From contig JAETOO010000018.1 of assembly GCA_021771715.1 (NCBI GenBank), forward strand, positions 124,001 to 188,000: a stretch of 64,000 nucleotides of DNA. Direction: 5' to 3'. The translations under genes and the position numbers were made by a program. Of this stretch, positions 1-64,000 are shown piece after piece. The stretch's first letter is position 1. Every line of letters starts with the position of its first letter. The DNA is from Oscillospiraceae bacterium. GTDB taxonomy: Bacteria; Bacillota; Clostridia; Lachnospirales; Lachnospiraceae. The notes under the pieces were generated by a model, which did not search any database, was not told the origin of the DNA, and saw only the letters and a list, made by a program, of their open reading frames with translations.

Positions 1-248
1 ACAAAGCCCTTCAGCTCTCCGTCCACAAAAGCGCCGTACACCAGGCCGCCTGTGGCTGCCGTGTTTTTGAGGCAGCGAATCAATACGGCGTAGTCGGCCT
101 CACTCCAGTCGTCAACGAAGGGATCCGGCTGAATGGTCCACCGGCCGTCGACTCTCCGCCAGCAGTCCGTCACAACCTGTCTGCGCCGAAACGGGCGAAA
201 CAGGTCCCTGGTGATTTCCGTTTCTTCTATTTTTCTGTAAAAAATCAT
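1..248 (-). CDS. GNAT-type N-acetyltransferase, N-terminal part
   Basis: Only the first 82 or so residues are in the window; the gene runs off the left edge. The start is the ATG at 246-248 on the minus strand, preceded by a clear GGAGGTG ribosome site. The visible N-terminus contains a W-R-R-V-D-G-R-W stretch and then D-D-W-S-E-A-D-Y and G-G-L-V-Y-G-A-F-V-D-G-E-L-K-G-F. This resembles the N-terminal part of GNAT-family acetyltransferases of Clostridia, but the acetyl-CoA binding loop lies outside the window. It is divergent from the GH120 gene; the shared spacer carries three direct repeats. The substrate cannot be told. Confidence 0.6.
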   Translation of the reverse strand, partial: MIFYRKIEETEITRDLFRPFRRRQVVTDCWRRVDGRWTIQPDPFVDDWSEADYAVLIRCLKNTAATGGLVYGAFVDGELKGF

Positions 249-267
249 AAGCACCTCCATAGATCGT

Positions 268-366
268 TGATTCCCGGTATCGTAAGTCGCAGCGATAAAA
301 ATGATTCCCGGCATCGTAAGTCAGGGCGGAAAAAATTTCTGGCATGATGAGCCGGAGCGGAGAAAA
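268..366. repeat. Three tandem 31-34-bp direct repeats between divergent genes
   Basis: Three imperfect copies lie head to tail at 268-301, 302-335 and 336-366. The shared core is TTCCCGGCATCGTAAGTC followed by a GC-rich patch and an A-run. Copy 3 is more diverged (TTTCTGGCATGATGAGCC). A related site occurs at 19695-19722, in front of the araC-family gene. Spacing of about three helical turns and the position between divergent genes suggest operator sites, which is inference. Confidence 0.55.
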
Positions 367-464
367 CGCGGGATGCCGCCACTCCTTCCAGACAGTGTAC
401 TGCGAATAGAACTAAAATGCAAGAGGAGCAAGATTTGATATGGAAAGAGAAGCAAGATTTGATG

Positions 465-492
465 TGACAATTCCGGGCAGAACCCTTAAAAT
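465..492 (+). promoter_or_regulatory. Candidate promoter of the GH120 gene
   Basis: TGACAA at 465-470 and TAAAAT at 487-492 are separated by 16 bp. Transcription would begin about 40 bp before the ATG at 539, which supports that start over the in-frame ATG at 440. The -35 match is incomplete. Confidence 0.3.
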
Positions 493-538
493 AAAGCTAT
501 CTAGTTCCATAAAAAATCATGCAAAAAGGAGGCCCAAA

Positions 539-2548
539 ATGAAAATTTATGTGAACGTCAATGCCGCCCTGGATGGCTGCGGCAGCAAAGAGGCGCCCTT
601 CCGCCGGATTCAGCAGGCGGCGGATATCGCAAAGCCAGGTGATGAGGTCCTGGTCGCACCGGGAATCTACCGCGAGTACGTGAGCCCGGTCAATGCCGGA
701 ACGGAGGATGCGCGGATCACCTACACGAGCACGGAGCCGCTGGGCGCTGTCATTACCGGCGCGGAGGAGCTGAAGAACTGGGTTCCCTATAAGGGGAATG
801 TGTGGACTGCGAGCGTGGACAATTCTATTTTTGCAGGCTACAATCCGTACACCACGTATGTGTACGGGGACTGGTATTTTGCCGGGCGCACGAAGCACAC
901 CGGCGTGGTGTACCAGAATGACAGGATGCTCTACGAGGCTGCGTCCATAGAGGAGTGTATGGCCGGGGAAGTCTGGAAATGCTCCTGGGAGCCGGAGGAA
1001 TCCCGCTATAAATGGTTCGCGGTTCAGGAGGACGGGCGCACGGTATTTTACGTGAACCTGCTCGGCGCGGACCCGAACAAGGAGCGGATGGAGATCAATG
1101 TTCGGGAGCAGTGCTTCGTCCCGGAAAAGACGGGTATCGGCTACATCACAGTCAGCGGCTTCACGATTACGAAGGCCGCGACGAACTGGGCTCCGCCCGC
1201 AGCGTACCAGAACTGCATGATCGGCCCGCACTGGTCCAAGGGCTGGATCATCGAGGACTGTGAGATTTCCAACAGCAAGTGCTCCGGCATCGGCCTGGGC
1301 AAATACCTGGACCCGGAGAACAATCACTATTTCACGTACAAGCATGTGAAGAGCCCGACGCAGATGGAGCGCGACGCGGTCTGCCGCGGCCAGTATCACG
1401 GCTGGGTGAAGGAGAAGGTCGGCAGCCACATCATCCGCCGCAACAATATCCATCACTGCCAGCAGGGCGGAATTATCGGGAGAATGGGCTGCGTCTTCTC
1501 CGTCATCGAGGACAACCACATCCATCACATCAACAACATGATGGAGCTGGGCGGAGCTGAGATTGCCGGAATCAAGCTCCACGCCGCGATTGACGTCATC
1601 ATGCGCCGCAACCACATCCACCACTGCACGATGGGAATCTGGACCGACTGGGAGGCGCAGGGCACCCGCATCACGCAGAACCTGCTGCACGACAACCAGC
1701 GTCCGGAATTTGCGGAGCAGCTGGACGGCGGCATGATGAGCCAGGATATTTTCGTGGAGGTAGGGCACGGCCCGACGCTGATCGACCACAACCTGCTGCT
1801 CTCCGACGCGTCGCTGCGCATGGCGACCGAGGGGATCGCGATGGTACACAACCTGATCTGCGGCTCCTTCACAGCAGTCGGCGCCGGCTGCGATTCCATC
1901 GTGGAAGGAAAGCTGCGCCAGCGCTACACGCCGTACCATATCCCGCACCGCACGGAGGTGATGGGCTTCATGACGATCCTGCACGGCGACGACCGTTTTT
2001 ACAACAATATTTTCGTGCAGAAATGGCCGAAGCAGGCGACGGTGGTCAAGAGCGACAGCGAGCAGGGCGTCGTCATGACGGAGAACCGCGAGGTAGGTAC
2101 GCATGTCTTCGATGAGTATGTGACCTACGAGGAGTGGATCAAGTGCTTTGACATGGACAACGATACCCCGGATATGAAGGGGCTGGAGCCGTACCACTTC
2201 CGTCCGCTTCCGGTATGGATTGACGGAAACGCGTATTTTGCCGGGGCGGCGAGCTACAAAAAGGAGAAGCACAACCTTGTGGATACGGAGCACGAGATTC
2301 AGGTGGAGCTGACCGAGGAGAATGGTCATATGGTGCTTCACACGAATGTGTACGAGTTCATGAAGGGCTTTGAGGCGGAGCTGATCTCGTCCGACACGCT
2401 GGGGAAGGCATTCCAGCCGGAGGAGCGGTTCGAGAATCCGGACGGCTCGGAGATTGTCTTCCGGGCAGATTACCTGGGAAGCCAGCGTGCAACCAGCGTG
2501 ATCCCGGGACCGTTCGCAGAGCCGGTGTCCAGCCAGATCGTATATTAA
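539..2548 (+). CDS. GH120-family beta-xylosidase
   Basis: Predicted to release xylose from short xylo-oligosaccharides in the cytoplasm; no signal peptide is visible. The ATG at 539 follows AAAAGGAGG; an in-frame ATG at 440 would add 33 residues not typical of the family. The 669-residue protein is a right-handed beta-helix with many N-x-I-H-H rungs between about 290 and 400. It matches what I recall of Thermoanaerobacterium XylC (GH120) along its length, for example W-A-P-P, G-P-x-W-S-K-G-W-I-I-E-D and H-E/A-I-A-G-I-K-L-H-A-A-I-D. The family's nucleophile motif (D-W-E-A-Q-G-T, D370) and acid/base motif (F-V-E-V-x-H-G-P, E407) are both present. Fourteen extra residues separate them compared with XylC. 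The family call is firm; the exact substrate is inferred. Confidence 0.87.
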   Translation: MKIYVNVNAALDGCGSKEAPFRRIQQAADIAKPGDEVLVAPGIYREYVSPVNAGTEDARITYTSTEPLGAVITGAEELKNWVPYKGNVWTASVDNSIFAGYNPYTTYVYGDWYFAGRTKHTGVVYQNDRMLYEAASIEECMAGEVWKCSWEPEESRYKWFAVQEDGRTVFYVNLLGADPNKERMEINVREQCFVPEKTGIGYITVSGFTITKAATNWAPPAAYQNCMIGPHWSKGWIIEDCEISNSKCSGIGLGKYLDPENNHYFTYKHVKSPTQMERDAVCRGQYHGWVKEKVGSHIIRRNNIHHCQQGGIIGRMGCVFSVIEDNHIHHINNMMELGGAEIAGIKLHAAIDVIMRRNHIHHCTMGIWTDWEAQGTRITQNLLHDNQRPEFAEQLDGGMMSQDIFVEVGHGPTLIDHNLLLSDASLRMATEGIAMVHNLICGSFTAVGAGCDSIVEGKLRQRYTPYHIPHRTEVMGFMTILHGDDRFYNNIFVQKWPKQATVVKSDSEQGVVMTENREVGTHVFDEYVTYEEWIKCFDMDNDTPDMKGLEPYHFRPLPVWIDGNAYFAGAASYKKEKHNLVDTEHEIQVELTEENGHMVLHTNVYEFMKGFEAELISSDTLGKAFQPEERFENPDGSEIVFRADYLGSQRATSVIPGPFAEPVSSQIVY

Positions 2549-2606
2549 ATGGAAGATTGAGCGGCTTGTGCTGCCGCGTTCGGCGTTACTGAGACAGGAG
2601 AAATCG

Positions 2607-2641
2607 GCGCCCTCCGCCCTGATTTTGGGAGCGGAGGGCGC
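2607..2641 (+). terminator. Stem-loop after the GH120 gene
   Basis: A perfect 11-bp stem, GCGCCCTCCGC (2607-2617) with GCGGAGGGCGC (2631-2641), encloses a 13-nt loop. No strong T-run follows, so it may be a weak terminator or an mRNA 3' end stabiliser. Confidence 0.5.
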
Positions 2642-2700
2642 TGTCTGTCGTCAGGGAGGGTTCCGGTCTGGTTTCAGAAGGAGCAGAGAGAAGACGGTTC

Positions 2701-2773
2701 GCGGCAGCTCAGATATGCTGCGGACGAAAAGGTTCGAGAGTCAGGAATGTGTAACAATTCGCTGAGCTGCCGC
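2701..2773. other. Long-range 12-bp inverted repeat in intergenic DNA
   Basis: The stretch 2549-2979 holds no credible gene. Besides the stem-loop at 2607-2641 it contains GCGGCAGCTCAG (2701-2712) and its exact complement CTGAGCTGCCGC (2762-2773), 49 nt apart. It could be the closing helix of a structured leader or a regulator site. No known riboswitch was recognised. Confidence 0.35.
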
Positions 2774-2864
2774 CGTGCGGCCCTGGGATCTCTCTGCCTG
2801 TAGCTGGCTGAGTGATTGGAAATGACGGGAGAAAAGAGTGATAAATGTTCCGGCAAAAGGACGA

Positions 2865-2893
2865 TTGCCGAAACGAGTGATATGTGGTAGGAT
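2865..2893 (+). promoter_or_regulatory. Candidate promoter of the first MATE gene
   Basis: TTGCCG (2865-2870), a 17-bp spacer and TAGGAT (2888-2893) lie about 90 bp upstream of the chosen start. Confidence 0.4.
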
Positions 2894-2979
2894 AGGGGAC
2901 GGCCTGTCTTGTGATAGAGAGAAATGATAAAAATGACAGAGAAAATAGCACAGAGACGGGCAGGTCAGGGGGAAGAAGG

Positions 2980-4329
2980 ATGACACAATCACAATCGAAA
3001 ACACTGTTGACGGAGGGGACGATCTGGAAGAAGATGGTCGCGTTTGCGTTCCCTCTCTTTTTGGGAAATCTGTTCCAGCAGCTCTACAATACGGCGGACT
3101 CGCTGATCGTCGGAAATTTCCTCGGGAGCAATGCGCTCGCGGCGGTCAGCTCGTCGGGCAGCCTGATTTTTCTGCTGGTCGGATTTTTCAACGGGATCGC
3201 GATCGGGGCGGGCGTCGTGATCGCGCGGTACTACGGCGCGCGTGATATGGAGAAGCTGCAGCGGGCGATCCACACGACGGTCGGCTTTGGTATTCTGTCG
3301 GGTCTTCTGCTGATGGTGCTCGGGCTGCTGCTCGCGCCGCAGATTCTCGTGCTGATGCGGACGCCGGAGGAGGTGCTGCCGGAATCCATCTCGTATTTCC
3401 GGATCTATTTTCTCGGATCGCTCGCGTTCGTGCTCTACAACAATTTCGTCGGGATCCTGCAGTCGGTCGGCGACAGCCGCCACCCGCTGTACTATCTGAT
3501 CTTTTCGTCGCTGGTGAATATCGTGCTCGACCTGTTCTTTGTCGGGGTGCTGCACCTCGGCGTCGGATCGGCGGCCGCGGCGACGGTGATCTCGCAGTTT
3601 GTGAGCGCAGCGCTGTGCCTGTACCGGCTCACGAGGAAGAGCCCGGAGGAATACCGCATCTCCCTGCGGCGGATCCAGCTGAATCCGTTTATGCTGAGGC
3701 TCATCGTGCGCAACGGTCTGCCCGCGGGAATCCAGAACTCGGTGATCTCGCTCGCGAACGTGTTCGTGCAGTCAAATATCAACAGCTTCGGCAGAGTCGC
3801 GATGGCGGGCTGCGGGTCTTACTCCAAGATTGAGGGGTTTGCGTTCCTGCCTGTGACGTGCTTCTCGATGGCGCTCACGACGTTCATCAGCCAGAACCTC
3901 GGGGCGGGGAAATATGACCGCGTCAAGAAGGGCGCGAAGTTCGGGATCCTGATGGGGATCTCGCTCGCGGAGCTCGTCGGTGTGGTGCTGTACTTTGCGA
4001 TGCCGTCGCTGATCGCGCTGTTCAACAGCGACCCGGAGGTGATCGCGTACGGGACGCGGCAGGCGCGGATCATCACGTTGTTCTATTTTCTGATGGCATT
4101 CTCCCACTGCATTGCCGGGATCATGCGCGGCGCCGGGAAGGCGACCGTGCCGATGGCCGTCATGCTCGTGTGCTGGTGCCTGATCCGCGTGACGTACATT
4201 ACCGTGGCGCTGCACTTCGTCCCGCGGATTGAGGTCGTCTTCTGGGCCTACCCGCTGACCTGGACGCTGAGCGGGGGCGTATTTTTGGCGTATTTCCTGA
4301 AGGGGGACTGGATGCATCAGAGGGAATGA
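2980..4329 (+). CDS. MATE-family multidrug/Na+ antiporter
   Basis: A 449-residue integral membrane protein of the MATE family, expected to export drugs or metabolites in exchange for Na+ or H+. The N-terminus has the family signature F-P-L-F-L-G-N-L-F-Q-Q-L-Y-N-T-A-D. About twelve hydrophobic segments follow, in two similar halves. The ATG at 2980 follows GGGGAAGAAGG; an in-frame start at 2911 would add a charged, unstructured leader and is less likely. It stands alone behind its own promoter-like sequence. The substrate is unknown. Confidence 0.87.
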   Translation: MTQSQSKTLLTEGTIWKKMVAFAFPLFLGNLFQQLYNTADSLIVGNFLGSNALAAVSSSGSLIFLLVGFFNGIAIGAGVVIARYYGARDMEKLQRAIHTTVGFGILSGLLLMVLGLLLAPQILVLMRTPEEVLPESISYFRIYFLGSLAFVLYNNFVGILQSVGDSRHPLYYLIFSSLVNIVLDLFFVGVLHLGVGSAAAATVISQFVSAALCLYRLTRKSPEEYRISLRRIQLNPFMLRLIVRNGLPAGIQNSVISLANVFVQSNINSFGRVAMAGCGSYSKIEGFAFLPVTCFSMALTTFISQNLGAGKYDRVKKGAKFGILMGISLAELVGVVLYFAMPSLIALFNSDPEVIAYGTRQARIITLFYFLMAFSHCIAGIMRGAGKATVPMAVMLVCWCLIRVTYITVALHFVPRIEVVFWAYPLTWTLSGGVFLAYFLKGDWMHQRE

Positions 4330-4384
4330 ATGTGGGGACAAGTGACAATTTGCATACGCAAGGAGAATGAGGGTGTTGCAAAAT

Positions 4385-4602
4385 AAGTTGTACGATTTTC
4401 TCGTACAACTCGATTGCGCCCTCTTTTTTTTAATTTTTTCTTTAAGTCACTCCAATACCGGCGAGGATTATCTGTGCCGGCCAGAACAGAAATCACATCT
4501 ACAATGGAAAAAATATCATTCTTCCCGTTCTGTATCCCATGCGGTGCGGGTTTGTTTATCTTCAAATAGCCGGATAGCATCGTTATCTTTTAACTCACCC
4601 AT
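4385..4602 (-). pseudogene. Decayed BRO-N/antirepressor-type gene
   Basis: Read on the minus strand from ATG 4602, the sequence encodes an N-terminus typical of BRO-family phage antirepressor-like proteins. The pieces are M-G-E-L-K-D-N-D-A-I-R-L-F-E, then F-S-I-V-D-V-I, N-P-R-R-Y-W-S-D-L-K-K-K-L-K-K and L-Y-E-K-I-V-Q-L, in three different frames. The expected W codon before the second piece is TGA, one extra T lies in a T-run, and one extra A lies in an A-run after L-K-K. Homology stops after V-Q-L. Family recognition is from memory; the frame breaks are directly visible. It is probably a relic of a prophage or other mobile element. Confidence 0.6.
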
Positions 4603-4994
4603 ACCTATGTCTCTCTTTCTCGTAGGGATAGTTCTTGTTTATGGGATCTTTTTAAGAGAAATTACTTATCTTTTTTTATCCATAAGGGACCAGATTCTAA
4701 AATTTTTTTCATAAACTGGACCGTTTTTTTGTGTTGCATTTACTAAATGAAAAAATGAGAGGCAGACACTTTTTACTATCTGAAGTAATCATTTTCAACC
4801 GCTGACAATTTGTCAGCAATTCTCTTGTACTGTACGATTTGCTCGTACACTTTCAAAATTTTTATCTTTCTCCCACCGTATAACCTCAATTATTTTCCCC
4901 CTACCTATTGCATTATTTCCATATCTGTGTATAATCAACTTTGTTATGCAATTTTAAATAAAAAGTTCAGTATTTAAAAACAGGAGGGAGCATT
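4603..4994. other. AT-rich intergenic island with a promoter
   Basis: This stretch is far more AT-rich than the flanking genes. A short minus-strand reading frame ending near 4779 encodes Y-E-Q-I-V-Q-Y-K-R-I-A-D-K-L, which may be another gene remnant. GCTGACA/TGTCAGC forms a small palindrome at 4801-4817. No intact gene is seen. Confidence 0.4.
4908..4935 (+). promoter_or_regulatory. Promoter of the XRE-cupin/pot operon
   Basis: TTGCAT (4908-4913), a 16-bp spacer and TATAAT (4930-4935) lie about 60 bp before the regulator start. It is probably the promoter of the regulator and the polyamine transport genes behind it. Confidence 0.55.
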
Positions 4995-5528
4995 TTGAAC
5001 ATCGGGAGGAAGCTGAAGGAACTGAGGCTTCAGAACGGACTGACACTGAATGACCTGGCGTCGAGGAGCGAGCTGACGAAGGGATTTTTGTCGCAGGTCG
5101 AGCGGGATCTGACGATGCCGAGCATCGCGACACTGGCGGATATTCTCGAGGCGCTCGGGACGAATCTGTCGGAGTTTTTTCACGAGGAGCCGGAGGAGCA
5201 GATCGTGTTCACGTCGCAGGAGTTTTTCGTCGACGAGCAGGAGGACTACAGCATCGAGTGGGTGATCCCGAACGCGCAGAAGAACCAGATGGAGCCGATT
5301 CTGCTGACGCTGCACCCGCACAGGAAGAGCCGGGAGATGACGAGCCATCCGGGCGAGGAGTTCGGGTATGTGCTCAAGGGCGCTGTGACGCTGGTGCGCG
5401 GGAACAAAAAGTACCGGGTGAAGGCGCATGAGACCTTTTACCTGGACGGGTCGAAGGGGCACTATTTGTATAACAATGGGAGCACGGACGCGAAGATCCT
5501 TTGGATCACGACGCCGCCGTGGTTCTGA
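4995..5528 (+). CDS. XRE/cupin transcriptional regulator of polyamine transport
   Basis: A 177-residue regulator with an N-terminal XRE helix-turn-helix (about residues 4-60, with L-T-K-G-F-L-S-Q-V-E) and a C-terminal cupin domain (about 105-175, with H-P-G-E-E-F-G-Y-V and L-D-G-S-K-G-H-Y). This PuuR-like layout is common for regulators that sense a small ligand through the cupin. The start is TTG at 4995, preceded by AGGAGGGAG. It is followed 46 bp later by potA and is probably cotranscribed. By position it should control polyamine uptake; the ligand is inferred to be putrescine or spermidine. Confidence 0.85.
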   Translation: MNIGRKLKELRLQNGLTLNDLASRSELTKGFLSQVERDLTMPSIATLADILEALGTNLSEFFHEEPEEQIVFTSQEFFVDEQEDYSIEWVIPNAQKNQMEPILLTLHPHRKSREMTSHPGEEFGYVLKGAVTLVRGNKKYRVKAHETFYLDGSKGHYLYNNGSTDAKILWITTPPWF

Positions 5529-5574
5529 CAGCCGCGGATGGCGGTTTGCACTAGAATGAGGAGGAGAAGGTGAG

Positions 5575-7152
5575 ATGGAACAAAAGAAGCTGATCGAGTT
5601 TCGGAATGTCGTCAAGAGCTTTGACGGGCAGATTGTCCTGAAGGGTGTGAATCTTGACATCTACGAGAAGGAGTTTGTGACGCTGCTGGGGCCGAGCGGG
5701 TGCGGGAAGACGACGCTGCTTCGGATCCTGGGAGGGTTTCTGGACGCGGATGAGGGCGAGGTGATCTTCGACGGGGAGCGGATCAATGACCGGCCGCCGT
5801 ACGAGCGCGAGCTGAACACGGTCTTCCAGAAGTATGCGCTGTTCCCGCATCTGAGCGTCTATGAGAATATCGCGTTCGGGCTGAAGATCAAGAAGATGAG
5901 CAAGGACGTGATCGAGCAGAAGGTCATGAAGATGCTGAAGCTGATCGGACTCGAGGGCTTTGAGAATAAAAATACGACGCTGCTCTCCGGCGGCCAGCAG
6001 CAGCGCGTCGCGATCGCGCGGGCGCTGGTGAACGAGCCGAAGGTGCTGCTTCTGGACGAGCCGCTCGCGGCGCTGGATCTGAAGCTGCGCAAGGAGATGC
6101 AGTATGAGCTGAAACGGATCCAGCAGGAGGTCGGGATCACGTTTATCTTTGTCACGCACGACCAGGAGGAGGCGCTGACGATGTCGGACAAGATCGTCGT
6201 CATGAAGGGCGGCGAGATCCAGCAGATCGGGACGCCGGAGGAGATCTACAACGAGCCGGCCAACCGCTACGTGGCGAACTTCATCGGCGAGAGCAACATC
6301 ATTCCGGGCGTGATGCTCGAGGACTACCGGGTGCGGTTTGACGACATCACCTTCGACTGCGTGGACTACGGCTTCAAGCCAAACGAGCCGGTCGACGTCG
6401 TGATCCGCCCGGAGGATATCGACATCGTCGCCGTGGAGGACGGAAAGATGACGGGCCAGGTGCTCAGTGTGCTGTTCAAGGGCGTGCACTATGAGATCAT
6501 GGTCGAGACGGTACCCGGCACGAGCGTGACGGTCAATATGAGCGTGATCCGCAACCACGACGTGACGAGCGAGAACGGGAAGGAAAAGATCAGCGCGACG
6601 GATTTCTACGTGGATATCGAGGATGTCGGGAAGCTGGACGACAGGGAGGTGATCGCGCGCGCGAACGCGCAGGCCTGGGACGCGCAGAGCGACGACTACA
6701 TCTCGATCGCGAAGCTCGAGTACGAGGTGAAAAATGAGATCGGAGCGTACCCGGTGCGCTTTGCGACGGCGAGCGGCACGAGCGTGGAGCGGACGATCTT
6801 CGTCGTGAACCAGCCGTTTGTCAAGAACGAGAAGGCAAATGAGGGCGTCATGGCGTTCAGCTTCACGAAGACGGTCGACGAGCTGCAGGAGTCGCAGACG
6901 CTGGACGTCGATCTGAAGACGTGGGCGAATGCACAGGGCTGGAAGCTGACGGACGAGGATCAGAGCGTCGAGATCTATGTGGACTACGATTTTGACCCGG
7001 AGCATATCCGGGAGGGCGTCTACCGGATCACGTTCTCGACGGAGGGGCGCGAGTTCAAAATTCACACGACGGACTACACGGAGGCAGGTCAGGAGGTCGG
7101 ACTGACGTTCTTCCCGGAGGATATTCACGTGATGTCAAGGATGGTGTACTAG
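5575..7152 (+). CDS. potA: PotA-like polyamine ABC transporter ATPase with inserted domains
   Basis: ATPase of the spermidine/putrescine importer. Walker [10 protein letters not shown] is at 39-47, the signature L-S-G-G-Q-Q-Q-R at 137-144, Walker B V-L-L-L-D-E-P at 157-163 and the switch His at 195. The TOBE region begins near 270. At 525 residues it is about 150 longer than usual PotA. The extra part, about 325-492, resembles two Ig-like beta-sandwich repeats (one with [14 protein letters not shown], one with [11 protein letters not shown]). It splits the TOBE region, whose end ([13 protein letters not shown]) resumes after it. RBS GAGGAGAAGG precedes the ATG. The ATPase call is firm; the Ig-like reading is from pattern only. 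Confidence 0.88.
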
Positions 7153-7153
7153 G

Positions 7154-7993
7154 ATGAAACGGTTTTCACAGCTTGCGCTGCCGTATATCGCATGGGCGGT
7201 GATGATGCTGATCCTCCCGATGGGGCTGATCGCGCTGTACTCCTTCACGGAGCAGGGCAACACCATCATCTCCTTTACGATTACGCTGGAACATTACGCC
7301 CGCTTTTTTACCGACCCGGACTTTCTGATTGTCCTGTGGCGTTCGTTCCTGATTGCGGCGAAGACGACCGTGGTATGTCTGCTGCTCGGCTACCCGGTGG
7401 CCTACTTTATCTCGCGGAGCAGCGAAAAGACGCAGAACCTGCTCGTGCTCGCGATCACGATCCCGATGTGGATCAACATGCTCGTGCGCACGTACGCGTG
7501 GATCGGACTGCTGAGCGAGGGCGGCCTGATCCAGAGATTGCTCGGCCTTTTCGGACTTGGCGGCGGGGAGCTTCTGTACACGGAGGGCGCGGTGATGCTC
7601 GGCATGGTGTACAATTTCCTCCCGTTCATGGTGCTCCAGATCAACACCTCTCTGTGCAAGATGGATCACTCCCTGCTCGAGGCGAGCGCCGACCTGGGCG
7701 CGAATCCGCGGCAGACGTTTCTGCGTGTCACGCTGCCGATGTCGCTGCCCGGAGTGATCAACGGGATCACGCTCGTCTTTTTGCCGGCGGTCAGCTCGTT
7801 CTTTATCCCGAAGCTCCTGGGCGGCGGTCAGTATTTCCTGATCGGAAATCTGATCGAGAACCAGTTCATTACCGTAGGGGAGTGGAATTTCGGCAGCGCG
7901 ATTTCGATGATCATGGCGGTGATCATGATGCTGCTGATGATGGCGGTGCGCCGGATTGAGGTGCGCAACAGCGGCGGAAAGGGGGGAGCGTGA
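7154..7993 (+). CDS. potB: PotB polyamine ABC permease
   Basis: A 279-residue inner-membrane permease with six predicted transmembrane segments. The EAA loop (E-A-S-A-D-L-G-A-N-P-R-Q-T-F) lies near residues 176-189 and contacts PotA. It starts one base after the potA stop and its stop overlaps the region of the potCD start, so translation is tightly coupled. The family and neighbours identify it as the PotB subunit of a spermidine/putrescine importer. Confidence 0.88.
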   Translation: MKRFSQLALPYIAWAVMMLILPMGLIALYSFTEQGNTIISFTITLEHYARFFTDPDFLIVLWRSFLIAAKTTVVCLLLGYPVAYFISRSSEKTQNLLVLAITIPMWINMLVRTYAWIGLLSEGGLIQRLLGLFGLGGGELLYTEGAVMLGMVYNFLPFMVLQINTSLCKMDHSLLEASADLGANPRQTFLRVTLPMSLPGVINGITLVFLPAVSSFFIPKLLGGGQYFLIGNLIENQFITVGEWNFGSAISMIMAVIMMLLMMAVRRIEVRNSGGKGGA

Positions 7994-7995
7994 CG

Positions 7996-10005
7996 ATGAA
8001 ACATGCAAAGGATCAGCTGCCCTTCCCGGTGTTCGGCCGCAGGGATGCCAGGGAGAACGGCAGCCCGAAGCGGGAGCGCGAGCGCGCGCAGGAGGGGCAG
8101 GAGAGCACGGTGCGCAGAAATGGGCGGCGGACGGCCGGGACGGCGCTGATGGCCGGGATGCTTGTGTTTTTCTATCTGCCGATTGTGTACATGGTGATCT
8201 TCTCGTTCAACGACGGGAAATCGCTGACGAATTTTACGGGTTTCTCGCTGCGCTGGTACAAGCACATGCTGGAGTCGCACACGATGATGGAGAGTTTGTA
8301 CACGACCTTCTCCGTCGCGCTGATTGCGACGGCGGTCTCGACGGTGGTCGGCACGATCGCGGCGATCGGGCTCTCGAAGTCGAAAAAGATCGTCCAGGAT
8401 GTCATGGAGCAGGTCAACAACCTGCCGATGATGAATCCGGAGATCGTGACGGCGATCGGCTTCATGCTGCTGTTCATCACGTTCCGGGTCGAGAAGGGGT
8501 ACGTGACGATGCTGCTGGCGCACATCGCCTTCTGCATCCCGTATGTGATGCTCTCGGTGATGCCGAAGATCCGCTCGCTGGACCCGAACCTCGCGGATGC
8601 GGCGATGGATCTGGGCGCGACGCCGTACCGGGCGCTGACGAAGGTCATCGTGCCGCAGATCATGCCGGGCATTGTCTCGGGGGCGCTGATCGCGTTTACC
8701 ATGTCGATCGACGATTTCATCATCTCGTATTTCGTGACGGGCGGCGGGGTCAAGAACCTGAGCATCACGGTCTACACGATGAGCAAGCGGGTGAACCCGA
8801 GTATCAACGCGATCTCGACGCTGGTGGTCGTGATCATCACGCTGGTGCTCGTGCTGATCAATGTCGCCCCTGTGGTGATGGCGAAGCGCCAGAAGAAGGC
8901 GGAGATCAGCAGACGCCGTCTGGCGGGCCCGGCCTGTGCGCTGGCGTGTGTGCTTGTGGCGGTCGCGGTCTTTGCACAATTTGGAGGCGGCGGGGCGTCG
9001 CGGCCGTATGAGGGGCAGACGCTGCACATCTACAACTGGGGGGAGTACACCGGGGAGCACATCCTGAATGACTTCGAGGAGAAGACCGGGGCGACGGTCG
9101 TGATGGAAAATTTTGAGTCGAATGAGCAGATGTACATCAAGGTCGCGAACGGCGAGGCGTACGACATCCTCGTGCCCAGCGATTACATGATCCAGCGGCT
9201 GATCCAGGAGGGCTACCTGCAGAAGCTCGACCAGTCGAAGCTCACCTGTCTGGATAAGCTGACCGACGCGGTGCGCGGGCTGCCGTATGACCCGGACAAC
9301 GAGTATTCCATCCCGTATTTCTGGGGAACGGTCGGGATCGTCTACGATACGACGAAGGTGGACCGCGAGGATCTGGAGCGGGAGGGCTTTGACATTTTCC
9401 GCGATCAGAAGTACCGCGGCGACATTTATCTGTATGACTCGGAGCGGGATTCGTTCATGATGGCGCTCAAGGCGCTCGGCTACTCGATGAATACAGACAA
9501 CATGCAGGAACTGGAGGAGGCGTACGCGTGGCTGGTGGACTGCGTGCAGACGATGGAGCCGGAGATTGTCACCGACGAGATCATCGACAATATGGCGCAG
9601 GGCAGAAAGGCGCTCGGCCTGATCTACTCGGGGGACGCCTGCTACGTGATCAGCGAGAACGAGGATATGGGCTACTATCTGCCCGAGAGCGGCACAAACA
9701 TCTGGTCCGACGCGATGGTCATCCCGGCCAACGCGAAGAATCCCGAGCTCGCGCATGAATTTATCAACTTTGCCAGCGACTACGAGGGCGCGTACGACAA
9801 CTCGAGCTTTGTCGGCTATACGTCTGCCAACGAGGAGGTCATGGACGCGCTGTACGGAGCGGGCGGGGACTACGAGGGGATCGACGCCTACGTGCCGCGC
9901 TCGGACAACCCGAAGGACGAGGTGTTCGACTACAATGAGGACACGCGCAAGGTGATCGCGAACCTCTGGAGCAAGGTGAAGATCGTGGCGAGCAACGCGG
10001 AGTAA
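7996..10005 (+). CDS. PotCD: fused polyamine permease and binding protein
   Basis: A 669-residue fusion. Residues about 45-300 are a PotC-type permease with the EAA loop D-A-A-M-D-L-G-A-T-P-Y-R-A-L. A further hydrophobic segment near 315-335 tethers a PotD-type periplasmic-binding domain (about 345-669), which starts with H-I-Y-N-W-G-E-Y and carries G-L-I-Y-S-G-D-A. The fusion keeps the binding protein anchored outside the cell. Such PotCD fusions are known in Clostridia. The N-terminus has a charged 45-residue extension. The ATG at 7996 follows AAAGGGGGG; GTG at 7990 is an alternative. It is the last gene of the operon. Confidence 0.88.
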   Translation: MKHAKDQLPFPVFGRRDARENGSPKRERERAQEGQESTVRRNGRRTAGTALMAGMLVFFYLPIVYMVIFSFNDGKSLTNFTGFSLRWYKHMLESHTMMESLYTTFSVALIATAVSTVVGTIAAIGLSKSKKIVQDVMEQVNNLPMMNPEIVTAIGFMLLFITFRVEKGYVTMLLAHIAFCIPYVMLSVMPKIRSLDPNLADAAMDLGATPYRALTKVIVPQIMPGIVSGALIAFTMSIDDFIISYFVTGGGVKNLSITVYTMSKRVNPSINAISTLVVVIITLVLVLINVAPVVMAKRQKKAEISRRRLAGPACALACVLVAVAVFAQFGGGGASRPYEGQTLHIYNWGEYTGEHILNDFEEKTGATVVMENFESNEQMYIKVANGEAYDILVPSDYMIQRLIQEGYLQKLDQSKLTCLDKLTDAVRGLPYDPDNEYSIPYFWGTVGIVYDTTKVDREDLEREGFDIFRDQKYRGDIYLYDSERDSFMMALKALGYSMNTDNMQELEEAYAWLVDCVQTMEPEIVTDEIIDNMAQGRKALGLIYSGDACYVISENEDMGYYLPESGTNIWSDAMVIPANAKNPELAHEFINFASDYEGAYDNSSFVGYTSANEEVMDALYGAGGDYEGIDAYVPRSDNPKDEVFDYNEDTRKVIANLWSKVKIVASNAE

Positions 10006-10136
10006 GCATGGGTATGTGCGTCGGAACGTGCGACGAGGTAGCTGATAAGAAATGTGCCAAAATGCTGGGAACAGTAGATAGAGAAATGCCGGAAAAGTGG
10101 ATATGCAAACCGGCGGCGCAGAAATAAAACGATTAT

Positions 10137-10190
10137 AAAAAGAAGCATCCTGGAAGGCTGACAGATCAAGCCGCTAGGATGCTTCTTTTT
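10137..10190. terminator. Bidirectional terminator between potCD and glgX
   Basis: AAAAAGAAGCATCCT (10137-10151) pairs perfectly with AGGATGCTTCTTTTT (10176-10190). T-runs lie at the 3' side on both strands, so it should serve the convergent genes on each side. Confidence 0.85.
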
Positions 10191-10272
10191 GTGCATAATG
10201 CAGATGGACAAGGCTCCGCAGTGCGTGTATCGGATCGCACGGAGCTTTGAAGACGGTGAGAGGCCTTCTCTG

Positions 10273-12405
<2,133 letters not shown>

Positions 12406-12471
12406 TAGGAATCCTCCGTTCTGGCCGCAGGGTTTTGGGGCACTGCCCCGGCGAAGCGGCACATGCTATGG

Positions 12472-12500
12472 AGTATATACCTTTTTGGGCGGGATGGCAA
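12472..12500 (-). promoter_or_regulatory. Promoter of the debranching enzyme gene
   Basis: On the minus strand TTGCCA (12500-12495), a 17-bp spacer and TATACT (12477-12472) lie about 65 bp before the TTG start. Confidence 0.6.
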
Positions 12501-12513
12501 TGGAAACGGGGAT

Positions 12514-13458
12514 TTATTTGTCGAGCAGGGCGCTGTAGTGCGCTCGCTTGTCGGCGGAGATATCCAGCGTCTCCATCGCCTGCTCAGCGGTCATTTTCAG
12601 TTTCTGCATGAGATTTTTGATGGCGGAGAGCTCGGCTTTTTCGAAGCCTTTCTCTTCTACTCCTTTACTCAGATTGCACATATCATACACCTGCCTTTGT
12701 AAGGTCTCTGTCATCGGAATAGAAAAATCACGTTCCAGTATTTCCTGTTTTTGGTCGGGCTTTATGTCTGAGGAGAGCAATACGCCCAGAAGCTTTAAGA
12801 TTCCCTCATAGGTTCCGTCCTCCGGAGTGCCCAGACCGATCATCACTGCGGCCAGGAGGTCGTAGTTTTGAGCAGGCTCCTTCACCTGTCCGATGTAGTT
12901 CTTTTCCGATATAGAATATCCGGTAATCGTGTTCCGCCGCTTTTTGGGAGGATTCATACAGATCCAGATCGAGTATACCTTTTTTATTTTTTCGTAATGT
13001 GATTTCGTAAATACGGTTCCGTACTGTGACGAAATCATCCGGCTGCAGTAATATAGGCCGCGCTTCACGAGGGGATATCCCGGATAAAAATCATTCTGAG
13101 CCTCTAGATTGATGATCAGACTGATTTTTTCTTTTCTGCCCGGAACGGTTGCCTCAAAGCGGATATCAAAGGTAATGGTCCCTTCGGTAAGTGTGACGTC
13201 CTCCACGCCGGTTGCGGATATTTTTGTGCCGGGCCCGGCTTCATCTGGCAGAACCGGAACCTCCGCGATCTGTGGATCTCCTTCGATATAGACAGCAGCA
13301 ATTTCAGGAACTGCTGTCTCGCGAAACTCGTCGACGCAGCTTTTTAATATCCACGCAAGAATCATCTTATCAGCCAAAAGGCATTTCACTGCTGCGTCAT
13401 ATTTTGCATTTTCCCCTGCAGTTTCAAGCGTGTTTGCCAAGGCGGTAGCTAACTTCAT
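12514..13458 (-). CDS. Rpn/YhgA-like PD-(D/E)XK nuclease family protein
   Basis: A 314-residue protein of the 'PD-(D/E)XK nuclease family transposase' or recombination-promoting nuclease group. The core shows I-I-N-L-E-A-Q-N-D-F, the E-x-Q part of the nuclease motif, near residues 118-127. The tail (about 250-314) is helical and charged, with K-M-T-A-E-Q-A-M-E-T-L as often seen in this family. A clean ribosome site AAAGGGGATT precedes the ATG at 13458. These genes are frequent, scattered and often multi-copy in gut Clostridia; a second one lies at 32031. The role is unproven. Confidence 0.75.
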   Translation of the reverse strand: MKLATALANTLETAGENAKYDAAVKCLLADKMILAWILKSCVDEFRETAVPEIAAVYIEGDPQIAEVPVLPDEAGPGTKISATGVEDVTLTEGTITFDIRFEATVPGRKEKISLIINLEAQNDFYPGYPLVKRGLYYCSRMISSQYGTVFTKSHYEKIKKVYSIWICMNPPKKRRNTITGYSISEKNYIGQVKEPAQNYDLLAAVMIGLGTPEDGTYEGILKLLGVLLSSDIKPDQKQEILERDFSIPMTETLQRQVYDMCNLSKGVEEKGFEKAELSAIKNLMQKLKMTAEQAMETLDISADKRAHYSALLDK

Positions 13459-13482
13459 TCAGGAATCCCCTTTCTCAGTTTT

Positions 13483-13511
13483 ATTATATGCAGGAATAAA
13501 ACCAGAGACAA
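13483..13511 (-). promoter_or_regulatory. Promoter of the first Rpn-like gene
   Basis: On the minus strand TTGTCT (13511-13506), a 17-bp spacer and a perfect TATAAT (13488-13483) lie 25 bp before the ATG. Confidence 0.65.
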
Positions 13512-13584
13512 GTAAAATCTTTCTAAAGAAAAGCCACACAAAATGTCACATAAAAGATTGATTTCAAATCTTATAAAAAAAGAG

Positions 13585-13629
13585 TTGACAGCAAGGTGAA
13601 TTGGTGGTATGGTTAATTACACAAGTAAT
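13585..13629 (+). promoter_or_regulatory. Promoter and operator of the GntR/ABC exporter operon
   Basis: A consensus TTGACA (13585-13590), a 17-bp spacer and TATGGT (13608-13613) are followed at once by ATTAC-ACAA-GTAAT (13616-13629). A palindrome at the transcription start fits autorepression by the YtrA-type regulator encoded next. Confidence 0.7.
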
Positions 13630-13665
13630 GAACCAATGAACAAGCGGGAAAGGATGTGAGAGTTC

Positions 13666-14046
13666 TTGAATGAAATCCTGACGCAGGAAAAGTCGATTTA
13701 TATTCAGATCAAGGAAATGATAGAGGATGACATCTTGCGCGATGTGCTGCTGGAGGAGGAGCGGGTGCCGAGCACGAATGAGCTGGCGAGGCTGTACGCG
13801 ATCAATCCGGCGACGGCGGCGAAGGGTGTGAATCTGCTGGTGGACGAGGAGATTCTGTACAAGAAGAGGGGGATCGGGATGTTCGTGGCGGCGGGCGCGA
13901 AGGCGCGGATTGCGAATAAGAGGCGGGAGCGCTTCTATGACGACTATATCAGAAGCCTGATGGCGGAGGCGGCGAGCCTTGGGATCACGAAGGCGGAGCT
14001 GGTGAGGATGATAGCGGAGGCCCCGGAGGACGGCGAGCCGGGCTGA
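13666..14046 (+). CDS. GntR-family regulator, YtrA subfamily
   Basis: A 126-residue regulator with a winged helix-turn-helix (about 10-75, including V-P-S-T-N-E-L-A and N-P-A-T-A-A-K-G-V-N-L-L). The short C-terminal tail is typical of the YtrA subfamily, which usually represses a linked ABC transporter. The start is TTG at 13666 after AAAGGATG. The ATPase and two membrane proteins follow, as in ytr-like operons, so it probably represses the whole operon through the palindrome in its promoter. The inducer is unknown, though cell-wall-active compounds are common for this group. Confidence 0.85.
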   Translation: MNEILTQEKSIYIQIKEMIEDDILRDVLLEEERVPSTNELARLYAINPATAAKGVNLLVDEEILYKKRGIGMFVAAGAKARIANKRRERFYDDYIRSLMAEAASLGITKAELVRMIAEAPEDGEPG

Positions 14047-14242
14047 AAAAATACCCCGCAGGCATGACTGCCTGGCTCGTTGCCCGCGGGAATAAATATC
14101 GGCGCGAAAGCAGATTGTGCTCTGTGTAGCCGGGCGGAATCGCAATCGTCTGACCGGGAATGCAGAGACAGCATAATAAGTAGAAGAAGAGAGACGGCAG
14201 CGCCTCAAGGCATGGCTGCCGGATGAGACGGAGGATTTGCAG

Positions 14243-15127
14243 ATGAGTATTTTGAGTGGAAAGGGTATCACGAAGACATACGGCGGCAGCGAGGTGCTGC
14301 ACGCGGTGGATCTGGAGCTGGAGCCGAACAAGATCTACGGGCTGATCGGGCGCAACGGCGCCGGGAAGACGACGCTGCTCTCGATCCTGACGGCGCAGAA
14401 CCCTGCGACCGCGGGCAGCGTGACGCTGAACGGCGAGCCGGTCTGGGAGAACCCGGAGGCGCTCTCGCGTTTGTGCTTCTCGCGGGAGCTTGGCCTGCTC
14501 GGAGGCAGCAGCGCCAGCGCGATCAAGGTGAAGGAGTACCTGCAGGTTGCGGAGACGTTTTTCCCGCACTGGGATAAGGAGATGGCGGAGCATCTGATCA
14601 AGCTGTTCCACCTGGATATCAAAAAGAGGATCAGCAAGCTCTCAAGGGGCATGCAGTCGATGGTGACGATCATCGTCGCGCTGGCGAGCAAGGCGGAGTT
14701 CACGTTCCTGGATGAGCCGGTGGCAGGGCTGGACGTGGTGGCCAGGGAAAAATTTTACCGGCTGCTGCTCGCGGAGTATGAGGAGTCCGGGCGGACCTTC
14801 GTCGTGTCGACGCATATCATCGAGGAGGCAGCGGACGTGTTCGAGGAGGTCATCCTCGTCAATGAGGGGCGCATCATGCTGAAGGAGAACACACAGGAAC
14901 TGCTGGACCGCTGCTATCACGTCAGCGGGCATGCGGACGCGGTCGCTGCGGTCTGCGAAGGGCTGGAGGTCCGCCATGAGGAGCGGCTTGGCAGGAGCAG
15001 AGGCGCGACGGTGCTGCTTGCCCCGGGGCAGAGCTTGCCGGAGCGCGCGGACGTGACGGTGCAGAAGATGAGCCTGCAGAAGGTGTTCGTGGCGCTGTGC
15101 GGTGAGGAAGAGGAGGAGAGCGTATGA
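14243..15127 (+). CDS. ABC exporter ATPase (YtrB-like)
   Basis: A 294-residue ATP-binding subunit with Walker A G-R-N-G-A-G-K-T-T near 38-46. The signature is degenerate (L-S-R-G-M-Q-S near 134-140), and Walker B F-L-D-E-P follows near 158. A C-terminal extension of about 80 residues follows the core. The ATG at 14243 follows ACGGAGG. Its stop overlaps the next start (ATGA), so the ATPase and the first membrane subunit are translationally coupled. The substrate is not evident. Confidence 0.85.
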   Translation: MSILSGKGITKTYGGSEVLHAVDLELEPNKIYGLIGRNGAGKTTLLSILTAQNPATAGSVTLNGEPVWENPEALSRLCFSRELGLLGGSSASAIKVKEYLQVAETFFPHWDKEMAEHLIKLFHLDIKKRISKLSRGMQSMVTIIVALASKAEFTFLDEPVAGLDVVAREKFYRLLLAEYEESGRTFVVSTHIIEEAADVFEEVILVNEGRIMLKENTQELLDRCYHVSGHADAVAAVCEGLEVRHEERLGRSRGATVLLAPGQSLPERADVTVQKMSLQKVFVALCGEEEEESV

Positions 15128-15807
15128 GACATCTGAAATTCTGGGTGCGCTGGGGCCTGCAGACAATCGGGATAGCAGCAGGTGCGGCCGCCGTGTACCT
15201 GGTCATCAATCTGTTCTCCGGTACGATGAACCGGGGAGAGGAGACTCTGTGGGAGTGGATGCTGAACTGGTATCCGATCTACCTGCTGGTGTGCGGAACG
15301 CTGGTCGTCTCCATTATCGGCATCTCATTTTTCCAGGTGTACATCTCCCTGTTGATGGCGATGAACTGTACGCGCAGAGAGGTGACGCTGGGCGGGTTTG
15401 TCACGATTACGGCGGATCTGCTGGTGCTGCTTTGCGGTTCCGCGCTGCTCTGGGGATGTTACCGGGACAGTTTTTGGCGGATCGGCGGATCGGTGATCCT
15501 GCCTTTTGCGGCGGGGGCGATGCTGGGCGTGACCTCCCTGTTCGTGGCGCTCGGGGTTGCGATCGTCCGCTGGGGGAAGATCGGCCTGGTGCTGGCGTCG
15601 ATCGGATATGCGGTGATCGGCGGCTGTCTGGGGGCATTCTTTGCACTGAGCGGCAGCAGCCTGCTGTCCGACCTGCTGGGAGGCAAAGGGGCAGCGGGGA
15701 GCCGGCTGGCAGTCGGCCTGGCTGTGCTGGCCGGCGGCGCGGTGCTCTATGGGATTGCATGGATCTTCGCGTTTTTCTCGATCCGGACCATGCAGGTAAG
15801 AGCGTAA
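15124..15807 (+). CDS. ABC transporter membrane subunit
   Basis: A 227-residue protein with about six hydrophobic segments and no catalytic motif. The start codon overlaps the stop of the ATPase gene. Its place and topology fit a permease half-unit of a GntR-controlled exporter. It resembles the next gene in the order of its segments: an amphipathic start, a long first pair, and a C-T-R-R-E-V-T-L loop comparable to the neighbour's C-T-R-K-Q-F-F-V. The two probably form a heterodimer. Confidence 0.7.
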   Translation: MRHLKFWVRWGLQTIGIAAGAAAVYLVINLFSGTMNRGEETLWEWMLNWYPIYLLVCGTLVVSIIGISFFQVYISLLMAMNCTRREVTLGGFVTITADLLVLLCGSALLWGCYRDSFWRIGGSVILPFAAGAMLGVTSLFVALGVAIVRWGKIGLVLASIGYAVIGGCLGAFFALSGSSLLSDLLGGKGAAGSRLAVGLAVLAGGAVLYGIAWIFAFFSIRTMQVRA

Positions 15808-15819
15808 AGGAGGAGTACG

Positions 15820-16545
15820 ATGAAAAAAGCGATGAAAAAACAGCTGCGGCTGCAGCGAAGCGACTGGCTGATCGGTGTGCCGATGATCCTGGGCGGAATG
15901 CTGTTCGGCATAGCGGTGATGGTGTTTCTGGTAAACATGGAGGGAATTTCGGAGATCAAGGGCTATATTCCTGTGGGGACGCTGCTTGGCATGATCATGT
16001 GCGGAGTCTTCTGCGGGCTGGTCATGATCGGGGCACTCCCGGTCAACTTTAACCTGCAGGTGTCTCTGGGCTGTACGCGGAAACAGTTTTTTGTCTCCTA
16101 CTATCTCACCTGGATGCTGGGCGTGCTCGTGTACTACGCGCTGCTTCTGGTGCTCTGGCGGGCGGAGTGTCTGCTGTACGAGCGTCTGTGGCCGGCGCTG
16201 GAGTGCGGGGCGGACTTTGGCGGCCCGATGCTGCGCTGGGGCATCCCGGTGTGTGTGGTGTTCCCGATCGTCGGGGGCTTTCTGGGAGCGATGATTATGC
16301 GCTTCGGCAGAAAGGCAGGCATCGTGCTCTGGGTCGTGTGGATGGTGGTGTGTCTGGGTGGACCGAAGGTCGCCGAAGCGATGGAGGAAGCGCCGGACTC
16401 CGTCTACGGCCGGATCGGCACGGGCATCCTGGAACTGTGCAATACCGTGCCGGGCGGCGTCTGGGCGGCAGGCATCCTTGCGGTGGCGCTGCTCTGCCTG
16501 GCAGGCGCATACGGGATCGTCCGCAGGCAGCAGGTGACGCTGTAG
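15820..16545 (+). CDS. ABC transporter membrane subunit, second
   Basis: A 241-residue membrane protein with about six hydrophobic segments. It starts 12 bp after the previous gene behind AAAGGAGG. A loop L-G-C-T-R-K-Q-F-F lies near residue 83, in the position seen in many small ABC-2-type permeases. It ends the operon, and a terminator follows. Function is inferred from context. Confidence 0.7.
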   Translation: MKKAMKKQLRLQRSDWLIGVPMILGGMLFGIAVMVFLVNMEGISEIKGYIPVGTLLGMIMCGVFCGLVMIGALPVNFNLQVSLGCTRKQFFVSYYLTWMLGVLVYYALLLVLWRAECLLYERLWPALECGADFGGPMLRWGIPVCVVFPIVGGFLGAMIMRFGRKAGIVLWVVWMVVCLGGPKVAEAMEEAPDSVYGRIGTGILELCNTVPGGVWAAGILAVALLCLAGAYGIVRRQQVTL

Positions 16546-16576
16546 GTCTGAACTGGTTCGAAACGTCGGAAGACAT

Positions 16577-16617
16577 GGCTCTGTGCAGGGAAGCGAAGAC
16601 CTGCGCGGGGCCTTTTT
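16577..16617 (+). terminator. Terminator of the GntR/ABC operon
   Basis: A 13-bp stem GGCTCTGTGCAGG/CCTGCGCGGGGCC with three G-U pairs is followed directly by TTTTT. Confidence 0.75.
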
Positions 16618-16721
16618 ATGCCGCAGGAAACTTGGAGTGGAAATCGGGATGGTTTCATGGTAAGATAGCGGATAACCAGACGATCTGGAGTGTGTTGACA
16701 GCAGAAAGGAGGATGTGTGAT

Positions 16722-18722
16722 ATGGCTTTTTTTGAGAGAGAGGACAGAGGTCTTTTGTTCCGCGAGAACGGCGAGATGGTGCTGGTGTCCCCGTGGGGGC
16801 GTGACGGCCTGCGGGTGCGCGCGCGGATCCTGGAGGAGATCGGCGAGGAGAGCGCGGCGCTGCTCGCACCGCAGGAACAGGATGACGCGGTGATCGAGAT
16901 CGGGGAGATGGAGGCGACCATCACGAACGGGAGGATCCGGGCGCGGCTCGCCGTGCAGCCGTGGGGCAGAGCGCTGCAGATGACGTTCTACAATGAGAAG
17001 GGCGAGGTGCTGCTGCAGGAGATCCCGAACGGAGGGGCGCTGCAGAAAAAGGCGCGCGCATTCCGTGCGCTGCCGGGCGGGGCGTTCTCGCTGAAGGCGA
17101 GCTTCGTCTCGAACCCCAAGGAGAAGCTCTACGGCATGGGGCAGTATCAGCAGGAGCGGATGGATCTGAAGGGCTGCAGCCTGGAGCTGGCGCACCGCAA
17201 TTCCCAGGCGAGCGTGCCGTTCTACATTTCCAGCCTCGGCTACGGCTTTCTGTGGAACAACGCGGCGGTCGGCGAGGTGCATTTCGGGCTGAACACGACC
17301 GAGTGGACGTCGATGGCGACGCGGCAGCTGGACTACTGGATCACGGCGGGGGACACCCCAGCGCAGATCGAGGAGGCGTACGCAGAGGTGACCGGCAAGA
17401 CGCCGATGATGCCGGAGTACGGGCTTGGCTTCTGGCAGTGCAAGCTGCGCTACTACAACCAGGAGCAGGTGCTGGATATCGCGCGGGAGTACCGGCGCAG
17501 GGAGATTCCGGTGGACGTGCTGGTGATCGACTACTACCACTGGCCGAGATGCGGCGACTGGCGGTTCGACGAGGAGTATTTCCCGGCGCCCAAGGAGATG
17601 GTGCGCGAGCTCCACGAGCTGGGCATTGAGACGATGGTGTCGATCTGGCCGCAGGTGGACTGGCGCAGCGAGAATTACGAGGAGATGAAGCAGCAGGGAC
17701 TGCTGGTCAAGAGCAACACCGGGCTGGACGTGCAGATGCTCTTCCACGGCAACAACGTCTTCATGGACGCGACGAACCCCAGGACGAGGGAGTACGTCTG
17801 GGAAAAGTGCCGGAAGAACTACGCGGATCTGGGAATCCGGACGTTCTGGCTGGACGAGGCGGAGCCGGAGTTCACGACGTACGACTTTGACAATTACCGC
17901 TACTGCGCGGGGCCGGTCGCCGAGATCGGAAACATCTACCCGAGAGAGTACGCGCGGCTGTTCTACGAGGGGCAGCGGGCGAACGGGCAGGAGGACATCG
18001 TGAACCTGATCCGCTGTGCCTGGGCGGGCAGCCAGCGCTACGGCGCGCTGGTGTGGTCCGGGGACATCATGTCCACGTACGAGGACTTCCGCAAGCAGAT
18101 CTGCGCGGGCATCCACATGGGGATCGCGGGGATTCCGTGGTGGACGACGGACATCGGCGGCTTCCACGGCGGCGTGACCGCGGACCCGGATTTCCGGGAG
18201 CTGCTGGTGCGCTGGTTCCAGTTCGGCACGTTCTGTCCGGTGATGCGGATTCACGGGTGCCGCCAGCCGGTGGAGCAGATCGTCAATCAGGCGGGTGAGG
18301 TGCGCGAGAATACAGGCGCGGACAATGAGATCTGGAGCTTCGGCGAGGAGGCGTACCCGATCCTGGTGAAGTTTATCCGCCTGCGCGAGAAGATGCGCGA
18401 TTACACGCGGGAGCTGATGCGGGAGGCGCATGAGAAGGGAACACCGGTGATGCGCGCGCTGTTCTACGAGTTCCCAGAGGATGCGGCCTGCTGGGATCTC
18501 ACGGATGAGTACCTGTACGGCCCGGATCTTCTGATCGCGCCGATCTGTCATCCGCACGGGACGAGCCGCACCGTGTATCTGCCGTCCGGCGCATGGTGGG
18601 TCAACGCCGCGACGGGCGAGCGCGTTGCGGGCGGACAGTCGCTCACAGTGGACGCGCCGCTATCGACGCTCCCGGTCTTCGTGCGCGACGGACGGCAGGC
18701 GTGGATTATCGGAGAGGTGTAA
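16722..18722 (+). CDS. GH31 glycosidase, alpha-xylosidase-like
   Basis: A 666-residue cytoplasmic GH31 enzyme. An N-terminal beta-sandwich (about 1-215) precedes the catalytic barrel. The nucleophile motif reads F-W-L-D-E-A-E-P-E (D378) and the acid/base motif W-S-G-D (D448); both are intact. The D-E/A-x-E-P-E form of the first motif is that of alpha-xylosidases rather than typical alpha-glucosidases, so action on isoprimeverose-like xyloglucan fragments is plausible. The ATG at 16722 lies 8 nt after AAAGGAGG; an in-frame ATG at 16713 touches the ribosome site and is unlikely. The last 17 bp overlap the convergent AraC gene. Confidence 0.85.
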   Translation: MAFFEREDRGLLFRENGEMVLVSPWGRDGLRVRARILEEIGEESAALLAPQEQDDAVIEIGEMEATITNGRIRARLAVQPWGRALQMTFYNEKGEVLLQEIPNGGALQKKARAFRALPGGAFSLKASFVSNPKEKLYGMGQYQQERMDLKGCSLELAHRNSQASVPFYISSLGYGFLWNNAAVGEVHFGLNTTEWTSMATRQLDYWITAGDTPAQIEEAYAEVTGKTPMMPEYGLGFWQCKLRYYNQEQVLDIAREYRRREIPVDVLVIDYYHWPRCGDWRFDEEYFPAPKEMVRELHELGIETMVSIWPQVDWRSENYEEMKQQGLLVKSNTGLDVQMLFHGNNVFMDATNPRTREYVWEKCRKNYADLGIRTFWLDEAEPEFTTYDFDNYRYCAGPVAEIGNIYPREYARLFYEGQRANGQEDIVNLIRCAWAGSQRYGALVWSGDIMSTYEDFRKQICAGIHMGIAGIPWWTTDIGGFHGGVTADPDFRELLVRWFQFGTFCPVMRIHGCRQPVEQIVNQAGEVRENTGADNEIWSFGEEAYPILVKFIRLREKMRDYTRELMREAHEKGTPVMRALFYEFPEDAACWDLTDEYLYGPDLLIAPICHPHGTSRTVYLPSGAWWVNAATGERVAGGQSLTVDAPLSTLPVFVRDGRQAWIIGEV

Positions 18723-19671
18723 GCGCAGAGGGAGAGCCGGCCTCGCGCGTCTGCTCCTGCTTCCTGGCGGCCTGCTGCCGGTACTCCCTGGGAGAGAGCT
18801 GCATGGCGCGGTAGAACTGCCGGTTGAAGCTGCTCAGCGTGGAGAAGCCGGTCAGCTCCGCGATGGAGAGGATCGTGTAGCTCGTGTTGAGCAGCAGGCC
18901 GCAGGCGCGGGTGATCCGGACGCTGTTGAGGTAGGCCAGCGGGCTGACGTGCATGAGGGACTGGAACGTCCGCCGAAAGTGCGTCGGGCTCAGATGGCAC
19001 AGCGCGGCGAGCTGCTCGACGGAAAATTTATTCATATAGTTGTCCTCGATGAAACCAAGAGCCGGCGCGATGCCGAGAATGCCGGCTCCGGGCGAGGACG
19101 TAAATTCGGCGTGGGGGGGGGTATTTTCGGGCTCATCGGCAGGTGCGTGCTGCTCCTGATAGCGGGTGATTTCCGTGTGCAGGGCGAAGAGATAGGCTTT
19201 GCACAGCAGCGGATCAAACGTCTCGCGGGAGAATTCCTCCCGGGCCGCATGGGCCAGAAACGAGATACGCGTGGACGCCCCGGCCGGGATCAGGTAGTAC
19301 GGCGCATCGTGCAGGGGAGCAAGCGCCCTCAGACCGGTTGGCAGCAGGTCGAGAAAGAGCTGGCGCGGGTTAAAAAAGAGCCAGGACCAGTAGCTCTCAT
19401 CGGGGGAGCCGGGCTGTGTGGCGTGCGGGATATTCCTGGGGATGCAGGTGATGTCGCCCTCGGAAAAGGGGATGTTCTGTCCGCCGTAGAAGGTCAGAAG
19501 ACCGCTCCCGGAGTGGCAGATCCCGATCTCGAGGCAGTTGTGAAAGTGGAGCCCGTCCCCGGATAGCCCGCAGGTCCCGCAGATGCTTCCTGTTGTGAGA
19601 AGTGCGGGGAAATCGGGCGGGAGATAAAAATTTCTGTATTCAATGTTCGGTTTTTGTTTTCTGGCAGTCAT
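18706..19671 (-). CDS. AraC-family transcriptional regulator
   Basis: A 321-residue regulator. An N-terminal cupin-like sensing domain (about 20-165, with H-F-H-N-C-L-E-I-G) is joined to a C-terminal double helix-turn-helix (about 215-305, with S-P-T-H-F-R-R-T-F and F-S-T-L-S-S-F-N-R-Q-F). It probably senses a sugar and activates neighbouring glycosidase genes. A run of nine C in the coding strand (19112-19120), in the linker N-T-P-P-H, is a possible slippage site. A site related to the repeats before the GH120 gene lies upstream. The ATG at 19671 follows AAGGAAG. Confidence 0.87.
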   Translation of the reverse strand: MTARKQKPNIEYRNFYLPPDFPALLTTGSICGTCGLSGDGLHFHNCLEIGICHSGSGLLTFYGGQNIPFSEGDITCIPRNIPHATQPGSPDESYWSWLFFNPRQLFLDLLPTGLRALAPLHDAPYYLIPAGASTRISFLAHAAREEFSRETFDPLLCKAYLFALHTEITRYQEQHAPADEPENTPPHAEFTSSPGAGILGIAPALGFIEDNYMNKFSVEQLAALCHLSPTHFRRTFQSLMHVSPLAYLNSVRITRACGLLLNTSYTILSIAELTGFSTLSSFNRQFYRAMQLSPREYRQQAARKQEQTREAGSPSALTPLR

Positions 19672-19694
19672 GAAACGCTTCCTTATTACAATTC

Positions 19695-19722
19695 ATTCCG
19701 GCATCGTCGGCCGGAGATTTTT
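19695..19722. repeat. Fourth copy of the GH120-upstream motif, before araC
   Basis: ATTCCGGCATCGTCGGCC followed by GGAG and a T-run aligns with the repeat cores at 268-366. It lies 24 to 51 bp upstream of the AraC start codon, where an autoregulatory operator would sit. Confidence 0.4.
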
Positions 19723-19873
19723 CTGTTCTTGTGCCTCTGGGGGGCTCCCGGGGAGCCTTCGTTAAGAAGATCAAAAATATTCCTAATTATACTATAAAAA
19801 CAGATCGTTGACTAGAGCGGGGATGCGGTAAAGCTACGGGGGGTGGTGATGGTTGTTACAGTTTAGGTGACCC

Positions 19874-20110
19874 GGACGAGAAGATAGCAGGGCCGTCCGA
19901 AAGCTCCAAATCGCTCGTCTACAAGTTCTAAGATCTCAAAATACCTGCGCAACTGCCGCTGGCAACTCGAAAAATGTGCCGGATGCACATTTTTCTCAGA
20001 CAGAGCCAGCTAAAAATCCTGCTTGAACGCAGGATTTTTACAGTTGCTCCGGCATTCTGAGACCTAAGAACTTGTAAAGACTCGCTACAGTCGCTTTTGG
20101 ACGGCCCTGC
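19874..20110. ncRNA. Candidate structured RNA/palindromic element, copy A
   Basis: No credible gene lies in 19672-20344. The 237-nt core folds as follows. P1 is 19887-19903 with 20094-20110. P2 is ACAAGTTCT 19921-19929 with AGAACTTGT 20067-20075, then TCTCA/TGAGA and CAACTG/CAGTTG. P3 is GCTGGC 19958-19963 with GCCAGC 20005-20010. P4 is AAAAATGTGC with GCACATTTTT (19970-19994). P5 is TAAAAATCCTGC with GCAGGATTTTTA (20011-20040). P6 is GACT/AGTC near 20079-20092. GACGAG 19875-19880 can pair with CTCGTC 19914-19919, crossing P1 as a pseudoknot. A homologous copy with compensatory changes lies at 25551. The transcribed strand is unknown; a MITE-like DNA element is the alternative. Confidence 0.7.
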
Positions 20111-20250
20111 GGCCCAGTCGGTGTGTGAAAATGTGTCAGAAATGTGAATGTGGTTGAAATTGCACAGTTTTCGAACGAAAAAAGTAGGAAACAGGGAATG
20201 GAATATACCATAATAAATATGGTGATTTTGGGCAAAGAGAGGGCGCAAAA

Positions 20251-20278
20251 TGAGGAAATAAAGAGCAATTTATATAAT
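20251..20278 (+). promoter_or_regulatory. Candidate promoter of the GH43/ABC importer operon
   Basis: A perfect TATAAT at 20273-20278 lies 66 bp before the GH43 start. The -35 position (TGAGGA) is poor, which suits a promoter that needs an activator such as the nearby AraC protein. Confidence 0.4.
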
Positions 20279-20344
20279 CAAGAAATGTGAATTTCTGTTT
20301 TTACAGAAAAACAGATGTAGAAATGCCGGAAAGAAGGGGAGATT

Positions 20345-21424
20345 ATGTCAGTAAAAATGACAGGGGAGGATGCCAGGTATCCGTATCATATCAGGGACGT
20401 ACATATCAGCGATCCGTTTATCCTGGCTGACCCGGCGAGCAGGAAATATTACACCTACGTGCAGTTTGTGGACCGGGGCCGGTTTCCGGAGATTCAGGAG
20501 ACGGAGCCCTGTTTTTTTGTTTTAGAGAGCTGTGATCTGATCCACTGGTCAAGGCCGGAGGTCTGCTTCCGGAAGGGGGACTTCTGGGCGGACAGGGACT
20601 ACTGGGCGCCGGAGGTGCATATCTGGAAGGGGCGGTACTATCTGATCTCGTCCTTCCGCGCGGCGGGGACGTACCGCAGATGCCAGTGTCTCGTGGCGGA
20701 CTCGCCGAAGGGGCCGTTTGTTCCGGTGAGGCAGGAGGCTGTGACGCCGGAGGGCTGGCACTGCCTGGACGGCACGCTGTACGAGGACCGGAAGGGCAAG
20801 CCCTGGATGGTCTTCTGCCACGAGTGGCTGCAGGTGAACGACGGGCAGATCTGTGCGGTTCCGCTCTCCGACGATCTCGGGGAGGCGATCGGGGAGCCGG
20901 TGATCCTGTTTCGGGCCTCGGACGGGCCGTGGGCGTCGAAGAGCCTGCGGTTGGGTGCGGGCGGCGGCTGGGTCACGGACGGACCGTTCCTGTACCGCTT
21001 AAAGAGCGGCAGGCTGATCATGCTCTGGTCGAGCTTTGCGGAGAACGGCGGCTACACGACCGGCTACGCGACCTCCCTTAGCGGGGATGTGCTGGGACCG
21101 TGGGTGCAGAAGGAGCAGCCGCTGTACGCGATGGACGGCGCACACTCGATGCTGTTCCACACGTTTGGCGGACAGCTGATGATGTCGCTGCACTGTCCGA
21201 ACCGCCACGAGGCAAAGCGCATCCTTCTCTTTGAGATGGAGGAGACATTTGATGGGATTCACATCGTGAACGAGGTGACCGGGAACTGGTACAACAACAT
21301 TGCCGGGATCGCAAAGGGCTACGCCTATCAGGAGCGGTGTGTGGAGGATCCGTGCTTCAGGGTGAGCCCTGTCGCGCAGGAGGCCCATAAAAAAGAAAAT
21401 GCGAAAGGAGTCGACGGCGTATGA
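20345..21424 (+). CDS. GH43-family glycosidase
   Basis: A 359-residue cytoplasmic five-bladed beta-propeller enzyme, probably acting on arabino- or xylo-oligosaccharides. Blade motifs are I-S-D-P-F-I with the likely base D23, D-Y-W-A-P-E-V near 85-91, D-G-T-L-Y-E-D with D142, and V-T-D-G-P-F-L-Y. In the last motif many GH43 members have Glu as the general acid; here it is Asp (D212), so the subfamily differs from the best-known xylosidases. The ATG at 20345 follows AAGGGGAG. The stop overlaps the first permease start (ATGA), so hydrolase and transporter are made together. Confidence 0.85.
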   Translation: MSVKMTGEDARYPYHIRDVHISDPFILADPASRKYYTYVQFVDRGRFPEIQETEPCFFVLESCDLIHWSRPEVCFRKGDFWADRDYWAPEVHIWKGRYYLISSFRAAGTYRRCQCLVADSPKGPFVPVRQEAVTPEGWHCLDGTLYEDRKGKPWMVFCHEWLQVNDGQICAVPLSDDLGEAIGEPVILFRASDGPWASKSLRLGAGGGWVTDGPFLYRLKSGRLIMLWSSFAENGGYTTGYATSLSGDVLGPWVQKEQPLYAMDGAHSMLFHTFGGQLMMSLHCPNRHEAKRILLFEMEETFDGIHIVNEVTGNWYNNIAGIAKGYAYQERCVEDPCFRVSPVAQEAHKKENAKGVDGV

Positions 21425-22356
21425 CGCAGACTGCGGTGAAACAAAAAAAGGAACTAACAGGTAGACAAAAAAAGAAGATCAGGCTGGTGCTGCTGCTCCT
21501 GCCGTTCATGGTGATGGTGGCGATTTTCTCCTACGTGCCGCTGTTCGGATGGAGCTATGCATTCGTGGAATTTTCACCGGGAAAGTCGATCTTCGAATCG
21601 CAGTTTGTGGGTCTGAAGTATTTCCAGAGAATTTTCAGCAATCCGAAGGATTTCCTCATGGTCATGCGCAATACGCTGTGCATTTCCTTCCTGAACATCT
21701 GCTTCTCCGTCCTGCCGGCGATCTTCGCGATCGCGATCTCGCAGCTCAAGAGCAAGCGCTACGCCAAGATCGTGCAGACGTGTACCTCCATCCCGAACTT
21801 CATCTCATGGGTGCTGGTGTACTCCATCGTCTTCATGCTGCTCTCCTCGGAGGACAGTGCCTTAAATATTATCCTGAAGAATCTCGGACTCATCACCGAG
21901 TCCGTCAACCCGCTGGGCAATGTCGACCACGCCTGGGCGATGCAGGTGGCGATCGGCGTGTGGAAGAGCCTCGGGTATAACGCGATCATCTATCTGTCCG
22001 CGATCACCTCGATTGACCAGGAGCTGTACCAGGCGGCCGAGGTGGACGGCGCGAACAACTGGCAGAAGATCCTGCACATCACGGTTCCGGGCCTGCTGCC
22101 GACGTTCTTCGTGCTGCTGATGCTGGCGATCTCCAACATGCTCTCCAACGGCTTCGAGCAGTTCTGGCTGTTAGGAAACGGCATGACCTGGGACAAGCTG
22201 GAGGTGTTCGATACGTACGTGTACCGTCTGGGTATCAAGAACATGGAGTACTCGCTCGCGACGGCTATGGGTATGTTCAAATCCATCGTAAGTATCCTGC
22301 TGCTGACGTTTGCCAACTGGTCCTCAAAGAAGCTGAGAGGGGAATCCATTTTCTGA
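21421..22356 (+). CDS. Sugar ABC permease, LplB/UgpA type
   Basis: A 311-residue permease with six predicted membrane segments. The EAA loop Q-A-A-E-V-D-G-A-N-N-W-Q-K-I lies near 203-216. It overlaps the GH43 stop codon by ATGA. Together with the next permease and the large binding protein it forms a CUT1-type oligosaccharide importer. No ATPase is encoded nearby; such systems often borrow a shared MsmX-type ATPase. Confidence 0.88.
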   Translation: MTQTAVKQKKELTGRQKKKIRLVLLLLPFMVMVAIFSYVPLFGWSYAFVEFSPGKSIFESQFVGLKYFQRIFSNPKDFLMVMRNTLCISFLNICFSVLPAIFAIAISQLKSKRYAKIVQTCTSIPNFISWVLVYSIVFMLLSSEDSALNIILKNLGLITESVNPLGNVDHAWAMQVAIGVWKSLGYNAIIYLSAITSIDQELYQAAEVDGANNWQKILHITVPGLLPTFFVLLMLAISNMLSNGFEQFWLLGNGMTWDKLEVFDTYVYRLGIKNMEYSLATAMGMFKSIVSILLLTFANWSSKKLRGESIF

Positions 22357-22477
22357 TGGGTGGCTTTGAGGCAGTGTGTGCGGCGGTTTTGAGCCGCAGA
22401 GTATCGGCAATTCGTTCAATATGGCCTGCGCCGGGGCGGCGCTCCGGAATCGGCACGGCAGAAAGGAATCAGACATT

Positions 22478-23353
22478 ATGAAGACAAAAAAAGTTTCGAT
22501 AGCGAATGTGATCAATATCATCGTGATGGCTTTGCTGACATTTATCTGCATTTATCCTATGTGGTACATATTCATCAACTCGTTCTCGTCGGCGCACGCG
22601 ATCAACCTCGGCGTGTACATCCTCCCGAAGGAGTTCACAGTGGAGGCGTACAAGGAGATGTTTGAGATCGCCGGGCTGCCCGCGAGTATCAAGATCGCGT
22701 TTATGCGCACGATCATCGGCACGACGCTGACGCTGTTCTGCAGCAGCTTCTGCGCGTACCTGCTGGCGGACAAGGATCTGCCGAAGCGCAAGCTTCTGTA
22801 TCGGTTCTTTATCCTGACGATGTACGTCAATGCGGGCTTCATCCCGTACTACCTGACGATCAGCAACCTCGGGCTGAAGAACAACTTCCTCGTCTACGTG
22901 CTTCCGACCGCGGTGCAGGCGTACTTCATCATCCTGATCAAGACGTACATCGAGTCGATCCCGAGTGAGCTGATTGAGTCCGCGGAGATGGACGGAGCCG
23001 GGCTGGTCAAGGTCTATATCAAGATCATCCTGCCGCTGGCGAAGCCGATCCTGGCGTGTATCGTCGTGTTCGCGGCGGTGAACCAGTGGAACTCCTGGGC
23101 AGACGACATGTACTTCATGCAGGGCCGCAAGGCGGTTGACCTGCACTGCCTGCAGTACGTGCTCTACACGAAGCTGCAGTCCAACATCGTGACCTCGCAG
23201 GCCGGCGCGGCTGCGGGCGCGATTCCGAAGGTGTCGTCGCAGAGCCTGCGCATGGCGATGTCCTTCATCACGATCGTGCCGATCCTGTGTGTGTACCCGT
23301 ACATGCAGCGGTTCTTCACCAAGGGCATTATGCTGGGCGCGGTGAAGGGCTGA
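22478..23353 (+). CDS. Sugar ABC permease, LplC/YtcP type
   Basis: A 291-residue permease with six membrane segments. The EAA loop E-S-A-E-M-D-G-A-G-L-V-K-V lies near 167-179, and the C-terminus reads K-G-I-M-L-G-A-V-K-G, as usual for this class. The ATG at 22478 lies behind AAAGGAATCAG; an in-frame upstream start at 22376 is poorly supported. It pairs with the previous gene. Confidence 0.88.
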   Translation: MKTKKVSIANVINIIVMALLTFICIYPMWYIFINSFSSAHAINLGVYILPKEFTVEAYKEMFEIAGLPASIKIAFMRTIIGTTLTLFCSSFCAYLLADKDLPKRKLLYRFFILTMYVNAGFIPYYLTISNLGLKNNFLVYVLPTAVQAYFIILIKTYIESIPSELIESAEMDGAGLVKVYIKIILPLAKPILACIVVFAAVNQWNSWADDMYFMQGRKAVDLHCLQYVLYTKLQSNIVTSQAGAAAGAIPKVSSQSLRMAMSFITIVPILCVYPYMQRFFTKGIMLGAVKG

Positions 23354-23449
23354 TGACCGGAAGACGGGGAGAATTGTTACCGTTAGTGGCCTTGTTGACT
23401 GCGCGCAATTACATGTTTTGCGAGGCGTGACTGTAACAGATGATTCCCT

Positions 23450-23577
23450 CCCGCACTGCCGCGGCAGATCCGTTTTATGCGGTGCGGGAAATGAAGCAGT
23501 TCTTACTTTCATAGTGAGCGGTATCCGGGGCAGATCCCGGAGGCCGCCATCATGAAACCAGAGATAGAAAGTAAGAA
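23450..23577. other. Stem-loops in the leader of the binding-protein gene
   Basis: The 263-nt gap between permease and binding protein holds two hairpins. CCCGCAC (23450-23456) pairs with GTGCGGG (23482-23488). TTCTTACTTTC (23500-23510) pairs with GAAAGTAAGAA (23567-23577) around an inner TCCGGG/CCCGGA hairpin. Such structures often protect processed mRNA of abundant binding proteins; that role is inferred. Confidence 0.5.
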
Positions 23578-23616
23578 GCGGGCGCTGCCCGCGAACACAA
23601 AGAAAGGAGACAGTAT

Positions 23617-25440
23617 ATGAAAAGAAAGACAGTTTCAAAGGTACTCGCCGTCACGATGGCAGCTTCCATGCTGAGCGGACTGATGGTGTACGCTGAGGAG
23701 GCGGAGACAGAGGCTCCCGCTACCGAGGCAGCGGCAGAAGAGGCAGAGGGGGGCGCAGCCTCCACAGAGACGATTTTCCAGGATTTCTCCGGTGAGGACC
23801 GCGTAGAGCTCGACGTTGTGGCTTTCGTATCGGACAATGAGCCGGACGGACTCAGAAGCGACCCGGTCACGAAGTGGCTCGAGGAGAAGCTGAATGTGGA
23901 TCTGTATCTGACGCACGTGACAGAGGCGGACTGGCCGACTCAGCTGTCTGCGATGCTGGCGGACAACGATCTGCCGGATGTATTCCTGCTGAGCGACCCG
24001 ACGAAGCAGCTGCCGATGCTGCTGGAGGCAGGTTCCGTTCTGGATTACAGCCAGTATCTCGACGAGTACGCTCCGAACACGATGAATGACCCGGCGGGCA
24101 GACTGATGATCGCAGGCAACTCTACCCCGGCGTGGAGCCCGGACGGCGGCACGTATCTGTGGGGCCTGTGTAAGGGTTCCTGGGACGACGGCACACAGCC
24201 GACCTGCGGCCACTACATCAGATGGGATCTTTATAAGGAAGCCGGCTATCCGAAGCTCGAGAACTTCGACGAGGATATGCTGGATGTGATGCAGGCGATG
24301 GTAGACCTCGAGCCGGAGACGGCTGACGGGCAGAAGACGTACGGCCTGGGTTCCTGGTTCGGCAACGGACAGGGCTGGGGCGAGTGGTTCTTCATCTACG
24401 GCATGGCTCCGCAGGAGGGCGCTTCCCTTCAGGAGGTAACGGGCCTGACGCTTGCGATCAGCACAGTGGACTCCACCCCGATCAACAGCAACCAGCTGAC
24501 CGACCCGAACGGCTACTTCTGGAGAGCAGTGCAGTTCATGAACAAGGCGAACCAGAGAGGCCTGCTCGATCCGGACTCCTTCACACAGCAGTCTGACGTG
24601 TACGAGGAGAACCTGAAGGCCGGCAAGTACATGTTCAACTACCCGGGCTGGATGTCAGGAAATGCGAACGCAGAGTTCAACAAGACCGAGGGCAACCAGA
24701 AGATGTTCATCTCCCTCCCGGCGACCGGCGTGGATGCTGAGGACCGTTTCGGCAACATGTACAGAGGCGAGAGAGAGTACGTCATCAATGCAAACACCGA
24801 GTATCCGGAGCGCTGCGTGGCTCTTCTGGACCTTGTCTCCACACATGAGTTCTCGAGAATCCAGTACAATGGCTTCGAGGGCGACTACTACACGGTAGAG
24901 GACGGCAAGCCGGTTCCGACACAGGAGTTCCTGGATCTGACGATTGATCCGGAGTTCACGACCAACACCGGTATCACCGTTTACCATCACTTCATGGGCT
25001 ACGGCAACGGAACGATCGACCCGAAGGACAAAGAGGTAACGGATCTGAAGCTGTACTCTGCGGCTGCGATCGAGAGCAAGACGAACGATACGCTGGCAGA
25101 TTTCATCAGCCACTACGGACAGGAGAACTGGGGCGATGTATACCGCGCTGAGACTCCGAACTGCAATTCCATGAACTTCATCGCTCTGACATCTGAGGGT
25201 GACATCACGTCCTATGTAAACGAGATCAACGCTTACAGAGGAAAGAACATCTTCAACTGTGTAGCGGCGAAGACGGACGAGGAGTTCGAGCAGCTGCGCG
25301 ACGAGATGATCGCAGAGCTGCAGAACACCTATCATGTGGACGAGGTATTCCAGTTCTTCTATGATCAGGCGTCGTCGCAGAGCGACACGGTGGCAGAGCT
25401 GGCTGCAATGCAGGAAGAGGTCAACGCACAGCTTCAGTAA
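23617..25440 (+). CDS. Oligosaccharide-binding protein of ABC importer
   Basis: A 607-residue extracellular solute-binding protein of the long LplA-like class. Residues 1-26 form a signal peptide ending V-Y-A. No lipobox cysteine follows, so membrane anchoring is not obvious, which is odd for this class. An acidic linker rich in E, A and T (about 27-50) leads into the binding domain. RBS AAAGGAGA precedes the ATG. Its codon use is more relaxed than the neighbours, as in highly expressed genes. It should bind the glycan cut by the GH43. Confidence 0.87.
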   Translation: MKRKTVSKVLAVTMAASMLSGLMVYAEEAETEAPATEAAAEEAEGGAASTETIFQDFSGEDRVELDVVAFVSDNEPDGLRSDPVTKWLEEKLNVDLYLTHVTEADWPTQLSAMLADNDLPDVFLLSDPTKQLPMLLEAGSVLDYSQYLDEYAPNTMNDPAGRLMIAGNSTPAWSPDGGTYLWGLCKGSWDDGTQPTCGHYIRWDLYKEAGYPKLENFDEDMLDVMQAMVDLEPETADGQKTYGLGSWFGNGQGWGEWFFIYGMAPQEGASLQEVTGLTLAISTVDSTPINSNQLTDPNGYFWRAVQFMNKANQRGLLDPDSFTQQSDVYEENLKAGKYMFNYPGWMSGNANAEFNKTEGNQKMFISLPATGVDAEDRFGNMYRGEREYVINANTEYPERCVALLDLVSTHEFSRIQYNGFEGDYYTVEDGKPVPTQEFLDLTIDPEFTTNTGITVYHHFMGYGNGTIDPKDKEVTDLKLYSAAAIESKTNDTLADFISHYGQENWGDVYRAETPNCNSMNFIALTSEGDITSYVNEINAYRGKNIFNCVAAKTDEEFEQLRDEMIAELQNTYHVDEVFQFFYDQASSQSDTVAELAAMQEEVNAQLQ

Positions 25441-25493
25441 TCAATCTTATGCAAGGAAAAAGAAACCCTGGGCGGGATGCCGGAGGGAGAGGG

Positions 25494-25524
25494 GGGACTG
25501 CCGCGTGAGCGGCGGTCCCTTTTT
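25494..25524 (+). terminator. Terminator of the GH43/ABC importer operon
   Basis: GGGACTGCCGC (25494-25504) and GCGGCGGTCCC (25509-25519) form an 11-bp stem with one G-U pair and a GTGA loop, followed by TTTTT. Confidence 0.85.
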
Positions 25525-25550
25525 ACGAGGGGTACTGTTCGGTGGCACGC

Positions 25551-25791
25551 GGACGAGAAGTACACCGGGCCGCCCGGAAGTTCCGAACCGCTCGTCTACA
25601 ATTCCTAAGGCCTCAGAAGGCCTGCGCGACTGCCGCGGGCAACTCGAACCATGTGCCGGATGCACATGGTTCTCAGACAGTGCCCGCTAAGAATCCTGCT
25701 GGATCGCAGGATTCTTACAGTCGCTCCGGCCTCCTGAGACCTAAGGAATTGTAAAGACTCACTATAGTCACTTCCGGACGGCCCGGTGTAC
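25551..25791. ncRNA. Candidate structured RNA/palindromic element, copy B
   Basis: Homologous to 19874-20110 along its whole length and in the same orientation. P1 is longer: 25560-25581 pairs with 25770-25791 with one mismatch. P2 is ACAATTCCT with AGGAATTGT, and an inner CGACTG/CAGTCG. P3 is GCGGGC 25635-25640 with GCCCGC 25682-25687. P4 is AACCATGTGC with GCACATGGTT (25647-25671). P5 is TAAGAATCCTGC with GCAGGATTCTTA (25688-25717). The crossing GACGAG/CTCGTC pair is kept (25552-25557, 25591-25596). Unpaired AACTCG and CTCAGACAG are identical to copy A. It lies just after the importer terminator, in a 545-bp stretch (25441-25985) without a gene. Confidence 0.7.
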
Positions 25792-25825
25792 TTCTCTGTG
25801 GGTGGAGAGCGGGTGGGATGGACTG

Positions 25826-25854
25826 TTGAGGATGGAAGGGAAATGTTGTAATAT
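25826..25854 (+). promoter_or_regulatory. Candidate promoter of the GH50-like gene
   Basis: TTGAGG (25826-25831), a 17-bp spacer and TAATAT (25849-25854) lie about 130 bp before the next gene, just past copy B of the structured element. Confidence 0.45.
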
Positions 25855-25985
25855 GAGGAGAAAGGGAAATAGGATATTACAGATGAAATTTGTCTGTGTT
25901 TAGACAGGCGGACAGGTGAATACAGGGTTTTGTTTGTGTATCAGTTATTAGTATTTTGAAAAATAGAGAGAAAGGAAGTGGGTGT

Positions 25986-28088
25986 ATGAGAAGAATTCCG
26001 ATTACGGAGGAACTGCTGACAGGAGAGGCTCGGATCGTGAGGCAGGCTGGCACAGAAGCAGTTGAGGCACAAAAGCCTGACGCGGAGGTGGTTGGTGCAG
26101 ATGTGCGCGGAGCAGAGGATGTATGTCTGCGGCTTGGCAAGGATGGCGCGGGGCTGGATGTGACGTGGCTGAGGGATGTGCCGGAGCGGTATTTTGTGTT
26201 TTGGCTGGAGGCGGAGACGGAGCACAGTGTGCCGTTGTGGCTGCAGGTGTACAGCAGGCGGGAGGAGAGCGGAGAGGCGGTTTTTGATATTCGGTTCGGC
26301 GTGCTGCCGGGTGTGCGCACGGGGATCTGCCTGGATCTGAATTGGCTGGACGCGCATGTGCTGTTCCCGGAGACGTGCCCGGGGCAGCTCAAGCTGGTCT
26401 GCCACGGGCGGCGGGTTGAGCGGGAGGAGATCGAGCGGATCGAGCTGGTGACGCTGCCGCTGGACGCGGATATCCGCATGCGCTGGTCCGAGCTCTGTCT
26501 GACGGAGGAGTACCCGGAGGCGCAGATCCCGGTGGACGGGAGCGGCCTGCCGGACGCGTGTCTGGTCGACGAGCTGGGGCAGAGCAGGCAGAAGGAGTGG
26601 GGCAGCAAGCTGCATGGCGTGGAAGAACTGCGGCGGATGCTCCTTGCGCAGGAGCAGGAGGTGACGGACGGCTATCCGTTTGCGGACTGGTCTGCCTACG
26701 GCGGCTGGAAGAAAAAGAGGCTCACAGAGGGAAGCGGCTTCTTCTCGCGGAAGAAGGAGAACGGGCGCTGGTGGCTCGTGGACCCGGAGGGGTACGCGTT
26801 CTTCAGCATGGGGCCGGACTGTGTGGTGGCGCGCAGCGACTGCCGGATCGACGGCGTGGAAAAGTGGATGGAATGGCTGCCGGACCGGGAGGATCCGGTC
26901 TACGGCGCGATGTACCGGGAGCAGGCGGGATGGCCGCAGGGAGATGTGAGGAGGAGGACGTGCACACTGTTCTCGTTTGAGCAGGCGAACCTGTACCGCG
27001 CGTTCGGGGAAGGCTGGTACGGGAAATGGAAGCGGATGATCCCGGGCCAGCTGCGCAAGTACGGCATGAACACGCTGGGAAACTGGACCGATGAGAAGCT
27101 CCTCGGGACGACGGGGACGCCGTACGTGACGTCACTTCCGCATTTCCCTGAGACGGAGCAGACGATCTTCCGGGATTTCCCAGACGTGTTCAGCGAGGAG
27201 TACCGCAGGAATGCGAGGGAGAGCGCCCGTGCGCTGGAAGCGCGAAAGGACGATCCGCTGATGATCGGCTACTTCCTGCGCAACGAGCCTGCCTGGGCGT
27301 TCGTGGATCACCTGGTGCTCGCGGATGAGGTGCTCTACAACGCGGCGCAGACCGCGTGCAGGCGCGAGCTCATCCGGACGCTCGCGGACAAATACGGGGA
27401 GATCGGGCGGCTGAACGATGCGTGGAACACGTCGTTTGCTTCCTTTGAGGATCTGAAGGGCAGCCTCGCGCACGTGTCAGAGCGGACGGAGGCGTCCTGC
27501 CGGGACATGCACGAGTTTTCCAGGCGGATGATGGAGGAGTACGTGGGCGTGCCTGCGCGCGCCTGCCGCGAGGTGGATCAGAACCACATGATCCTCGGGA
27601 TGCGCTGGGCGTGGATCTCAGATCCGGATGTGATCTGCGGCTGGGAGAATTTTGACGTATTCTCGATCAACTGCTACTCGTTTGACCCGACGCCGGCGAT
27701 CCAGAATGTGGTGGAGCTGGGGGTGGACCTCCCGGTGATGATCGGGGAATTTCACTTCGGCGCGCTGGACGCAGGCCCCACGTCGACGGGGCTGGAGGGC
27801 GTTGCCGGCCAGCGGGACCGCGGCATCGCCTACCGCCGCTACGTGGAGTGCGTGGCATCGCATCCGCACGGCGTGGGCTGCCACTATTTCCAGTGCTACG
27901 ACCAGTTCGTGCTGGGGCGGTTCGACGGGGAAAACTACAACATCGGGCTGTTCGACATCTGCTCTCAGCCGTACCCCGAGATGATGCAGGCAGTGCGCGC
28001 GTGCAGCGCCGGGATCTACGAGGTGGCAGCAGGCGGGAAGGAGCCGACGCAGGAGCGGGCGAGGGAGACGGCGATGATCGCGTTTTAG
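25986..28088 (+). CDS. GH50/agarase-like clan GH-A glycosidase
   Basis: A 700-residue protein. An N-terminal beta-sandwich (about 1-190) precedes a TIM barrel with W-W-L-V-D-P-E-G-Y-A-F-F-S, then G-Y-F-L-R-N-E-P (likely acid/base E434) and I-G-E-F-H-F-G (likely nucleophile E588). These motifs resemble GH50 beta-agarases and relatives. The locus has no sign of agar use, so a beta-galactosidic or other plant substrate is more likely. No signal peptide is seen, so it should act inside the cell. RBS AAAGGAAG precedes the ATG; an in-frame ATG at 25956 is an alternative. The exact family is uncertain. Confidence 0.65.
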   Translation: MRRIPITEELLTGEARIVRQAGTEAVEAQKPDAEVVGADVRGAEDVCLRLGKDGAGLDVTWLRDVPERYFVFWLEAETEHSVPLWLQVYSRREESGEAVFDIRFGVLPGVRTGICLDLNWLDAHVLFPETCPGQLKLVCHGRRVEREEIERIELVTLPLDADIRMRWSELCLTEEYPEAQIPVDGSGLPDACLVDELGQSRQKEWGSKLHGVEELRRMLLAQEQEVTDGYPFADWSAYGGWKKKRLTEGSGFFSRKKENGRWWLVDPEGYAFFSMGPDCVVARSDCRIDGVEKWMEWLPDREDPVYGAMYREQAGWPQGDVRRRTCTLFSFEQANLYRAFGEGWYGKWKRMIPGQLRKYGMNTLGNWTDEKLLGTTGTPYVTSLPHFPETEQTIFRDFPDVFSEEYRRNARESARALEARKDDPLMIGYFLRNEPAWAFVDHLVLADEVLYNAAQTACRRELIRTLADKYGEIGRLNDAWNTSFASFEDLKGSLAHVSERTEASCRDMHEFSRRMMEEYVGVPARACREVDQNHMILGMRWAWISDPDVICGWENFDVFSINCYSFDPTPAIQNVVELGVDLPVMIGEFHFGALDAGPTSTGLEGVAGQRDRGIAYRRYVECVASHPHGVGCHYFQCYDQFVLGRFDGENYNIGLFDICSQPYPEMMQAVRACSAGIYEVAAGGKEPTQERARETAMIAF

Positions 28089-28159
28089 GAGCGTGCCTTC
28101 GAGTGTAGGATTACTGCGGTCTGCAGGCGGGCACGGAGAACGAGGATAGGAGGAAGGAT

Positions 28160-29203
28160 ATGAAAGCATCGGAAAAGATTAAGGGAATTGTCTATGCGTA
28201 CAATACGAGCGGCGAGTATGAGATGGTGCGCGGTCTGGGCGTGGAGTGGATGCGCTTGGGGATCTGCTTCCCGTGGGAGGATACCATGTTCGGGACGCTG
28301 AGCGAACCGTATATTCGGATGCGGCAGGAGATCCGCGACACCCACGCGAAGGGGTTCCAGGTCATGCCGGCGACGCCTCCGCTGGGCGGTTTTACGTACG
28401 ATGAGCAGGCGGGGAAAAATCTCTGGCATGAGGAGTTCCCGGCCTTTCTGGGCGAGAAGGGCACGCCGGAGTTTTATGAAAATGTGAGAGAGAGCATGCG
28501 CTTTATCTGTGAGGATCTGGGTGATGCGGCAGGTATCTACTGGCAGTGCATGAATGAGATTGATATCCCGGTGTTCTCCAACGACTACCCGGATGAGATC
28601 GTCGCGGACACGGCGAGGGCCTGCGCGGAGGGGATCCGGCGGGGCAATCCGGAGGCCAGATGCGGCATCAACATTTCCTGTTACAATGAAAATGCGCTGC
28701 GGATCGCAGACCTGGTGTACCGTGAGGGACACAGCTTTGGCTACTGCGGCGTGGATCAGTATTTTGGCTCGTGGCAGCCGGGGGACGTGGAGTGCTGGAA
28801 CGGGGTGATTGACGCGCTGTATGAGCGGTATCAGCTTCCGGTGCTGGCGAACGAGTGGGGCTATTCCTCGGGAGGCGAGCTGGCGGCAGAGCGCCCGGAT
28901 CCGGCGGAGGTACCGTTCGGCTTCCCGGATGTGTGCTATGTAAAAAAGTGGTTCTGCGAGGTGGAGGGCGGGCATACACCCGAGGTGCAGGCGGACTATC
29001 TGCGGCGCGGCCTGAAGCTGTTCGCGGAGCATCCGCACTGCATCGGCTCGTTTCTGTTCTGCTGGAGAGACGCCTACCACTGCTATCACTGCGGTGAACC
29101 GGACTGCCCGGCAGAGTGCTACTGGGGCCTGGTCAGCGCAGATTGTGAGCCGAAGCCGGCATACTATGCGGTGAAGGAGGCGCTGGAGGAATACTACAGA
29201 TAG
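28160..29203 (+). CDS. Clan GH-A-like glycosidase of unassigned family
   Basis: A 347-residue single-domain TIM-barrel protein. The pattern W-Q-C-M-N-E-I-D (E133) and later P-V-L-A-N-E-W-G (E232) has the spacing of acid/base and nucleophile in clan GH-A. The C-terminal part holds an odd Cys/His cluster, C-Y-H-C-G-E-P-D-C-P-A-E-C, which could bind metal. I cannot place it in a numbered family. The ATG at 28160 follows AGGAGGAAGG, 71 bp after the GH50-like gene, so the two are probably cotranscribed and act on linked substrates. Confidence 0.6.
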   Translation: MKASEKIKGIVYAYNTSGEYEMVRGLGVEWMRLGICFPWEDTMFGTLSEPYIRMRQEIRDTHAKGFQVMPATPPLGGFTYDEQAGKNLWHEEFPAFLGEKGTPEFYENVRESMRFICEDLGDAAGIYWQCMNEIDIPVFSNDYPDEIVADTARACAEGIRRGNPEARCGINISCYNENALRIADLVYREGHSFGYCGVDQYFGSWQPGDVECWNGVIDALYERYQLPVLANEWGYSSGGELAAERPDPAEVPFGFPDVCYVKKWFCEVEGGHTPEVQADYLRRGLKLFAEHPHCIGSFLFCWRDAYHCYHCGEPDCPAECYWGLVSADCEPKPAYYAVKEALEEYYR

Positions 29204-29280
29204 GAAGATCTGGATTTGCGGCCGGAAAGACGATATAATAGAAAGAAATTTCGCGCACGGTTTTGCGGGTGATGAACGGG

Positions 29281-29380
29281 ATCGGCGATGCAGATTAGAG
29301 AACCGATTTGCAGAAGACGAATCGGCGATGCAGATTAGAGAACCGATTTGCGGGAGACGGATCGGCGAACCAGACTTGAG
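29281..29380. repeat. 40-bp tandem repeats before the first GH112 gene
   Basis: Copies at 29281-29320 and 29321-29360 differ at only a few positions; half a copy follows at 29361-29380. Each full unit contains ATCGG and CCGAT as a spaced palindrome. A TATAAT at 29234-29239 lies just upstream, so the repeats fall in the leader of the GH112 mRNA. Confidence 0.7.
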
Positions 29381-29408
29381 ATACTATTTTACAGGAGGAC
29401 AAGGGACG

Positions 29409-31580
29409 ATGAGTGAGACGAGACGGACAGGCGGCTTCACGCTTCCGGGGGAGGCAGGGTATGAGGCGCTGACGCTGGAGATGGCAAAGAAATGGGGCGC
29501 AGACGTGATCCGCGACAGCGACGGCACGGTGCTGTCCGATGAGATTCTGGACGCGGGCTACGGGATTTATTCTACGATCTGCATCATCCGGGATCACAAT
29601 GCATGGGCGAAGGAGCACCCAAAGGAGCTGCAGCAGTGTTTTCTGATGATTGCGCCGCAGGTGGCGGATGGCGGGGAACTGACGATCCCGCTGATGAAAG
29701 ATTTTTTTGAGGAGCAGTTCGCGGTGAACGACAGCCCGGAGGCGTTCAAATACTGGCAGGTGTACGACCGCACGACAGATACGGTGGTGCCTGCAGAGCG
29801 TTGGAGTTACCGGGCGGCGGACGGCACAGTCACGGTGAAGACGACACCGTGGCACAGCTACACGGTGAGCTTCATGGCGTACCGGATCTGGGAAGAGATC
29901 TCCATGTACAACCACACGACGAACAACTGGGATAAGGAGCATCTGATGCAGATCGATCCGATGTACCCGGAGACGCAGGCGTACCTGTTGGACTGGATGC
30001 GGCGCTGGTGCGAGGCGCACCCGGCCACCACGGTGGTGCGCTTTACCTCCATGTTCTACAATTTCGTCTGGATCTGGGGCAGCGACGTGCGCTGCCGCAA
30101 CCGGTTCACGGACTGGGGCTCCTATGATTTCACGGTCAGTGCGCGGGCGCTGGACCAGTTTGCGGAGAAATATGGCTATTCCCTGACGGCGGAGGACTTT
30201 GTAAACCAGGGGAAGCTGCATGTGACGCATATGCCGGGCACGCAGCGCAAGGCGGACTGGATGGCGTTTATCAACGAGTTTGTGATCGGCTTCGGCCGGA
30301 AGCTGGTGGACATCGTGCACGAGTACGGCAAGAAGGCGTACGTGTTCTACGACGACAGCTGGGTTGGCATCGAGCCGTACAACGGCAGATTTGGGGAGTT
30401 CGGATTTGACGGGTTGATCAAGTGCGTGTTCTCCGGCTATGAGGCGAGGCTGTGCGCGGGCGTGGATGTGGAGACGCATGAGCTGCGGCTGCACCCGTAC
30501 CTGTTCCCCGTAGGGCTCGGCGGGCTTCCGACCTTTATGGAGGGCGGCGATCCGACGTTGGACGCGAAGCGCTACTGGAACAGTGTGCGCCGGGCGCTGC
30601 TGCGCGCGCCGATTCAGCGGATCGGGCTGGGCGGCTACCTGCATCTGGTGCAGGATTTCCCGGATTTCTGTGACTACATCGAGGAGGTCGGCGACGAGTT
30701 CCGCACCTTTGCCTCGTTCCACAGCGAGGGCGAGCCCTACACGATCCGGACGAGGGTGGCGGTGCTCCACTACTGGGGGAAGCTGCGCTCCTGGACGTTG
30801 TCGGGCCACTTCCACGAGACGTACATGAATGACCTGATCCACATCAATGAGGCGCTCTCCGGGCTGCCGGTGGAGGTGTCGTTTATCAGCTTCGAGGATG
30901 TGAAACACGGTGCGCTCGACCAGGTGGACGTGGTGATCAACGCGGGCTTCGCGGGCAGCGCGTGGAGCGGCGGCGACGTGTGGAAGGATGCGGAGATCGT
31001 GGAGCGGCTCACCCGCTTCGTCTACGAGGGCGGCGCGCTGATCGGCGTGAACGAGCCCTCGGCCGTGGACGGCTATGACACGTTTTTCCGCATGGCGAAC
31101 GTGCTGGGCGTCGACGAGGACACGGGCGCGCGCGTGTGCCACGGCAAGTGGCAGTATGAGGTGCAGCCGGTGGACGGACTGATGCCAAAGGGAAGCTTCG
31201 TGAAGAAGAAGGGCGATTACCGGAAGGGGATCCCGTACCTGATGGGCGGGGACGTCCGGGTGCTGGCCGAGGACGCAGGCGTCCCGGTCTTCACGATGAA
31301 CCGGTTCGGTCGGGGATTTGGCTTCTACCTTGCCTCGTTTGAGAAAACGGTGGAGAATACGCGTCTGCTCCTGAATCTGATTCTGCTCGCAGGCGGAGAG
31401 GGGCTGGACGGCTTGTATCTGACCGACAATGCGGCGACCGAGTGTGCCTACTATCCGGGCAGCGGCCAGCTCGTGGTGATCAACAACAGCGAGGAGGAGC
31501 AGAGCGCGAAGGTGAGGACGGAAAAAGGCGACGTGAACGTGATGCTGGCGGCGTTTGAGACGAGGATCATCAGGCTGTAG
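29409..31580 (+). CDS. GH112 1,3-beta-galactosyl-N-acetylhexosamine phosphorylase
   Basis: A 723-residue cytoplasmic phosphorylase. It splits a beta-galactoside with phosphate to galactose-1-phosphate and the free sugar. The sequence follows lacto-N-biose/galacto-N-biose phosphorylases closely: G-F-T-L-P-G-E-A-G-Y, W-G-A-D-V-I-R-D-S-D-G-T and R-F-T-S-M-F-Y-N-F. The F-Y-D-D-S-W motif (D315/D316) corresponds to the general-acid aspartate region of the family. The ATG at 29409 lies behind CAGGAGGAC. It differs from the second GH112 at 44345 in the motifs around the acceptor site. Mucin or milk-type Gal-beta-1,3-HexNAc is the likely substrate. Confidence 0.87.
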   Translation: MSETRRTGGFTLPGEAGYEALTLEMAKKWGADVIRDSDGTVLSDEILDAGYGIYSTICIIRDHNAWAKEHPKELQQCFLMIAPQVADGGELTIPLMKDFFEEQFAVNDSPEAFKYWQVYDRTTDTVVPAERWSYRAADGTVTVKTTPWHSYTVSFMAYRIWEEISMYNHTTNNWDKEHLMQIDPMYPETQAYLLDWMRRWCEAHPATTVVRFTSMFYNFVWIWGSDVRCRNRFTDWGSYDFTVSARALDQFAEKYGYSLTAEDFVNQGKLHVTHMPGTQRKADWMAFINEFVIGFGRKLVDIVHEYGKKAYVFYDDSWVGIEPYNGRFGEFGFDGLIKCVFSGYEARLCAGVDVETHELRLHPYLFPVGLGGLPTFMEGGDPTLDAKRYWNSVRRALLRAPIQRIGLGGYLHLVQDFPDFCDYIEEVGDEFRTFASFHSEGEPYTIRTRVAVLHYWGKLRSWTLSGHFHETYMNDLIHINEALSGLPVEVSFISFEDVKHGALDQVDVVINAGFAGSAWSGGDVWKDAEIVERLTRFVYEGGALIGVNEPSAVDGYDTFFRMANVLGVDEDTGARVCHGKWQYEVQPVDGLMPKGSFVKKKGDYRKGIPYLMGGDVRVLAEDAGVPVFTMNRFGRGFGFYLASFEKTVENTRLLLNLILLAGGEGLDGLYLTDNAATECAYYPGSGQLVVINNSEEEQSAKVRTEKGDVNVMLAAFETRIIRL

Positions 31581-31691
31581 GAGAGTGGTGTTTCCGTCGG
31601 TTTGCGGGCGGCAATGATCCGTACGGTTGGATGTCAGAGTGTGAGCGATTGAGGGATCACTGGCGTAAATGCAAGGAAATAAAATAGGAAG

Positions 31692-31726
31692 CAGGGCAGG
31701 CATGAGAAGGTGCCGCCCTGTTTTTT
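31692..31726 (+). terminator. Terminator after the first GH112 gene
   Basis: CAGGGCAGGCA pairs with TGCCGCCCTG through one bulged A and is followed by TTTTTT. Confidence 0.85.
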
Positions 31727-32030
31727 GTTGGTGAATGCTTTTCTCTTTTTCGTGTGTACATTTTTATATCGGAATCATATATAATATGATTTTATTAATA
31801 TATAAAATATTGACTATAAGTATATATTATGATATGTTTTGAGAGAAAAGAAATGAAAATACATAACTTAGCAAAAGAGTTCGCGTGAGTGGAACGAAAA
31901 ACGGAAGCTGCCGCGGATGAAGGGAAATAGAAACGTTTTCGCGGGCGGGGAGCAGGACCGGCGGGAAAAAGAGACGGAATAATCGTTGTAATTGCAGGAA
32001 AAACCGGTATAATGGAGGCAGGGAGATACA
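31727..32030. other. AT-rich spacer
   Basis: About 300 bp with a strongly AT-rich centre (31740-31860). No gene, repeat or clear promoter is seen. A TATAAT at 32008-32013 lies too close to the ribosome site of the next gene to be its usual promoter. Confidence 0.4.
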
Positions 32031-32999
32031 TTGGGAAAAGCGGATACGAAGACGAAGGAATTTTGGCGGAATAATGAGCATTTTGCTGATTTGTTTAATA
32101 CGGTGCTGTTTGGCGGTCAGCAGGTGCTGCGGGCGGAGGAGCTGCAGGAGAAGGATTCCGATCTGTCGGCATCTGTACCGGCAAGGAGCAGGAGCGACTA
32201 TGTGAAAATGCTCGCCAAGGCGAGCGATGTGGTCAAAAAGCAGAGCTTTGGCATCGAGTTTTCCATATTCACCCTTCAAAATCAGTCGAGGATTGATTAC
32301 TCGATGCCGGTTCGCGAGCTCGCGGACAGTGCCTTGATCTATCTTGGAGAGTGCCGTGCGATTTCGGAGAGAAACCGTGCGAGGAGGGAAGGGATTCCAT
32401 TTGACGAGCTTTTCTCGATTGGCAGGGATGACCGGATCCATGCAGTCATTTCTCTCACCGTGTATTACGGGGAGAGGCCCTGGGACGGGCCCCGCTCTCT
32501 GCGTGGGATGATGGCTGACATGCCGGCTGCGCTGGAAAAAATTGTCCCGGACTATCCTCTGAATCTCGTAGAGGTGCGCAGCAGCGATCAGTATGCATTT
32601 TCGAATCCGGATGTCGCGACGCTGTTCGCTCTGATTCGCAGTATTTACCGAAAAGATGTGAATGCCAGGGTGCTGCGGAGAGTGAGTGCGGATATGGCCA
32701 TGACGGTGGGTGAGATTGTAAAATCAGAAAAAATTGTGACGTTGGCGAGGAAGAGCAGGAAAGGTGGGGAGATCAATATGTGTCAGGCGCTGGATGAAAT
32801 GATGCAGGACAGCAAAGAAGATGGAATAAGGCAAGGGATGAAAGAAGGGGTCAGCAAGGGCAAACTGGAGGCTTATAAAGACCTGGTGCGGAAGAAGCTT
32901 GCGAAGGGCAAGACGGCAGAGCAGATCGCGGAGGAGCTGGAAGAGCAGGCGGATAAGATTTTTGAGATCATAGCGATGCTGCAGGGCGAGACGGCCTGA
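32031..32999 (+). CDS. Rpn-like PD-(D/E)XK protein, possibly inactive
   Basis: A 322-residue member of the recombination-promoting nuclease/putative transposase group. The Y-S-M-P-V-R-E-L-A-D motif near 92-101 is typical. Where active members usually have G-I-E-N-Q, this one reads T-L-Q-N-Q near residues 81-85, so the catalytic Glu seems to be missing. The C-terminus is the usual charged helix (G-M-K-E-G-V-S-K-G-K). The start is TTG at 32031 behind GGAGGCAGGGAG. It is distant from the copy at 12514 in sequence. The loss of the Glu should be confirmed by alignment. Confidence 0.7.
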   Translation: MGKADTKTKEFWRNNEHFADLFNTVLFGGQQVLRAEELQEKDSDLSASVPARSRSDYVKMLAKASDVVKKQSFGIEFSIFTLQNQSRIDYSMPVRELADSALIYLGECRAISERNRARREGIPFDELFSIGRDDRIHAVISLTVYYGERPWDGPRSLRGMMADMPAALEKIVPDYPLNLVEVRSSDQYAFSNPDVATLFALIRSIYRKDVNARVLRRVSADMAMTVGEIVKSEKIVTLARKSRKGGEINMCQALDEMMQDSKEDGIRQGMKEGVSKGKLEAYKDLVRKKLAKGKTAEQIAEELEEQADKIFEIIAMLQGETA

Positions 33000-33048
33000 A
33001 TGGCGTGCGCCGTGGATGGCGAAAGGGAAGCGAAGGGGGCATAGGAGA

Positions 33049-34071
33049 ATGGAGAATCGAGTGATACGATGGGGCCTGCTTGGGGCGGGGGCGATTTTAG
33101 AGCGCTGGATGAAGGGCGCGCGCCAGGTTGACGGAATGGAGATTGCGGCGGTGGCCTCGCGGACAAGAGAGAGCGCAGAGCGGGTGGCCAGAGCGTGGCA
33201 GATCCCCAGAGCGGTGTCGTACGAAGAGCTGCTCGCGATGGAGGACATCGACGTCGTGTACATCCCGGTGCCCCATCCGGCGCACAAAGCGCTTGCACTT
33301 GCGGCGATGCGCGCGGGAAAGGCTGTGCTTGTGGAAAAGCCGGCCGGCATCAACGCCGCGGAGTTCGAGGAGATGATATCGTGTGCGCGCGAACATCACG
33401 TGTTTTTTATGGAGGCAGTTTGGACAAAGCTCTTCCCTCTGATGAGGAGGCTGGAGGCGTATTGCAGCGAGGATGGGATCGGGGAGGTGCGGATGGTCTG
33501 CACGAGCTTTTCCTACCGCACGGAGGATCCCACGTCGCGGGTGCTCGACCTGGAGAAGGCGGGAGGAGGACTGCTGGACACAGGCGTCTACAATCTGCAC
33601 TTTACGCAGATGATTCTGGGCAAGAACCCGGTCCGCCTGACGGGGCTGGCGTCGATGGATACGGATGAGCTGCATCTGAAGCTGGACGAGCAGGCCGCCT
33701 ACCTGGCGCAGTATGACAGGGGAGAGCTGGCGATGATGAGCAGCGCGGTGCGGACGACCATGATTGATACGGCGTATATCTACGGCACAAAGGGCTACAT
33801 CGTGGTGCCGGTTTTCTGGAAGCCGACGCGCGCACGCGTGGTAATCGGAGACCAGGTCACAGAGCTGGAGGAGCCGGTGCCGCAGCGGATCGAGGGCATG
33901 GAAGATGAGGGCTATCAGTATGAGGTTGCACATGTGAACGAGTGCCTGCACCGCGGTCTGTCGGAGTCCCCGGTTGTGACGTGGGAGGACAGCCTGGCCG
34001 TTCTGCTGCAGTGCGACCAGCTCAGGAGAGAGTGGGGGCTCGTCTACCCGCAGGAGATAAAGGAGTGCTGA
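33049..34071 (+). CDS. Gfo/Idh/MocA-family oxidoreductase
   Basis: A 340-residue NAD(P)-dependent oxidoreductase. The Rossmann motif G-L-L-G-A-G-A-I near residues 9-16 and V-E-K-P-A-G-I-N near 94-101 (catalytic Lys of the EKP motif) define the family. The C-terminal alpha/beta domain carries G-G-G-L-L-D-T-G-V-Y, resembling dimeric dihydrodiol dehydrogenase/xylose dehydrogenase relatives. The ATG at 33049 follows GGGGGCATAGGAG. Substrate unknown; an aldose or cyclitol is likely given the neighbourhood. Confidence 0.85.
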   Translation: MENRVIRWGLLGAGAILERWMKGARQVDGMEIAAVASRTRESAERVARAWQIPRAVSYEELLAMEDIDVVYIPVPHPAHKALALAAMRAGKAVLVEKPAGINAAEFEEMISCAREHHVFFMEAVWTKLFPLMRRLEAYCSEDGIGEVRMVCTSFSYRTEDPTSRVLDLEKAGGGLLDTGVYNLHFTQMILGKNPVRLTGLASMDTDELHLKLDEQAAYLAQYDRGELAMMSSAVRTTMIDTAYIYGTKGYIVVPVFWKPTRARVVIGDQVTELEEPVPQRIEGMEDEGYQYEVAHVNECLHRGLSESPVVTWEDSLAVLLQCDQLRREWGLVYPQEIKEC

Positions 34072-34187
34072 ACGGCAGATTGTCTGTCCGCAGGAGTTCA
34101 GGTATCACTGAGCGGTAGATGGTTGGCAAATGGAACAGAGAAGAGAAAAACCGACAAATGAATCAGATACACACGGAGGCAGTACAG

Positions 34188-34958
34188 ATGAAGCAGAAGC
34201 AAAAGGAAACAATCCTGTCAGAGGATAGAGAGACAAAGGGGTGCGGTACACCGACCGCCGGGACGGACGCGGGGAACGGCGGTGCCACACAGCCTTCCAT
34301 GACAGAGCAGGAGAAGCGCGCCCTTGCGCTTGAGGTAGTGCGGCGGCTGAAGGAGGAGTACCCGGATGCCGGCTGCACGCTGGACTATGACGACGCATGG
34401 AAGCTGCTGGTGAGCGTGCGGCTGGCGGCGCAGTGCACGGACGCGCGCGTGAATGTTGTGGTGGAGAAGCTGTACGAGAAGTTTCCGGATGTGGATGCGC
34501 TCGCGGCCGCGCAGCCGGAGGAGATCGAGGAGATCGTGAAGCCGTGCGGGCTTGGCAGGAGCAAGGCGCGCGATATCAGCGGCTGCATGCGGATGCTCAA
34601 GGAGCAGTACGGCGGCAGAGTGCCGGACGACTTTGACGCGCTCCTGAAATTGCCCGGCGTGGGCCGCAAGAGCGCGAACCTGATTATGGGGGACGTGTTC
34701 GGGAAGCCGGCGATCGTCACCGACACGCACTGCATCCGCCTGACCAACCGGATGGGCCTGGTGGACGGCGTCAAGGAGCCGAAGAAGGTCGAGATGGCGC
34801 TGTGGAAGCTGATCCCGCCCGAGGAGGGCAGCGATTTCTGTCACCGCCTCGTATACCACGGGCGCGAGGTCTGCACCGCGCGGACCCACCCGCACTGCGA
34901 GCGCTGCTGCCTGGCGGATATCTGCGCGAAGGCAGGCGTGGAGGCGACGGCGGGCTGA
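34188..34958 (+). CDS. nth: Endonuclease III (DNA glycosylase/AP lyase)
   Basis: A 256-residue base-excision repair enzyme removing oxidised pyrimidines. The helix-hairpin-helix L-P-G-V-G-R-K-S-A-N and V-D/T-D-T-H region hold the catalytic Lys and Asp. Four cysteines at the C-terminus should bind a 4Fe-4S cluster; the spacing is C-x7-C-x2-C-x5-C, one residue more than the usual x6. The N-terminus has a roughly 35-residue charged, low-complexity extension. The ATG at 34188 follows ACGGAGG; earlier in-frame ATGs at 34119 and 34158 lack a good ribosome site. Confidence 0.9.
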   Translation: MKQKQKETILSEDRETKGCGTPTAGTDAGNGGATQPSMTEQEKRALALEVVRRLKEEYPDAGCTLDYDDAWKLLVSVRLAAQCTDARVNVVVEKLYEKFPDVDALAAAQPEEIEEIVKPCGLGRSKARDISGCMRMLKEQYGGRVPDDFDALLKLPGVGRKSANLIMGDVFGKPAIVTDTHCIRLTNRMGLVDGVKEPKKVEMALWKLIPPEEGSDFCHRLVYHGREVCTARTHPHCERCCLADICAKAGVEATAG

Positions 34959-35148
34959 GCGGTGAGAAACCGGCGGTTCGAAGTCCTTCGGAAGCGGAAG
35001 AACCGATGGGACTGGGGCGTGAAGTGTCTGGCGGAGTGGGTGAGCAATGTGCCATCAGGTGTATCGTGTCTGATACCCTTGTAGTTCTGAACTTTGCTTC
35101 GGTCGGCGTTATGCGGGAAATGGAAGGCAGAAAATGGGGAGGACAGAT

Positions 35149-36894
35149 ATGAGGCATTTGCAGGCGGCCGGGCAGGAAGCCGGAAAGAAGACAGCGTCAG
35201 GGCAGAGACTGAAGGCGTCGGTGGCGACGAGAAGTCTTCTGCTCTTGATCCTGCTCACCACCATCATCCTGCTGTGCATGGAGGTGGTCAGCCTGTACAA
35301 CATGAACGTCTATCGGCGGCAGACGCTGAAAAACTATGAGAGGTCCATCCAGGACTACTGCGACTTCTGGGATGCGAGGCTGTCGGCGGTGAACAGCTCC
35401 ATAGTCAATCTCATGAACGCGGATAACGGCGGGGACCTGTCCTACTGGACGCTGTGCAACCGAAGGAGCGGCCTCGGGTTCGAGACAAGCAAGGTGATGG
35501 TGCGCGACCGCATGACGGAGATCGCGAAGGAAAGCGGAGAGAACATCATGCTGTTTACCTGCGTGCCGTCCGGAGGCTTGTATGTGAAGTCCATGAATCA
35601 CCTGGTCGGACCCGGAGCGCGGGCGGAGCTCGACCGGGCGCTCCGCAGCTATGTGGAACAGCTTACCAGCAGCAATTCTGTGAAGTGGGCTTATTTCCAA
35701 CATAACGGCATTTCTTATTTTATCAACACGTTCGCGCTCTACGGCGGCTATGTGGGGGCGCTGGTCCCCTGTGAGGATATCCTGGCAGGACTCTTGGAGG
35801 AGAAGGAAGTGATCTGTGAGACCTCCTTCCTGAGCGATGACGGGAAGGTGTTCTGCGCGCTTTACGAGGATGAAAGCGATCAGAGGGAAAAGGTCTATTC
35901 GTTCTCGATTCCGATGGAGCATGTGAGCTGTCAGATCCGGGTCGCCATGCTCGAGAACCGGCTGCTGGCCGGGCAGGGAGTCGCGGCTGCGCTTCTCGTG
36001 GGGACCGTTGTGATCGGCCTGGCGCTGATGGTGTGGAATATCCGCTTCCAGATCTCGCAGGTGCTGGGCCCCTTAAATCAGCTGAAGAGGGCGATGGAGG
36101 AGTTCAGCCGGGGGCGCCTGGAGACCAGGCTGGACGAGAAGAAGCACACAGGGGAGGAGATGAAGATCCTGTTTCGGACCTTCAACAATATGGCGGAGCA
36201 GATCACGGATCTGAAGATCGCGGTCTACGAGGGGCGATTGGAGCAGGAGCGGATTTCGGCCAACTATATGCGGGTGCAGATACAGCCGCATTTTTATACG
36301 AATATTCTGAATCTGATCTATGGCCTTGCACAGTGCAGGGACTACCGGGCAATCCAGAAGCTCTCCATGACAACCGGCGCATATTTCCGGTATCTGATGG
36401 GAGAGAAGGGCACCTTCGTCCGGCTTGGCGAGGAGCTCGCGTGTGTGGAAAATTATATAGAAATCCAGAGGCTGCGGTACGAGGGCTGCTTTGCCTTTTT
36501 CCTCGAGGCGGAGGAAGGGCTTGAGAGGGAGCTCGTGCTCCCGATGGTGCTGCAGACGTTTGTCGGGAACTGCATCAAGCACAACATCTCGCTGGTTCCG
36601 CTGCTCTCGGTCTCCGTCAGGATCTGGAGGGAGGCGGGGGAGCTGTATCTGCGGATCGCGGACAACGGGACCGGGTTTGAGGAGGAGATACTGGGCAAAA
36701 TCGAGCGGGAGGAGGATCTGGGCGCACCGGGAGAGCATATCGGGATTCGGAATGTCCGCGAGCGCATCCGGATGTTCTACGGCGGGAAGGGAAGCGTGAC
36801 GATTGAGAGCGGCAAGGCCGGCTCCGTGGTCACAGTCCGGCTCCCGGAGGTGCTGACAGAGGAGGAGCAGGATGAATATCATATTGGTGGATGA
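35149..36894 (+). CDS. YesM-type sensor histidine kinase
   Basis: A 581-residue membrane sensor kinase. TM1 (about 29-50) and TM2 (about 287-310) flank an extracellular sensor domain. A HAMP region (about 310-365) and the His_kinase domain follow, with Q-I-Q-P-H-F holding the phosphorylated H381. The ATPase domain shows D-N-G-T-G-F and G-I-G/R-N-V-R-E-R. ATG 35149 follows GGGGAGGA. It overlaps its response regulator by 23 bp and sits before a sugar ABC importer, so it probably senses an extracellular oligosaccharide or its binding protein. Confidence 0.88.
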   Translation: MRHLQAAGQEAGKKTASGQRLKASVATRSLLLLILLTTIILLCMEVVSLYNMNVYRRQTLKNYERSIQDYCDFWDARLSAVNSSIVNLMNADNGGDLSYWTLCNRRSGLGFETSKVMVRDRMTEIAKESGENIMLFTCVPSGGLYVKSMNHLVGPGARAELDRALRSYVEQLTSSNSVKWAYFQHNGISYFINTFALYGGYVGALVPCEDILAGLLEEKEVICETSFLSDDGKVFCALYEDESDQREKVYSFSIPMEHVSCQIRVAMLENRLLAGQGVAAALLVGTVVIGLALMVWNIRFQISQVLGPLNQLKRAMEEFSRGRLETRLDEKKHTGEEMKILFRTFNNMAEQITDLKIAVYEGRLEQERISANYMRVQIQPHFYTNILNLIYGLAQCRDYRAIQKLSMTTGAYFRYLMGEKGTFVRLGEELACVENYIEIQRLRYEGCFAFFLEAEEGLERELVLPMVLQTFVGNCIKHNISLVPLLSVSVRIWREAGELYLRIADNGTGFEEEILGKIEREEDLGAPGEHIGIRNVRERIRMFYGGKGSVTIESGKAGSVVTVRLPEVLTEEEQDEYHIGG

Positions 36895-37606
36895 TGAGAC
36901 GGCGATGCTGCAGATCCTCAGGCGCGTGCTCCCCTGGCAGGAGATCGGGATCCGCGAGGTGTACACAGCCAGGAATGCCGGGGAGGCCAAAAAGCTCTTC
37001 TCGGAAAAAGAGATTGACCTCTCCCTGTGTGACATCGAGATGCCCAAGGAGAGCGGGCTGGAGCTGATCCGCTGGGTGCAGGGCCTGTACCCGGACGTGA
37101 TTCACATCATATTGACCGGGCATCCCGACTTCAACTATGCGAGGAGCGCGATCTCCCTGGGCGTGTACGAGTTTTTGCTGAAGCCCGCCGCCTTCGATGA
37201 GCTGGAGCGCGTGCTGCGCGCGGCGGTGGAAAAGCGGAGGGAGGCAGTTTTCGCGGAGCGGCCGGCGCGCGTGACGGGCGGAGAACGGGACGAGGGAGCG
37301 GTCGGTGAGGTGAAGCGCTATCTCGAGGCGCATTTCAATGAGGACATCACGCGGAATGAGATTGAGAAGCTGGTACATCTGAACCGCGATTATATCAACC
37401 GGGAATTTAAGCAGAGCACCGGGTATACGCTGATGGAGTACATTCAGTATTACCGGGTCCGCATGGCCAAAACGTATCTGAGAGAGAGCGACATGACGGT
37501 CTCGGAGATCGGTCTGGCGGTGGGGTACGATTCCCCCGCGTACTTTGCAAAAATCTTCAAGAAGAGGACCGGAATGACGCCGGTGGAGTACCGGCAGGCT
37601 CGCTGA
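36872..37606 (+). CDS. YesN-type response regulator with AraC DNA-binding domain
   Basis: A 244-residue activator. The receiver domain (about 1-120) has the acidic pair at D8/D9 (as D-D-E), phospho-acceptor D54 in L-C-D-I-E-M-P and K104. A short linker leads to an AraC-type double helix-turn-helix (about 140-240). This is compact for YesN proteins, which are often near 500 residues. The start lies inside the kinase gene behind GAGGAGGAG. Two direct repeats beside the promoter of the next gene are likely binding sites. Confidence 0.88.
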   Translation: MNIILVDDETAMLQILRRVLPWQEIGIREVYTARNAGEAKKLFSEKEIDLSLCDIEMPKESGLELIRWVQGLYPDVIHIILTGHPDFNYARSAISLGVYEFLLKPAAFDELERVLRAAVEKRREAVFAERPARVTGGERDEGAVGEVKRYLEAHFNEDITRNEIEKLVHLNRDYINREFKQSTGYTLMEYIQYYRVRMAKTYLRESDMTVSEIGLAVGYDSPAYFAKIFKKRTGMTPVEYRQAR

Positions 37607-37621
37607 GGCGGCTGCTAAAAA

Positions 37622-37702
37622 GTCTGTTTTGTTATAGGATGGGTCTGTTTTGCAATTGGAATCGGAGGGCAGAACCGATAAAATGAGAGCATCAAAACAG
37701 AC
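37622..37702 (+). promoter_or_regulatory. Promoter with paired GTCTGTTTTG activator sites
   Basis: GTCTGTTTTG occurs at 37622-37631 and 37643-37652, starts 21 bp apart, that is two helical turns. The second copy ends just before TTGGAA (37656-37661), which is followed by a 17-bp spacer and TAAAAT (37679-37684). A third, inverted copy (CAAAACAGAC) lies at 37693-37702 in the leader. The layout is that of an AraC-type activator touching RNA polymerase. Confidence 0.7.
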
Positions 37703-37731
37703 GGACAGTCGGAAAGGCGAGGTAAAAAAGT

Positions 37732-39228
37732 ATGAAGAAGAGATGGGTAAAGACGGCATCCTGGCTGCTTGCGGCATCGACGGTATTTGGCTGCTGTATG
37801 ACCGGCATGGCGGAGGAGGCAGCTGCAGATCCGATCCTGAAGGACGGGGAGATGACATCCCTGCGCGTGGTGTTTCCGGGAGGAACCTCCTCGCCGGCAT
37901 CGCTGGAGGCTGTGGAGGAGCGGCTCAATGAGATCATTGCGCCGTACATGGATGCGACGGTGGACCTTGAGATTCTCGAGTGGGGCGTGTTCAGCGACCA
38001 GCAGAATCTGATGCTCTCCTCCGGGGAGGATGTCGCGCTGATGTTTACCTTTACTTCCTCAAGAAATTATGCGGCGTCGAATCAGGTCAGGGACATCACG
38101 GAGCTGTGCGAGACGTACGCGGGGGATGCGGTGGAGGCATTTGGCCGCTACATGGACGCCTGCCGGATCGACGGCAAGCTGTACGGTCTGCCGACCTTCC
38201 ACGAGTATACGAAGGACAGCGGCCTGATCTGCAGGACCGATATCCTGGAGGAGCTTGGGATCGATCCTGAGACGGTCACATCGTGGGAGGACATCGAGGC
38301 GGTGCTGGCTAAGGTGAAGGAGGCTCATCCGGAAATGAACGTGCTCAGCCCGGTCGAGGTGGGCTCCGGAATCCTGGACTACTACAATGAGGGCAAGTTT
38401 GACGTGCTGACGGACGGCATCGGGGTCCGCATGGATGCAGATACGGCGGAGGTCGTCAACATGTACGATACGCCGGAATTCATGGAGCTGGCGAAGCTGG
38501 CCTACGACTGGAACCAGAAGGGATATTTCATGGCGGACGCCACGACCGTCACAGATACGAGACAGGATCTGCTGGCAGCGGGCAGCACGTTCGGCTACAT
38601 CGGACAGATTCATCCGGGAACCGCGACGCAGGAGCTGAAAAATTCCGGCGTTCCGGTGACGACGATCACGGTGGGCAGCCGCGCGCTCACGACGGGCAAC
38701 GTCAATTTCGCACAGTACATGGTGCCGACGGCATGCCAGACCCCGGAGAAGGCGGTCAAGCTTCTGGATCTGATGCTCACGGACAGCGAGATCGCGAACC
38801 TGCTGATGTACGGAGTGGAAGGAACCGACTATGTGGTCAAGGATGAGGCGAACGCGATTGTCGGATATCCGGAGGGCGTGGACAGCTCGTCCGTCGGCTG
38901 GAACAACGAGACCTGGCTGGCAGGAAACGGCGCGCTGGCGTACGTGTGGGAATCGGACGAGCCGGGGCTCTGGGACAGGTACCAGGAGTTTAATGACAGC
39001 GCGAAGTTGTCTCCGGTCTATGGCTTCACCTTCAACACGGAGAATGTAAAGACAGAGATCACGGCGATCTCCAATGTCATCAAAAAGTACAAGGCGGTCA
39101 TCTGCGCCGGATACTCGGAGCCCGAGGAGGCGGTCGCGCAGATGGTGGACGAGCTGAATGATTCCGGAATCGAGAATGTCATCGCAGAGGCGAAGGCTCA
39201 GATTGAGAGCTGGCAGGCTGCGAAGTAG
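37732..39228 (+). CDS. Sugar-binding protein of the second ABC importer
   Basis: A 498-residue extracellular binding protein. The signal peptide covers about 1-27; V-F-G-C-C could serve as an imperfect lipobox, otherwise cleavage after G-M-A is possible. The mature domain begins with L-R-V-V-F-P-G-G. The gene lies directly after the YesM/YesN pair, and the promoter carries likely YesN sites. The terminator-like hairpin behind it probably lets only part of transcription continue into the permeases. The substrate is an oligosaccharide, identity unknown. Confidence 0.87.
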   Translation: MKKRWVKTASWLLAASTVFGCCMTGMAEEAAADPILKDGEMTSLRVVFPGGTSSPASLEAVEERLNEIIAPYMDATVDLEILEWGVFSDQQNLMLSSGEDVALMFTFTSSRNYAASNQVRDITELCETYAGDAVEAFGRYMDACRIDGKLYGLPTFHEYTKDSGLICRTDILEELGIDPETVTSWEDIEAVLAKVKEAHPEMNVLSPVEVGSGILDYYNEGKFDVLTDGIGVRMDADTAEVVNMYDTPEFMELAKLAYDWNQKGYFMADATTVTDTRQDLLAAGSTFGYIGQIHPGTATQELKNSGVPVTTITVGSRALTTGNVNFAQYMVPTACQTPEKAVKLLDLMLTDSEIANLLMYGVEGTDYVVKDEANAIVGYPEGVDSSSVGWNNETWLAGNGALAYVWESDEPGLWDRYQEFNDSAKLSPVYGFTFNTENVKTEITAISNVIKKYKAVICAGYSEPEEAVAQMVDELNDSGIENVIAEAKAQIESWQAAK

Positions 39229-39269
39229 AGAGGGGTAGCCGCAAAGAGACTGCGGAAAACGGAAAAGGT

Positions 39270-39321
39270 GGGGCGCTGCAGAACGGCGAATGCTGCAAAT
39301 GGTCTGCGGCGCTCCCTTTTT
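39270..39321 (+). terminator. Attenuating stem-loop between binding protein and permeases
   Basis: GGGGCGCTGCAGA (39270-39282) pairs imperfectly with TCTGCGGCGCTCCC (39303-39316), followed by TTTTT. Partial termination here would give more binding protein than permease. Confidence 0.65.
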
Positions 39322-39371
39322 GACCCTAAAACAGATTTAAGCGCCGCAAAAAAGAAAGAGGAGATGGTCAT

Positions 39372-40286
39372 ATGAAGACGAAGCAGACCCAGATCAGAAA
39401 CTATTGGCCGATCTATGTCATGCTGCTGCCGGGGTTTCTGTACCTGCTGATCAATAATTATATCCCGATGGCGGGGATTATCATCGCGTTTAAAAATGTC
39501 GATTTCGCAAAGGGAATCCTGAGAAGCGACTGGGCGGGCTTTGCGAATTTCGAGTATCTGTTTAAGACGCCGGATGCGTTCCGGATCACGCGCAACACGC
39601 TGCTCTACAATTTTACCTTTATCGCGGTCAATCTGGTGATCGGTGTCCTGCTGGCGATCCTGCTCAGTGAGATCAGAAACCGGATGGCAGTCAAGGTCTA
39701 CCAGACGGTGATTCTGCTGCCTTACATGATCTCGATCGTGATTGTGAGTTACCTGTCGTATGCGTTTCTCGCGAGCGATACCGGTCTCATCAACGGGATT
39801 CGGACCTCGCTGGGGCAAAGCAAGATTTCCTGGTACACGACGGAAGCGTATTGGCCCGTGATCCTGGTGGTCGTCAACTGCTGGAAGAATGTGGGATACG
39901 GCGCGATCGTCTATCTCGCCTCGATTCTCGGGATCGACCGGACGCTGTACGAGGCGGCTGCGGTGGACGGGATCTCAAAGCTGCAGTCCATCCGCTATAT
40001 CACGCTTCCGATGATCCGCCCGACGGTCATCACGATGGTGCTTCTGAATGTAGGGCGCATTTTTTATTCCGATTTCGGCCTGTTCTACCAGGTGCCGATG
40101 AACTCCGGGGCGCTCTTGAACGTGACGAATACGATTGACACGTATGTGTACCGGGGCCTGATCACGCTGGGAGACATCGGGATGTCCTCGGCGGCGGGCG
40201 TGTATCAGTCGATTGTGGGATTTGTGCTGATCCTGCTGGCAAACTGGCTGACCAGAAGGTACAGCGCAGAGAATGCACTGTTTTGA
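39372..40286 (+). CDS. Sugar ABC permease, LplB type
   Basis: A 304-residue permease with six membrane segments. The EAA loop E-A-A-A-V-D-G-I-S-K-L-Q-S-I lies near 196-209. The ATG at 39372 follows AGAGGAGATGG. It forms the inner-membrane channel with the next gene; the ATPase must come from elsewhere in the genome. Confidence 0.88.
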   Translation: MKTKQTQIRNYWPIYVMLLPGFLYLLINNYIPMAGIIIAFKNVDFAKGILRSDWAGFANFEYLFKTPDAFRITRNTLLYNFTFIAVNLVIGVLLAILLSEIRNRMAVKVYQTVILLPYMISIVIVSYLSYAFLASDTGLINGIRTSLGQSKISWYTTEAYWPVILVVVNCWKNVGYGAIVYLASILGIDRTLYEAAAVDGISKLQSIRYITLPMIRPTVITMVLLNVGRIFYSDFGLFYQVPMNSGALLNVTNTIDTYVYRGLITLGDIGMSSAAGVYQSIVGFVLILLANWLTRRYSAENALF

Positions 40287-40298
40287 GGAGGCGAAGAG

Positions 40299-41189
40299 AT
40301 GTACCGAAAGGAACGAAAATTTCAGATCGTATGTAACGGAATCATGACGGCAGTCACGGTGGTCACGCTGCTGCCGCTGATCCTGCTGTTTATCTCCTCC
40401 TTCACGGAGAATACGGATATTACGCTGTACGGGTACTCCTTTTTTCCGAAACATCTGAGTTTGTCGGCGTACGCGTATATCTGGAAGGAGCGGATGCAGA
40501 TTTTCCGGGCATATTTTGTGACCGTTTTTGTGACAGCGGTGGGGACTGTGACAGGGCTGTTCCTCTCGATTCTGTATGCGTATGCGCTGTCACGGCCGCA
40601 TTTTCCCGGGAAAAAGTTTTTTTCCTTTTACGTGCTGTTTACGATGCTGTTCAACGGCGGGCTGGTGCCGACCTACATCATGTATACGCGGTATCTGCAC
40701 CTGAAAAACACGGTCGCGGCGCTGATTATCCCGTCTCTGCTGATGAACGCGTTTCATGTGCTGCTGATCCGGAGCTATTTCCAGAACAACGTGCCGCAGT
40801 CGCTGATCGAGGCGGCGAAGATCGACGGGGCGAGTGAATTTGCAGTGGTGTGGAAGGTCGTCGTGCCGGTGAGCAAGCCGATCATCGCGACGATTGGGCT
40901 GTTCATCGGAGTCGCCTACTGGAACGACTGGATGAACGGTCTGTACTATGTGACGGATGTAAAGCTGTACAGCATTCAGCAGATTCTGAACAATATGCTC
41001 AAAAATATCGAGTACCTGTCGAAAAACGCCTCCTCTATGGGAAAATCGACCAGCCTTGCCGGGACGCTGCCCGCCGCGACCGTGCGGATGGCGATCGCGG
41101 TGATCGGACTGCTGCCGATTCTGGTGATCTATCCGATGGTACAGAAATATTTTGTGAAGGGGATTGCGCTGGGAGCGGTGAAGGAGTAG
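40299..41189 (+). CDS. Sugar ABC permease, LplC/YtcP type
   Basis: A 296-residue permease with six membrane segments, EAA loop E-A-A-K-I-D-G-A-S-E-F-A-V near 171-183 and the usual end K-G-I-A-L-G-A-V-K-E. RBS TGAGGAGGCG; 12 bp after the first permease. The GH3 gene follows within about 70 bp and is probably in the same operon. Confidence 0.88.
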   Translation: MYRKERKFQIVCNGIMTAVTVVTLLPLILLFISSFTENTDITLYGYSFFPKHLSLSAYAYIWKERMQIFRAYFVTVFVTAVGTVTGLFLSILYAYALSRPHFPGKKFFSFYVLFTMLFNGGLVPTYIMYTRYLHLKNTVAALIIPSLLMNAFHVLLIRSYFQNNVPQSLIEAAKIDGASEFAVVWKVVVPVSKPIIATIGLFIGVAYWNDWMNGLYYVTDVKLYSIQQILNNMLKNIEYLSKNASSMGKSTSLAGTLPAATVRMAIAVIGLLPILVIYPMVQKYFVKGIALGAVKE

Positions 41190-41260
41190 AATGACCGGCA
41201 GATATGCGGGAGATAGAGGAAGCGAGCAGGAGAAGAAGTCGATTGGGAAGGAGAGAGGAT

Positions 41261-44041
41261 ATGACGGAGAAAAAAACTCTGGCGCAGAATGGAGACATAC
41301 AGGCCCAAGAAGAGGAAAAGCCGGTGGAGCAGGCAGGAATTCGCGCGGACGAGGAGAGATACCGTGACCCGGGCGCTTCCCCGGACGTGCGCGCGCGGGA
41401 TCTTCTGGCGCGGATGACGTGGGAGGAGAAGCTGGCGCAGCTTGTAGGGTACAATGAGGCGGTATGGTCGGCGGATGACTTTGACCGCGACTATCCGCTG
41501 GGAGCGGGGCAGGTCTCTTTTTTCGGGGGAATGGAGAAACAGGATATCTGTGAGGCGGCGAGGTGGCAGCGTGAGCTGCAGGAGCGGATTATGGAGCGGA
41601 GCAGGTTCCGGATCCCGGCGCTCTTCCATGTGGAGACGCTGTGCGGCGTCATGCTGCCGCAGGCGACGAGCCTTCCGAGCGGGATCGGGCAGGCGGCGAC
41701 GTTTGACCCGGAGCACCAGGAGCGGGTGATGCGCATGGTCGGCAGACAGGCGCGCGCGGCCGGGGCCACGCAGGGATTTTCGCCGGTGCTGGATGTGTCG
41801 CGTGACTCCCGATTTGGCCGCCAGGGGGAGACGGGCGGCGAGGACCCGACGCTGATCGCGGCTATGGGGTGTGCCAGCGTCCGGGGACTGCAGCAGGACG
41901 GCGAGTTCGCGCACGGCGTCCTGGCGACCGCGAAGCATTTTCTGGGCTATCACGGTGCACAGGGAGGAATCCACGCGGCGGCCTGCGATATCCCGGAGCG
42001 GCTGTTGCGGGAGGTCTACGCGAAGCCGTTTCAGGCGGCGGTCACGGAGGCGGATATGCGGGGGATCATGCCGTGCTACGGGTCGGTGAACGGTGAGCCG
42101 GTCTCCGGGTCCGGGCAGATCCTCCGCGGGCTGCTGCGCGAGGAGATGGGCTTTGACGGGCTGACGGTGTCCGACTACTGTGCGGTGCAGGAGATCTGCG
42201 AGCGGCAGTGCGCGGCGGAGAGTCTGGCGGAGGCGGGAAAGAGGGCGCTGCTTGCCGGCATGCAGCAGGAGCTGCCGTCCGGGAACTGCTTTTTGCCGGA
42301 AACGCTGGAGGTGTACCGGGATGAGGCCGCCGTCTGTCAGGCTGTCGACGAGGCCGTCGCAGAGATTCTGGAAGAGAAATTCCGGGTGGGGCTGTTTGAG
42401 AATCCGTATGCGGCAGCGGAGGACGAGCTGCGGGAGCTTTACGGGCGGCCCGAAAATCAGGAGCTCACATACCGGTCGGCGCTGGAGTCTCTGGTTCTGG
42501 TCAAAAATGATGGAGTGCTGCCGCTGAAGCGCCGGGCGCAGAAGATCGCGGTGATCGGCTACCACGCAGGCGCGACGCGCGCGCTGTACGGAGGCTACAC
42601 GTATATGTCGATGACGGAGAGCGTTCTCGGCGCGAAAACCACGATGGCAGGTGTGGGACAGCCGGACAGCAAGAAAGTCCCGAGCACAGCTTGGATCGAC
42701 GGCAAGGAGAAAGCGAAGCCGGATGACAAGCGTATGGCTCAGTGCGCGGCGCAGGCAGACGACGGGAAGAACATGCAATCCGGCGGCAATCCGGCGGTGT
42801 GGAGCGGCAGCATCGTGGAGCGGGAGCATCCCGATGCGGAGCGGCTGGCGAAGGAGCTGGCGCCGGGAGGAAAGAACCTTCTGGAGGCGCTGCGGGAGAC
42901 GGGCGGGGAGGTTTCGTTTACGTATACCTTCGGCTATCCGTATGCCGGGGACGACTGCAGCGGCCATGAGGAGGCCCTGGCGGCAGCGAGGGAGGCGGAT
43001 CTCCTTCTGCTGACGGTCGGAGGCAAATACGGGACGGGCACGACGGCCTCGATGGGAGAAGGGATCGACGGGACGGACATCAATCTCCCGTGTTGCCAGG
43101 AGCGCCTGATTGAAAAGCTGGCAGGACTTGGGAAGCCGATGGTGCTGGTACATTTCGGCGGCAGGCCGATCTCAAGCGACGCGGCGGATCAGTATGCGGA
43201 CGCAATTTTGGAGGCCTGGAACCCGGGAGAGAAGGGGGCGGAGGCAATCGCGCATACGCTGTTCGGCGACTACAATCCGGCGGGGCGGATGCCGGTGACG
43301 ACGGCGTACTGCGCGGGGCAGATTCCGGTCTACTACAACCATCCGAACGGATCGTCGTACCATCAGGGAACGGTGAGCGCGTTCCGGCAGTATGTAGACT
43401 GCCCGCATGAGCCGAGGTACTATTTCGGACACGGGCTGTCCTACACGCAGTTTGACTACAGCAATCTGCGGGTCTCGATGAAGGATGCGGATACTATCGC
43501 AAAAGAGGACTCCGGGAGCGCAGAAAAGAGCAGGGGCGCATTCGGAGCTGAAGGAAAGAAGGGGAGCAGAGAGGTCGGAAGAGAGCCCGTGGCGGTGGGC
43601 AAAGAAGCCGGAGGAGAGTCTGCGGTGACGGGCAAAGAGGCCGGAGGAGAGCCCACGGTGGCAGGCAAAGAGACAGGAGGAGAGCCTGCGGTGCGGATCG
43701 AGCTGGAGATTCAGAACACTGGCGGAATGGACGGGGATGAGGTCGTACAGCTGTATGTGCGCGACGAGCGGGCGAGCATGGTGCGTCCCGTCATGGAGCT
43801 GGCAGGCTTTCGCCGGATTCATCTGAGACAGGGCGAAAAGAAGTCGGTTGCCTTTGTGATGAGGCTCAGCCAGCTGGCCTTCCTGGATCAGGAGATGCGC
43901 TGGAAGGTCGAGGCAGGCAGGTTTGAGGTGCTGGTGGGAGCGTCGGCGAAGGACATCCGCCTGCGCGGCGAATTTACAGTTGAGGAGAGCTTTTGGGTCG
44001 ACGGAAAGAAGAGGGGCTTTTTCGCAGAAACCATAGTGTGA
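41261..44041 (+). CDS. GH3-family beta-glycosidase with internal 11-residue repeats
   Basis: A 926-residue enzyme removing beta-linked xylose or glucose. The (beta/alpha)8 domain holds K-H-F-L-G-Y-H and the nucleophile motif T-V-S-D-Y (D305). The alpha/beta sandwich has S-L/V-L-V-K-N-D-G-V-L-P-L and later G-P/K-Y-G-T-G-T. A fibronectin-III-like domain ends the protein. Its first part is interrupted by a charged insert (about 755-812) with three copies of an 11-residue unit such as V-T-G-K-E-A-G-G-E-P-T. The ATG at 41261 follows GGAGAGGA. The N-terminal 50 residues are charged and not conserved-looking. Beta-xylosidase is favoured by context, beta-glucosidase is possible. Confidence 0.85.
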   Translation: MTEKKTLAQNGDIQAQEEEKPVEQAGIRADEERYRDPGASPDVRARDLLARMTWEEKLAQLVGYNEAVWSADDFDRDYPLGAGQVSFFGGMEKQDICEAARWQRELQERIMERSRFRIPALFHVETLCGVMLPQATSLPSGIGQAATFDPEHQERVMRMVGRQARAAGATQGFSPVLDVSRDSRFGRQGETGGEDPTLIAAMGCASVRGLQQDGEFAHGVLATAKHFLGYHGAQGGIHAAACDIPERLLREVYAKPFQAAVTEADMRGIMPCYGSVNGEPVSGSGQILRGLLREEMGFDGLTVSDYCAVQEICERQCAAESLAEAGKRALLAGMQQELPSGNCFLPETLEVYRDEAAVCQAVDEAVAEILEEKFRVGLFENPYAAAEDELRELYGRPENQELTYRSALESLVLVKNDGVLPLKRRAQKIAVIGYHAGATRALYGGYTYMSMTESVLGAKTTMAGVGQPDSKKVPSTAWIDGKEKAKPDDKRMAQCAAQADDGKNMQSGGNPAVWSGSIVEREHPDAERLAKELAPGGKNLLEALRETGGEVSFTYTFGYPYAGDDCSGHEEALAAAREADLLLLTVGGKYGTGTTASMGEGIDGTDINLPCCQERLIEKLAGLGKPMVLVHFGGRPISSDAADQYADAILEAWNPGEKGAEAIAHTLFGDYNPAGRMPVTTAYCAGQIPVYYNHPNGSSYHQGTVSAFRQYVDCPHEPRYYFGHGLSYTQFDYSNLRVSMKDADTIAKEDSGSAEKSRGAFGAEGKKGSREVGREPVAVGKEAGGESAVTGKEAGGEPTVAGKETGGEPAVRIELEIQNTGGMDGDEVVQLYVRDERASMVRPVMELAGFRRIHLRQGEKKSVAFVMRLSQLAFLDQEMRWKVEAGRFEVLVGASAKDIRLRGEFTVEESFWVDGKKRGFFAETIV

Positions 44042-44101
44042 CACGTGTTGTGAAACGGCAGCCGGAGTGTTTGTCTTGTGGGACATCATCCCGGCTGTTG
44101 C

Positions 44102-44228
44102 TGTTCACGGCTTTGCTGTCCGTGAACAATAACATGTTTCGGGACAGCGGCTGCGCGAACAGTAACCGCTGGCTGCCTTTGAGCGACCGCAGATTTCTGT
44201 GGAAAAACGGCGGGAAGCCTGCTATACT
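44102..44228 (+). promoter_or_regulatory. Palindrome and weak promoter before the second GH112
   Basis: The 303-bp spacer 44042-44344 holds no gene. TGTTCACGG (44102-44110) and CCGTGAACA (44120-44128) form a perfect 9-bp inverted repeat, either an operator or a transcript-end hairpin. TATACT at 44223-44228 with a poor -35 (TGGAAA at 44200) may drive the next gene. Confidence 0.4.
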
Positions 44229-44344
44229 GGACATAGAAATAGTTGGGACAGCTCCTGCGAGGGGCCGTCCGCCGTGTATCTGCGCCGGGGCGGAGTGGGA
44301 CTGCGTGGCGCATGGATTCTGAGGATGTAAAGGAGGGGTTTCGT

Positions 44345-46519
44345 ATGACAGGTGAAGCAAACAGACGCACAGGCCGGGTGACGATTCCGACGGATGTGGA
44401 CGTCGTGCCGGAGACACTGGAACTGTTGAGACGGTGGGGTGCGGACGCGATCCGGGACTGCGACGGGACGGAGTACCCGGAGGCGCTCAAGGCGGTGGAC
44501 GCGAAGGTGTACTCGACGTACTACACGACGCGCAAGGATAACGCGTGGGCGAAGGCGAATCCGGACGAGGTGCAGCAGTGCTATATCATGACCGCGTTCT
44601 ACACGGCGGAGCAGGGCGCGCTCAGGATTCCTCTGATGAAGGGGATCAGCCGGGAGCTCCTGATGCCGAACACGCGGGATGACATCAAGCGCTGGTGGGA
44701 GGTCGTGGACCGGACGGCGGGAGAGGCGCTTGCGCCGGAAGCGTGGAGCTACGACGAGGCGGACGGCTGTGTCTACGTTTCGGAGCCGGAGCCCTACCAT
44801 GAGTATACCGTCAGTTTTCTCGCGTACCTGATCTGGGATCCGGTGCACATGTACAACGCGGTGGTCAATGACTGGAAGGACTTCGAGCACCAGATCACGT
44901 TCGATGTGCGCCAGCCAAAGACACACGCGCACTCGCTGGAGCGGCTGAGGAAATTTGTCGAGGACCATCCGTACGTGGATGTCATTCGCTACACGACGTT
45001 CTTCCATCAGTTTACGCTGGTCTTCGACGAGCTGAAGCGAGAGAAGTACGTGGACTGGTACGGCTACTCCGCGTCGGTGTCGCCGTATATCCTGGAGCAG
45101 TTTGAGCGGGAGGTCGGCTACCGGTTCCGCCCGGAGTACATCATCGACCAGGGCTATTACAACAATCAGTACCGGGAGCCGAGCCGGGAGTACAAGGACT
45201 TCATGGCGTTCCAGCGCCGCGAGGTGGCCGCGCTGGTGCGGGAGTTCGTCGATCTGACGCATGAGCTCGGGAAGGAAGCGATGATGTTCCTGGGGGATCA
45301 CTGGATCGGGACGGAGCCGTTCATGGATGAGTTTCGGACGACGGGCCTCGACGCGGTGGTCGGCAGCGTCGGGAACGGCTCGACGCTGCGGCTGATCTCG
45401 GATATCCCGGGCGTGAAGTACACGGAAGGGCGGCTGCTGCCGTACTTCTTCCCGGACACGTTTCACGAGGGCGGGGATCCGGTGAAGGAGGCCAAGGAGA
45501 ACTGGGTGACGGCACGGCGCGCGATCCTGCGCAAGCCGATTGACCGGATCGGATACGGCGGATATCTGAAGCTGGCGTGCGAGTTCCCGGAGTTTGTATC
45601 GTACGTCGAGAGCGTCTGCAATGAGTTCCGGGAGCTGTACGAGAACATAAAGGGGACGGAGGCGTTCTGCCTGAAGCGGGTGGCGGTGCTGAACTGCTGG
45701 GGCCGCCTGCGCTCCTGGGGCTGCCACATGGTACACCACGCGCTGTACCAGAAGCAGAATTACAGCTACGCGGGGATCATCGAATCGCTCTCCGGCGCGC
45801 CGTTTGACGTGTGCTTCCTGTCATTTGACGAGATCCGCAAGGATCCGTCCGTGCTCGACGGGATTGACGTGATTCTGAATATCGGGGACGGCGACACCGC
45901 GCATACGGGCGGCCGGGAGTGGGAGGATCCCGTAGTCACGGCGGCCATCCGCGGCTTCATCTGCCGGGGAGGCGGTTTCATCGGAGTCGGGGAGCCGTCC
46001 GGCCATCAGTACCAGGGGCACTACCTGCAGCTGGCGTCCGCGCTTGGCGTCGAGAAAGAGACCGGCTTTACCCTTGGGTATGACAAGTACAACTGGGAGG
46101 AGCACCGGGATCACTTTATCCTCGCGGACTGCGAGGGGGAGGTGGACTTCGGCGAGGGCAAGAAGAGCATGTACGCGCTGGAGGGCACGGAGATTCTCGT
46201 GCAGAGAGACAGAGAAGTGCAGATGGCGGTCCATACGTGCGGGAAGGGCCGCACCGTCTATCTCTCCGGCCTGCCGTACAGCTTTGTCAACAGCCGGATT
46301 CTGCACCGGGCCATTCTCTGGAGCGCGCACAGCGAGGAGCGCCTGCACGAGTGGTTCTCGACAAACTGCAGCGTGGACGTCCATGCGTACGTCAGAAACG
46401 GAAAATACTGCGTCGTGAACAACACGTACGAGCCGCAGCAGACGACTGTGTACCGCGGGGACGGCAGCAGCTTCGCGCTCGCGCTTGCGGCGAACGAGAT
46501 CCGGTGGTATGAGATCTGA
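44345..46519 (+). CDS. GH112 phosphorylase, probably galactosyl-1,4-L-rhamnose type
   Basis: A 724-residue GH112 enzyme related to the one at 29409 but clearly of another subgroup. It begins G-R-V-T-I-P-T-D-V-D-V-V-P-E-T and shows C-D-G-T-E-Y-P; the acid region reads F-L-G-D-H-W (D318) instead of F-Y-D-D-S-W. These features match my recollection of beta-1,4-galactosyl-L-rhamnose phosphorylases. That activity would handle the galactosyl-rhamnose disaccharide of rhamnogalacturonan. The ATG at 44345 follows AAAGGAGGGG. The GH112 family is certain, the rhamnose specificity is inference. Confidence 0.8.
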   Translation: MTGEANRRTGRVTIPTDVDVVPETLELLRRWGADAIRDCDGTEYPEALKAVDAKVYSTYYTTRKDNAWAKANPDEVQQCYIMTAFYTAEQGALRIPLMKGISRELLMPNTRDDIKRWWEVVDRTAGEALAPEAWSYDEADGCVYVSEPEPYHEYTVSFLAYLIWDPVHMYNAVVNDWKDFEHQITFDVRQPKTHAHSLERLRKFVEDHPYVDVIRYTTFFHQFTLVFDELKREKYVDWYGYSASVSPYILEQFEREVGYRFRPEYIIDQGYYNNQYREPSREYKDFMAFQRREVAALVREFVDLTHELGKEAMMFLGDHWIGTEPFMDEFRTTGLDAVVGSVGNGSTLRLISDIPGVKYTEGRLLPYFFPDTFHEGGDPVKEAKENWVTARRAILRKPIDRIGYGGYLKLACEFPEFVSYVESVCNEFRELYENIKGTEAFCLKRVAVLNCWGRLRSWGCHMVHHALYQKQNYSYAGIIESLSGAPFDVCFLSFDEIRKDPSVLDGIDVILNIGDGDTAHTGGREWEDPVVTAAIRGFICRGGGFIGVGEPSGHQYQGHYLQLASALGVEKETGFTLGYDKYNWEEHRDHFILADCEGEVDFGEGKKSMYALEGTEILVQRDREVQMAVHTCGKGRTVYLSGLPYSFVNSRILHRAILWSAHSEERLHEWFSTNCSVDVHAYVRNGKYCVVNNTYEPQQTTVYRGDGSSFALALAANEIRWYEI

Positions 46520-46578
46520 GAGCGCAGGAAGATTTGGGCGGCCCGGTGGAAAACATGATAACCGAGAGGAGGAGCGGG

Positions 46579-47199
46579 ATGGATCAGAAGGAACAATGGC
46601 TGGAGTGGGCGGTTGAGCTGCAGAGTCTGGCGCAGGCGGGTATCTTTTATGGGAAGGACCCGTATGACCGCGAGCGGTACGAGCGGATCCGGGAGATCGC
46701 CGCGGAGATGGTCAGCTGCAAGTCGGGCCTTTCTCTGGAGACGGTGAAGCATCTGTTCTGCTCGGAGGTGGGCTATCAGACGCCCAAGCTCGACACAAGG
46801 GCCGCCATTTTTCAGGGCGACAGGATTCTGCTCGTGCACGAGGCGAACGGTACGTGGGCGCTGCCGGGCGGCTGGGTGGACGTGAACGTCTCCGTCGCGG
46901 AGAATACGGTGAAAGAAGTCAAGGAGGAGGCCGGGCTTGACGTCAGGGTGAAGCGCGTCATCGCCGTCCAGGACAGGGAGAAGCACAATCAGCCGGTCTA
47001 CGCGTACAAGGTGTGCAAGATTTTCCTGCAGTGCGAGGTACTCGGCGGCGCGTTTGTGCCGAACATCGAGACAACGGGATTTGACTATTTTGGACTGGAC
47101 GAGCTGCCGCGCCTGGCGGAGGAAAAGAACAACCGGGAGCAGATCGAGATGTGCTTTCAGGCGATGCGATCGGAGAACTGGGAGGCGTGGTGCGACTGA
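46579..47199 (+). CDS. Nudix hydrolase with NUDIX_N domain
   Basis: A 206-residue protein. An N-terminal helical NUDIX_N-type domain (about 1-60) precedes the Nudix fold. The Nudix box runs G-G-W-V-D-V-N-V-S-V-A-E-N-T-V-K-E-V-K-E-E-A-G-L in two halves near 102-125; the core E-V-K-E-E-A-G is intact, while the first Glu of the consensus is Val and the Arg is Lys. Members with this layout usually hydrolyse nucleoside diphosphate derivatives. The ATG at 46579 follows GAGGAGGAG. Linked by position to the GH112 gene. Confidence 0.82.
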   Translation: MDQKEQWLEWAVELQSLAQAGIFYGKDPYDRERYERIREIAAEMVSCKSGLSLETVKHLFCSEVGYQTPKLDTRAAIFQGDRILLVHEANGTWALPGGWVDVNVSVAENTVKEVKEEAGLDVRVKRVIAVQDREKHNQPVYAYKVCKIFLQCEVLGGAFVPNIETTGFDYFGLDELPRLAEEKNNREQIEMCFQAMRSENWEAWCD

Positions 47200-47348
47200 T
47201 GCCGGTTTTGCGAGGATGCACTTGTCATGTTCCCGGTGATATGGCATCGCTTAACTTGTATACTAGTAGACAAGACGGGAAAAAAGTGGTAAGGTAAGAA
47301 AAGAATCGGATGGGAAAGAAAGCATCCGCGGAGAGGAGAAAAGAGAAG

Positions 47349-48431
47349 ATGAAAATGACGTTTCGGTGGTTCGGGGAAAACAGTGATGTGGTGACGCTGA
47401 AGCAGATCCGGCAGATCCCGGGGATGACCGGTCTGATGGGCTTTCTCGACTATAAGGCGGCCGGGGAAGTGTGGACGGAGGAGGAGATCAAACGCTATGT
47501 CGATGGAGTGCATGCGGCCGGGCTGGAGTGCGAGGTGATCGAGAGCGTCAATGTCCACGAGGATATCAAGCTGGGGCTTCCGACGCGGGATGATTACATC
47601 GAGAACTACAGGATCACAATCCGCAACCTCGCAAAATACGGGGTGAAGGTGATTGTCTACAATTTCATGCCGGTCTTTGACTGGCTGCGCACCGATCTGG
47701 CGCGCGTGATACCGGAGGACGGGTCGAACAGCCTGTACTTTGATGAGCGCGAGCTGGGGGAGATGGGGCCTGTCGAGATCGTCCGCCGCACGGCAGAGGG
47801 CTGCAACGGCTTCTCGCTTCCGGGCTGGGAGCCGGAGCGTCTGGCAGAGCTGGAGGCAACGCTTGCGCAGTACCAGGGAGTGACGCCGGATCAGCTGCGG
47901 GAGAATTACAAATACTTTCTGGACGGGATTATTCCGACGTGCGAGGAGGTAGGCGTGTCGATGGCCTGCCATCCGGACGACCCGGCGTGGCCGATCTTTG
48001 GACTGCCGCGGATCGCGCACTGCCAGGACGATTTTGACAAAATCCTCGCACTGCACGACTCGCCGTGCAACGGTCTGTGTCTGTGCACTGGCTCGCTCGG
48101 CTCGAATCCGGACAACGACATCCCGGCGATGATCCGCCGTTACGGCGCAATGGGCCGGATTCACTGCCTGCACATCCGCAACGTGAAGCAGCTCGGCTAC
48201 CACCACTTCCGCGAGGCGGCACATCTCTCGTCCGCGGGAGATCTGGATCTGTTCGAGATCGTAAAGGCGATGTACGAGACATGCCCGGATGTCTATGTCC
48301 GCCCGGATCACGGCCGGATGATCTGGGATGAGACCGGCCGCCCCGGCTATGGACTCTACGACCGCGCGCTCGGCGCGACGTATCTCAACGGACTGTGGGA
48401 GGCCATTGACAAAATGGCCCGGAGCCGCTAA
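47349..48431 (+). CDS. uxuA: Mannonate dehydratase
   Basis: A 360-residue enzyme converting D-mannonate to 2-keto-3-deoxygluconate in hexuronate breakdown. Family motifs include [12 protein letters not shown] near 100-111, [10 protein letters not shown] near 200-209, L-C-T-G-S-L-G-S near 240 and H-I-R-N-V near 275, which supply metal and substrate ligands. The ATG at 47349 lies behind GGAGAAAAGAGAAG; an in-frame start at 47310 would add 13 residues. With the GntR regulator and uxuB-like gene downstream it forms a glucuronate branch suited to glucuronoxylan. Confidence 0.92.
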
Positions 48432-48471
48432 ATCCTTTTAAAGGCATTCAAGACGTATTGCGTGTGGAGAT

Positions 48472-48669
48472 GGGAAGTTAGAAGCGGAAATTCAGAAGTT
48501 GGCTCCGAAAGTGTAGAGCTGGAAATAGAATTCCGAAATTGCCCCGGAAGTAGGAAGCCGGAAATAGAATTTTTAAGTTGGATGCAGAAGTTGGAGTCAG
48601 AAACAGAATTCCGAAGATGGTTTCGGAAGTTGGGGCTAGAAGTGAAAATTTAGAAGTTGGAGACAGCAG
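48472..48669. repeat. Five degenerate 39-41-bp tandem repeats
   Basis: Units lie at 48472-48512, 48513-48551, 48552-48591, 48592-48630 and 48631-48669. Shared parts are GGAAATAGAATTCCGAA and a following GTTGG...GGAAGT. The array is purine-rich on the plus strand and fills the whole gap between uxuA and the GntR gene. The period is a multiple of three and both strands are open for long stretches, but no convincing start or protein family is seen. Confidence 0.7.
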
Positions 48670-48720
48670 CTGAGGAGGTCTTTGGTGGTGCGTCATCAGG
48701 AGGAGGTGCGGGTACATTAT

Positions 48721-49392
48721 ATGGAAAGAAAAGCGAATGAGTCGGGGCGCGATTATGCGCTGCGCGTGCTCCGCGGGAGCATCATCCGGCTCGAGCTCGC
48801 TCCGGGCAGCAGGATCAGCGAGAATGAGCTCTCGGCGAAGCTGGGGCTCTCGCGCACTCCGGTGCGCGAGGCGCTGCAGGAGCTGGTGAAGGAGAAGGTC
48901 GTCGAGGTCTACCCGCAGCGGGGCAGCTTTGTGTCGCTGATCGACTATGATCTCGTGGAGGAGACGCGCTGGATGCGCAATGTGCTCGAGTGCGCCGTGA
49001 TCCGGCTGGTCTGCCGGCTGGCGACCGATCCGCAGCTTGAGCAGCTGGAGCAGAGCGTGAAGCTGCAGCAGTTTACGCTCGAAACGTTCGGGCCGGAGCG
49101 GCTGATGGAACAGGATGATGCGTTTCACCGGCAGCTCTTTACGATCGCAAACCGGACGCAGAGCTACGAGGTGATGACGGGACTGACGATCCATTTTGAC
49201 CGCGTGCGCAGCATGGCGCTGAGCGCCGTGAAGGATATCCGGCTGGTCGAGGATCACGCGGCGATTGTGCAGGCGGTCAGAGCGCGGGACGAGCAGCGCG
49301 CAGAAGAACTGATGGATCAGCACCTGAACCGGTATCGGATCGACCGGGAGGCGATATGCGGACAGTATGCGCAATATATGAAGAAGGTCTGA
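48721..49392 (+). CDS. GntR-family regulator, FadR/UxuR type
   Basis: A 223-residue regulator. The winged helix (about 8-70) contains S-E-N-E-L-S-A-K-L-G-L-S-R-T-P-V-R-E-A-L; the C-terminal FCD domain (about 80-210) has the D-x3-H (D-A-F-H) and later H-x-x-I ligands typical for metal and sugar-acid binding. It lies between uxuA and the uxuB-like gene and probably represses both until a hexuronate or its derivative binds. The ATG at 48721 lies 12 nt after AGGAGGTG; GTG codons near 48685 behind GAGGAGG are alternatives that add about 12 residues. Confidence 0.87.
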   Translation: MERKANESGRDYALRVLRGSIIRLELAPGSRISENELSAKLGLSRTPVREALQELVKEKVVEVYPQRGSFVSLIDYDLVEETRWMRNVLECAVIRLVCRLATDPQLEQLEQSVKLQQFTLETFGPERLMEQDDAFHRQLFTIANRTQSYEVMTGLTIHFDRVRSMALSAVKDIRLVEDHAAIVQAVRARDEQRAEELMDQHLNRYRIDREAICGQYAQYMKKV

Positions 49393-49549
49393 ATCAGCTG
49401 CAGATCTGGCAGAAGTTTCTGAGAATGTCGGAATTATATAGCAGGATTTTGCCGGGGATGGGAAAATATAGTAGTGAGAGATTATGGCTGAAATCTTGGA
49501 GAAAATAGGAAAGCAGACCACGGTCTGCGGGAAGGATAGCGGAGTTACT

Positions 49550-51154
49550 ATGGAACTGACAAGGAGAGGGATCTGTGAGGAGCGCCAGTGCTTTCTCGAT
49601 GCGGGGTATGCGCTGCCGGAGTTTGACATTGAGACGGTGACAGCGAAGACGAAAGCGGAGCCGGTATGGCTGCATTTTGGTACCGGAAATATTTTCCGCG
49701 CGTTTCAGGCGAATGTCGTGCAGCAGCTGCTGAATGAGGGGGTGATGGACCGCGGCATTATCGCGGCGGGCGGCAGCAGCCCGGAGATCGTGGAGCGCGT
49801 ATACCGGCCGCATGACAACCTTGGCGTGCTGGTGACGCTGAAGGCGGATGGAAGAACGGAGAAGACGGTGATCGGGAGCATTGTGGAATCGCTGGTGACA
49901 GGCAGCGATTATGCGGAGGATTACGCGCGGATGCAGGAAATCTTCCGCTCGCCGTCGCTGCAGCTGATCAGCTTTACGATCACCGAGAAGGGCTATCGAC
50001 TGAAAGACGGGGACGGGAAGTATCTGCCCGCGGTAGCGCAGGACATGGCGAACGGCCCGGGGCACCCGGTGAGTTATCTGGGAATCGTGACGGCGATGCT
50101 GTACGAGCGGTACAAAAACGGTGCGCTGCCGCTCGCCTGCGTGAGCATGGATAACTGCTCGCACAACGGAGACGTGCTGAGAGAGTCGATACTGGAAATC
50201 GCAGAAGCGTGGGCAGATGCTGGCTTCCTGGCGTACCTGAGCGACGCAGCGCGCGTGTCCTTCCCGTGCACCATGATTGACAAGATCACACCGCGCCCGG
50301 ATGCGAGGGTGGAGGCGATGCTCGCGGCGGACGGCATTGCGGGGCTGGAGCAGATCGCGACGGCAAAGGGCACGTTCGCGGCTCCGTTTGTGAATGCGGA
50401 GGAGTGTGAGTATCTGGTCATAGAGGATCAGTTTCCGAACGGCCGGCCTGCGCTGGAAAAAGGCGGCATCCTGTTTGCGGACCGCGCGACCGTGGAGCGG
50501 GCGGAGCGCATGAAGGTCTGCACCTGCCTGAATCCGCTGCACACAGCGCTCGCGGTGTACGGCTGCCTGCTCGGCTATGAGCGAATCTCGGACGAGATGA
50601 AGAATCCCGTGCTGCGCCGCATGGCGGAGCGCATCGGATACCAGGAGGGGCTTCCGGTCGTCACAGATCCGGGCATCCTCTCGCCGGAGCAGTTTCTGGA
50701 TGAGGTTCTGAGGCTCCGGCTCCCGAATCCGTTTCTGCCGGACACGCCGCAGCGGATCGCGACGGATACCTCGCAGAAGCTATCCGTGCGCTTCGGGGAG
50801 ACGGTGAAGTGCTATCTGGCCTCGGACGCGCGGGCGGTCGGGGAGCTGCGGATGATTCCGCTCATCTTTGCGGGCTGGCTGCGCTATCTGATGGCGGTCG
50901 ACGATGAAGGGCGCGCGTTTTCCCTGAGCCCGGACCCGATGCTCGGGACGCTGCTTCCGTGTGTGGCCGGCCTGAAGCTCGGTCAGACAGAGGGTGCAGG
51001 GGAGAAGCTGCGTCCGATTCTGGAGAATGCGGCAGTCTTCGGAGTGAATCTGTACGAGGCAGGGCTGGCGGAGCAGGTGCTCGCGTATTTTGCGGAGCTG
51101 TCGGAGGGAACCGGCGCGGTGGCGCGCACGCTTGAGAGATACGTGCAGGAGTGA
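49550..51154 (+). CDS. uxuB: Fructuronate reductase/mannitol dehydrogenase family
   Basis: A 534-residue NAD-dependent polyol dehydrogenase-family enzyme. The Rossmann part begins W-L-H-F-G-T-G-N-I-F-R-A-F near 39-51, and the catalytic region K-V-C-T-C-L-N-P-L-H-T-A-L holds the Lys, Asn and His of the family. It is longer than E. coli UxuB, as usual in Lachnospiraceae. The neighbouring uxuA and GntR gene suggest D-fructuronate to D-mannonate as the reaction; related family members act on mannitol or tagaturonate. An in-frame ATG at 49484 would add 22 residues. Confidence 0.8.
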   Translation: MELTRRGICEERQCFLDAGYALPEFDIETVTAKTKAEPVWLHFGTGNIFRAFQANVVQQLLNEGVMDRGIIAAGGSSPEIVERVYRPHDNLGVLVTLKADGRTEKTVIGSIVESLVTGSDYAEDYARMQEIFRSPSLQLISFTITEKGYRLKDGDGKYLPAVAQDMANGPGHPVSYLGIVTAMLYERYKNGALPLACVSMDNCSHNGDVLRESILEIAEAWADAGFLAYLSDAARVSFPCTMIDKITPRPDARVEAMLAADGIAGLEQIATAKGTFAAPFVNAEECEYLVIEDQFPNGRPALEKGGILFADRATVERAERMKVCTCLNPLHTALAVYGCLLGYERISDEMKNPVLRRMAERIGYQEGLPVVTDPGILSPEQFLDEVLRLRLPNPFLPDTPQRIATDTSQKLSVRFGETVKCYLASDARAVGELRMIPLIFAGWLRYLMAVDDEGRAFSLSPDPMLGTLLPCVAGLKLGQTEGAGEKLRPILENAAVFGVNLYEAGLAEQVLAYFAELSEGTGAVARTLERYVQE

Positions 51155-51240
51155 TAGTTTATTCAGGACGCCATGCAAGTCGCAGACACGTTTGCACGGT
51201 CTGTCTTACCATTTTTTGTATGGCTGAACTTTTTTCACAC

Positions 51241-51269
51241 TTCAAAAATAAGGAATCAGGTGGTATAGT
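51241..51269 (+). promoter_or_regulatory. Promoter of the NYN-domain gene
   Basis: TTCAAA (51241-51246), a 17-bp spacer and TATAGT (51264-51269) lie 39 bp before the start codon. Confidence 0.6.
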
Positions 51270-51308
51270 TAAAAGAAAAGAGGAAACGCCAACAGAGAGA
51301 AGGTAATT

Positions 51309-52238
51309 ATGGAAGAACGGTATTTTGCACTTTTGATTGATGCGGACAATGTCTCCGCAAAGTATATTACACCGATCCTGACCGAGCTGTCGAAGTATGG
51401 TGTGATTACGTACAAGCGGATCTACGGGGATTGGACGAGCACGCTGCACTCTGCGTGGAAGGAGGTTCTGCTGACGAACTCGATTACGCCGATTCAGCAG
51501 TTCAGCTACACGACGGGGAAGAATGCGACGGACTCGGCGATGATTATCGACGCGATGGATATTCTGTACACGAACGATGTGAACGGCTTCTGCATTGTGT
51601 CGTCGGACAGCGATTTTACGCGGCTGGTGAGCCGCCTGCGCGAGAGCGGCAAGATGGTGATCGGGATGGGGGAGAACAAGACGCCGGAGCCGTTTCGAAA
51701 GGCGTGCGACAAGTTCACGATCCTGGAGAATCTGCTGCTTGAGCAGAACCCTGGCACGCCGGAGACGGAGGAGCCGAAGGACGGCCTGAGCCGTGAGATG
51801 ATCGAGGATGAGATCATCAAGATCGTGCTTGACAACGAGGACAACAACAAGACGACGGGGCTTGGCGAGGTCGGCAGCCGGCTCGTCAGCCTGTACCCGG
51901 ACTTCGACACGCGCAGCTACGGCTACAATATGCTGTCAAAATTCCTCGAGCAGTTCTCGCGGCTGCAGCTTGTGAAGCACGGCCATATCGTCAATGTCGC
52001 GCTCCGGGAGAACGCGGGGCAGAAGGAGGTCATCGACGCGTACGTGCTGAACCTCGTGCGCAGCGCGGGCAAGGACGGCATCGAGCTGTCGATGATCGGG
52101 AATAAGGTGTACGAGAAGTACAAGGATTTCAAGATCCGGGACTACGGCTACGCGCAGTTCAACAAGTACGTCAAGAGTCTGTCGCACATCGCGGTGACAC
52201 AGGAGGGCGCGCAGATGATCGCCCGGTATGTAAAGTAG
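51309..52238 (+). CDS. NYN-domain ribonuclease-like protein with OST-HTH repeats
   Basis: A 309-residue protein. The NYN (PIN-like) domain (about 1-150) carries L-I-D-A-D-N near 9-14, A-T-D-S-A-M-I-I-D-A near 73-82 and S-S-D-S-D-F near 98-103, the acidic residues that bind metal in this fold. Two OST-HTH/LOTUS-like winged helices follow, about 160-235 and 240-309 (Y-P-D-F-D-T-R-S-Y-G-Y and Y-K-D-F-K-I-R-D-Y-G-Y). This MARF1-like order suggests RNA binding and cleavage. The physiological RNA is unknown. RBS GAGAGAAGG; own promoter. Confidence 0.85.
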   Translation: MEERYFALLIDADNVSAKYITPILTELSKYGVITYKRIYGDWTSTLHSAWKEVLLTNSITPIQQFSYTTGKNATDSAMIIDAMDILYTNDVNGFCIVSSDSDFTRLVSRLRESGKMVIGMGENKTPEPFRKACDKFTILENLLLEQNPGTPETEEPKDGLSREMIEDEIIKIVLDNEDNNKTTGLGEVGSRLVSLYPDFDTRSYGYNMLSKFLEQFSRLQLVKHGHIVNVALRENAGQKEVIDAYVLNLVRSAGKDGIELSMIGNKVYEKYKDFKIRDYGYAQFNKYVKSLSHIAVTQEGAQMIARYVK

Positions 52239-52312
52239 AATGCACGAAAATCCCGGGGGTAGCAGGCAAAAATGTATGCCTGAAAATAACCGAAAAGAGG
52301 AATGGAAGAATC

Positions 52313-53638
52313 ATGGAAAATGAACTGTTTGAGCGCGCCCCGATCCCGAAAGCGTATTTCAAGATGGCGCTTCCGGTCGTGTTCGGCATGGTGGTGAGCC
52401 TTGTCTACAATATGGTCGACACATTTTTTATCGCGCGTACGCAGAATACCGACCTCGTCGCCGGGGTGTCCTTGTGCGCGCCGGTCTTCACGATGATGAT
52501 CGCGCTCGGCGACATCTTCGGGCTGGGCGGCAGCTCCGTGATCTCGCGGCTGTTCGGCGAGAAGCGGGATCAGGAGGGGCGGCGCGTCAGCGGCTTCTGC
52601 TTTTACGCGGCGATCCTGTGCGGCGTGGCGGTGACGGCGCTGATGCTGGTGTTCCGGGAGCCGATCCTGCGCCTGCTGGGCGCGGACGCGTCCACGGTGG
52701 AGTATGCGTCGGAGTATTACCGGTACATGGCGCTCGGCGCGCCGCTCATCATCGTGTCCCTGACGCCGAGCAATCTGATCCGGACGGAGGGGATGGCGCT
52801 GCAGTCGATGATCAGCACCGTGACCGGCTCCGTCGCGAATATCATCCTCGACCCGATCTTTATTTTCGGCCTGGGGATGGGGGCGGGCGGCGCCGCGATC
52901 GCGACCGTGCTCGGCAACCTCGTGACGGATCTTCTGCTCGTCTATTTTGTGAAGGCAAAGAGCCGGAAGCTGACCGTCTCCTGCAGGGACATCCGCGTCG
53001 AGAAGGCCGTCGTCGCGTCGATCTTTGCGATCGGGATCCCGGCATCGCTCACAAACATCATGCAGAGCTTCGGGATCACGCTGATGAACCGCTACCTCGT
53101 GCGCTACGGGACGGAGAAGGTGGCGGCGATGGGAATCGCCCTGAAGGTGAACATGATCGTCGTGCTCGTGATGGTGGGCTTCGCGTTTGGCGCGCAGCCG
53201 CTGCTCGGGTACTGTTACGGCGCAAAAAACAGCAGGCGGCTGTCCGCGATCCTGCGCTTCGATCTGCTGGTGGAGCTTGTGTTTTCCGCGGTGACCGCGC
53301 TGCTTCTCGCGGTGTTCGCGCCGCAGATTGTGCGCATTTTCATGCAGGACGAGGCGATCGTCGGGGCGGGGAGCGTGATGCTGCGCTGCCTGCTGGTCTC
53401 GACGCCGCTCATCGGGGTCGTGCTCGTGTTCACGACGCTGTTCCAGGCCGAGGGCAAGGCGCTTCCGGCACTGCTGCTCTCCGTCAGCAGGCAGGGTGTG
53501 CTCTTCGCCCTCTGCCTGGTCGTGCTGTCGGCGCTGCTCGGCTACCGCGGCGTCATCTGTGCGCAGGCCTCCGCCGACCTGCTGACGGCAGCGCTCGCTC
53601 TCGTGCTCTACCGCATTGTGTCCAAACGAAACCGTTGA
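52313..53638 (+). CDS. MATE-family efflux protein (MepA-like)
   Basis: A 441-residue membrane protein with about twelve hydrophobic segments. The start Y-F-K-M-A-L-P-V-V-F-G-M-V-V-S and N-M-V-D-T-F-F-I-A are typical of the MepA/NorM-like branch; G-I-P-A-S-L-T-N-I-M-Q-S-F opens the second half. It follows the NYN gene by 74 bp and may share its transcript. It belongs to a different MATE branch from the protein at 2980. Confidence 0.88.
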   Translation: MENELFERAPIPKAYFKMALPVVFGMVVSLVYNMVDTFFIARTQNTDLVAGVSLCAPVFTMMIALGDIFGLGGSSVISRLFGEKRDQEGRRVSGFCFYAAILCGVAVTALMLVFREPILRLLGADASTVEYASEYYRYMALGAPLIIVSLTPSNLIRTEGMALQSMISTVTGSVANIILDPIFIFGLGMGAGGAAIATVLGNLVTDLLLVYFVKAKSRKLTVSCRDIRVEKAVVASIFAIGIPASLTNIMQSFGITLMNRYLVRYGTEKVAAMGIALKVNMIVVLVMVGFAFGAQPLLGYCYGAKNSRRLSAILRFDLLVELVFSAVTALLLAVFAPQIVRIFMQDEAIVGAGSVMLRCLLVSTPLIGVVLVFTTLFQAEGKALPALLLSVSRQGVLFALCLVVLSALLGYRGVICAQASADLLTAALALVLYRIVSKRNR

Positions 53639-53673
53639 AGTGAGAAATAAAATTTGCAGTGGCTCTGGGGAAG

Positions 53674-54183
53674 TTACTCCGTCTCAGATTCCAGCGGATA
53701 GACCTTCGTGACTTCGGTGTAAAAGCAGCCGTCGTCTCCTAAACATGTGACGGTTTCCGTCTCGTCGTCCGTCGCTTTTATGACGTCGCCCGGCGAGACG
53801 ATGCAGGAAAAGAAGAGGGGGGTGAGCTGCTCCTCCTCCCAGTAGCCTTCCTCGGCCTGGTCGGGCAGAAAGGTGTAGCACAGCTCCCTCTCATAGATCT
53901 CACCCTGAACATCCGCCTCGGTGCGGACCTCCGTGATCTCGTAAAGCCCGGTGGACCGCAGGAAATCCGATACATTCTCCGCGCAGAAGGTGCCATCCTT
54001 AGCCACCTCGGTCACAACGCGCTTTTCATGCGGATAGACAGACGCGTCAAATAAGGTAAACACATCGTAGCGGTCGATCCGAAACAGGCCGTCCCCGAGG
54101 CTCTTTGCCTGGACAGGCATAGCGCCAAGGGCGGTCAGAAGGGAGAGGGTCAGGGCTGCTTTTTTCATTCGATTTTTTCTCAT
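53674..54183 (-). CDS. Exported protein of unknown function, divergent from blaI
   Basis: A 169-residue protein with a signal peptide (about 1-26, ending P-V-Q-A). The mature part is acidic and has three cysteines. No family is recognised. RBS AGGAGG precedes the ATG at 54183. It is divergent from the BlaI/BlaR1-like pair across a spacer with two inverted repeats, so it is a likely member of that regulon and perhaps part of an envelope-stress response. Confidence 0.65.
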   Translation of the reverse strand: MRKNRMKKAALTLSLLTALGAMPVQAKSLGDGLFRIDRYDVFTLFDASVYPHEKRVVTEVAKDGTFCAENVSDFLRSTGLYEITEVRTEADVQGEIYERELCYTFLPDQAEEGYWEEEQLTPLFFSCIVSPGDVIKATDDETETVTCLGDDGCFYTEVTKVYPLESETE

Positions 54184-54242
54184 ATCGCTGCCTCCTGGAT
54201 TGCAAAGCGGAGCTGTCTCGCTCCGGTGACGGGTAAAATATA

Positions 54243-54347
54243 CTACTCTATGTAGAATTATAAGAGCCGCGGCAGGGGGCTGTCAAGAACTTTTTCTAAT
54301 ATCAGTAGAATAATTTGATTGACTTCCACATGGCCGCCTGATAGACT
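54243..54347 (+). promoter_or_regulatory. Candidate BlaI-type operators and blaI promoter
   Basis: Two inverted repeats lie between the divergent genes: CTAC-TCTAT-GTAG at 54243-54255 and TTCTA-n7-TAGAA at 54294-54310. TTGACT (54319-54324), a 17-bp spacer and TAGACT (54342-54347) form the promoter of the blaI-like gene, just after the second repeat. Confidence 0.5.
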
Positions 54348-54378
54348 GTGTATAACGGAATAAATATGAGGTAAGGAT

Positions 54379-54789
54379 GTGGATAAATTGAGCAATCATC
54401 TTGGTCTGTCGGATATTGAGTATGAGCTGATGTGCTTTTTCTGGGATCGGCCGTCGCCCGTCACCTTTGCCGAGATCCTGCAGTTCTGTAATGAGCGCAT
54501 GGGCTGGGGCTGGGCGAAGACGACGGCGCACACGCGCGTCACGAGGCTGATGCAGAAGGGGCTGCTGGATATGAGGGATGTCAAAGGAGAGCGCCGCACG
54601 TATTTCGCGAAGGTCAGCCGGGAGGAGTTTGTGCAGGGCTCCTTTGAGCGCCTGCTCGACTTCTCGGCCGCGGGCTCGGTCGGCAGCTTTCTGCTCTCGT
54701 TCGTGCCGCGCGGGCGTCTGTCGCGGCAGGAAGCGGAGGAGCTGCACCGGGTGCTGGACGAGCTCGCAGAGTCAGAGGAGGAAGAATGA
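54379..54789 (+). CDS. BlaI/MecI-family repressor
   Basis: A 136-residue winged-helix repressor. The DNA-binding half includes L-S-D-I-E-Y-E-L-M near 9-17 and W-A-K-T-T-A-H-T-R-V-T-R-L near 45-57, followed by K-G-L-L and R-T-Y-F-A in the wing. The start is GTG at 54379 after GAGGTAAGG. The stop overlaps the start of the membrane protease gene. In characterised systems the protease partner triggers cleavage of the repressor when a cell-wall signal arrives. Confidence 0.87.
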   Translation: MDKLSNHLGLSDIEYELMCFFWDRPSPVTFAEILQFCNERMGWGWAKTTAHTRVTRLMQKGLLDMRDVKGERRTYFAKVSREEFVQGSFERLLDFSAAGSVGSFLLSFVPRGRLSRQEAEELHRVLDELAESEEEE

Positions 54790-56156
54790 AGCTGTTTGTC
54801 GAGATCATGCTGTCTGTTTCGCTGACCGGGACCGTCCCGGTCTGTATCTGTCTGCTGTTCAACCGGTTTTTCGATGCGAAAGTGACGGCTGCCTTTCAGT
54901 ACAGGCTCCTGAAATTCTGCCTGGCGTGCTTTTTCCTCCCGCTTGCGCTGGGGAAGAGTCTTCTCTGGAATCTGCTCATGCCGAAGCAGCCTCCGATTTT
55001 TAACGAGTATGTCTTTCTGGACAACCGGATCGTGCGGACGACGGACGGGTTCCGCCTGCTTCCGAGCGGAGGGTTTTATCAGGTTCTGATCCCGCTGTGG
55101 CTGGCGCTTCTTGCGGTCGTGCTCGGCTGCAGGCTGTGGGGATATCTGCGGTTCCGGAAACGGGTCGTGTGCAGGCTGAGGCCGGATGACGGACATGCGG
55201 AGGAGTTCGAGGCGCTGAAGGAGCGGCTGCGGATTCGGAGGAGGGTATCGCTGCTGTACTGCGACGCAAAGGTCTCGCCGTTCACGCTGGGCTTTTTCCG
55301 CCCGTGCGTGGTCATCACGGCTGCGATCCCGGACGACGCGTGTTCCCTCGCGATGCAGCACGAGCTGCAGCATATCCGGGCGCACGACTTTCTGTTCCGG
55401 ATTCTCGCCTTCGCCGCGGTGCTGCTGCACTGCTGGAACCCTTTTATCTACCTGTTCTGGAGGGAATTTTGCGAAATACAGGAGCTTGCCTGTGACGAGA
55501 GAACGACGGCGGCCTTTTCCAAAAGCCAGCTTTGCGGCTACGGACACTTGCTGGTGGATGTGTCGGCACAGGCGGAACGGAGGTTTGGTTTTATGACACA
55601 GTTTCACTCTGCGAGCAAGAAGCTGACGGGGAGAAGGATCATCCGTCTGGGGAAACGGTTTTCGAAAAAGCGCGGCAGCATGAAGGCGCTGCTTCTCGCA
55701 GCATGTCTCGCGGGCAGCTGCGCGACGGTGTTCGCCGTGTCGCCGCAGGTCCTGGATCTGGAGCCGATGACAGGGGAGTTTCTGGATGCTACACAGTGGG
55801 TTTACATGGAATTGACAGATGATATCTATGGGGATGTGCCGGAAGATGAGCGATGGTTTCAGGCGGCGAATCCATATCTGCTGTTCGAGGACGGGTCTGT
55901 AATTGCCTTGGAGGAAAGCGGGCTGACAGGCGGTATGTTGAGGCTGCCCTGCGCGCACAGGTGGAAAAATGCCGTGCTGAAGAGACACATATCAGAGGGC
56001 AGGGGCGGATGCTCCGTCTATACATATGGCGTCCAGGTGTGCGTAAAATGCAATGAGCGAAGAAATCAAACTTACATCAGCAAAGCAAGCTATGCCGAAT
56101 GTCCGCACTGCTTGAGAGCCGGTTTCGGCCATCGTATCAGTCACGGCAGTGTGTGA
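54786..56156 (+). CDS. M56-family (BlaR1-like) membrane metalloprotease with unusual sensor part
   Basis: A 456-residue membrane protein. Three N-terminal membrane segments, the zinc motif H-E-L-Q-H at 192-196 with a downstream E-L-A-C-D-E near 233-238, and a fourth segment near 300-318 match M56 proteases. After it come only about 135 residues instead of the 250-residue penicillin-sensing domain of BlaR1. The tail has a Cys-rich end with C-V-K-C and C-P-H-C pairs, suggesting a metal- or redox-sensitive sensor. It overlaps the repressor gene by 4 bp. Confidence 0.83.
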   Translation: MKLFVEIMLSVSLTGTVPVCICLLFNRFFDAKVTAAFQYRLLKFCLACFFLPLALGKSLLWNLLMPKQPPIFNEYVFLDNRIVRTTDGFRLLPSGGFYQVLIPLWLALLAVVLGCRLWGYLRFRKRVVCRLRPDDGHAEEFEALKERLRIRRRVSLLYCDAKVSPFTLGFFRPCVVITAAIPDDACSLAMQHELQHIRAHDFLFRILAFAAVLLHCWNPFIYLFWREFCEIQELACDERTTAAFSKSQLCGYGHLLVDVSAQAERRFGFMTQFHSASKKLTGRRIIRLGKRFSKKRGSMKALLLAACLAGSCATVFAVSPQVLDLEPMTGEFLDATQWVYMELTDDIYGDVPEDERWFQAANPYLLFEDGSVIALEESGLTGGMLRLPCAHRWKNAVLKRHISEGRGGCSVYTYGVQVCVKCNERRNQTYISKASYAECPHCLRAGFGHRISHGSV

Positions 56157-56191
56157 TGAGAACTTTCGTAAAATACAAAATTAAGAAACTC

Positions 56192-56225
56192 AGGAAGCTT
56201 TGTTTTTTACAAAGCTTCCTTTTTT
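56192..56225 (+). terminator. Terminator of the blaI/M56 operon
   Basis: AGGAAGCTTTGT (56192-56203) and ACAAAGCTTCCT (56209-56220) form a perfect 12-bp stem, followed by a T-run to 56225. A possible promoter of the recombinase gene overlaps it: TTTACA (56206-56211), an 18-bp spacer and TATGCT (56230-56235). Confidence 0.85.
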
Positions 56226-56285
56226 GATGTATGCTATTCTGAAAAATGAGAAAGCTGGTAAGTAGGTGCAAAGGAGGGACTTACA

Positions 56286-57143
56286 ATGGAAAAACAGATA
56301 TCAGAACCATTGATCATTCAGTTTCGAGACCGGCTGGCGAGGGATGAGAGAAGTGAGGCGACGATTCAAAAGTATATGCGCGATCTGGAATCCTTCCGGA
56401 GGTTTGTGGGGAAAGCAAAGATCACGAAGGAGCAGGTCATCGCGTACAAGCAGTACCTGCAGGAGCGGTATCAGCCCGCGAGCGTGAACTCGATGCTGGC
56501 CGCCGTCAACTGCTTCCTGAAGGAGATGGGTTGGTATGACTGCGTGGTGAAAGCGCTGAAGCTGCAGCGCGCGGCATTCCGCAGCCAGGAGCGGGAACTG
56601 ACGAAGCAGGAGTACTACCGCCTGCTGCGGGCCGCAAAAGAGAAGGGCGACATCCGCCTGTATCTGCTGATGGAGACGATCTGCACCACGGGAATCCGGG
56701 TCAGTGAGCTGCGCTTCATCACTGCGGAGGCGGTGCAGGAGGGCCGAGCGGTCGTCTCTCTGAAGGGAAAGACGCGCACGGTGCTGATTCCCGGGAGCCT
56801 CTGCCGGGAGCTGCAAACCTATATAAGGAAGAAAAAGATCCACAGCGGCAGCATTTTCATCACGAAGAGCGGACAGCCGATGGATCGGAACAACATTCTG
56901 CACAGCATGAAAGAGCTGTGTGAGACGGCGCAGGTGGATCGCAGCAAAGTGTTTCCGCACAATCTGCGGCACCTGTTCGCCTGCCTGTATTACAAAGCAC
57001 AGAAGGATCTGAGCCGCCTTGCAGACATCTTGGGCCACTCGAATATTAATACGACGCGTATCTATACGTGCGTCAGCGGGGCGGAGCAGAGCAGACAGAT
57101 TGAGGGCCTTGGCCTGGTGCTGCACGAAAAAATAACCGCATAA
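56286..57143 (+). CDS. Tyrosine recombinase, likely DNA invertase of the adjacent switch
   Basis: A 285-residue XerC/D-like recombinase. The N-terminal core-binding domain (about 5-90) is followed by the catalytic domain. R138 lies in T-T-G-I-R-V-S-E-L, K162 in L-K-G-K-T-R, H225 and R228 in H-N-L-R-H, H251 in L-G-H-S-N and the nucleophile Y260 in T-R-I-Y-T, so all catalytic residues are present. RBS AAAGGAGG. Its stop codon (57141-57143) lies inside the left inverted repeat of the segment described next, which makes that segment its likely substrate. Similar recombinases, such as C. difficile RecV and B. fragilis Mpi-type enzymes, flip promoters. Confidence 0.88.
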   Translation: MEKQISEPLIIQFRDRLARDERSEATIQKYMRDLESFRRFVGKAKITKEQVIAYKQYLQERYQPASVNSMLAAVNCFLKEMGWYDCVVKALKLQRAAFRSQERELTKQEYYRLLRAAKEKGDIRLYLLMETICTTGIRVSELRFITAEAVQEGRAVVSLKGKTRTVLIPGSLCRELQTYIRKKKIHSGSIFITKSGQPMDRNNILHSMKELCETAQVDRSKVFPHNLRHLFACLYYKAQKDLSRLADILGHSNINTTRIYTCVSGAEQSRQIEGLGLVLHEKITA

Positions 57144-57201
57144 TATCCATTATGCGGTACGGTGTGTGAAGCTACATATCTGTCGGGCTTTAAATAAGTT
57201 C

Positions 57202-57230
57202 AGTATATCATAGGAATTTTAAAAAATCAA
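57202..57230 (-). promoter_or_regulatory. Switch promoter, currently facing away from the downstream genes
   Basis: On the minus strand TTGATT (57230-57225), a 17-bp spacer and TATACT (57207-57202) give a strong match. Its -10 box is about 40 bp from the left repeat. In this orientation it would transcribe antisense into the recombinase gene. After inversion it would face the genes from 57557 on, with a leader of about 150 nt. Confidence 0.8.
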
Positions 57231-57268
57231 TTCTTGAAGTGGGGCCAATCCTTGGAATTTTCCATAAT

Positions 57269-57324
57269 AATCAGACCGATATGGGACAATAAATGCATGT
57301 CGGTCTGATTGTTATGCTTTTTTT
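57269..57324 (+). terminator. Terminator inside the invertible segment
   Basis: AATCAGACCGATATG (57269-57283) pairs with CATGTCGGTCTGATT (57296-57310), with one G-U pair. Six bases later a run of seven T follows on the plus strand only. In the present orientation it stops read-through from the recombinase gene towards 57557. Confidence 0.8.
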
Positions 57325-57556
57325 CAGAAAATTAAAAAAACCGTGGCGAAACGGCTGCGGATCTCCGGGAATCCGGCGCCGGTGGGGTACATGCGTCACT
57401 GATCTGCGGTTCCCGGGGGCGGCGGCTGGCGTCCGCCGTACCGCATAATGGATATTAAGCGGTATCCGGGGCGGGAGCGAAGCGCACCGTGGGATAAGCG
57501 ATGAAAAAATACTGTTTCGATAGGGAAGAAAATCGTTTTAGGGAGGACGAAGCGTG

Positions 57557-58012
57557 ATGGAAGCGAGAAAGACACAGGAGTTGGAACCATTGCTGGCAAA
57601 GATGAGAGAGGAGAATCCCAGGGGAGCATTTGTCTGTGACCTCTCGATGTTCTGCCAGATCTTGCGTCTGGAGGCGAGACAGATTCAGCGGATGGGGATC
57701 AAGGAGTACGTGCTGCTGCTGACGCTGCAGGGGGCAGAAGAGTCCGGCGGCGCGCAGCTGACGGATTCGCAGATCGAAAAAGGGATGGAGCTGCTGGCGG
57801 CAGTCCTGCAGCAATCCTTGAGGAGCGGGGATGTGATTACGCGCTGCAGCGCGAGGCAGTTTCTCGTGATGCTTCCGTGCTGTACATACGAGGCGACGAC
57901 AAAGGTAGCACAGAGGCTTCAGGAGAAATTTGAAAACGCGTCCGAGCGTGCGGAGGTATCTGTGCAGTATGAGCTGGAGGAGCTCCCTGTGACCGGGACA
58001 AAGAAAGTGTGA
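57557..58012 (+). CDS. Small GGDEF-like domain protein, degenerate
   Basis: A 151-residue protein. The segment R-S-G-D-V-I-T-R-C-S-A-R-Q-F-L-V-M-L-P near 89-107 has the shape of a GGDEF nucleotide-cyclase core, but the signature is S-A-R-Q-F (98-102), so cyclase activity is unlikely. Similar degenerate domains occur in some Clostridial regulators. The ATG at 57557 follows GGGAGGA. As the first gene after the invertible promoter it should be expressed only in the ON state. Confidence 0.6.
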   Translation: MEARKTQELEPLLAKMREENPRGAFVCDLSMFCQILRLEARQIQRMGIKEYVLLLTLQGAEESGGAQLTDSQIEKGMELLAAVLQQSLRSGDVITRCSARQFLVMLPCCTYEATTKVAQRLQEKFENASERAEVSVQYELEELPVTGTKKV

Positions 58013-58015
58013 GCA

Positions 58016-58447
58016 ATGAAGAAGGAGATAGAGACGACGCTTGTCAGATTTCCCTGCCGCATCCGGCTGTGCATCGACCGGTACGAGGGGGATCTGGCCG
58101 GAAGGATTTACAGCGACCGGTATCCGGGGACGCTGCATTTTAAGGAATGCAGGGAGTTGCTGCTGCTGGGAGATCTGCTGTTTGACCAGTGCGGATATCC
58201 GCAGGCGTTCCAGGAGAGGCGGAGTTTTTCGGGAGAGAACGCGCGATTCGCAGCGTTAGCCCCGCAGGAGGAGGCCGGCGACAGGGTCGGCGCGCTGGCA
58301 ACGGTCGAGCTGGTCATCACGAGCCGCCGCAGAGCCGGATGGCAGGGATTTGTGCTGCGGCCTGACGAGACGTTCGAGGTCAGATTTGAGAGCGAGCTGG
58401 AGCTGCTGCGGTGGCTTCAGGAGATGTTGAAGATAAAGGAGGAGTAG
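58016..58447 (+). CDS. Conserved-looking small protein of unknown function
   Basis: A 143-residue soluble protein, 3 bp after the previous stop and 5 bp before the surface-protein gene, so all three are translationally linked. It contains V-R-F-P-C-R-I-R-L-C-I-D-R-Y-E-G-D-L-A-G at the start in two halves and ends with E-F/V-R-F-E-S-E-L-E-L-L-R-W-L-Q-E. I do not recognise a family. A role in regulation or assembly of the surface protein is only inferred from position. Confidence 0.6.
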   Translation: MKKEIETTLVRFPCRIRLCIDRYEGDLAGRIYSDRYPGTLHFKECRELLLLGDLLFDQCGYPQAFQERRSFSGENARFAALAPQEEAGDRVGALATVELVITSRRRAGWQGFVLRPDETFEVRFESELELLRWLQEMLKIKEE

Positions 58448-58452
58448 GTGGA

Positions 58453-61400
58453 ATGAGACGATGTGTGAAGAGCAGCATTTGTGAAAAATGGATTGCATGG
58501 TTTCTGATAGTCTGCCTCTGCCTGAGCAATATCGGGGAGCTCGGTGTTGCGTTTGCGCAGGAAGAAGCGCAGGAGACGGAGATTGTGACGCTACCGGCTT
58601 CGGAGGCGGGGGAGCAGCCGGATGAGGAGCTGATGGCGCTGGACGAGGAGTTCGCAGGGGAGCCGACGGTGCTGGGTGAGGAGCCTGCGGGAGAGCCGAC
58701 GGTGATCATTGAGAAGCTGGAAGAGGAACCGGCGCCGACCGGGATCCCGAAGGTATCAGAGAGCCCGGAGCCGACGAAAGATCCGGTGCCGGCGGAGGAA
58801 CCGGCAGCGGCGGAGGAGTCGGTACTGACGAAGGACCCGGCGTCATCGGAGGAGCCGTCAGGAGAGCCGAAGCCTGCGGAGGATCAGGAACCGGCGGCGG
58901 AGGAACCGTCAGGAGAGTCGAAGCCGACGGAGGGTCAGGAACCGGCAGCGGAGGAACCGTCAGGAGAGACGAAGCCGACGGAGGGTCAGAAACCGACAGA
59001 GGGTCAGAAACCGACGGAGGATCAGAAACCGACCGAGAGTCAGGGGCCGACGGAGAGCAAAGAACCGACGGAGAATGATACGACGACGGATAGCCAGACG
59101 CCGGGCGAGACGACACCGGATGAGTCGGGATCGGATGAGACGGAACCGCAGAGCGGCAGCGAGTCGGAATCGGATGAGACGGAACCGCAGAGCGGCAGTG
59201 AGTCGGAATCGGATGAGACGGAACCGCAGAGCGGCAGTGAGTCGGAATCCGGAACGGAATCGGAGTCCGGAACTGAGTTGGAATCCGGGACGGAATCAGA
59301 ATCCGGGACAGAATCGGAATCTGAGACGGAATCCGAGTCGGAGTCTGAGACAGAGACAGAGGTGATTCTGGTGGGAGAGACCTGCGATCACCACCCGATC
59401 CATACGCAGCAGTGCGGCTATGTGGAGGGGGATGAGACCGCTGTCTGCGGCTTCTTGTGTCCGATCTGCCACAGTGAGCTGTTCCCGTTTCTGCAGGACT
59501 CCGGCGTGAGCATCCAGGTGCCGGAGGAGGAAGAGGCAAACCTGATCAGCGAGCGCACCGATCTTTTGGAGGGAGTGACGCTATCCAGAGCGGACGGCAG
59601 CGACACCGCAGATCTCTCCGTGAGGGTCTACTCGATCATCGACAGCGCGGCCTACCTTCCGGTGCAGCTGGAGGAGGACCGGTATCTGACACCAGCGGAG
59701 GGCCTGAACTATCTGATGCTCTACGCTGCGTACGACGCCGAGAATCACCTGGTAGCAGCCGCACAGCGGGTGCTGGCGGCAGTGCCGGCGGTGGCGGCGG
59801 AGGACCGGTTCGTCGCGTATGATATGGGAGATGAGAAAACGGCCGCCGTTAAGATTTTTGTAGAACTGAAGGATGAGGATGTCAAGAAACAGATAAATGA
59901 CGAAAGGTATCAGCTCACTATTAGTAGTAAGGATACTGCTGATTTCGCGGAAGAGATCAAGCGCGTGGTCGACGAGACGAATGATGGAGGCCTCCAGTGC
60001 TATGAGTTGTGCTGGAAGGATGAAAGCGGAAAGGTGGTATCAGAACTTCCAGGTTTTAGTGAAGGGACGGAGGCGACCGTCACCGTAGAATACCTGAAGC
60101 CGGAGGCGAGGCTGAGAGGCGAGGACGCCTGCCGGAAGCTCATGGTCCTGAATGTGCAGGACGGAAAGCTGATAGAGGATTCGCACGTAACGGATGTTCA
60201 GGTCACAGGGGCGGAGGAGAAGCCTGAGGGCTATACCAGCTTCAGCTTTACGACAACGGCCAAGGGCCCCTATGTGTTCGCCAGCAAGAGGGTCTACAAG
60301 GGCTATATCGCAGGGCTGAGTATCGAGAGTATGAAGGATGGCACGGAGGACTTTGACACGGTTGAGGCTCCGGGCAATGACGTCAGTGCGACGAACCAGA
60401 TAGTCCGGTCCTTTGATAAGATAGGGTATGATCTGCGTGTGGACTTTGGGGCGCGCAGCATAAAAGCTACGGCGGAGAGCACCGAACTATATTTTGAGAT
60501 GACGATGAATGCCGGGCTGTATGACGCGCAGTTTGATACCAGTGCGTTTCTGTGGCTGGGACAAACGTATGAGATTTCCTATCTGAATGCGGCCGGAGAG
60601 GTAGTCCTGACCAGGAGAAGGGACGGGAAGTACTATCAGGATGACAGGGAGATCAATCTGAATGCCGTGCTGAAATCGAATGAGGAGAAGTACGAGGATA
60701 CGCTCGGAATTGTGACTCAGAGGCTCACCGGATGGGCCACGGTGCACCCGAAGGATCCTGCGAGTAAGAATGTGCTCAGCGGCTATCAAACGTACTCCGC
60801 GGGAGTTCAGATGAAGAATGCCAAGAACGGCAGCAAGATTAGCCCCTCCTTTAAGGTGTGGCTTAAGGGAAATGAGGACAACTACGGTGCGGAGAGCGGA
60901 GAGGGAGGCAGCGTACACCCCTCTGTGAAGATCACGAAGAATGAGACGAAGTCGAAGGAGGTGACCGTATCTGCGGGAGGCAGCTACAATCTCCAGCTGA
61001 AGCGGTGCCCTGATATCAGCTACAAGAGCTGGTTTGATTTCAGGACCGGCGACGAGGTCGACGAGACGATAGTCAGTCGGCTGGATACGCTGGCAAAGAA
61101 AGAGGTAAACTGGGGAATCTCGGATCCGTCGAAGTGGACAGGAATTACGAAGGAAGAGGAGGAGGAGTTCAAATATTACCGCTATGGCCGGATTATTGGC
61201 TACGGTCTGACCCTGCAGCTCTACAACGATCCAGGAAAGAATTTCAAGGGGCTCTCTCTGCCCTCCGGAGATATTACATTTGATCTGACACTGACCTCTG
61301 ATATCGAAGGTGGGGAGGATAACTTCACCCCGCTTCTGTGGGAGTACAATGAGAACGTGGTCTCGAACACGGCGTATAACTACCACGACTACGTGGACAG

Positions 61401-64000
61401 AGGGGCGGTGACGACGCCGGGCGATGGAAAGGGCCACTGGGGCAGGCGGCTCTACTGGAATGAGGAACCCCGGACTGCCTACGCAAAGGGCGGCGCCCCC
61501 AGCAATTATCGTTTCTATTTCGACGGGTGCTATTACGGCGGAACGTGGACGGTGAATGAAGCGGACAAGGTGAAGGATCCTGGGACGGTACTTGGAACCG
61601 GTAAAGATAAAACGTATAGTTTCACTGTCAGCGGCTATGATTTTGATCTTGACGGCGAGAAATTTCCGCTCAAGGATGCAGGGAACAGCGGCAATGTTAC
61701 GCTGTACGAGAACCAGGCGCACTGTTTTTCAGCAGGCTTTATTCAGGTGCTGAATGTGTTTCCTCGGGTACAGAAGATGTCTGTGGCAAGCCTGCAGGAA
61801 TATACGGAGGTAAGTAATCTGAATGTTACCACCTGCGGCGGCCAGGAGATTGCCCCGGAATACGAAAAGAATAAGGAAGATAATAAGATAGAATATAAGG
61901 TCACACTGTATTCGCCGGGTGGAGTCACGAAGGGAAATTCATTTAATAAATTTTTTGAGCTCGGTCCTAAGAGAAATGAGGGGCTTGCGATGAGTGTAGG
62001 GGATGGGTATCTGGGAACGAATTACTGGGACCATCCGAACGACTGCAGCACCTTTGCGGGGGACAAGATCACTCTGATGGGATACGGATTGCTGGACTCC
62101 AGCTCGGATGCGCATATCAACGCGATGAATCTTCTGCAGCTCTTCGACAGCAGGGCGCTGCGCATTGACGGCGAACCGAAGATGTTTCAGGAGCGTACTA
62201 CTGCCTCGGAATTGGGAACGTATCGCATCCTTTATGCGGGTGATCCGGACTATCCGGAGGGCTACGATACCAACAAATCGGATATCATGCACTATATGAA
62301 CGGGGTGCGCGAGGAGGATCTGGTCTACGCGGACGAGTTAGGCGCTGATGGCAAAGTTCATGTAGAGGGGATGCAACCGTTGACCTGTATCGGCGTGCTG
62401 GTGGAGCTGCGCAACTGCGACATTCAGGGCGGCAGATATCAGTATCTGAGCATTCCGATGAAGGTGAATCCGGACGATGAGCGTCTGGTAGGTAAGACGG
62501 TCGGCACCGTGAACGCGGTGCGCATCTGGAAGGGCGAGGGCGCCATGATGAAAGAGGGCCGGCCGATCACCTGGACGGACGGAACGTGGAATGGCAGCGA
62601 GAACGTGCTGGAAGGCTATCAGGACAACGAAGAGATCAAGGACATGGGAGATCTCGAGGACGAAGAGATCAGGCTGTGCCGGGTTGAAAATGGCGCAGCT
62701 CCAGGAAAGACGCACTACATAAAGTGCGAGTTCGAGAACGGCCTGCTCGCCCCGGGTACGGCTGATGCGGGCGTTCTGTACGGGAACAGCCTGATGATCC
62801 TGAGCTATGAGGCCAGCGTCGGAATCAAGGTGGATAAGCAGAGTACGGGCGGAAACGCGACGTTTGACGTGGGCAACAATGAGACGGTGGTGGATTACAC
62901 CATCAACGGGATCGAGACCAAGATCTCCGATCCGACAAAGGCGGCGGACAAGACGACAAACCTGACGATCCAGGTGAAACTGGACGGAGGCGACAAGACG
63001 GACGAAAACAGGAGAATTGCGATCTCCCCGCAATCCTATAGGATAAAGGGCTACCGTGTGAATGAGGACGGCAAACCGGTGGATAAGCAGGGAAATCCGC
63101 TTCCTGTGGATACGTATGGCTGTCCGATGGTCGAGCCGGAGGTGATTGAGATCACCGGATCGAGTGAGGCGCCTATGAGGTTCGGCATAATCTATAAGTA
63201 TGAGACGCCGCAGGGAGGCACAGGTCCTGCCAAGCCTCCGAAATTCTGTCCGATGGAGATCTACCCGGTGCTGCCGAACGTGAACAACCAGCAGATCGTG
63301 TTCGAGATCAAGGATGCGCCTGTGGGAATCGCCCTTCCCGACATCTCGTTCTCGGCGAATATCCAGGTGGGAGAGCATCTGCACAACAACGACACGATCG
63401 AGGCGCACGTCTACATCTGCGGAAGCGGCGATAATCGGGCCTACACGGAAGAGAATGTAGGGGGAAATACCGCCACTGCGGATATCGGTATCATCAAGGG
63501 GATGGGCGCATTCCTGAATAAGACGGTGGACCGCAGCATCATGGAGCTGAATGACTACTTTACCTATACGGTGAGGTACGACAACAACAGCAATAATGAG
63601 AAGGAACTCGTGTATTTCTACGATCTGCTGCCCAGCAACGGCGACAGCCGCAAGTCACGTTTCAGCGGCAGAATAGAACTGGATAACTTCAGCGCGGATC
63701 TGACGAAAAAGGAAGGCGATACCGAGGCGTTCAAGGCGGACGTGACGATCTACGGCAGCACGACCTCGTATTCGGAGCTGAAAGATCGGGTAGACGGTTT
63801 CAACGGAAAAGACAAGGCTACCATCGACGAGATGCTTGAGAGCGGTGAGAATGAAGACGGGAAGCCGCTGTTCGTGAAACTGGGGACGATTGACAATACG
63901 ACAGGAACATTCCGGCCCAGCGGAAGCGGGACAGACGACGTGATAAGAAATATCACGGGTATCTACGTCAAGGCAGAGCACCTCGGAAGCAACCGCGTGC
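58453..64000 (+). CDS. Very large secreted surface protein, 3' end outside the window
   Basis: Open from ATG 58453 to the window edge, at least 1,849 residues. A signal peptide (about 1-36, ending F-A-Q) leads to a Pro/Glu/Ser/Thr-rich stalk (about 40-300) with repeats such as E-E-P-S-G-E-x-K-P and D-E-T-E-P-Q-S-G-S-E-S-E-S. A Cys/His cluster (about 311-340, with C-D-H-H-P-I-H-T-Q-Q-C-G-Y and C-G-F-L-C-P-I-C-H) follows. A long beta-rich region comes next; its end (L-N-K-T-V-D, Y-F-T-Y-T-V-R-Y-D-N) resembles DUF11-type surface modules. An anchor motif would lie beyond the window. It is probably an adhesin-like protein under control of the invertible promoter. Confidence 0.8.
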   Translation, partial: MRRCVKSSICEKWIAWFLIVCLCLSNIGELGVAFAQEEAQETEIVTLPASEAGEQPDEELMALDEEFAGEPTVLGEEPAGEPTVIIEKLEEEPAPTGIPKVSESPEPTKDPVPAEEPAAAEESVLTKDPASSEEPSGEPKPAEDQEPAAEEPSGESKPTEGQEPAAEEPSGETKPTEGQKPTEGQKPTEDQKPTESQGPTESKEPTENDTTTDSQTPGETTPDESGSDETEPQSGSESESDETEPQSGSESESDETEPQSGSESESGTESESGTELESGTESESGTESESETESESESETETEVILVGETCDHHPIHTQQCGYVEGDETAVCGFLCPICHSELFPFLQDSGVSIQVPEEEEANLISERTDLLEGVTLSRADGSDTADLSVRVYSIIDSAAYLPVQLEEDRYLTPAEGLNYLMLYAAYDAENHLVAAAQRVLAAVPAVAAEDRFVAYDMGDEKTAAVKIFVELKDEDVKKQINDERYQLTISSKDTADFAEEIKRVVDETNDGGLQCYELCWKDESGKVVSELPGFSEGTEATVTVEYLKPEARLRGEDACRKLMVLNVQDGKLIEDSHVTDVQVTGAEEKPEGYTSFSFTTTAKGPYVFASKRVYKGYIAGLSIESMKDGTEDFDTVEAPGNDVSATNQIVRSFDKIGYDLRVDFGARSIKATAESTELYFEMTMNAGLYDAQFDTSAFLWLGQTYEISYLNAAGEVVLTRRRDGKYYQDDREINLNAVLKSNEEKYEDTLGIVTQRLTGWATVHPKDPASKNVLSGYQTYSAGVQMKNAKNGSKISPSFKVWLKGNEDNYGAESGEGGSVHPSVKITKNETKSKEVTVSAGGSYNLQLKRCPDISYKSWFDFRTGDEVDETIVSRLDTLAKKEVNWGISDPSKWTGITKEEEEEFKYYRYGRIIGYGLTLQLYNDPGKNFKGLSLPSGDITFDLTLTSDIEGGEDNFTPLLWEYNENVVSNTAYNYHDYVDRGAVTTPGDGKGHWGRRLYWNEEPRTAYAKGGAPSNYRFYFDGCYYGGTWTVNEADKVKDPGTVLGTGKDKTYSFTVSGYDFDLDGEKFPLKDAGNSGNVTLYENQAHCFSAGFIQVLNVFPRVQKMSVASLQEYTEVSNLNVTTCGGQEIAPEYEKNKEDNKIEYKVTLYSPGGVTKGNSFNKFFELGPKRNEGLAMSVGDGYLGTNYWDHPNDCSTFAGDKITLMGYGLLDSSSDAHINAMNLLQLFDSRALRIDGEPKMFQERTTASELGTYRILYAGDPDYPEGYDTNKSDIMHYMNGVREEDLVYADELGADGKVHVEGMQPLTCIGVLVELRNCDIQGGRYQYLSIPMKVNPDDERLVGKTVGTVNAVRIWKGEGAMMKEGRPITWTDGTWNGSENVLEGYQDNEEIKDMGDLEDEEIRLCRVENGAAPGKTHYIKCEFENGLLAPGTADAGVLYGNSLMILSYEASVGIKVDKQSTGGNATFDVGNNETVVDYTINGIETKISDPTKAADKTTNLTIQVKLDGGDKTDENRRIAISPQSYRIKGYRVNEDGKPVDKQGNPLPVDTYGCPMVEPEVIEITGSSEAPMRFGIIYKYETPQGGTGPAKPPKFCPMEIYPVLPNVNNQQIVFEIKDAPVGIALPDISFSANIQVGEHLHNNDTIEAHVYICGSGDNRAYTEENVGGNTATADIGIIKGMGAFLNKTVDRSIMELNDYFTYTVRYDNNSNNEKELVYFYDLLPSNGDSRKSRFSGRIELDNFSADLTKKEGDTEAFKADVTIYGSTTSYSELKDRVDGFNGKDKATIDEMLESGENEDGKPLFVKLGTIDNTTGTFRPSGSGTDDVIRNITGIYVKAEHLGSNRV
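59134..59250 (+). repeat. Three 39-bp coding repeats in the surface-protein stalk
   Basis: Nearly identical units at 59134-59172, 59173-59211 and 59212-59250 encode D-E-T-E-P-Q-S-G-S-E-S-E-S. Such in-frame repeats can change number by slippage or recombination and alter stalk length. Confidence 0.85.

Follow-up and report, generated by a model that had tools for sequence, protein, structure and literature searches.

At the right-hand end of the window, the whole 64,000-nucleotide stretch of DNA that we analyzed, a recombinase gene is followed by a pair of inverted sites flanking a candidate promoter and then by surface-protein genes. The features, in window coordinates, are:

56286..57143, plus strand: complete ORF of 285 aa, tyrosine recombinase (XerC/D-like), predicted invertase
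57123..57158, minus strand: terminator-like hairpin made of the left site plus TTTTTT, facing leftward transcripts of the OFF state
57135..57162, plus strand: left recombination site, palindromic core ACCGCATAAT-ATCC-ATTATGCGGT
57163..57435, no strand: predicted invertible segment between the sites, 273 bp
57202..57230, minus strand: sigma-70-type extended -10 promoter candidate, TTGATT-17-TGnTATACT, by consensus match
57263..57324, plus strand: intrinsic-terminator-like hairpin followed by T7, -31.1 kcal/mol, z -7.35
57436..57463, minus strand: right recombination site, 28 nt, inverted copy with one mismatch
57554..58012, plus strand: degenerate-GGDEF protein, 152 aa from a GTG start, alternative ATG at 57557
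58016..58447, plus strand: protein of 143 aa from a conserved, unnamed family, often adjoining a full-length regulator in the genus
58453..64000, plus strand, running past the window: giant pilin/adhesin with a signal-peptide-like start, FctA, and SdrD_B

Recombinase, sites, and candidate promoter

The recombinase matches the Phage_integrase profile with an E value of 3e-28, and residues R138, K162, H225, R228, H251, and Y260, which we take to be catalytic, do not vary across a seven-sequence alignment. As expected of an inverton, the intact gene (56286-57143) directly adjoins the segment; its stop codon lies inside the left site, so that the repeat arm and the end of the ORF overlap.

The two sites are complementary at 27 of 28 positions across a spacing of 273 nt and form the top-scoring inverted repeat within 1.5 kb anywhere in the window, and 20 first-order Markov windows contained no inverted-repeat pair scoring 16 or more. 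With up to three mismatches allowed, a search of the 4.18-Mb draft genome finds the 24-nt core in these two copies only. Each arm is a palindrome by itself, imperfect in the right copy, and the repeats have the inverton arrangement of half-sites around an asymmetric spacer; the spacer and the unmismatched half-site are the same in both copies. The right site may be the weaker of the two, since 95 of 98 left sites have an A where the mismatch falls. Three other pairs in the window, scoring 18 to 24, are all copies of one palindromic repeat.

The candidate promoter lies within the segment close to one end, as in other invertons, and in the assembled orientation it aims back at the recombinase (57230-57202), the state that we call OFF. 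A scan of 57341-57560 in this orientation returned no plus-strand promoter candidate; inverting the segment in silico moves the promoter to 57368-57396 on the plus strand. An earlier note, made from the DNA letters, had described a complete tyrosine recombinase, 28-bp inverted repeats with one mismatch, and a minus-strand promoter between them, and all of these are borne out here, the promoter as TTGATT-17-TATACT with an upstream TG.

Two terminator-like hairpins complete the layout. The left site is predicted to double as a hairpin-plus-T-run terminator of the antisense transcript in the OFF state, and the internal hairpin at 57263-57324 would stop recombinase read-through from entering the operon when the switch is OFF.

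Repeats and orientation among relatives

To place the window in context, we examined related recombinase ORFs, counting a repeat when it scored at least 15 and began no more than 60 bases past the ORF end. Such inverted repeats directly follow 69 of the 86 ORFs (80 loci); leaving out a palindromic contig (L156), whose two halves account for two of the 69, the figure is 67 of 84. Upstream, repeats scoring at least 15 occur in only one of the 86 (at least 1 kb of upstream sequence is present for 77), and a further set of loci gave 26 of 29 downstream and 2 of 29 upstream. Among the 17 ORFs that have no qualifying repeat are seven loci in which at most 200 bases follow the ORF. The order recombinase, repeat, segment, repeat recurs across many loci with differing downstream genes, and the family site has the consensus ACCACATAAT-n4-ATTATGTGGT. 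Site sequence changes along with recombinase sequence: the correlation between the identities of recombinases and those of half-sites is r 0.286, a value reached in 0 of 2000 permutations. At an E value of 1e-60, 73 of the 397 genomes sampled from the taxonomic family, the source genome included, contain this recombinase-site family.

T-runs on the left side are found in 33 of the 69 loci. The internal terminator is no general rule of the family; in the OFF frame it was called on the plus strand in 20 of 59 relatives and on the minus strand in 17 of 59, against 6 and 3 after shuffling.

Promoter calls divided the 69 loci into 49 OFF, 10 ON, and 10 undecided (48, 9, and 10 of 67 without L156), and base-shuffled segments yielded a call in 5.1 of 69. 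After removal of near-duplicates the tally was 64 OFF, 11 ON, and 20 undecided. OFF predominates across the family assemblies, and in the source genome, where three such switches were found, all are OFF.

We also compared orientations by alignment, trimming 75 bases from each segment end, which largely removes the promoters. For pairs with opposite calls, the reversed alignment was the better one in 38 of 43 decided cases (79 compared), and for pairs with the same call it was the forward alignment in 115 of 148 (242 compared); the pairs are not independent in either set. In opposite orientation, L107 and L109 align at 83% over 347 plus 93% over 76 of 428 bases, and L108 and L109 at 77% over 440. 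The clear inverted alignments come from a sister subfamily and from loci whose recombinases are ≈50 to 55% identical to the window's. Relatives with the ACCGC half-site include both calls: ON for L120 (67% identical) and L205 (one such half-site), OFF for L122, L125-L127, and L146. The palindromic contig comes from an isolate, Fournierella massiliensis An912, and reads as an exact palindrome of 5,697 bases with the 263-base segment at its center, an outcome that an assembler could produce if given reads of both orientations; plain assembly error is an alternative source. The earlier note had proposed searching related genomes for the segment in its other orientation. Both orientations do occur among relatives, but among these, with one genome of the species, none close to the window's own segment was found in the opposite orientation.

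A predicted sortase-pilus operon as the target

The giant protein, for which at least 1,849 residues had been noted within the window, is complete in the contig at 2,997 aa (end at C42:191446, or 67446 on the window's scale) and carries, by eye, an LPSSG-type anchor. Beyond it at the same locus (L013) lie a 532-aa major pilin, sortases of 325 and 320 aa, and a 510-aa minor pilin, and profile matches in the cluster comprise SpaA, GramPos_pilinBB, Gram_pos_anchor, FctA, and two Sortase genes. LPXTG-type pilins with pilin domains and dedicated sortases are therefore combined in one cluster, and the target of the switch is predicted to be not one giant protein but a sortase-pilus operon. The three-gene set of the earlier note (ORFs from 57554, 58016, and 58453) holds as the start of this longer operon, not as its full extent.

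The product of 57554-58012 matches the C-terminal domain alone of ≈400-aa regulators of the genus (Trans_reg_C, BTAD, and GGDEF-like), so the first gene of the operon is, by homology, a regulator cut down to that domain. The GGDEF profile match is partial (positions 61-117 of 161), and by eye SARQF stands where GGDEF would be. Taking GGDEF as the active-site motif of diguanylate cyclases, we rejected an active cyclase on these two grounds.

A predicted phase switch and its alternatives

Very probably, the locus is an inverton, an invertible promoter linked to a recombinase, that subjects a sortase-pilus operon to phase variation and was captured OFF. The recombinase would bind both palindromic sites and invert the 273-bp segment. 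In the OFF state the promoter would fire leftward, its transcript being halted by the left-site hairpin and T-run, and read-through out of the recombinase would end at the strong internal terminator. After inversion it would fire rightward through a leader of ≈150 nt into the degenerate-GGDEF gene, followed by the 143-aa gene, the giant, the major pilin, the two sortases, and the minor pilin. The parts, their order, the uniqueness of the sites, and the two orientations among relatives can be read from the DNA. We infer from these that the window's recombinase acts on the window's sites and that inversion is reversible in the source strain; the operon genes would form one transcript, and pilus expression would track orientation. 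Inversion draws its support from the relatives, with their downstream repeats in 69 of 86 and segments in both orientations; together with site covariation, these make a phase-variable surface switch assembled OFF, as originally proposed, the best reading.

A formerly invertible switch now locked OFF by the mismatch between the sites or by loss of recombinase activity, leaving the pilus operon silent or driven only by read-through, is unlikely. The mismatch at the nearly invariant A, the uniformly OFF switches of the source genome, and the strong OFF excess of the family would suit such a history, but the recombinase is intact with its conserved positions retained, the spacer and other half-site are the same in both copies, and relatives called ON, such as L173 and L203, also have one-mismatch repeats. 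We consider it very improbable that the promoter is a fixed antisense promoter restraining the recombinase, with the repeats serving only as transcription terminators: the terminator-like left site on the minus strand and the left-side T-runs of 33 of 69 loci fit, yet that same terminator would end the antisense transcript ahead of the recombinase body, both orientations of the segment occur among relatives, and the sites are matched inverted copies that covary with the recombinase rather than independent hairpins. A mobile-element reading, with the recombinase as integrase and the repeats as attachment remnants, has hardly any likelihood. The recombinase matches integrase families generally, and a 387-aa ORF 3′ of the minor pilin (L013:17172-18335) has, by eye, an AP2-type DNA-binding look; AP2-type DNA-binding proteins occur in mobile elements. 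Against this, no genes of phage or conjugation type were seen by eye in the adjacent ORF lists, and the arrangement of recombinase, repeats, and segment is found in many loci ahead of different genes.

Discussion

A SARP-like activator (Trans_reg_C, BTAD, and degenerate GGDEF) and the 143-aa protein are often neighbors in the genus, and in the two loci read (L102 and L119) this pair precedes giant-related sequence. We tentatively suggest, as a joint reading that may well prove wrong, that a DNA switch replaced a protein switch here: the activator would have lost its DNA-binding half, the inverton would have assumed the control role, and the inverton's left site would also serve as the antisense terminator. 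Because switches of this family are mostly OFF in assembled Clostridia genomes, pilus and giant-adhesin expression would, in the same joint reading, be a minority, bet-hedged state.

These results tie a recombinase-site family to sortase pili and giant surface proteins in gut-type Clostridia and supply a sequence rule by which ON and OFF can be read from family assemblies. Two statements can be put to the test as to how a costly surface structure stays silent yet available: OFF outnumbers ON by 64 to 11, and about half of the loci have a terminator built into the left site. The truncated regulator suggests a route by which one form of gene control displaces another.

The switching principle is known; the pilus-operon target and some details of the design look new. 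In Clostridia, "inverton group 139" has been linked to the tyrosine-recombinase "invertase group 35", with orientation shifts in Clostridium sp. D5 and Intestinimonas butyriciproducens (PMC11892184). The window resembles this group, by its description there rather than by repeat motif, in that a tyrosine recombinase adjoins a clostridial inverton, and our relatives include a locus (L184) from I. butyriciproducens; the main text of PMC11892184 does not contain the words "pilus", "pili", or "sortase". As described in PMC2654543, Streptococcus zooepidemicus SZO08560 is another Gram-positive case, with a recombinase beside a short invertible promoter, an LPXTG surface-protein gene, and reverse-orientation reads of the promoter, but it involves a single surface protein and 10-bp repeats (GTAGACTTTA), whereas the window holds a pilus operon.

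The parallel with RecV of Clostridioides difficile drawn in the earlier note applies in part. Following the account in PMC2784873, the cwpV switch shares an XerC/D-type tyrosine recombinase, a surface target, and a terminator in its model; its repeats are 21 bp and 195 bp apart (28 and 273 in the window), its promoter is outside the stretch that inverts, with recV encoded elsewhere. We rejected a RecV/cwpV-type terminator switch for the window, in which the promoter (57202-57230) is inside the segment and the recombinase adjoins it. Sortase-dependent pili of the gut commensal Bifidobacterium breve are likewise switched ON and OFF, by replication slippage as PMC9187656 presents it, in contrast to the DNA inversion proposed here. 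The fim system of Escherichia coli, outlined in part in PMC2784873, has a promoter within the inverted segment, recombinase genes nearby, and a pilus operon as its target, but it uses two recombinases for a chaperone-usher pilus, whereas the window pairs one recombinase with sortase-assembled pilins.

A predicted invertible promoter lies ahead of a sortase-pilus gene cluster

The earlier note had described a recombinase gene, 28-bp inverted repeats, and a minus-strand promoter between them, and our analysis recovered all three in the following arrangement:

56286-57143, recombinase ORF, with its stop codon inside the left repeat arm
57135-57162, left repeat arm (left site)
57163-57435, segment of 273 nt between the arms, predicted to invert
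57230-57202, minus strand, promoter TTGATT-17-TATACT with an extended -10 TG
57263-57324, strong internal terminator (z -7.35)
57436-57463, right repeat arm (right site)
57554-58012, first downstream gene, truncated regulator
58016-58447, gene for a 143-aa protein
58453 onward, gene for a giant surface protein

The arms match as inverted copies at 27 of 28 positions and form the top inverted-repeat pair at a distance of <1.5 kb in the 64-kb window; a pair of score 16 occurred in none of 20 Markov-simulated windows. The window spans positions 124001-188000 of contig C42 in a 4.18-Mb draft genome, within which the 24-nt site core has no further copy at up to three mismatches. The left arm reads as a perfect palindrome, ACCGCATAAT-ATCC-ATTATGCGGT, with the half-site/spacer/half-site layout of a tyrosine-recombinase core site. 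The right arm carries the single mismatch; at that position, 95 of 98 left sites across the family read A.

The genes downstream of the segment constitute a sortase-pilus gene cluster. The giant protein, complete at 2,997 aa once the remainder of the contig is included, matches FctA and SdrD_B in Pfam; after it come a 532-aa LPXTG major pilin (SpaA, GramPos_pilinBB, and Gram_pos_anchor), two sortases of 325 and 320 aa (both Sortase), and a 510-aa minor pilin with a pilin D1 match under the curated cut-off. These genes probably form one transcript. Past the minor pilin, a 387-aa ORF (73172-74335 on the window scale; L013:17172-18335 in the extended locus) resembles, by eye, a repeat-bearing AP2-type DNA-binding protein.

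The recombinase and its sites form a family

We fetched 80 loci, the best 80 of at least 547 confirmed, with an alignment of seven recombinases (A1). This first set holds 86 related recombinase ORFs, and 69 of the 86 in these best 80 loci are followed by an inverted repeat of score ≥15 starting ≤60 bases past the ORF end. Two of the 69 are mirror halves of a single locus, L156, without which the count is 67 of 84. The 17 ORFs lacking a qualifying repeat are in L128, L132, L136 (four ORFs), L139 (three), L155, L158, L163, L171, L175, L179, L180, and L183; at most 200 bases lie past the ORF in L132, L155, L163, L175, L179, L180, and L183. The same search upstream reached score 15 for one ORF of 86 (L188), with at least 1 kb of upstream sequence in 77 of the 86. 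A site palindrome of at least 9 of 12 positions occurs in 43 of 69 left sites versus 0 of 69 shuffled ones. In a second set, drawn from family genomes, 26 of 29 loci carry the repeat, and the score was reached upstream in two of 29. Recombinase identity correlates with half-site identity (r 0.286; none of 2000 permutations as high).

At E 1e-60, the recombinase is found in 73 of 397 family genomes, its own included. At E 1e-20, the window's genome encodes three such recombinases, each with a segment. The other two both precede giant surface genes: VWA and DUF7604 domains mark one, and the other has an LPXTG anchor and an intervening signal-peptidase-like gene. A genus relative (L103; genome G035, contig C74) has four adjacent stretches related to the window recombinase, and the two that were tested have no inverted repeat nearby.

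Segments are found in both orientations with an excess of OFF

We called a segment OFF (promoter toward the recombinase) or ON (toward the downstream genes) when a promoter scored ≥9.5 points, lay ≤90 bases from an arm, and exceeded the other direction by 1.5 points.

Orientation calls by the promoter rule (loci: OFF, ON, undecided)
First set, best 80 of at least 547 loci (69): 49, 10, 10
First set, best 80 of at least 547, without L156 (67): 48, 9, 10
Second set (26): 14, 2, 10
Pooled, reduced at 95% recombinase identity (96): 64, 12, 20
Pooled, reduced at 70% recombinase identity (63): 37, 10, 16

Among base-shuffled segments, 5.1 of 69 were called. Without L156, the reduced sets give 64 OFF versus 11 ON at 95% (binomial p 3e-10) and 37 versus 9 at 70% (p 4e-5), both p-values being optimistic because the loci share ancestry. 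The window and the genus loci L015, L016, and L104 are all OFF under this rule.

The sister recombinase subfamily of the genus (L105-L113) is split across species into four ON and four OFF. Its L107 and L109 segments match when one is reversed, with 83% identity over 347 bases and 93% over 76, of 428 bases. By eye, a helicase-like gene mostly lies downstream in this subfamily; L105 also has glycosyltransferase-like and NusG-like genes resembling surface-polysaccharide biosynthesis. Within the window's own subfamily, L134 (OFF) and L194 (ON) align in reverse at 72% over 89 nt. After removal of 75 bases from each segment end, with L156 among the loci, the reversed alignment was better in 38 versus 5 opposite-call pairs (43 decided of 79), and the forward alignment in 115 versus 33 same-call pairs (148 decided of 242). 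These trimmed alignments, which depend little on the promoter call, are evidence that whole segments invert. The contig of L156, from the isolate Fournierella massiliensis An912, is an exact 5,697-base palindrome centered on a 263-base segment; perhaps the assembler joined reads of both orientations from this isolate, and an ordinary assembly error could also account for it.

Predicted terminators lie at the left site and within the segment

On the minus strand, the left site forms a 10-bp hairpin followed by TTTTTT. Among the 69 loci (best 80 of at least 547), 33 have a T-run immediately beyond the left arm and none has an A-run there; outside the right arm the counts are 9 and 10, and random positions give 8% T-runs and 12% A-runs. 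The left excess holds both for the 21 loci whose flank is fully past the stop codon (T-run in 11) and for the other 48 (T-run in 22). The second set (n = 26) gives 15 T and 0 A on the left and 2 T and 5 A on the right. The left T-run is present in three of four genus loci (window, L015, and L016; absent from L104) and in seven of eight of the sister subfamily, and is absent from about half of loci. Where present, it would silence the OFF-state promoter ahead of the recombinase. The internal terminator, which is not general across the family, would in the window's OFF state also stop read-through to the operon; after inversion, it would lie upstream of the promoter.

The window retains a truncated regulator and its 143-aa neighbor

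The 57554-58012 protein has only a partial GGDEF match. Of 47 genus genomes, 25 (the window's among them) contain matches to it, in some cases weak ones to GGDEF proteins of 700-890 aa. Relatives parsed from fetched loci (n = 33) are 394-448 aa long, and four that were checked match BTAD, Trans_reg_C, and GGDEF, partly below curated cut-offs. The alignment begins only at residues 252-303 of the relatives; the window therefore keeps the regulator/143-aa pair, yet its regulator is without the DNA-binding part. Inversion may have assumed the regulator's control role here.

The 143-aa protein is matched in 22 of the 47 genus genomes, counting the one that carries the window, and its gene often adjoins a SARP-like regulator: both genes occur together in six fetched loci (L100-L102 and L117-L119), and L116 has the 143-aa gene with no regulator found. 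The family shows conserved CID, GYPQ, and SRRxAGWQG stretches and a predicted twofold beta3-alpha structure, with no match in Pfam, NCBIfam, or PHROGs.

A dispersed palindromic repeat occurs elsewhere in the window

A highly palindromic 242-bp element at 25555-25796 lies in a 261-nt stretch that folds at -155 kcal/mol (z -14.6). It has about 40 genome copies (the 42 match rows include two self-reverse ones, and the rest are 77-87% identical) and no Rfam family at its gathering score, and it resembles a MITE-like or structured-RNA repeat dispersed through the genome. A second copy at 19890-20107 (84%; 143890-144107 on the contig) accounts for the inverted-repeat pair 19920/20041.

Comparison with known systems

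Within the search words used, we found no report in the open-licence literature that places a sortase-pilus operon of this group under inverton control. The pilus target, truncated regulator, terminator within the site, and OFF excess merit specialist pursuit. The switch itself belongs to a known kind of system: invertible promoters ahead of surface genes, with the recombinase adjoining, are known from Gram-positive bacteria (PMC2654543), and in Clostridia invertase group 35 accompanies inverton group 139, again with the recombinase adjoining (PMC11892184). The earlier reading of a phase-variable surface switch captured in OFF is supported, with its target refined to a sortase-pilus cluster and its comparison to RecV amended, since the cwpV/RecV switch works differently from that in the window (PMC2784873).
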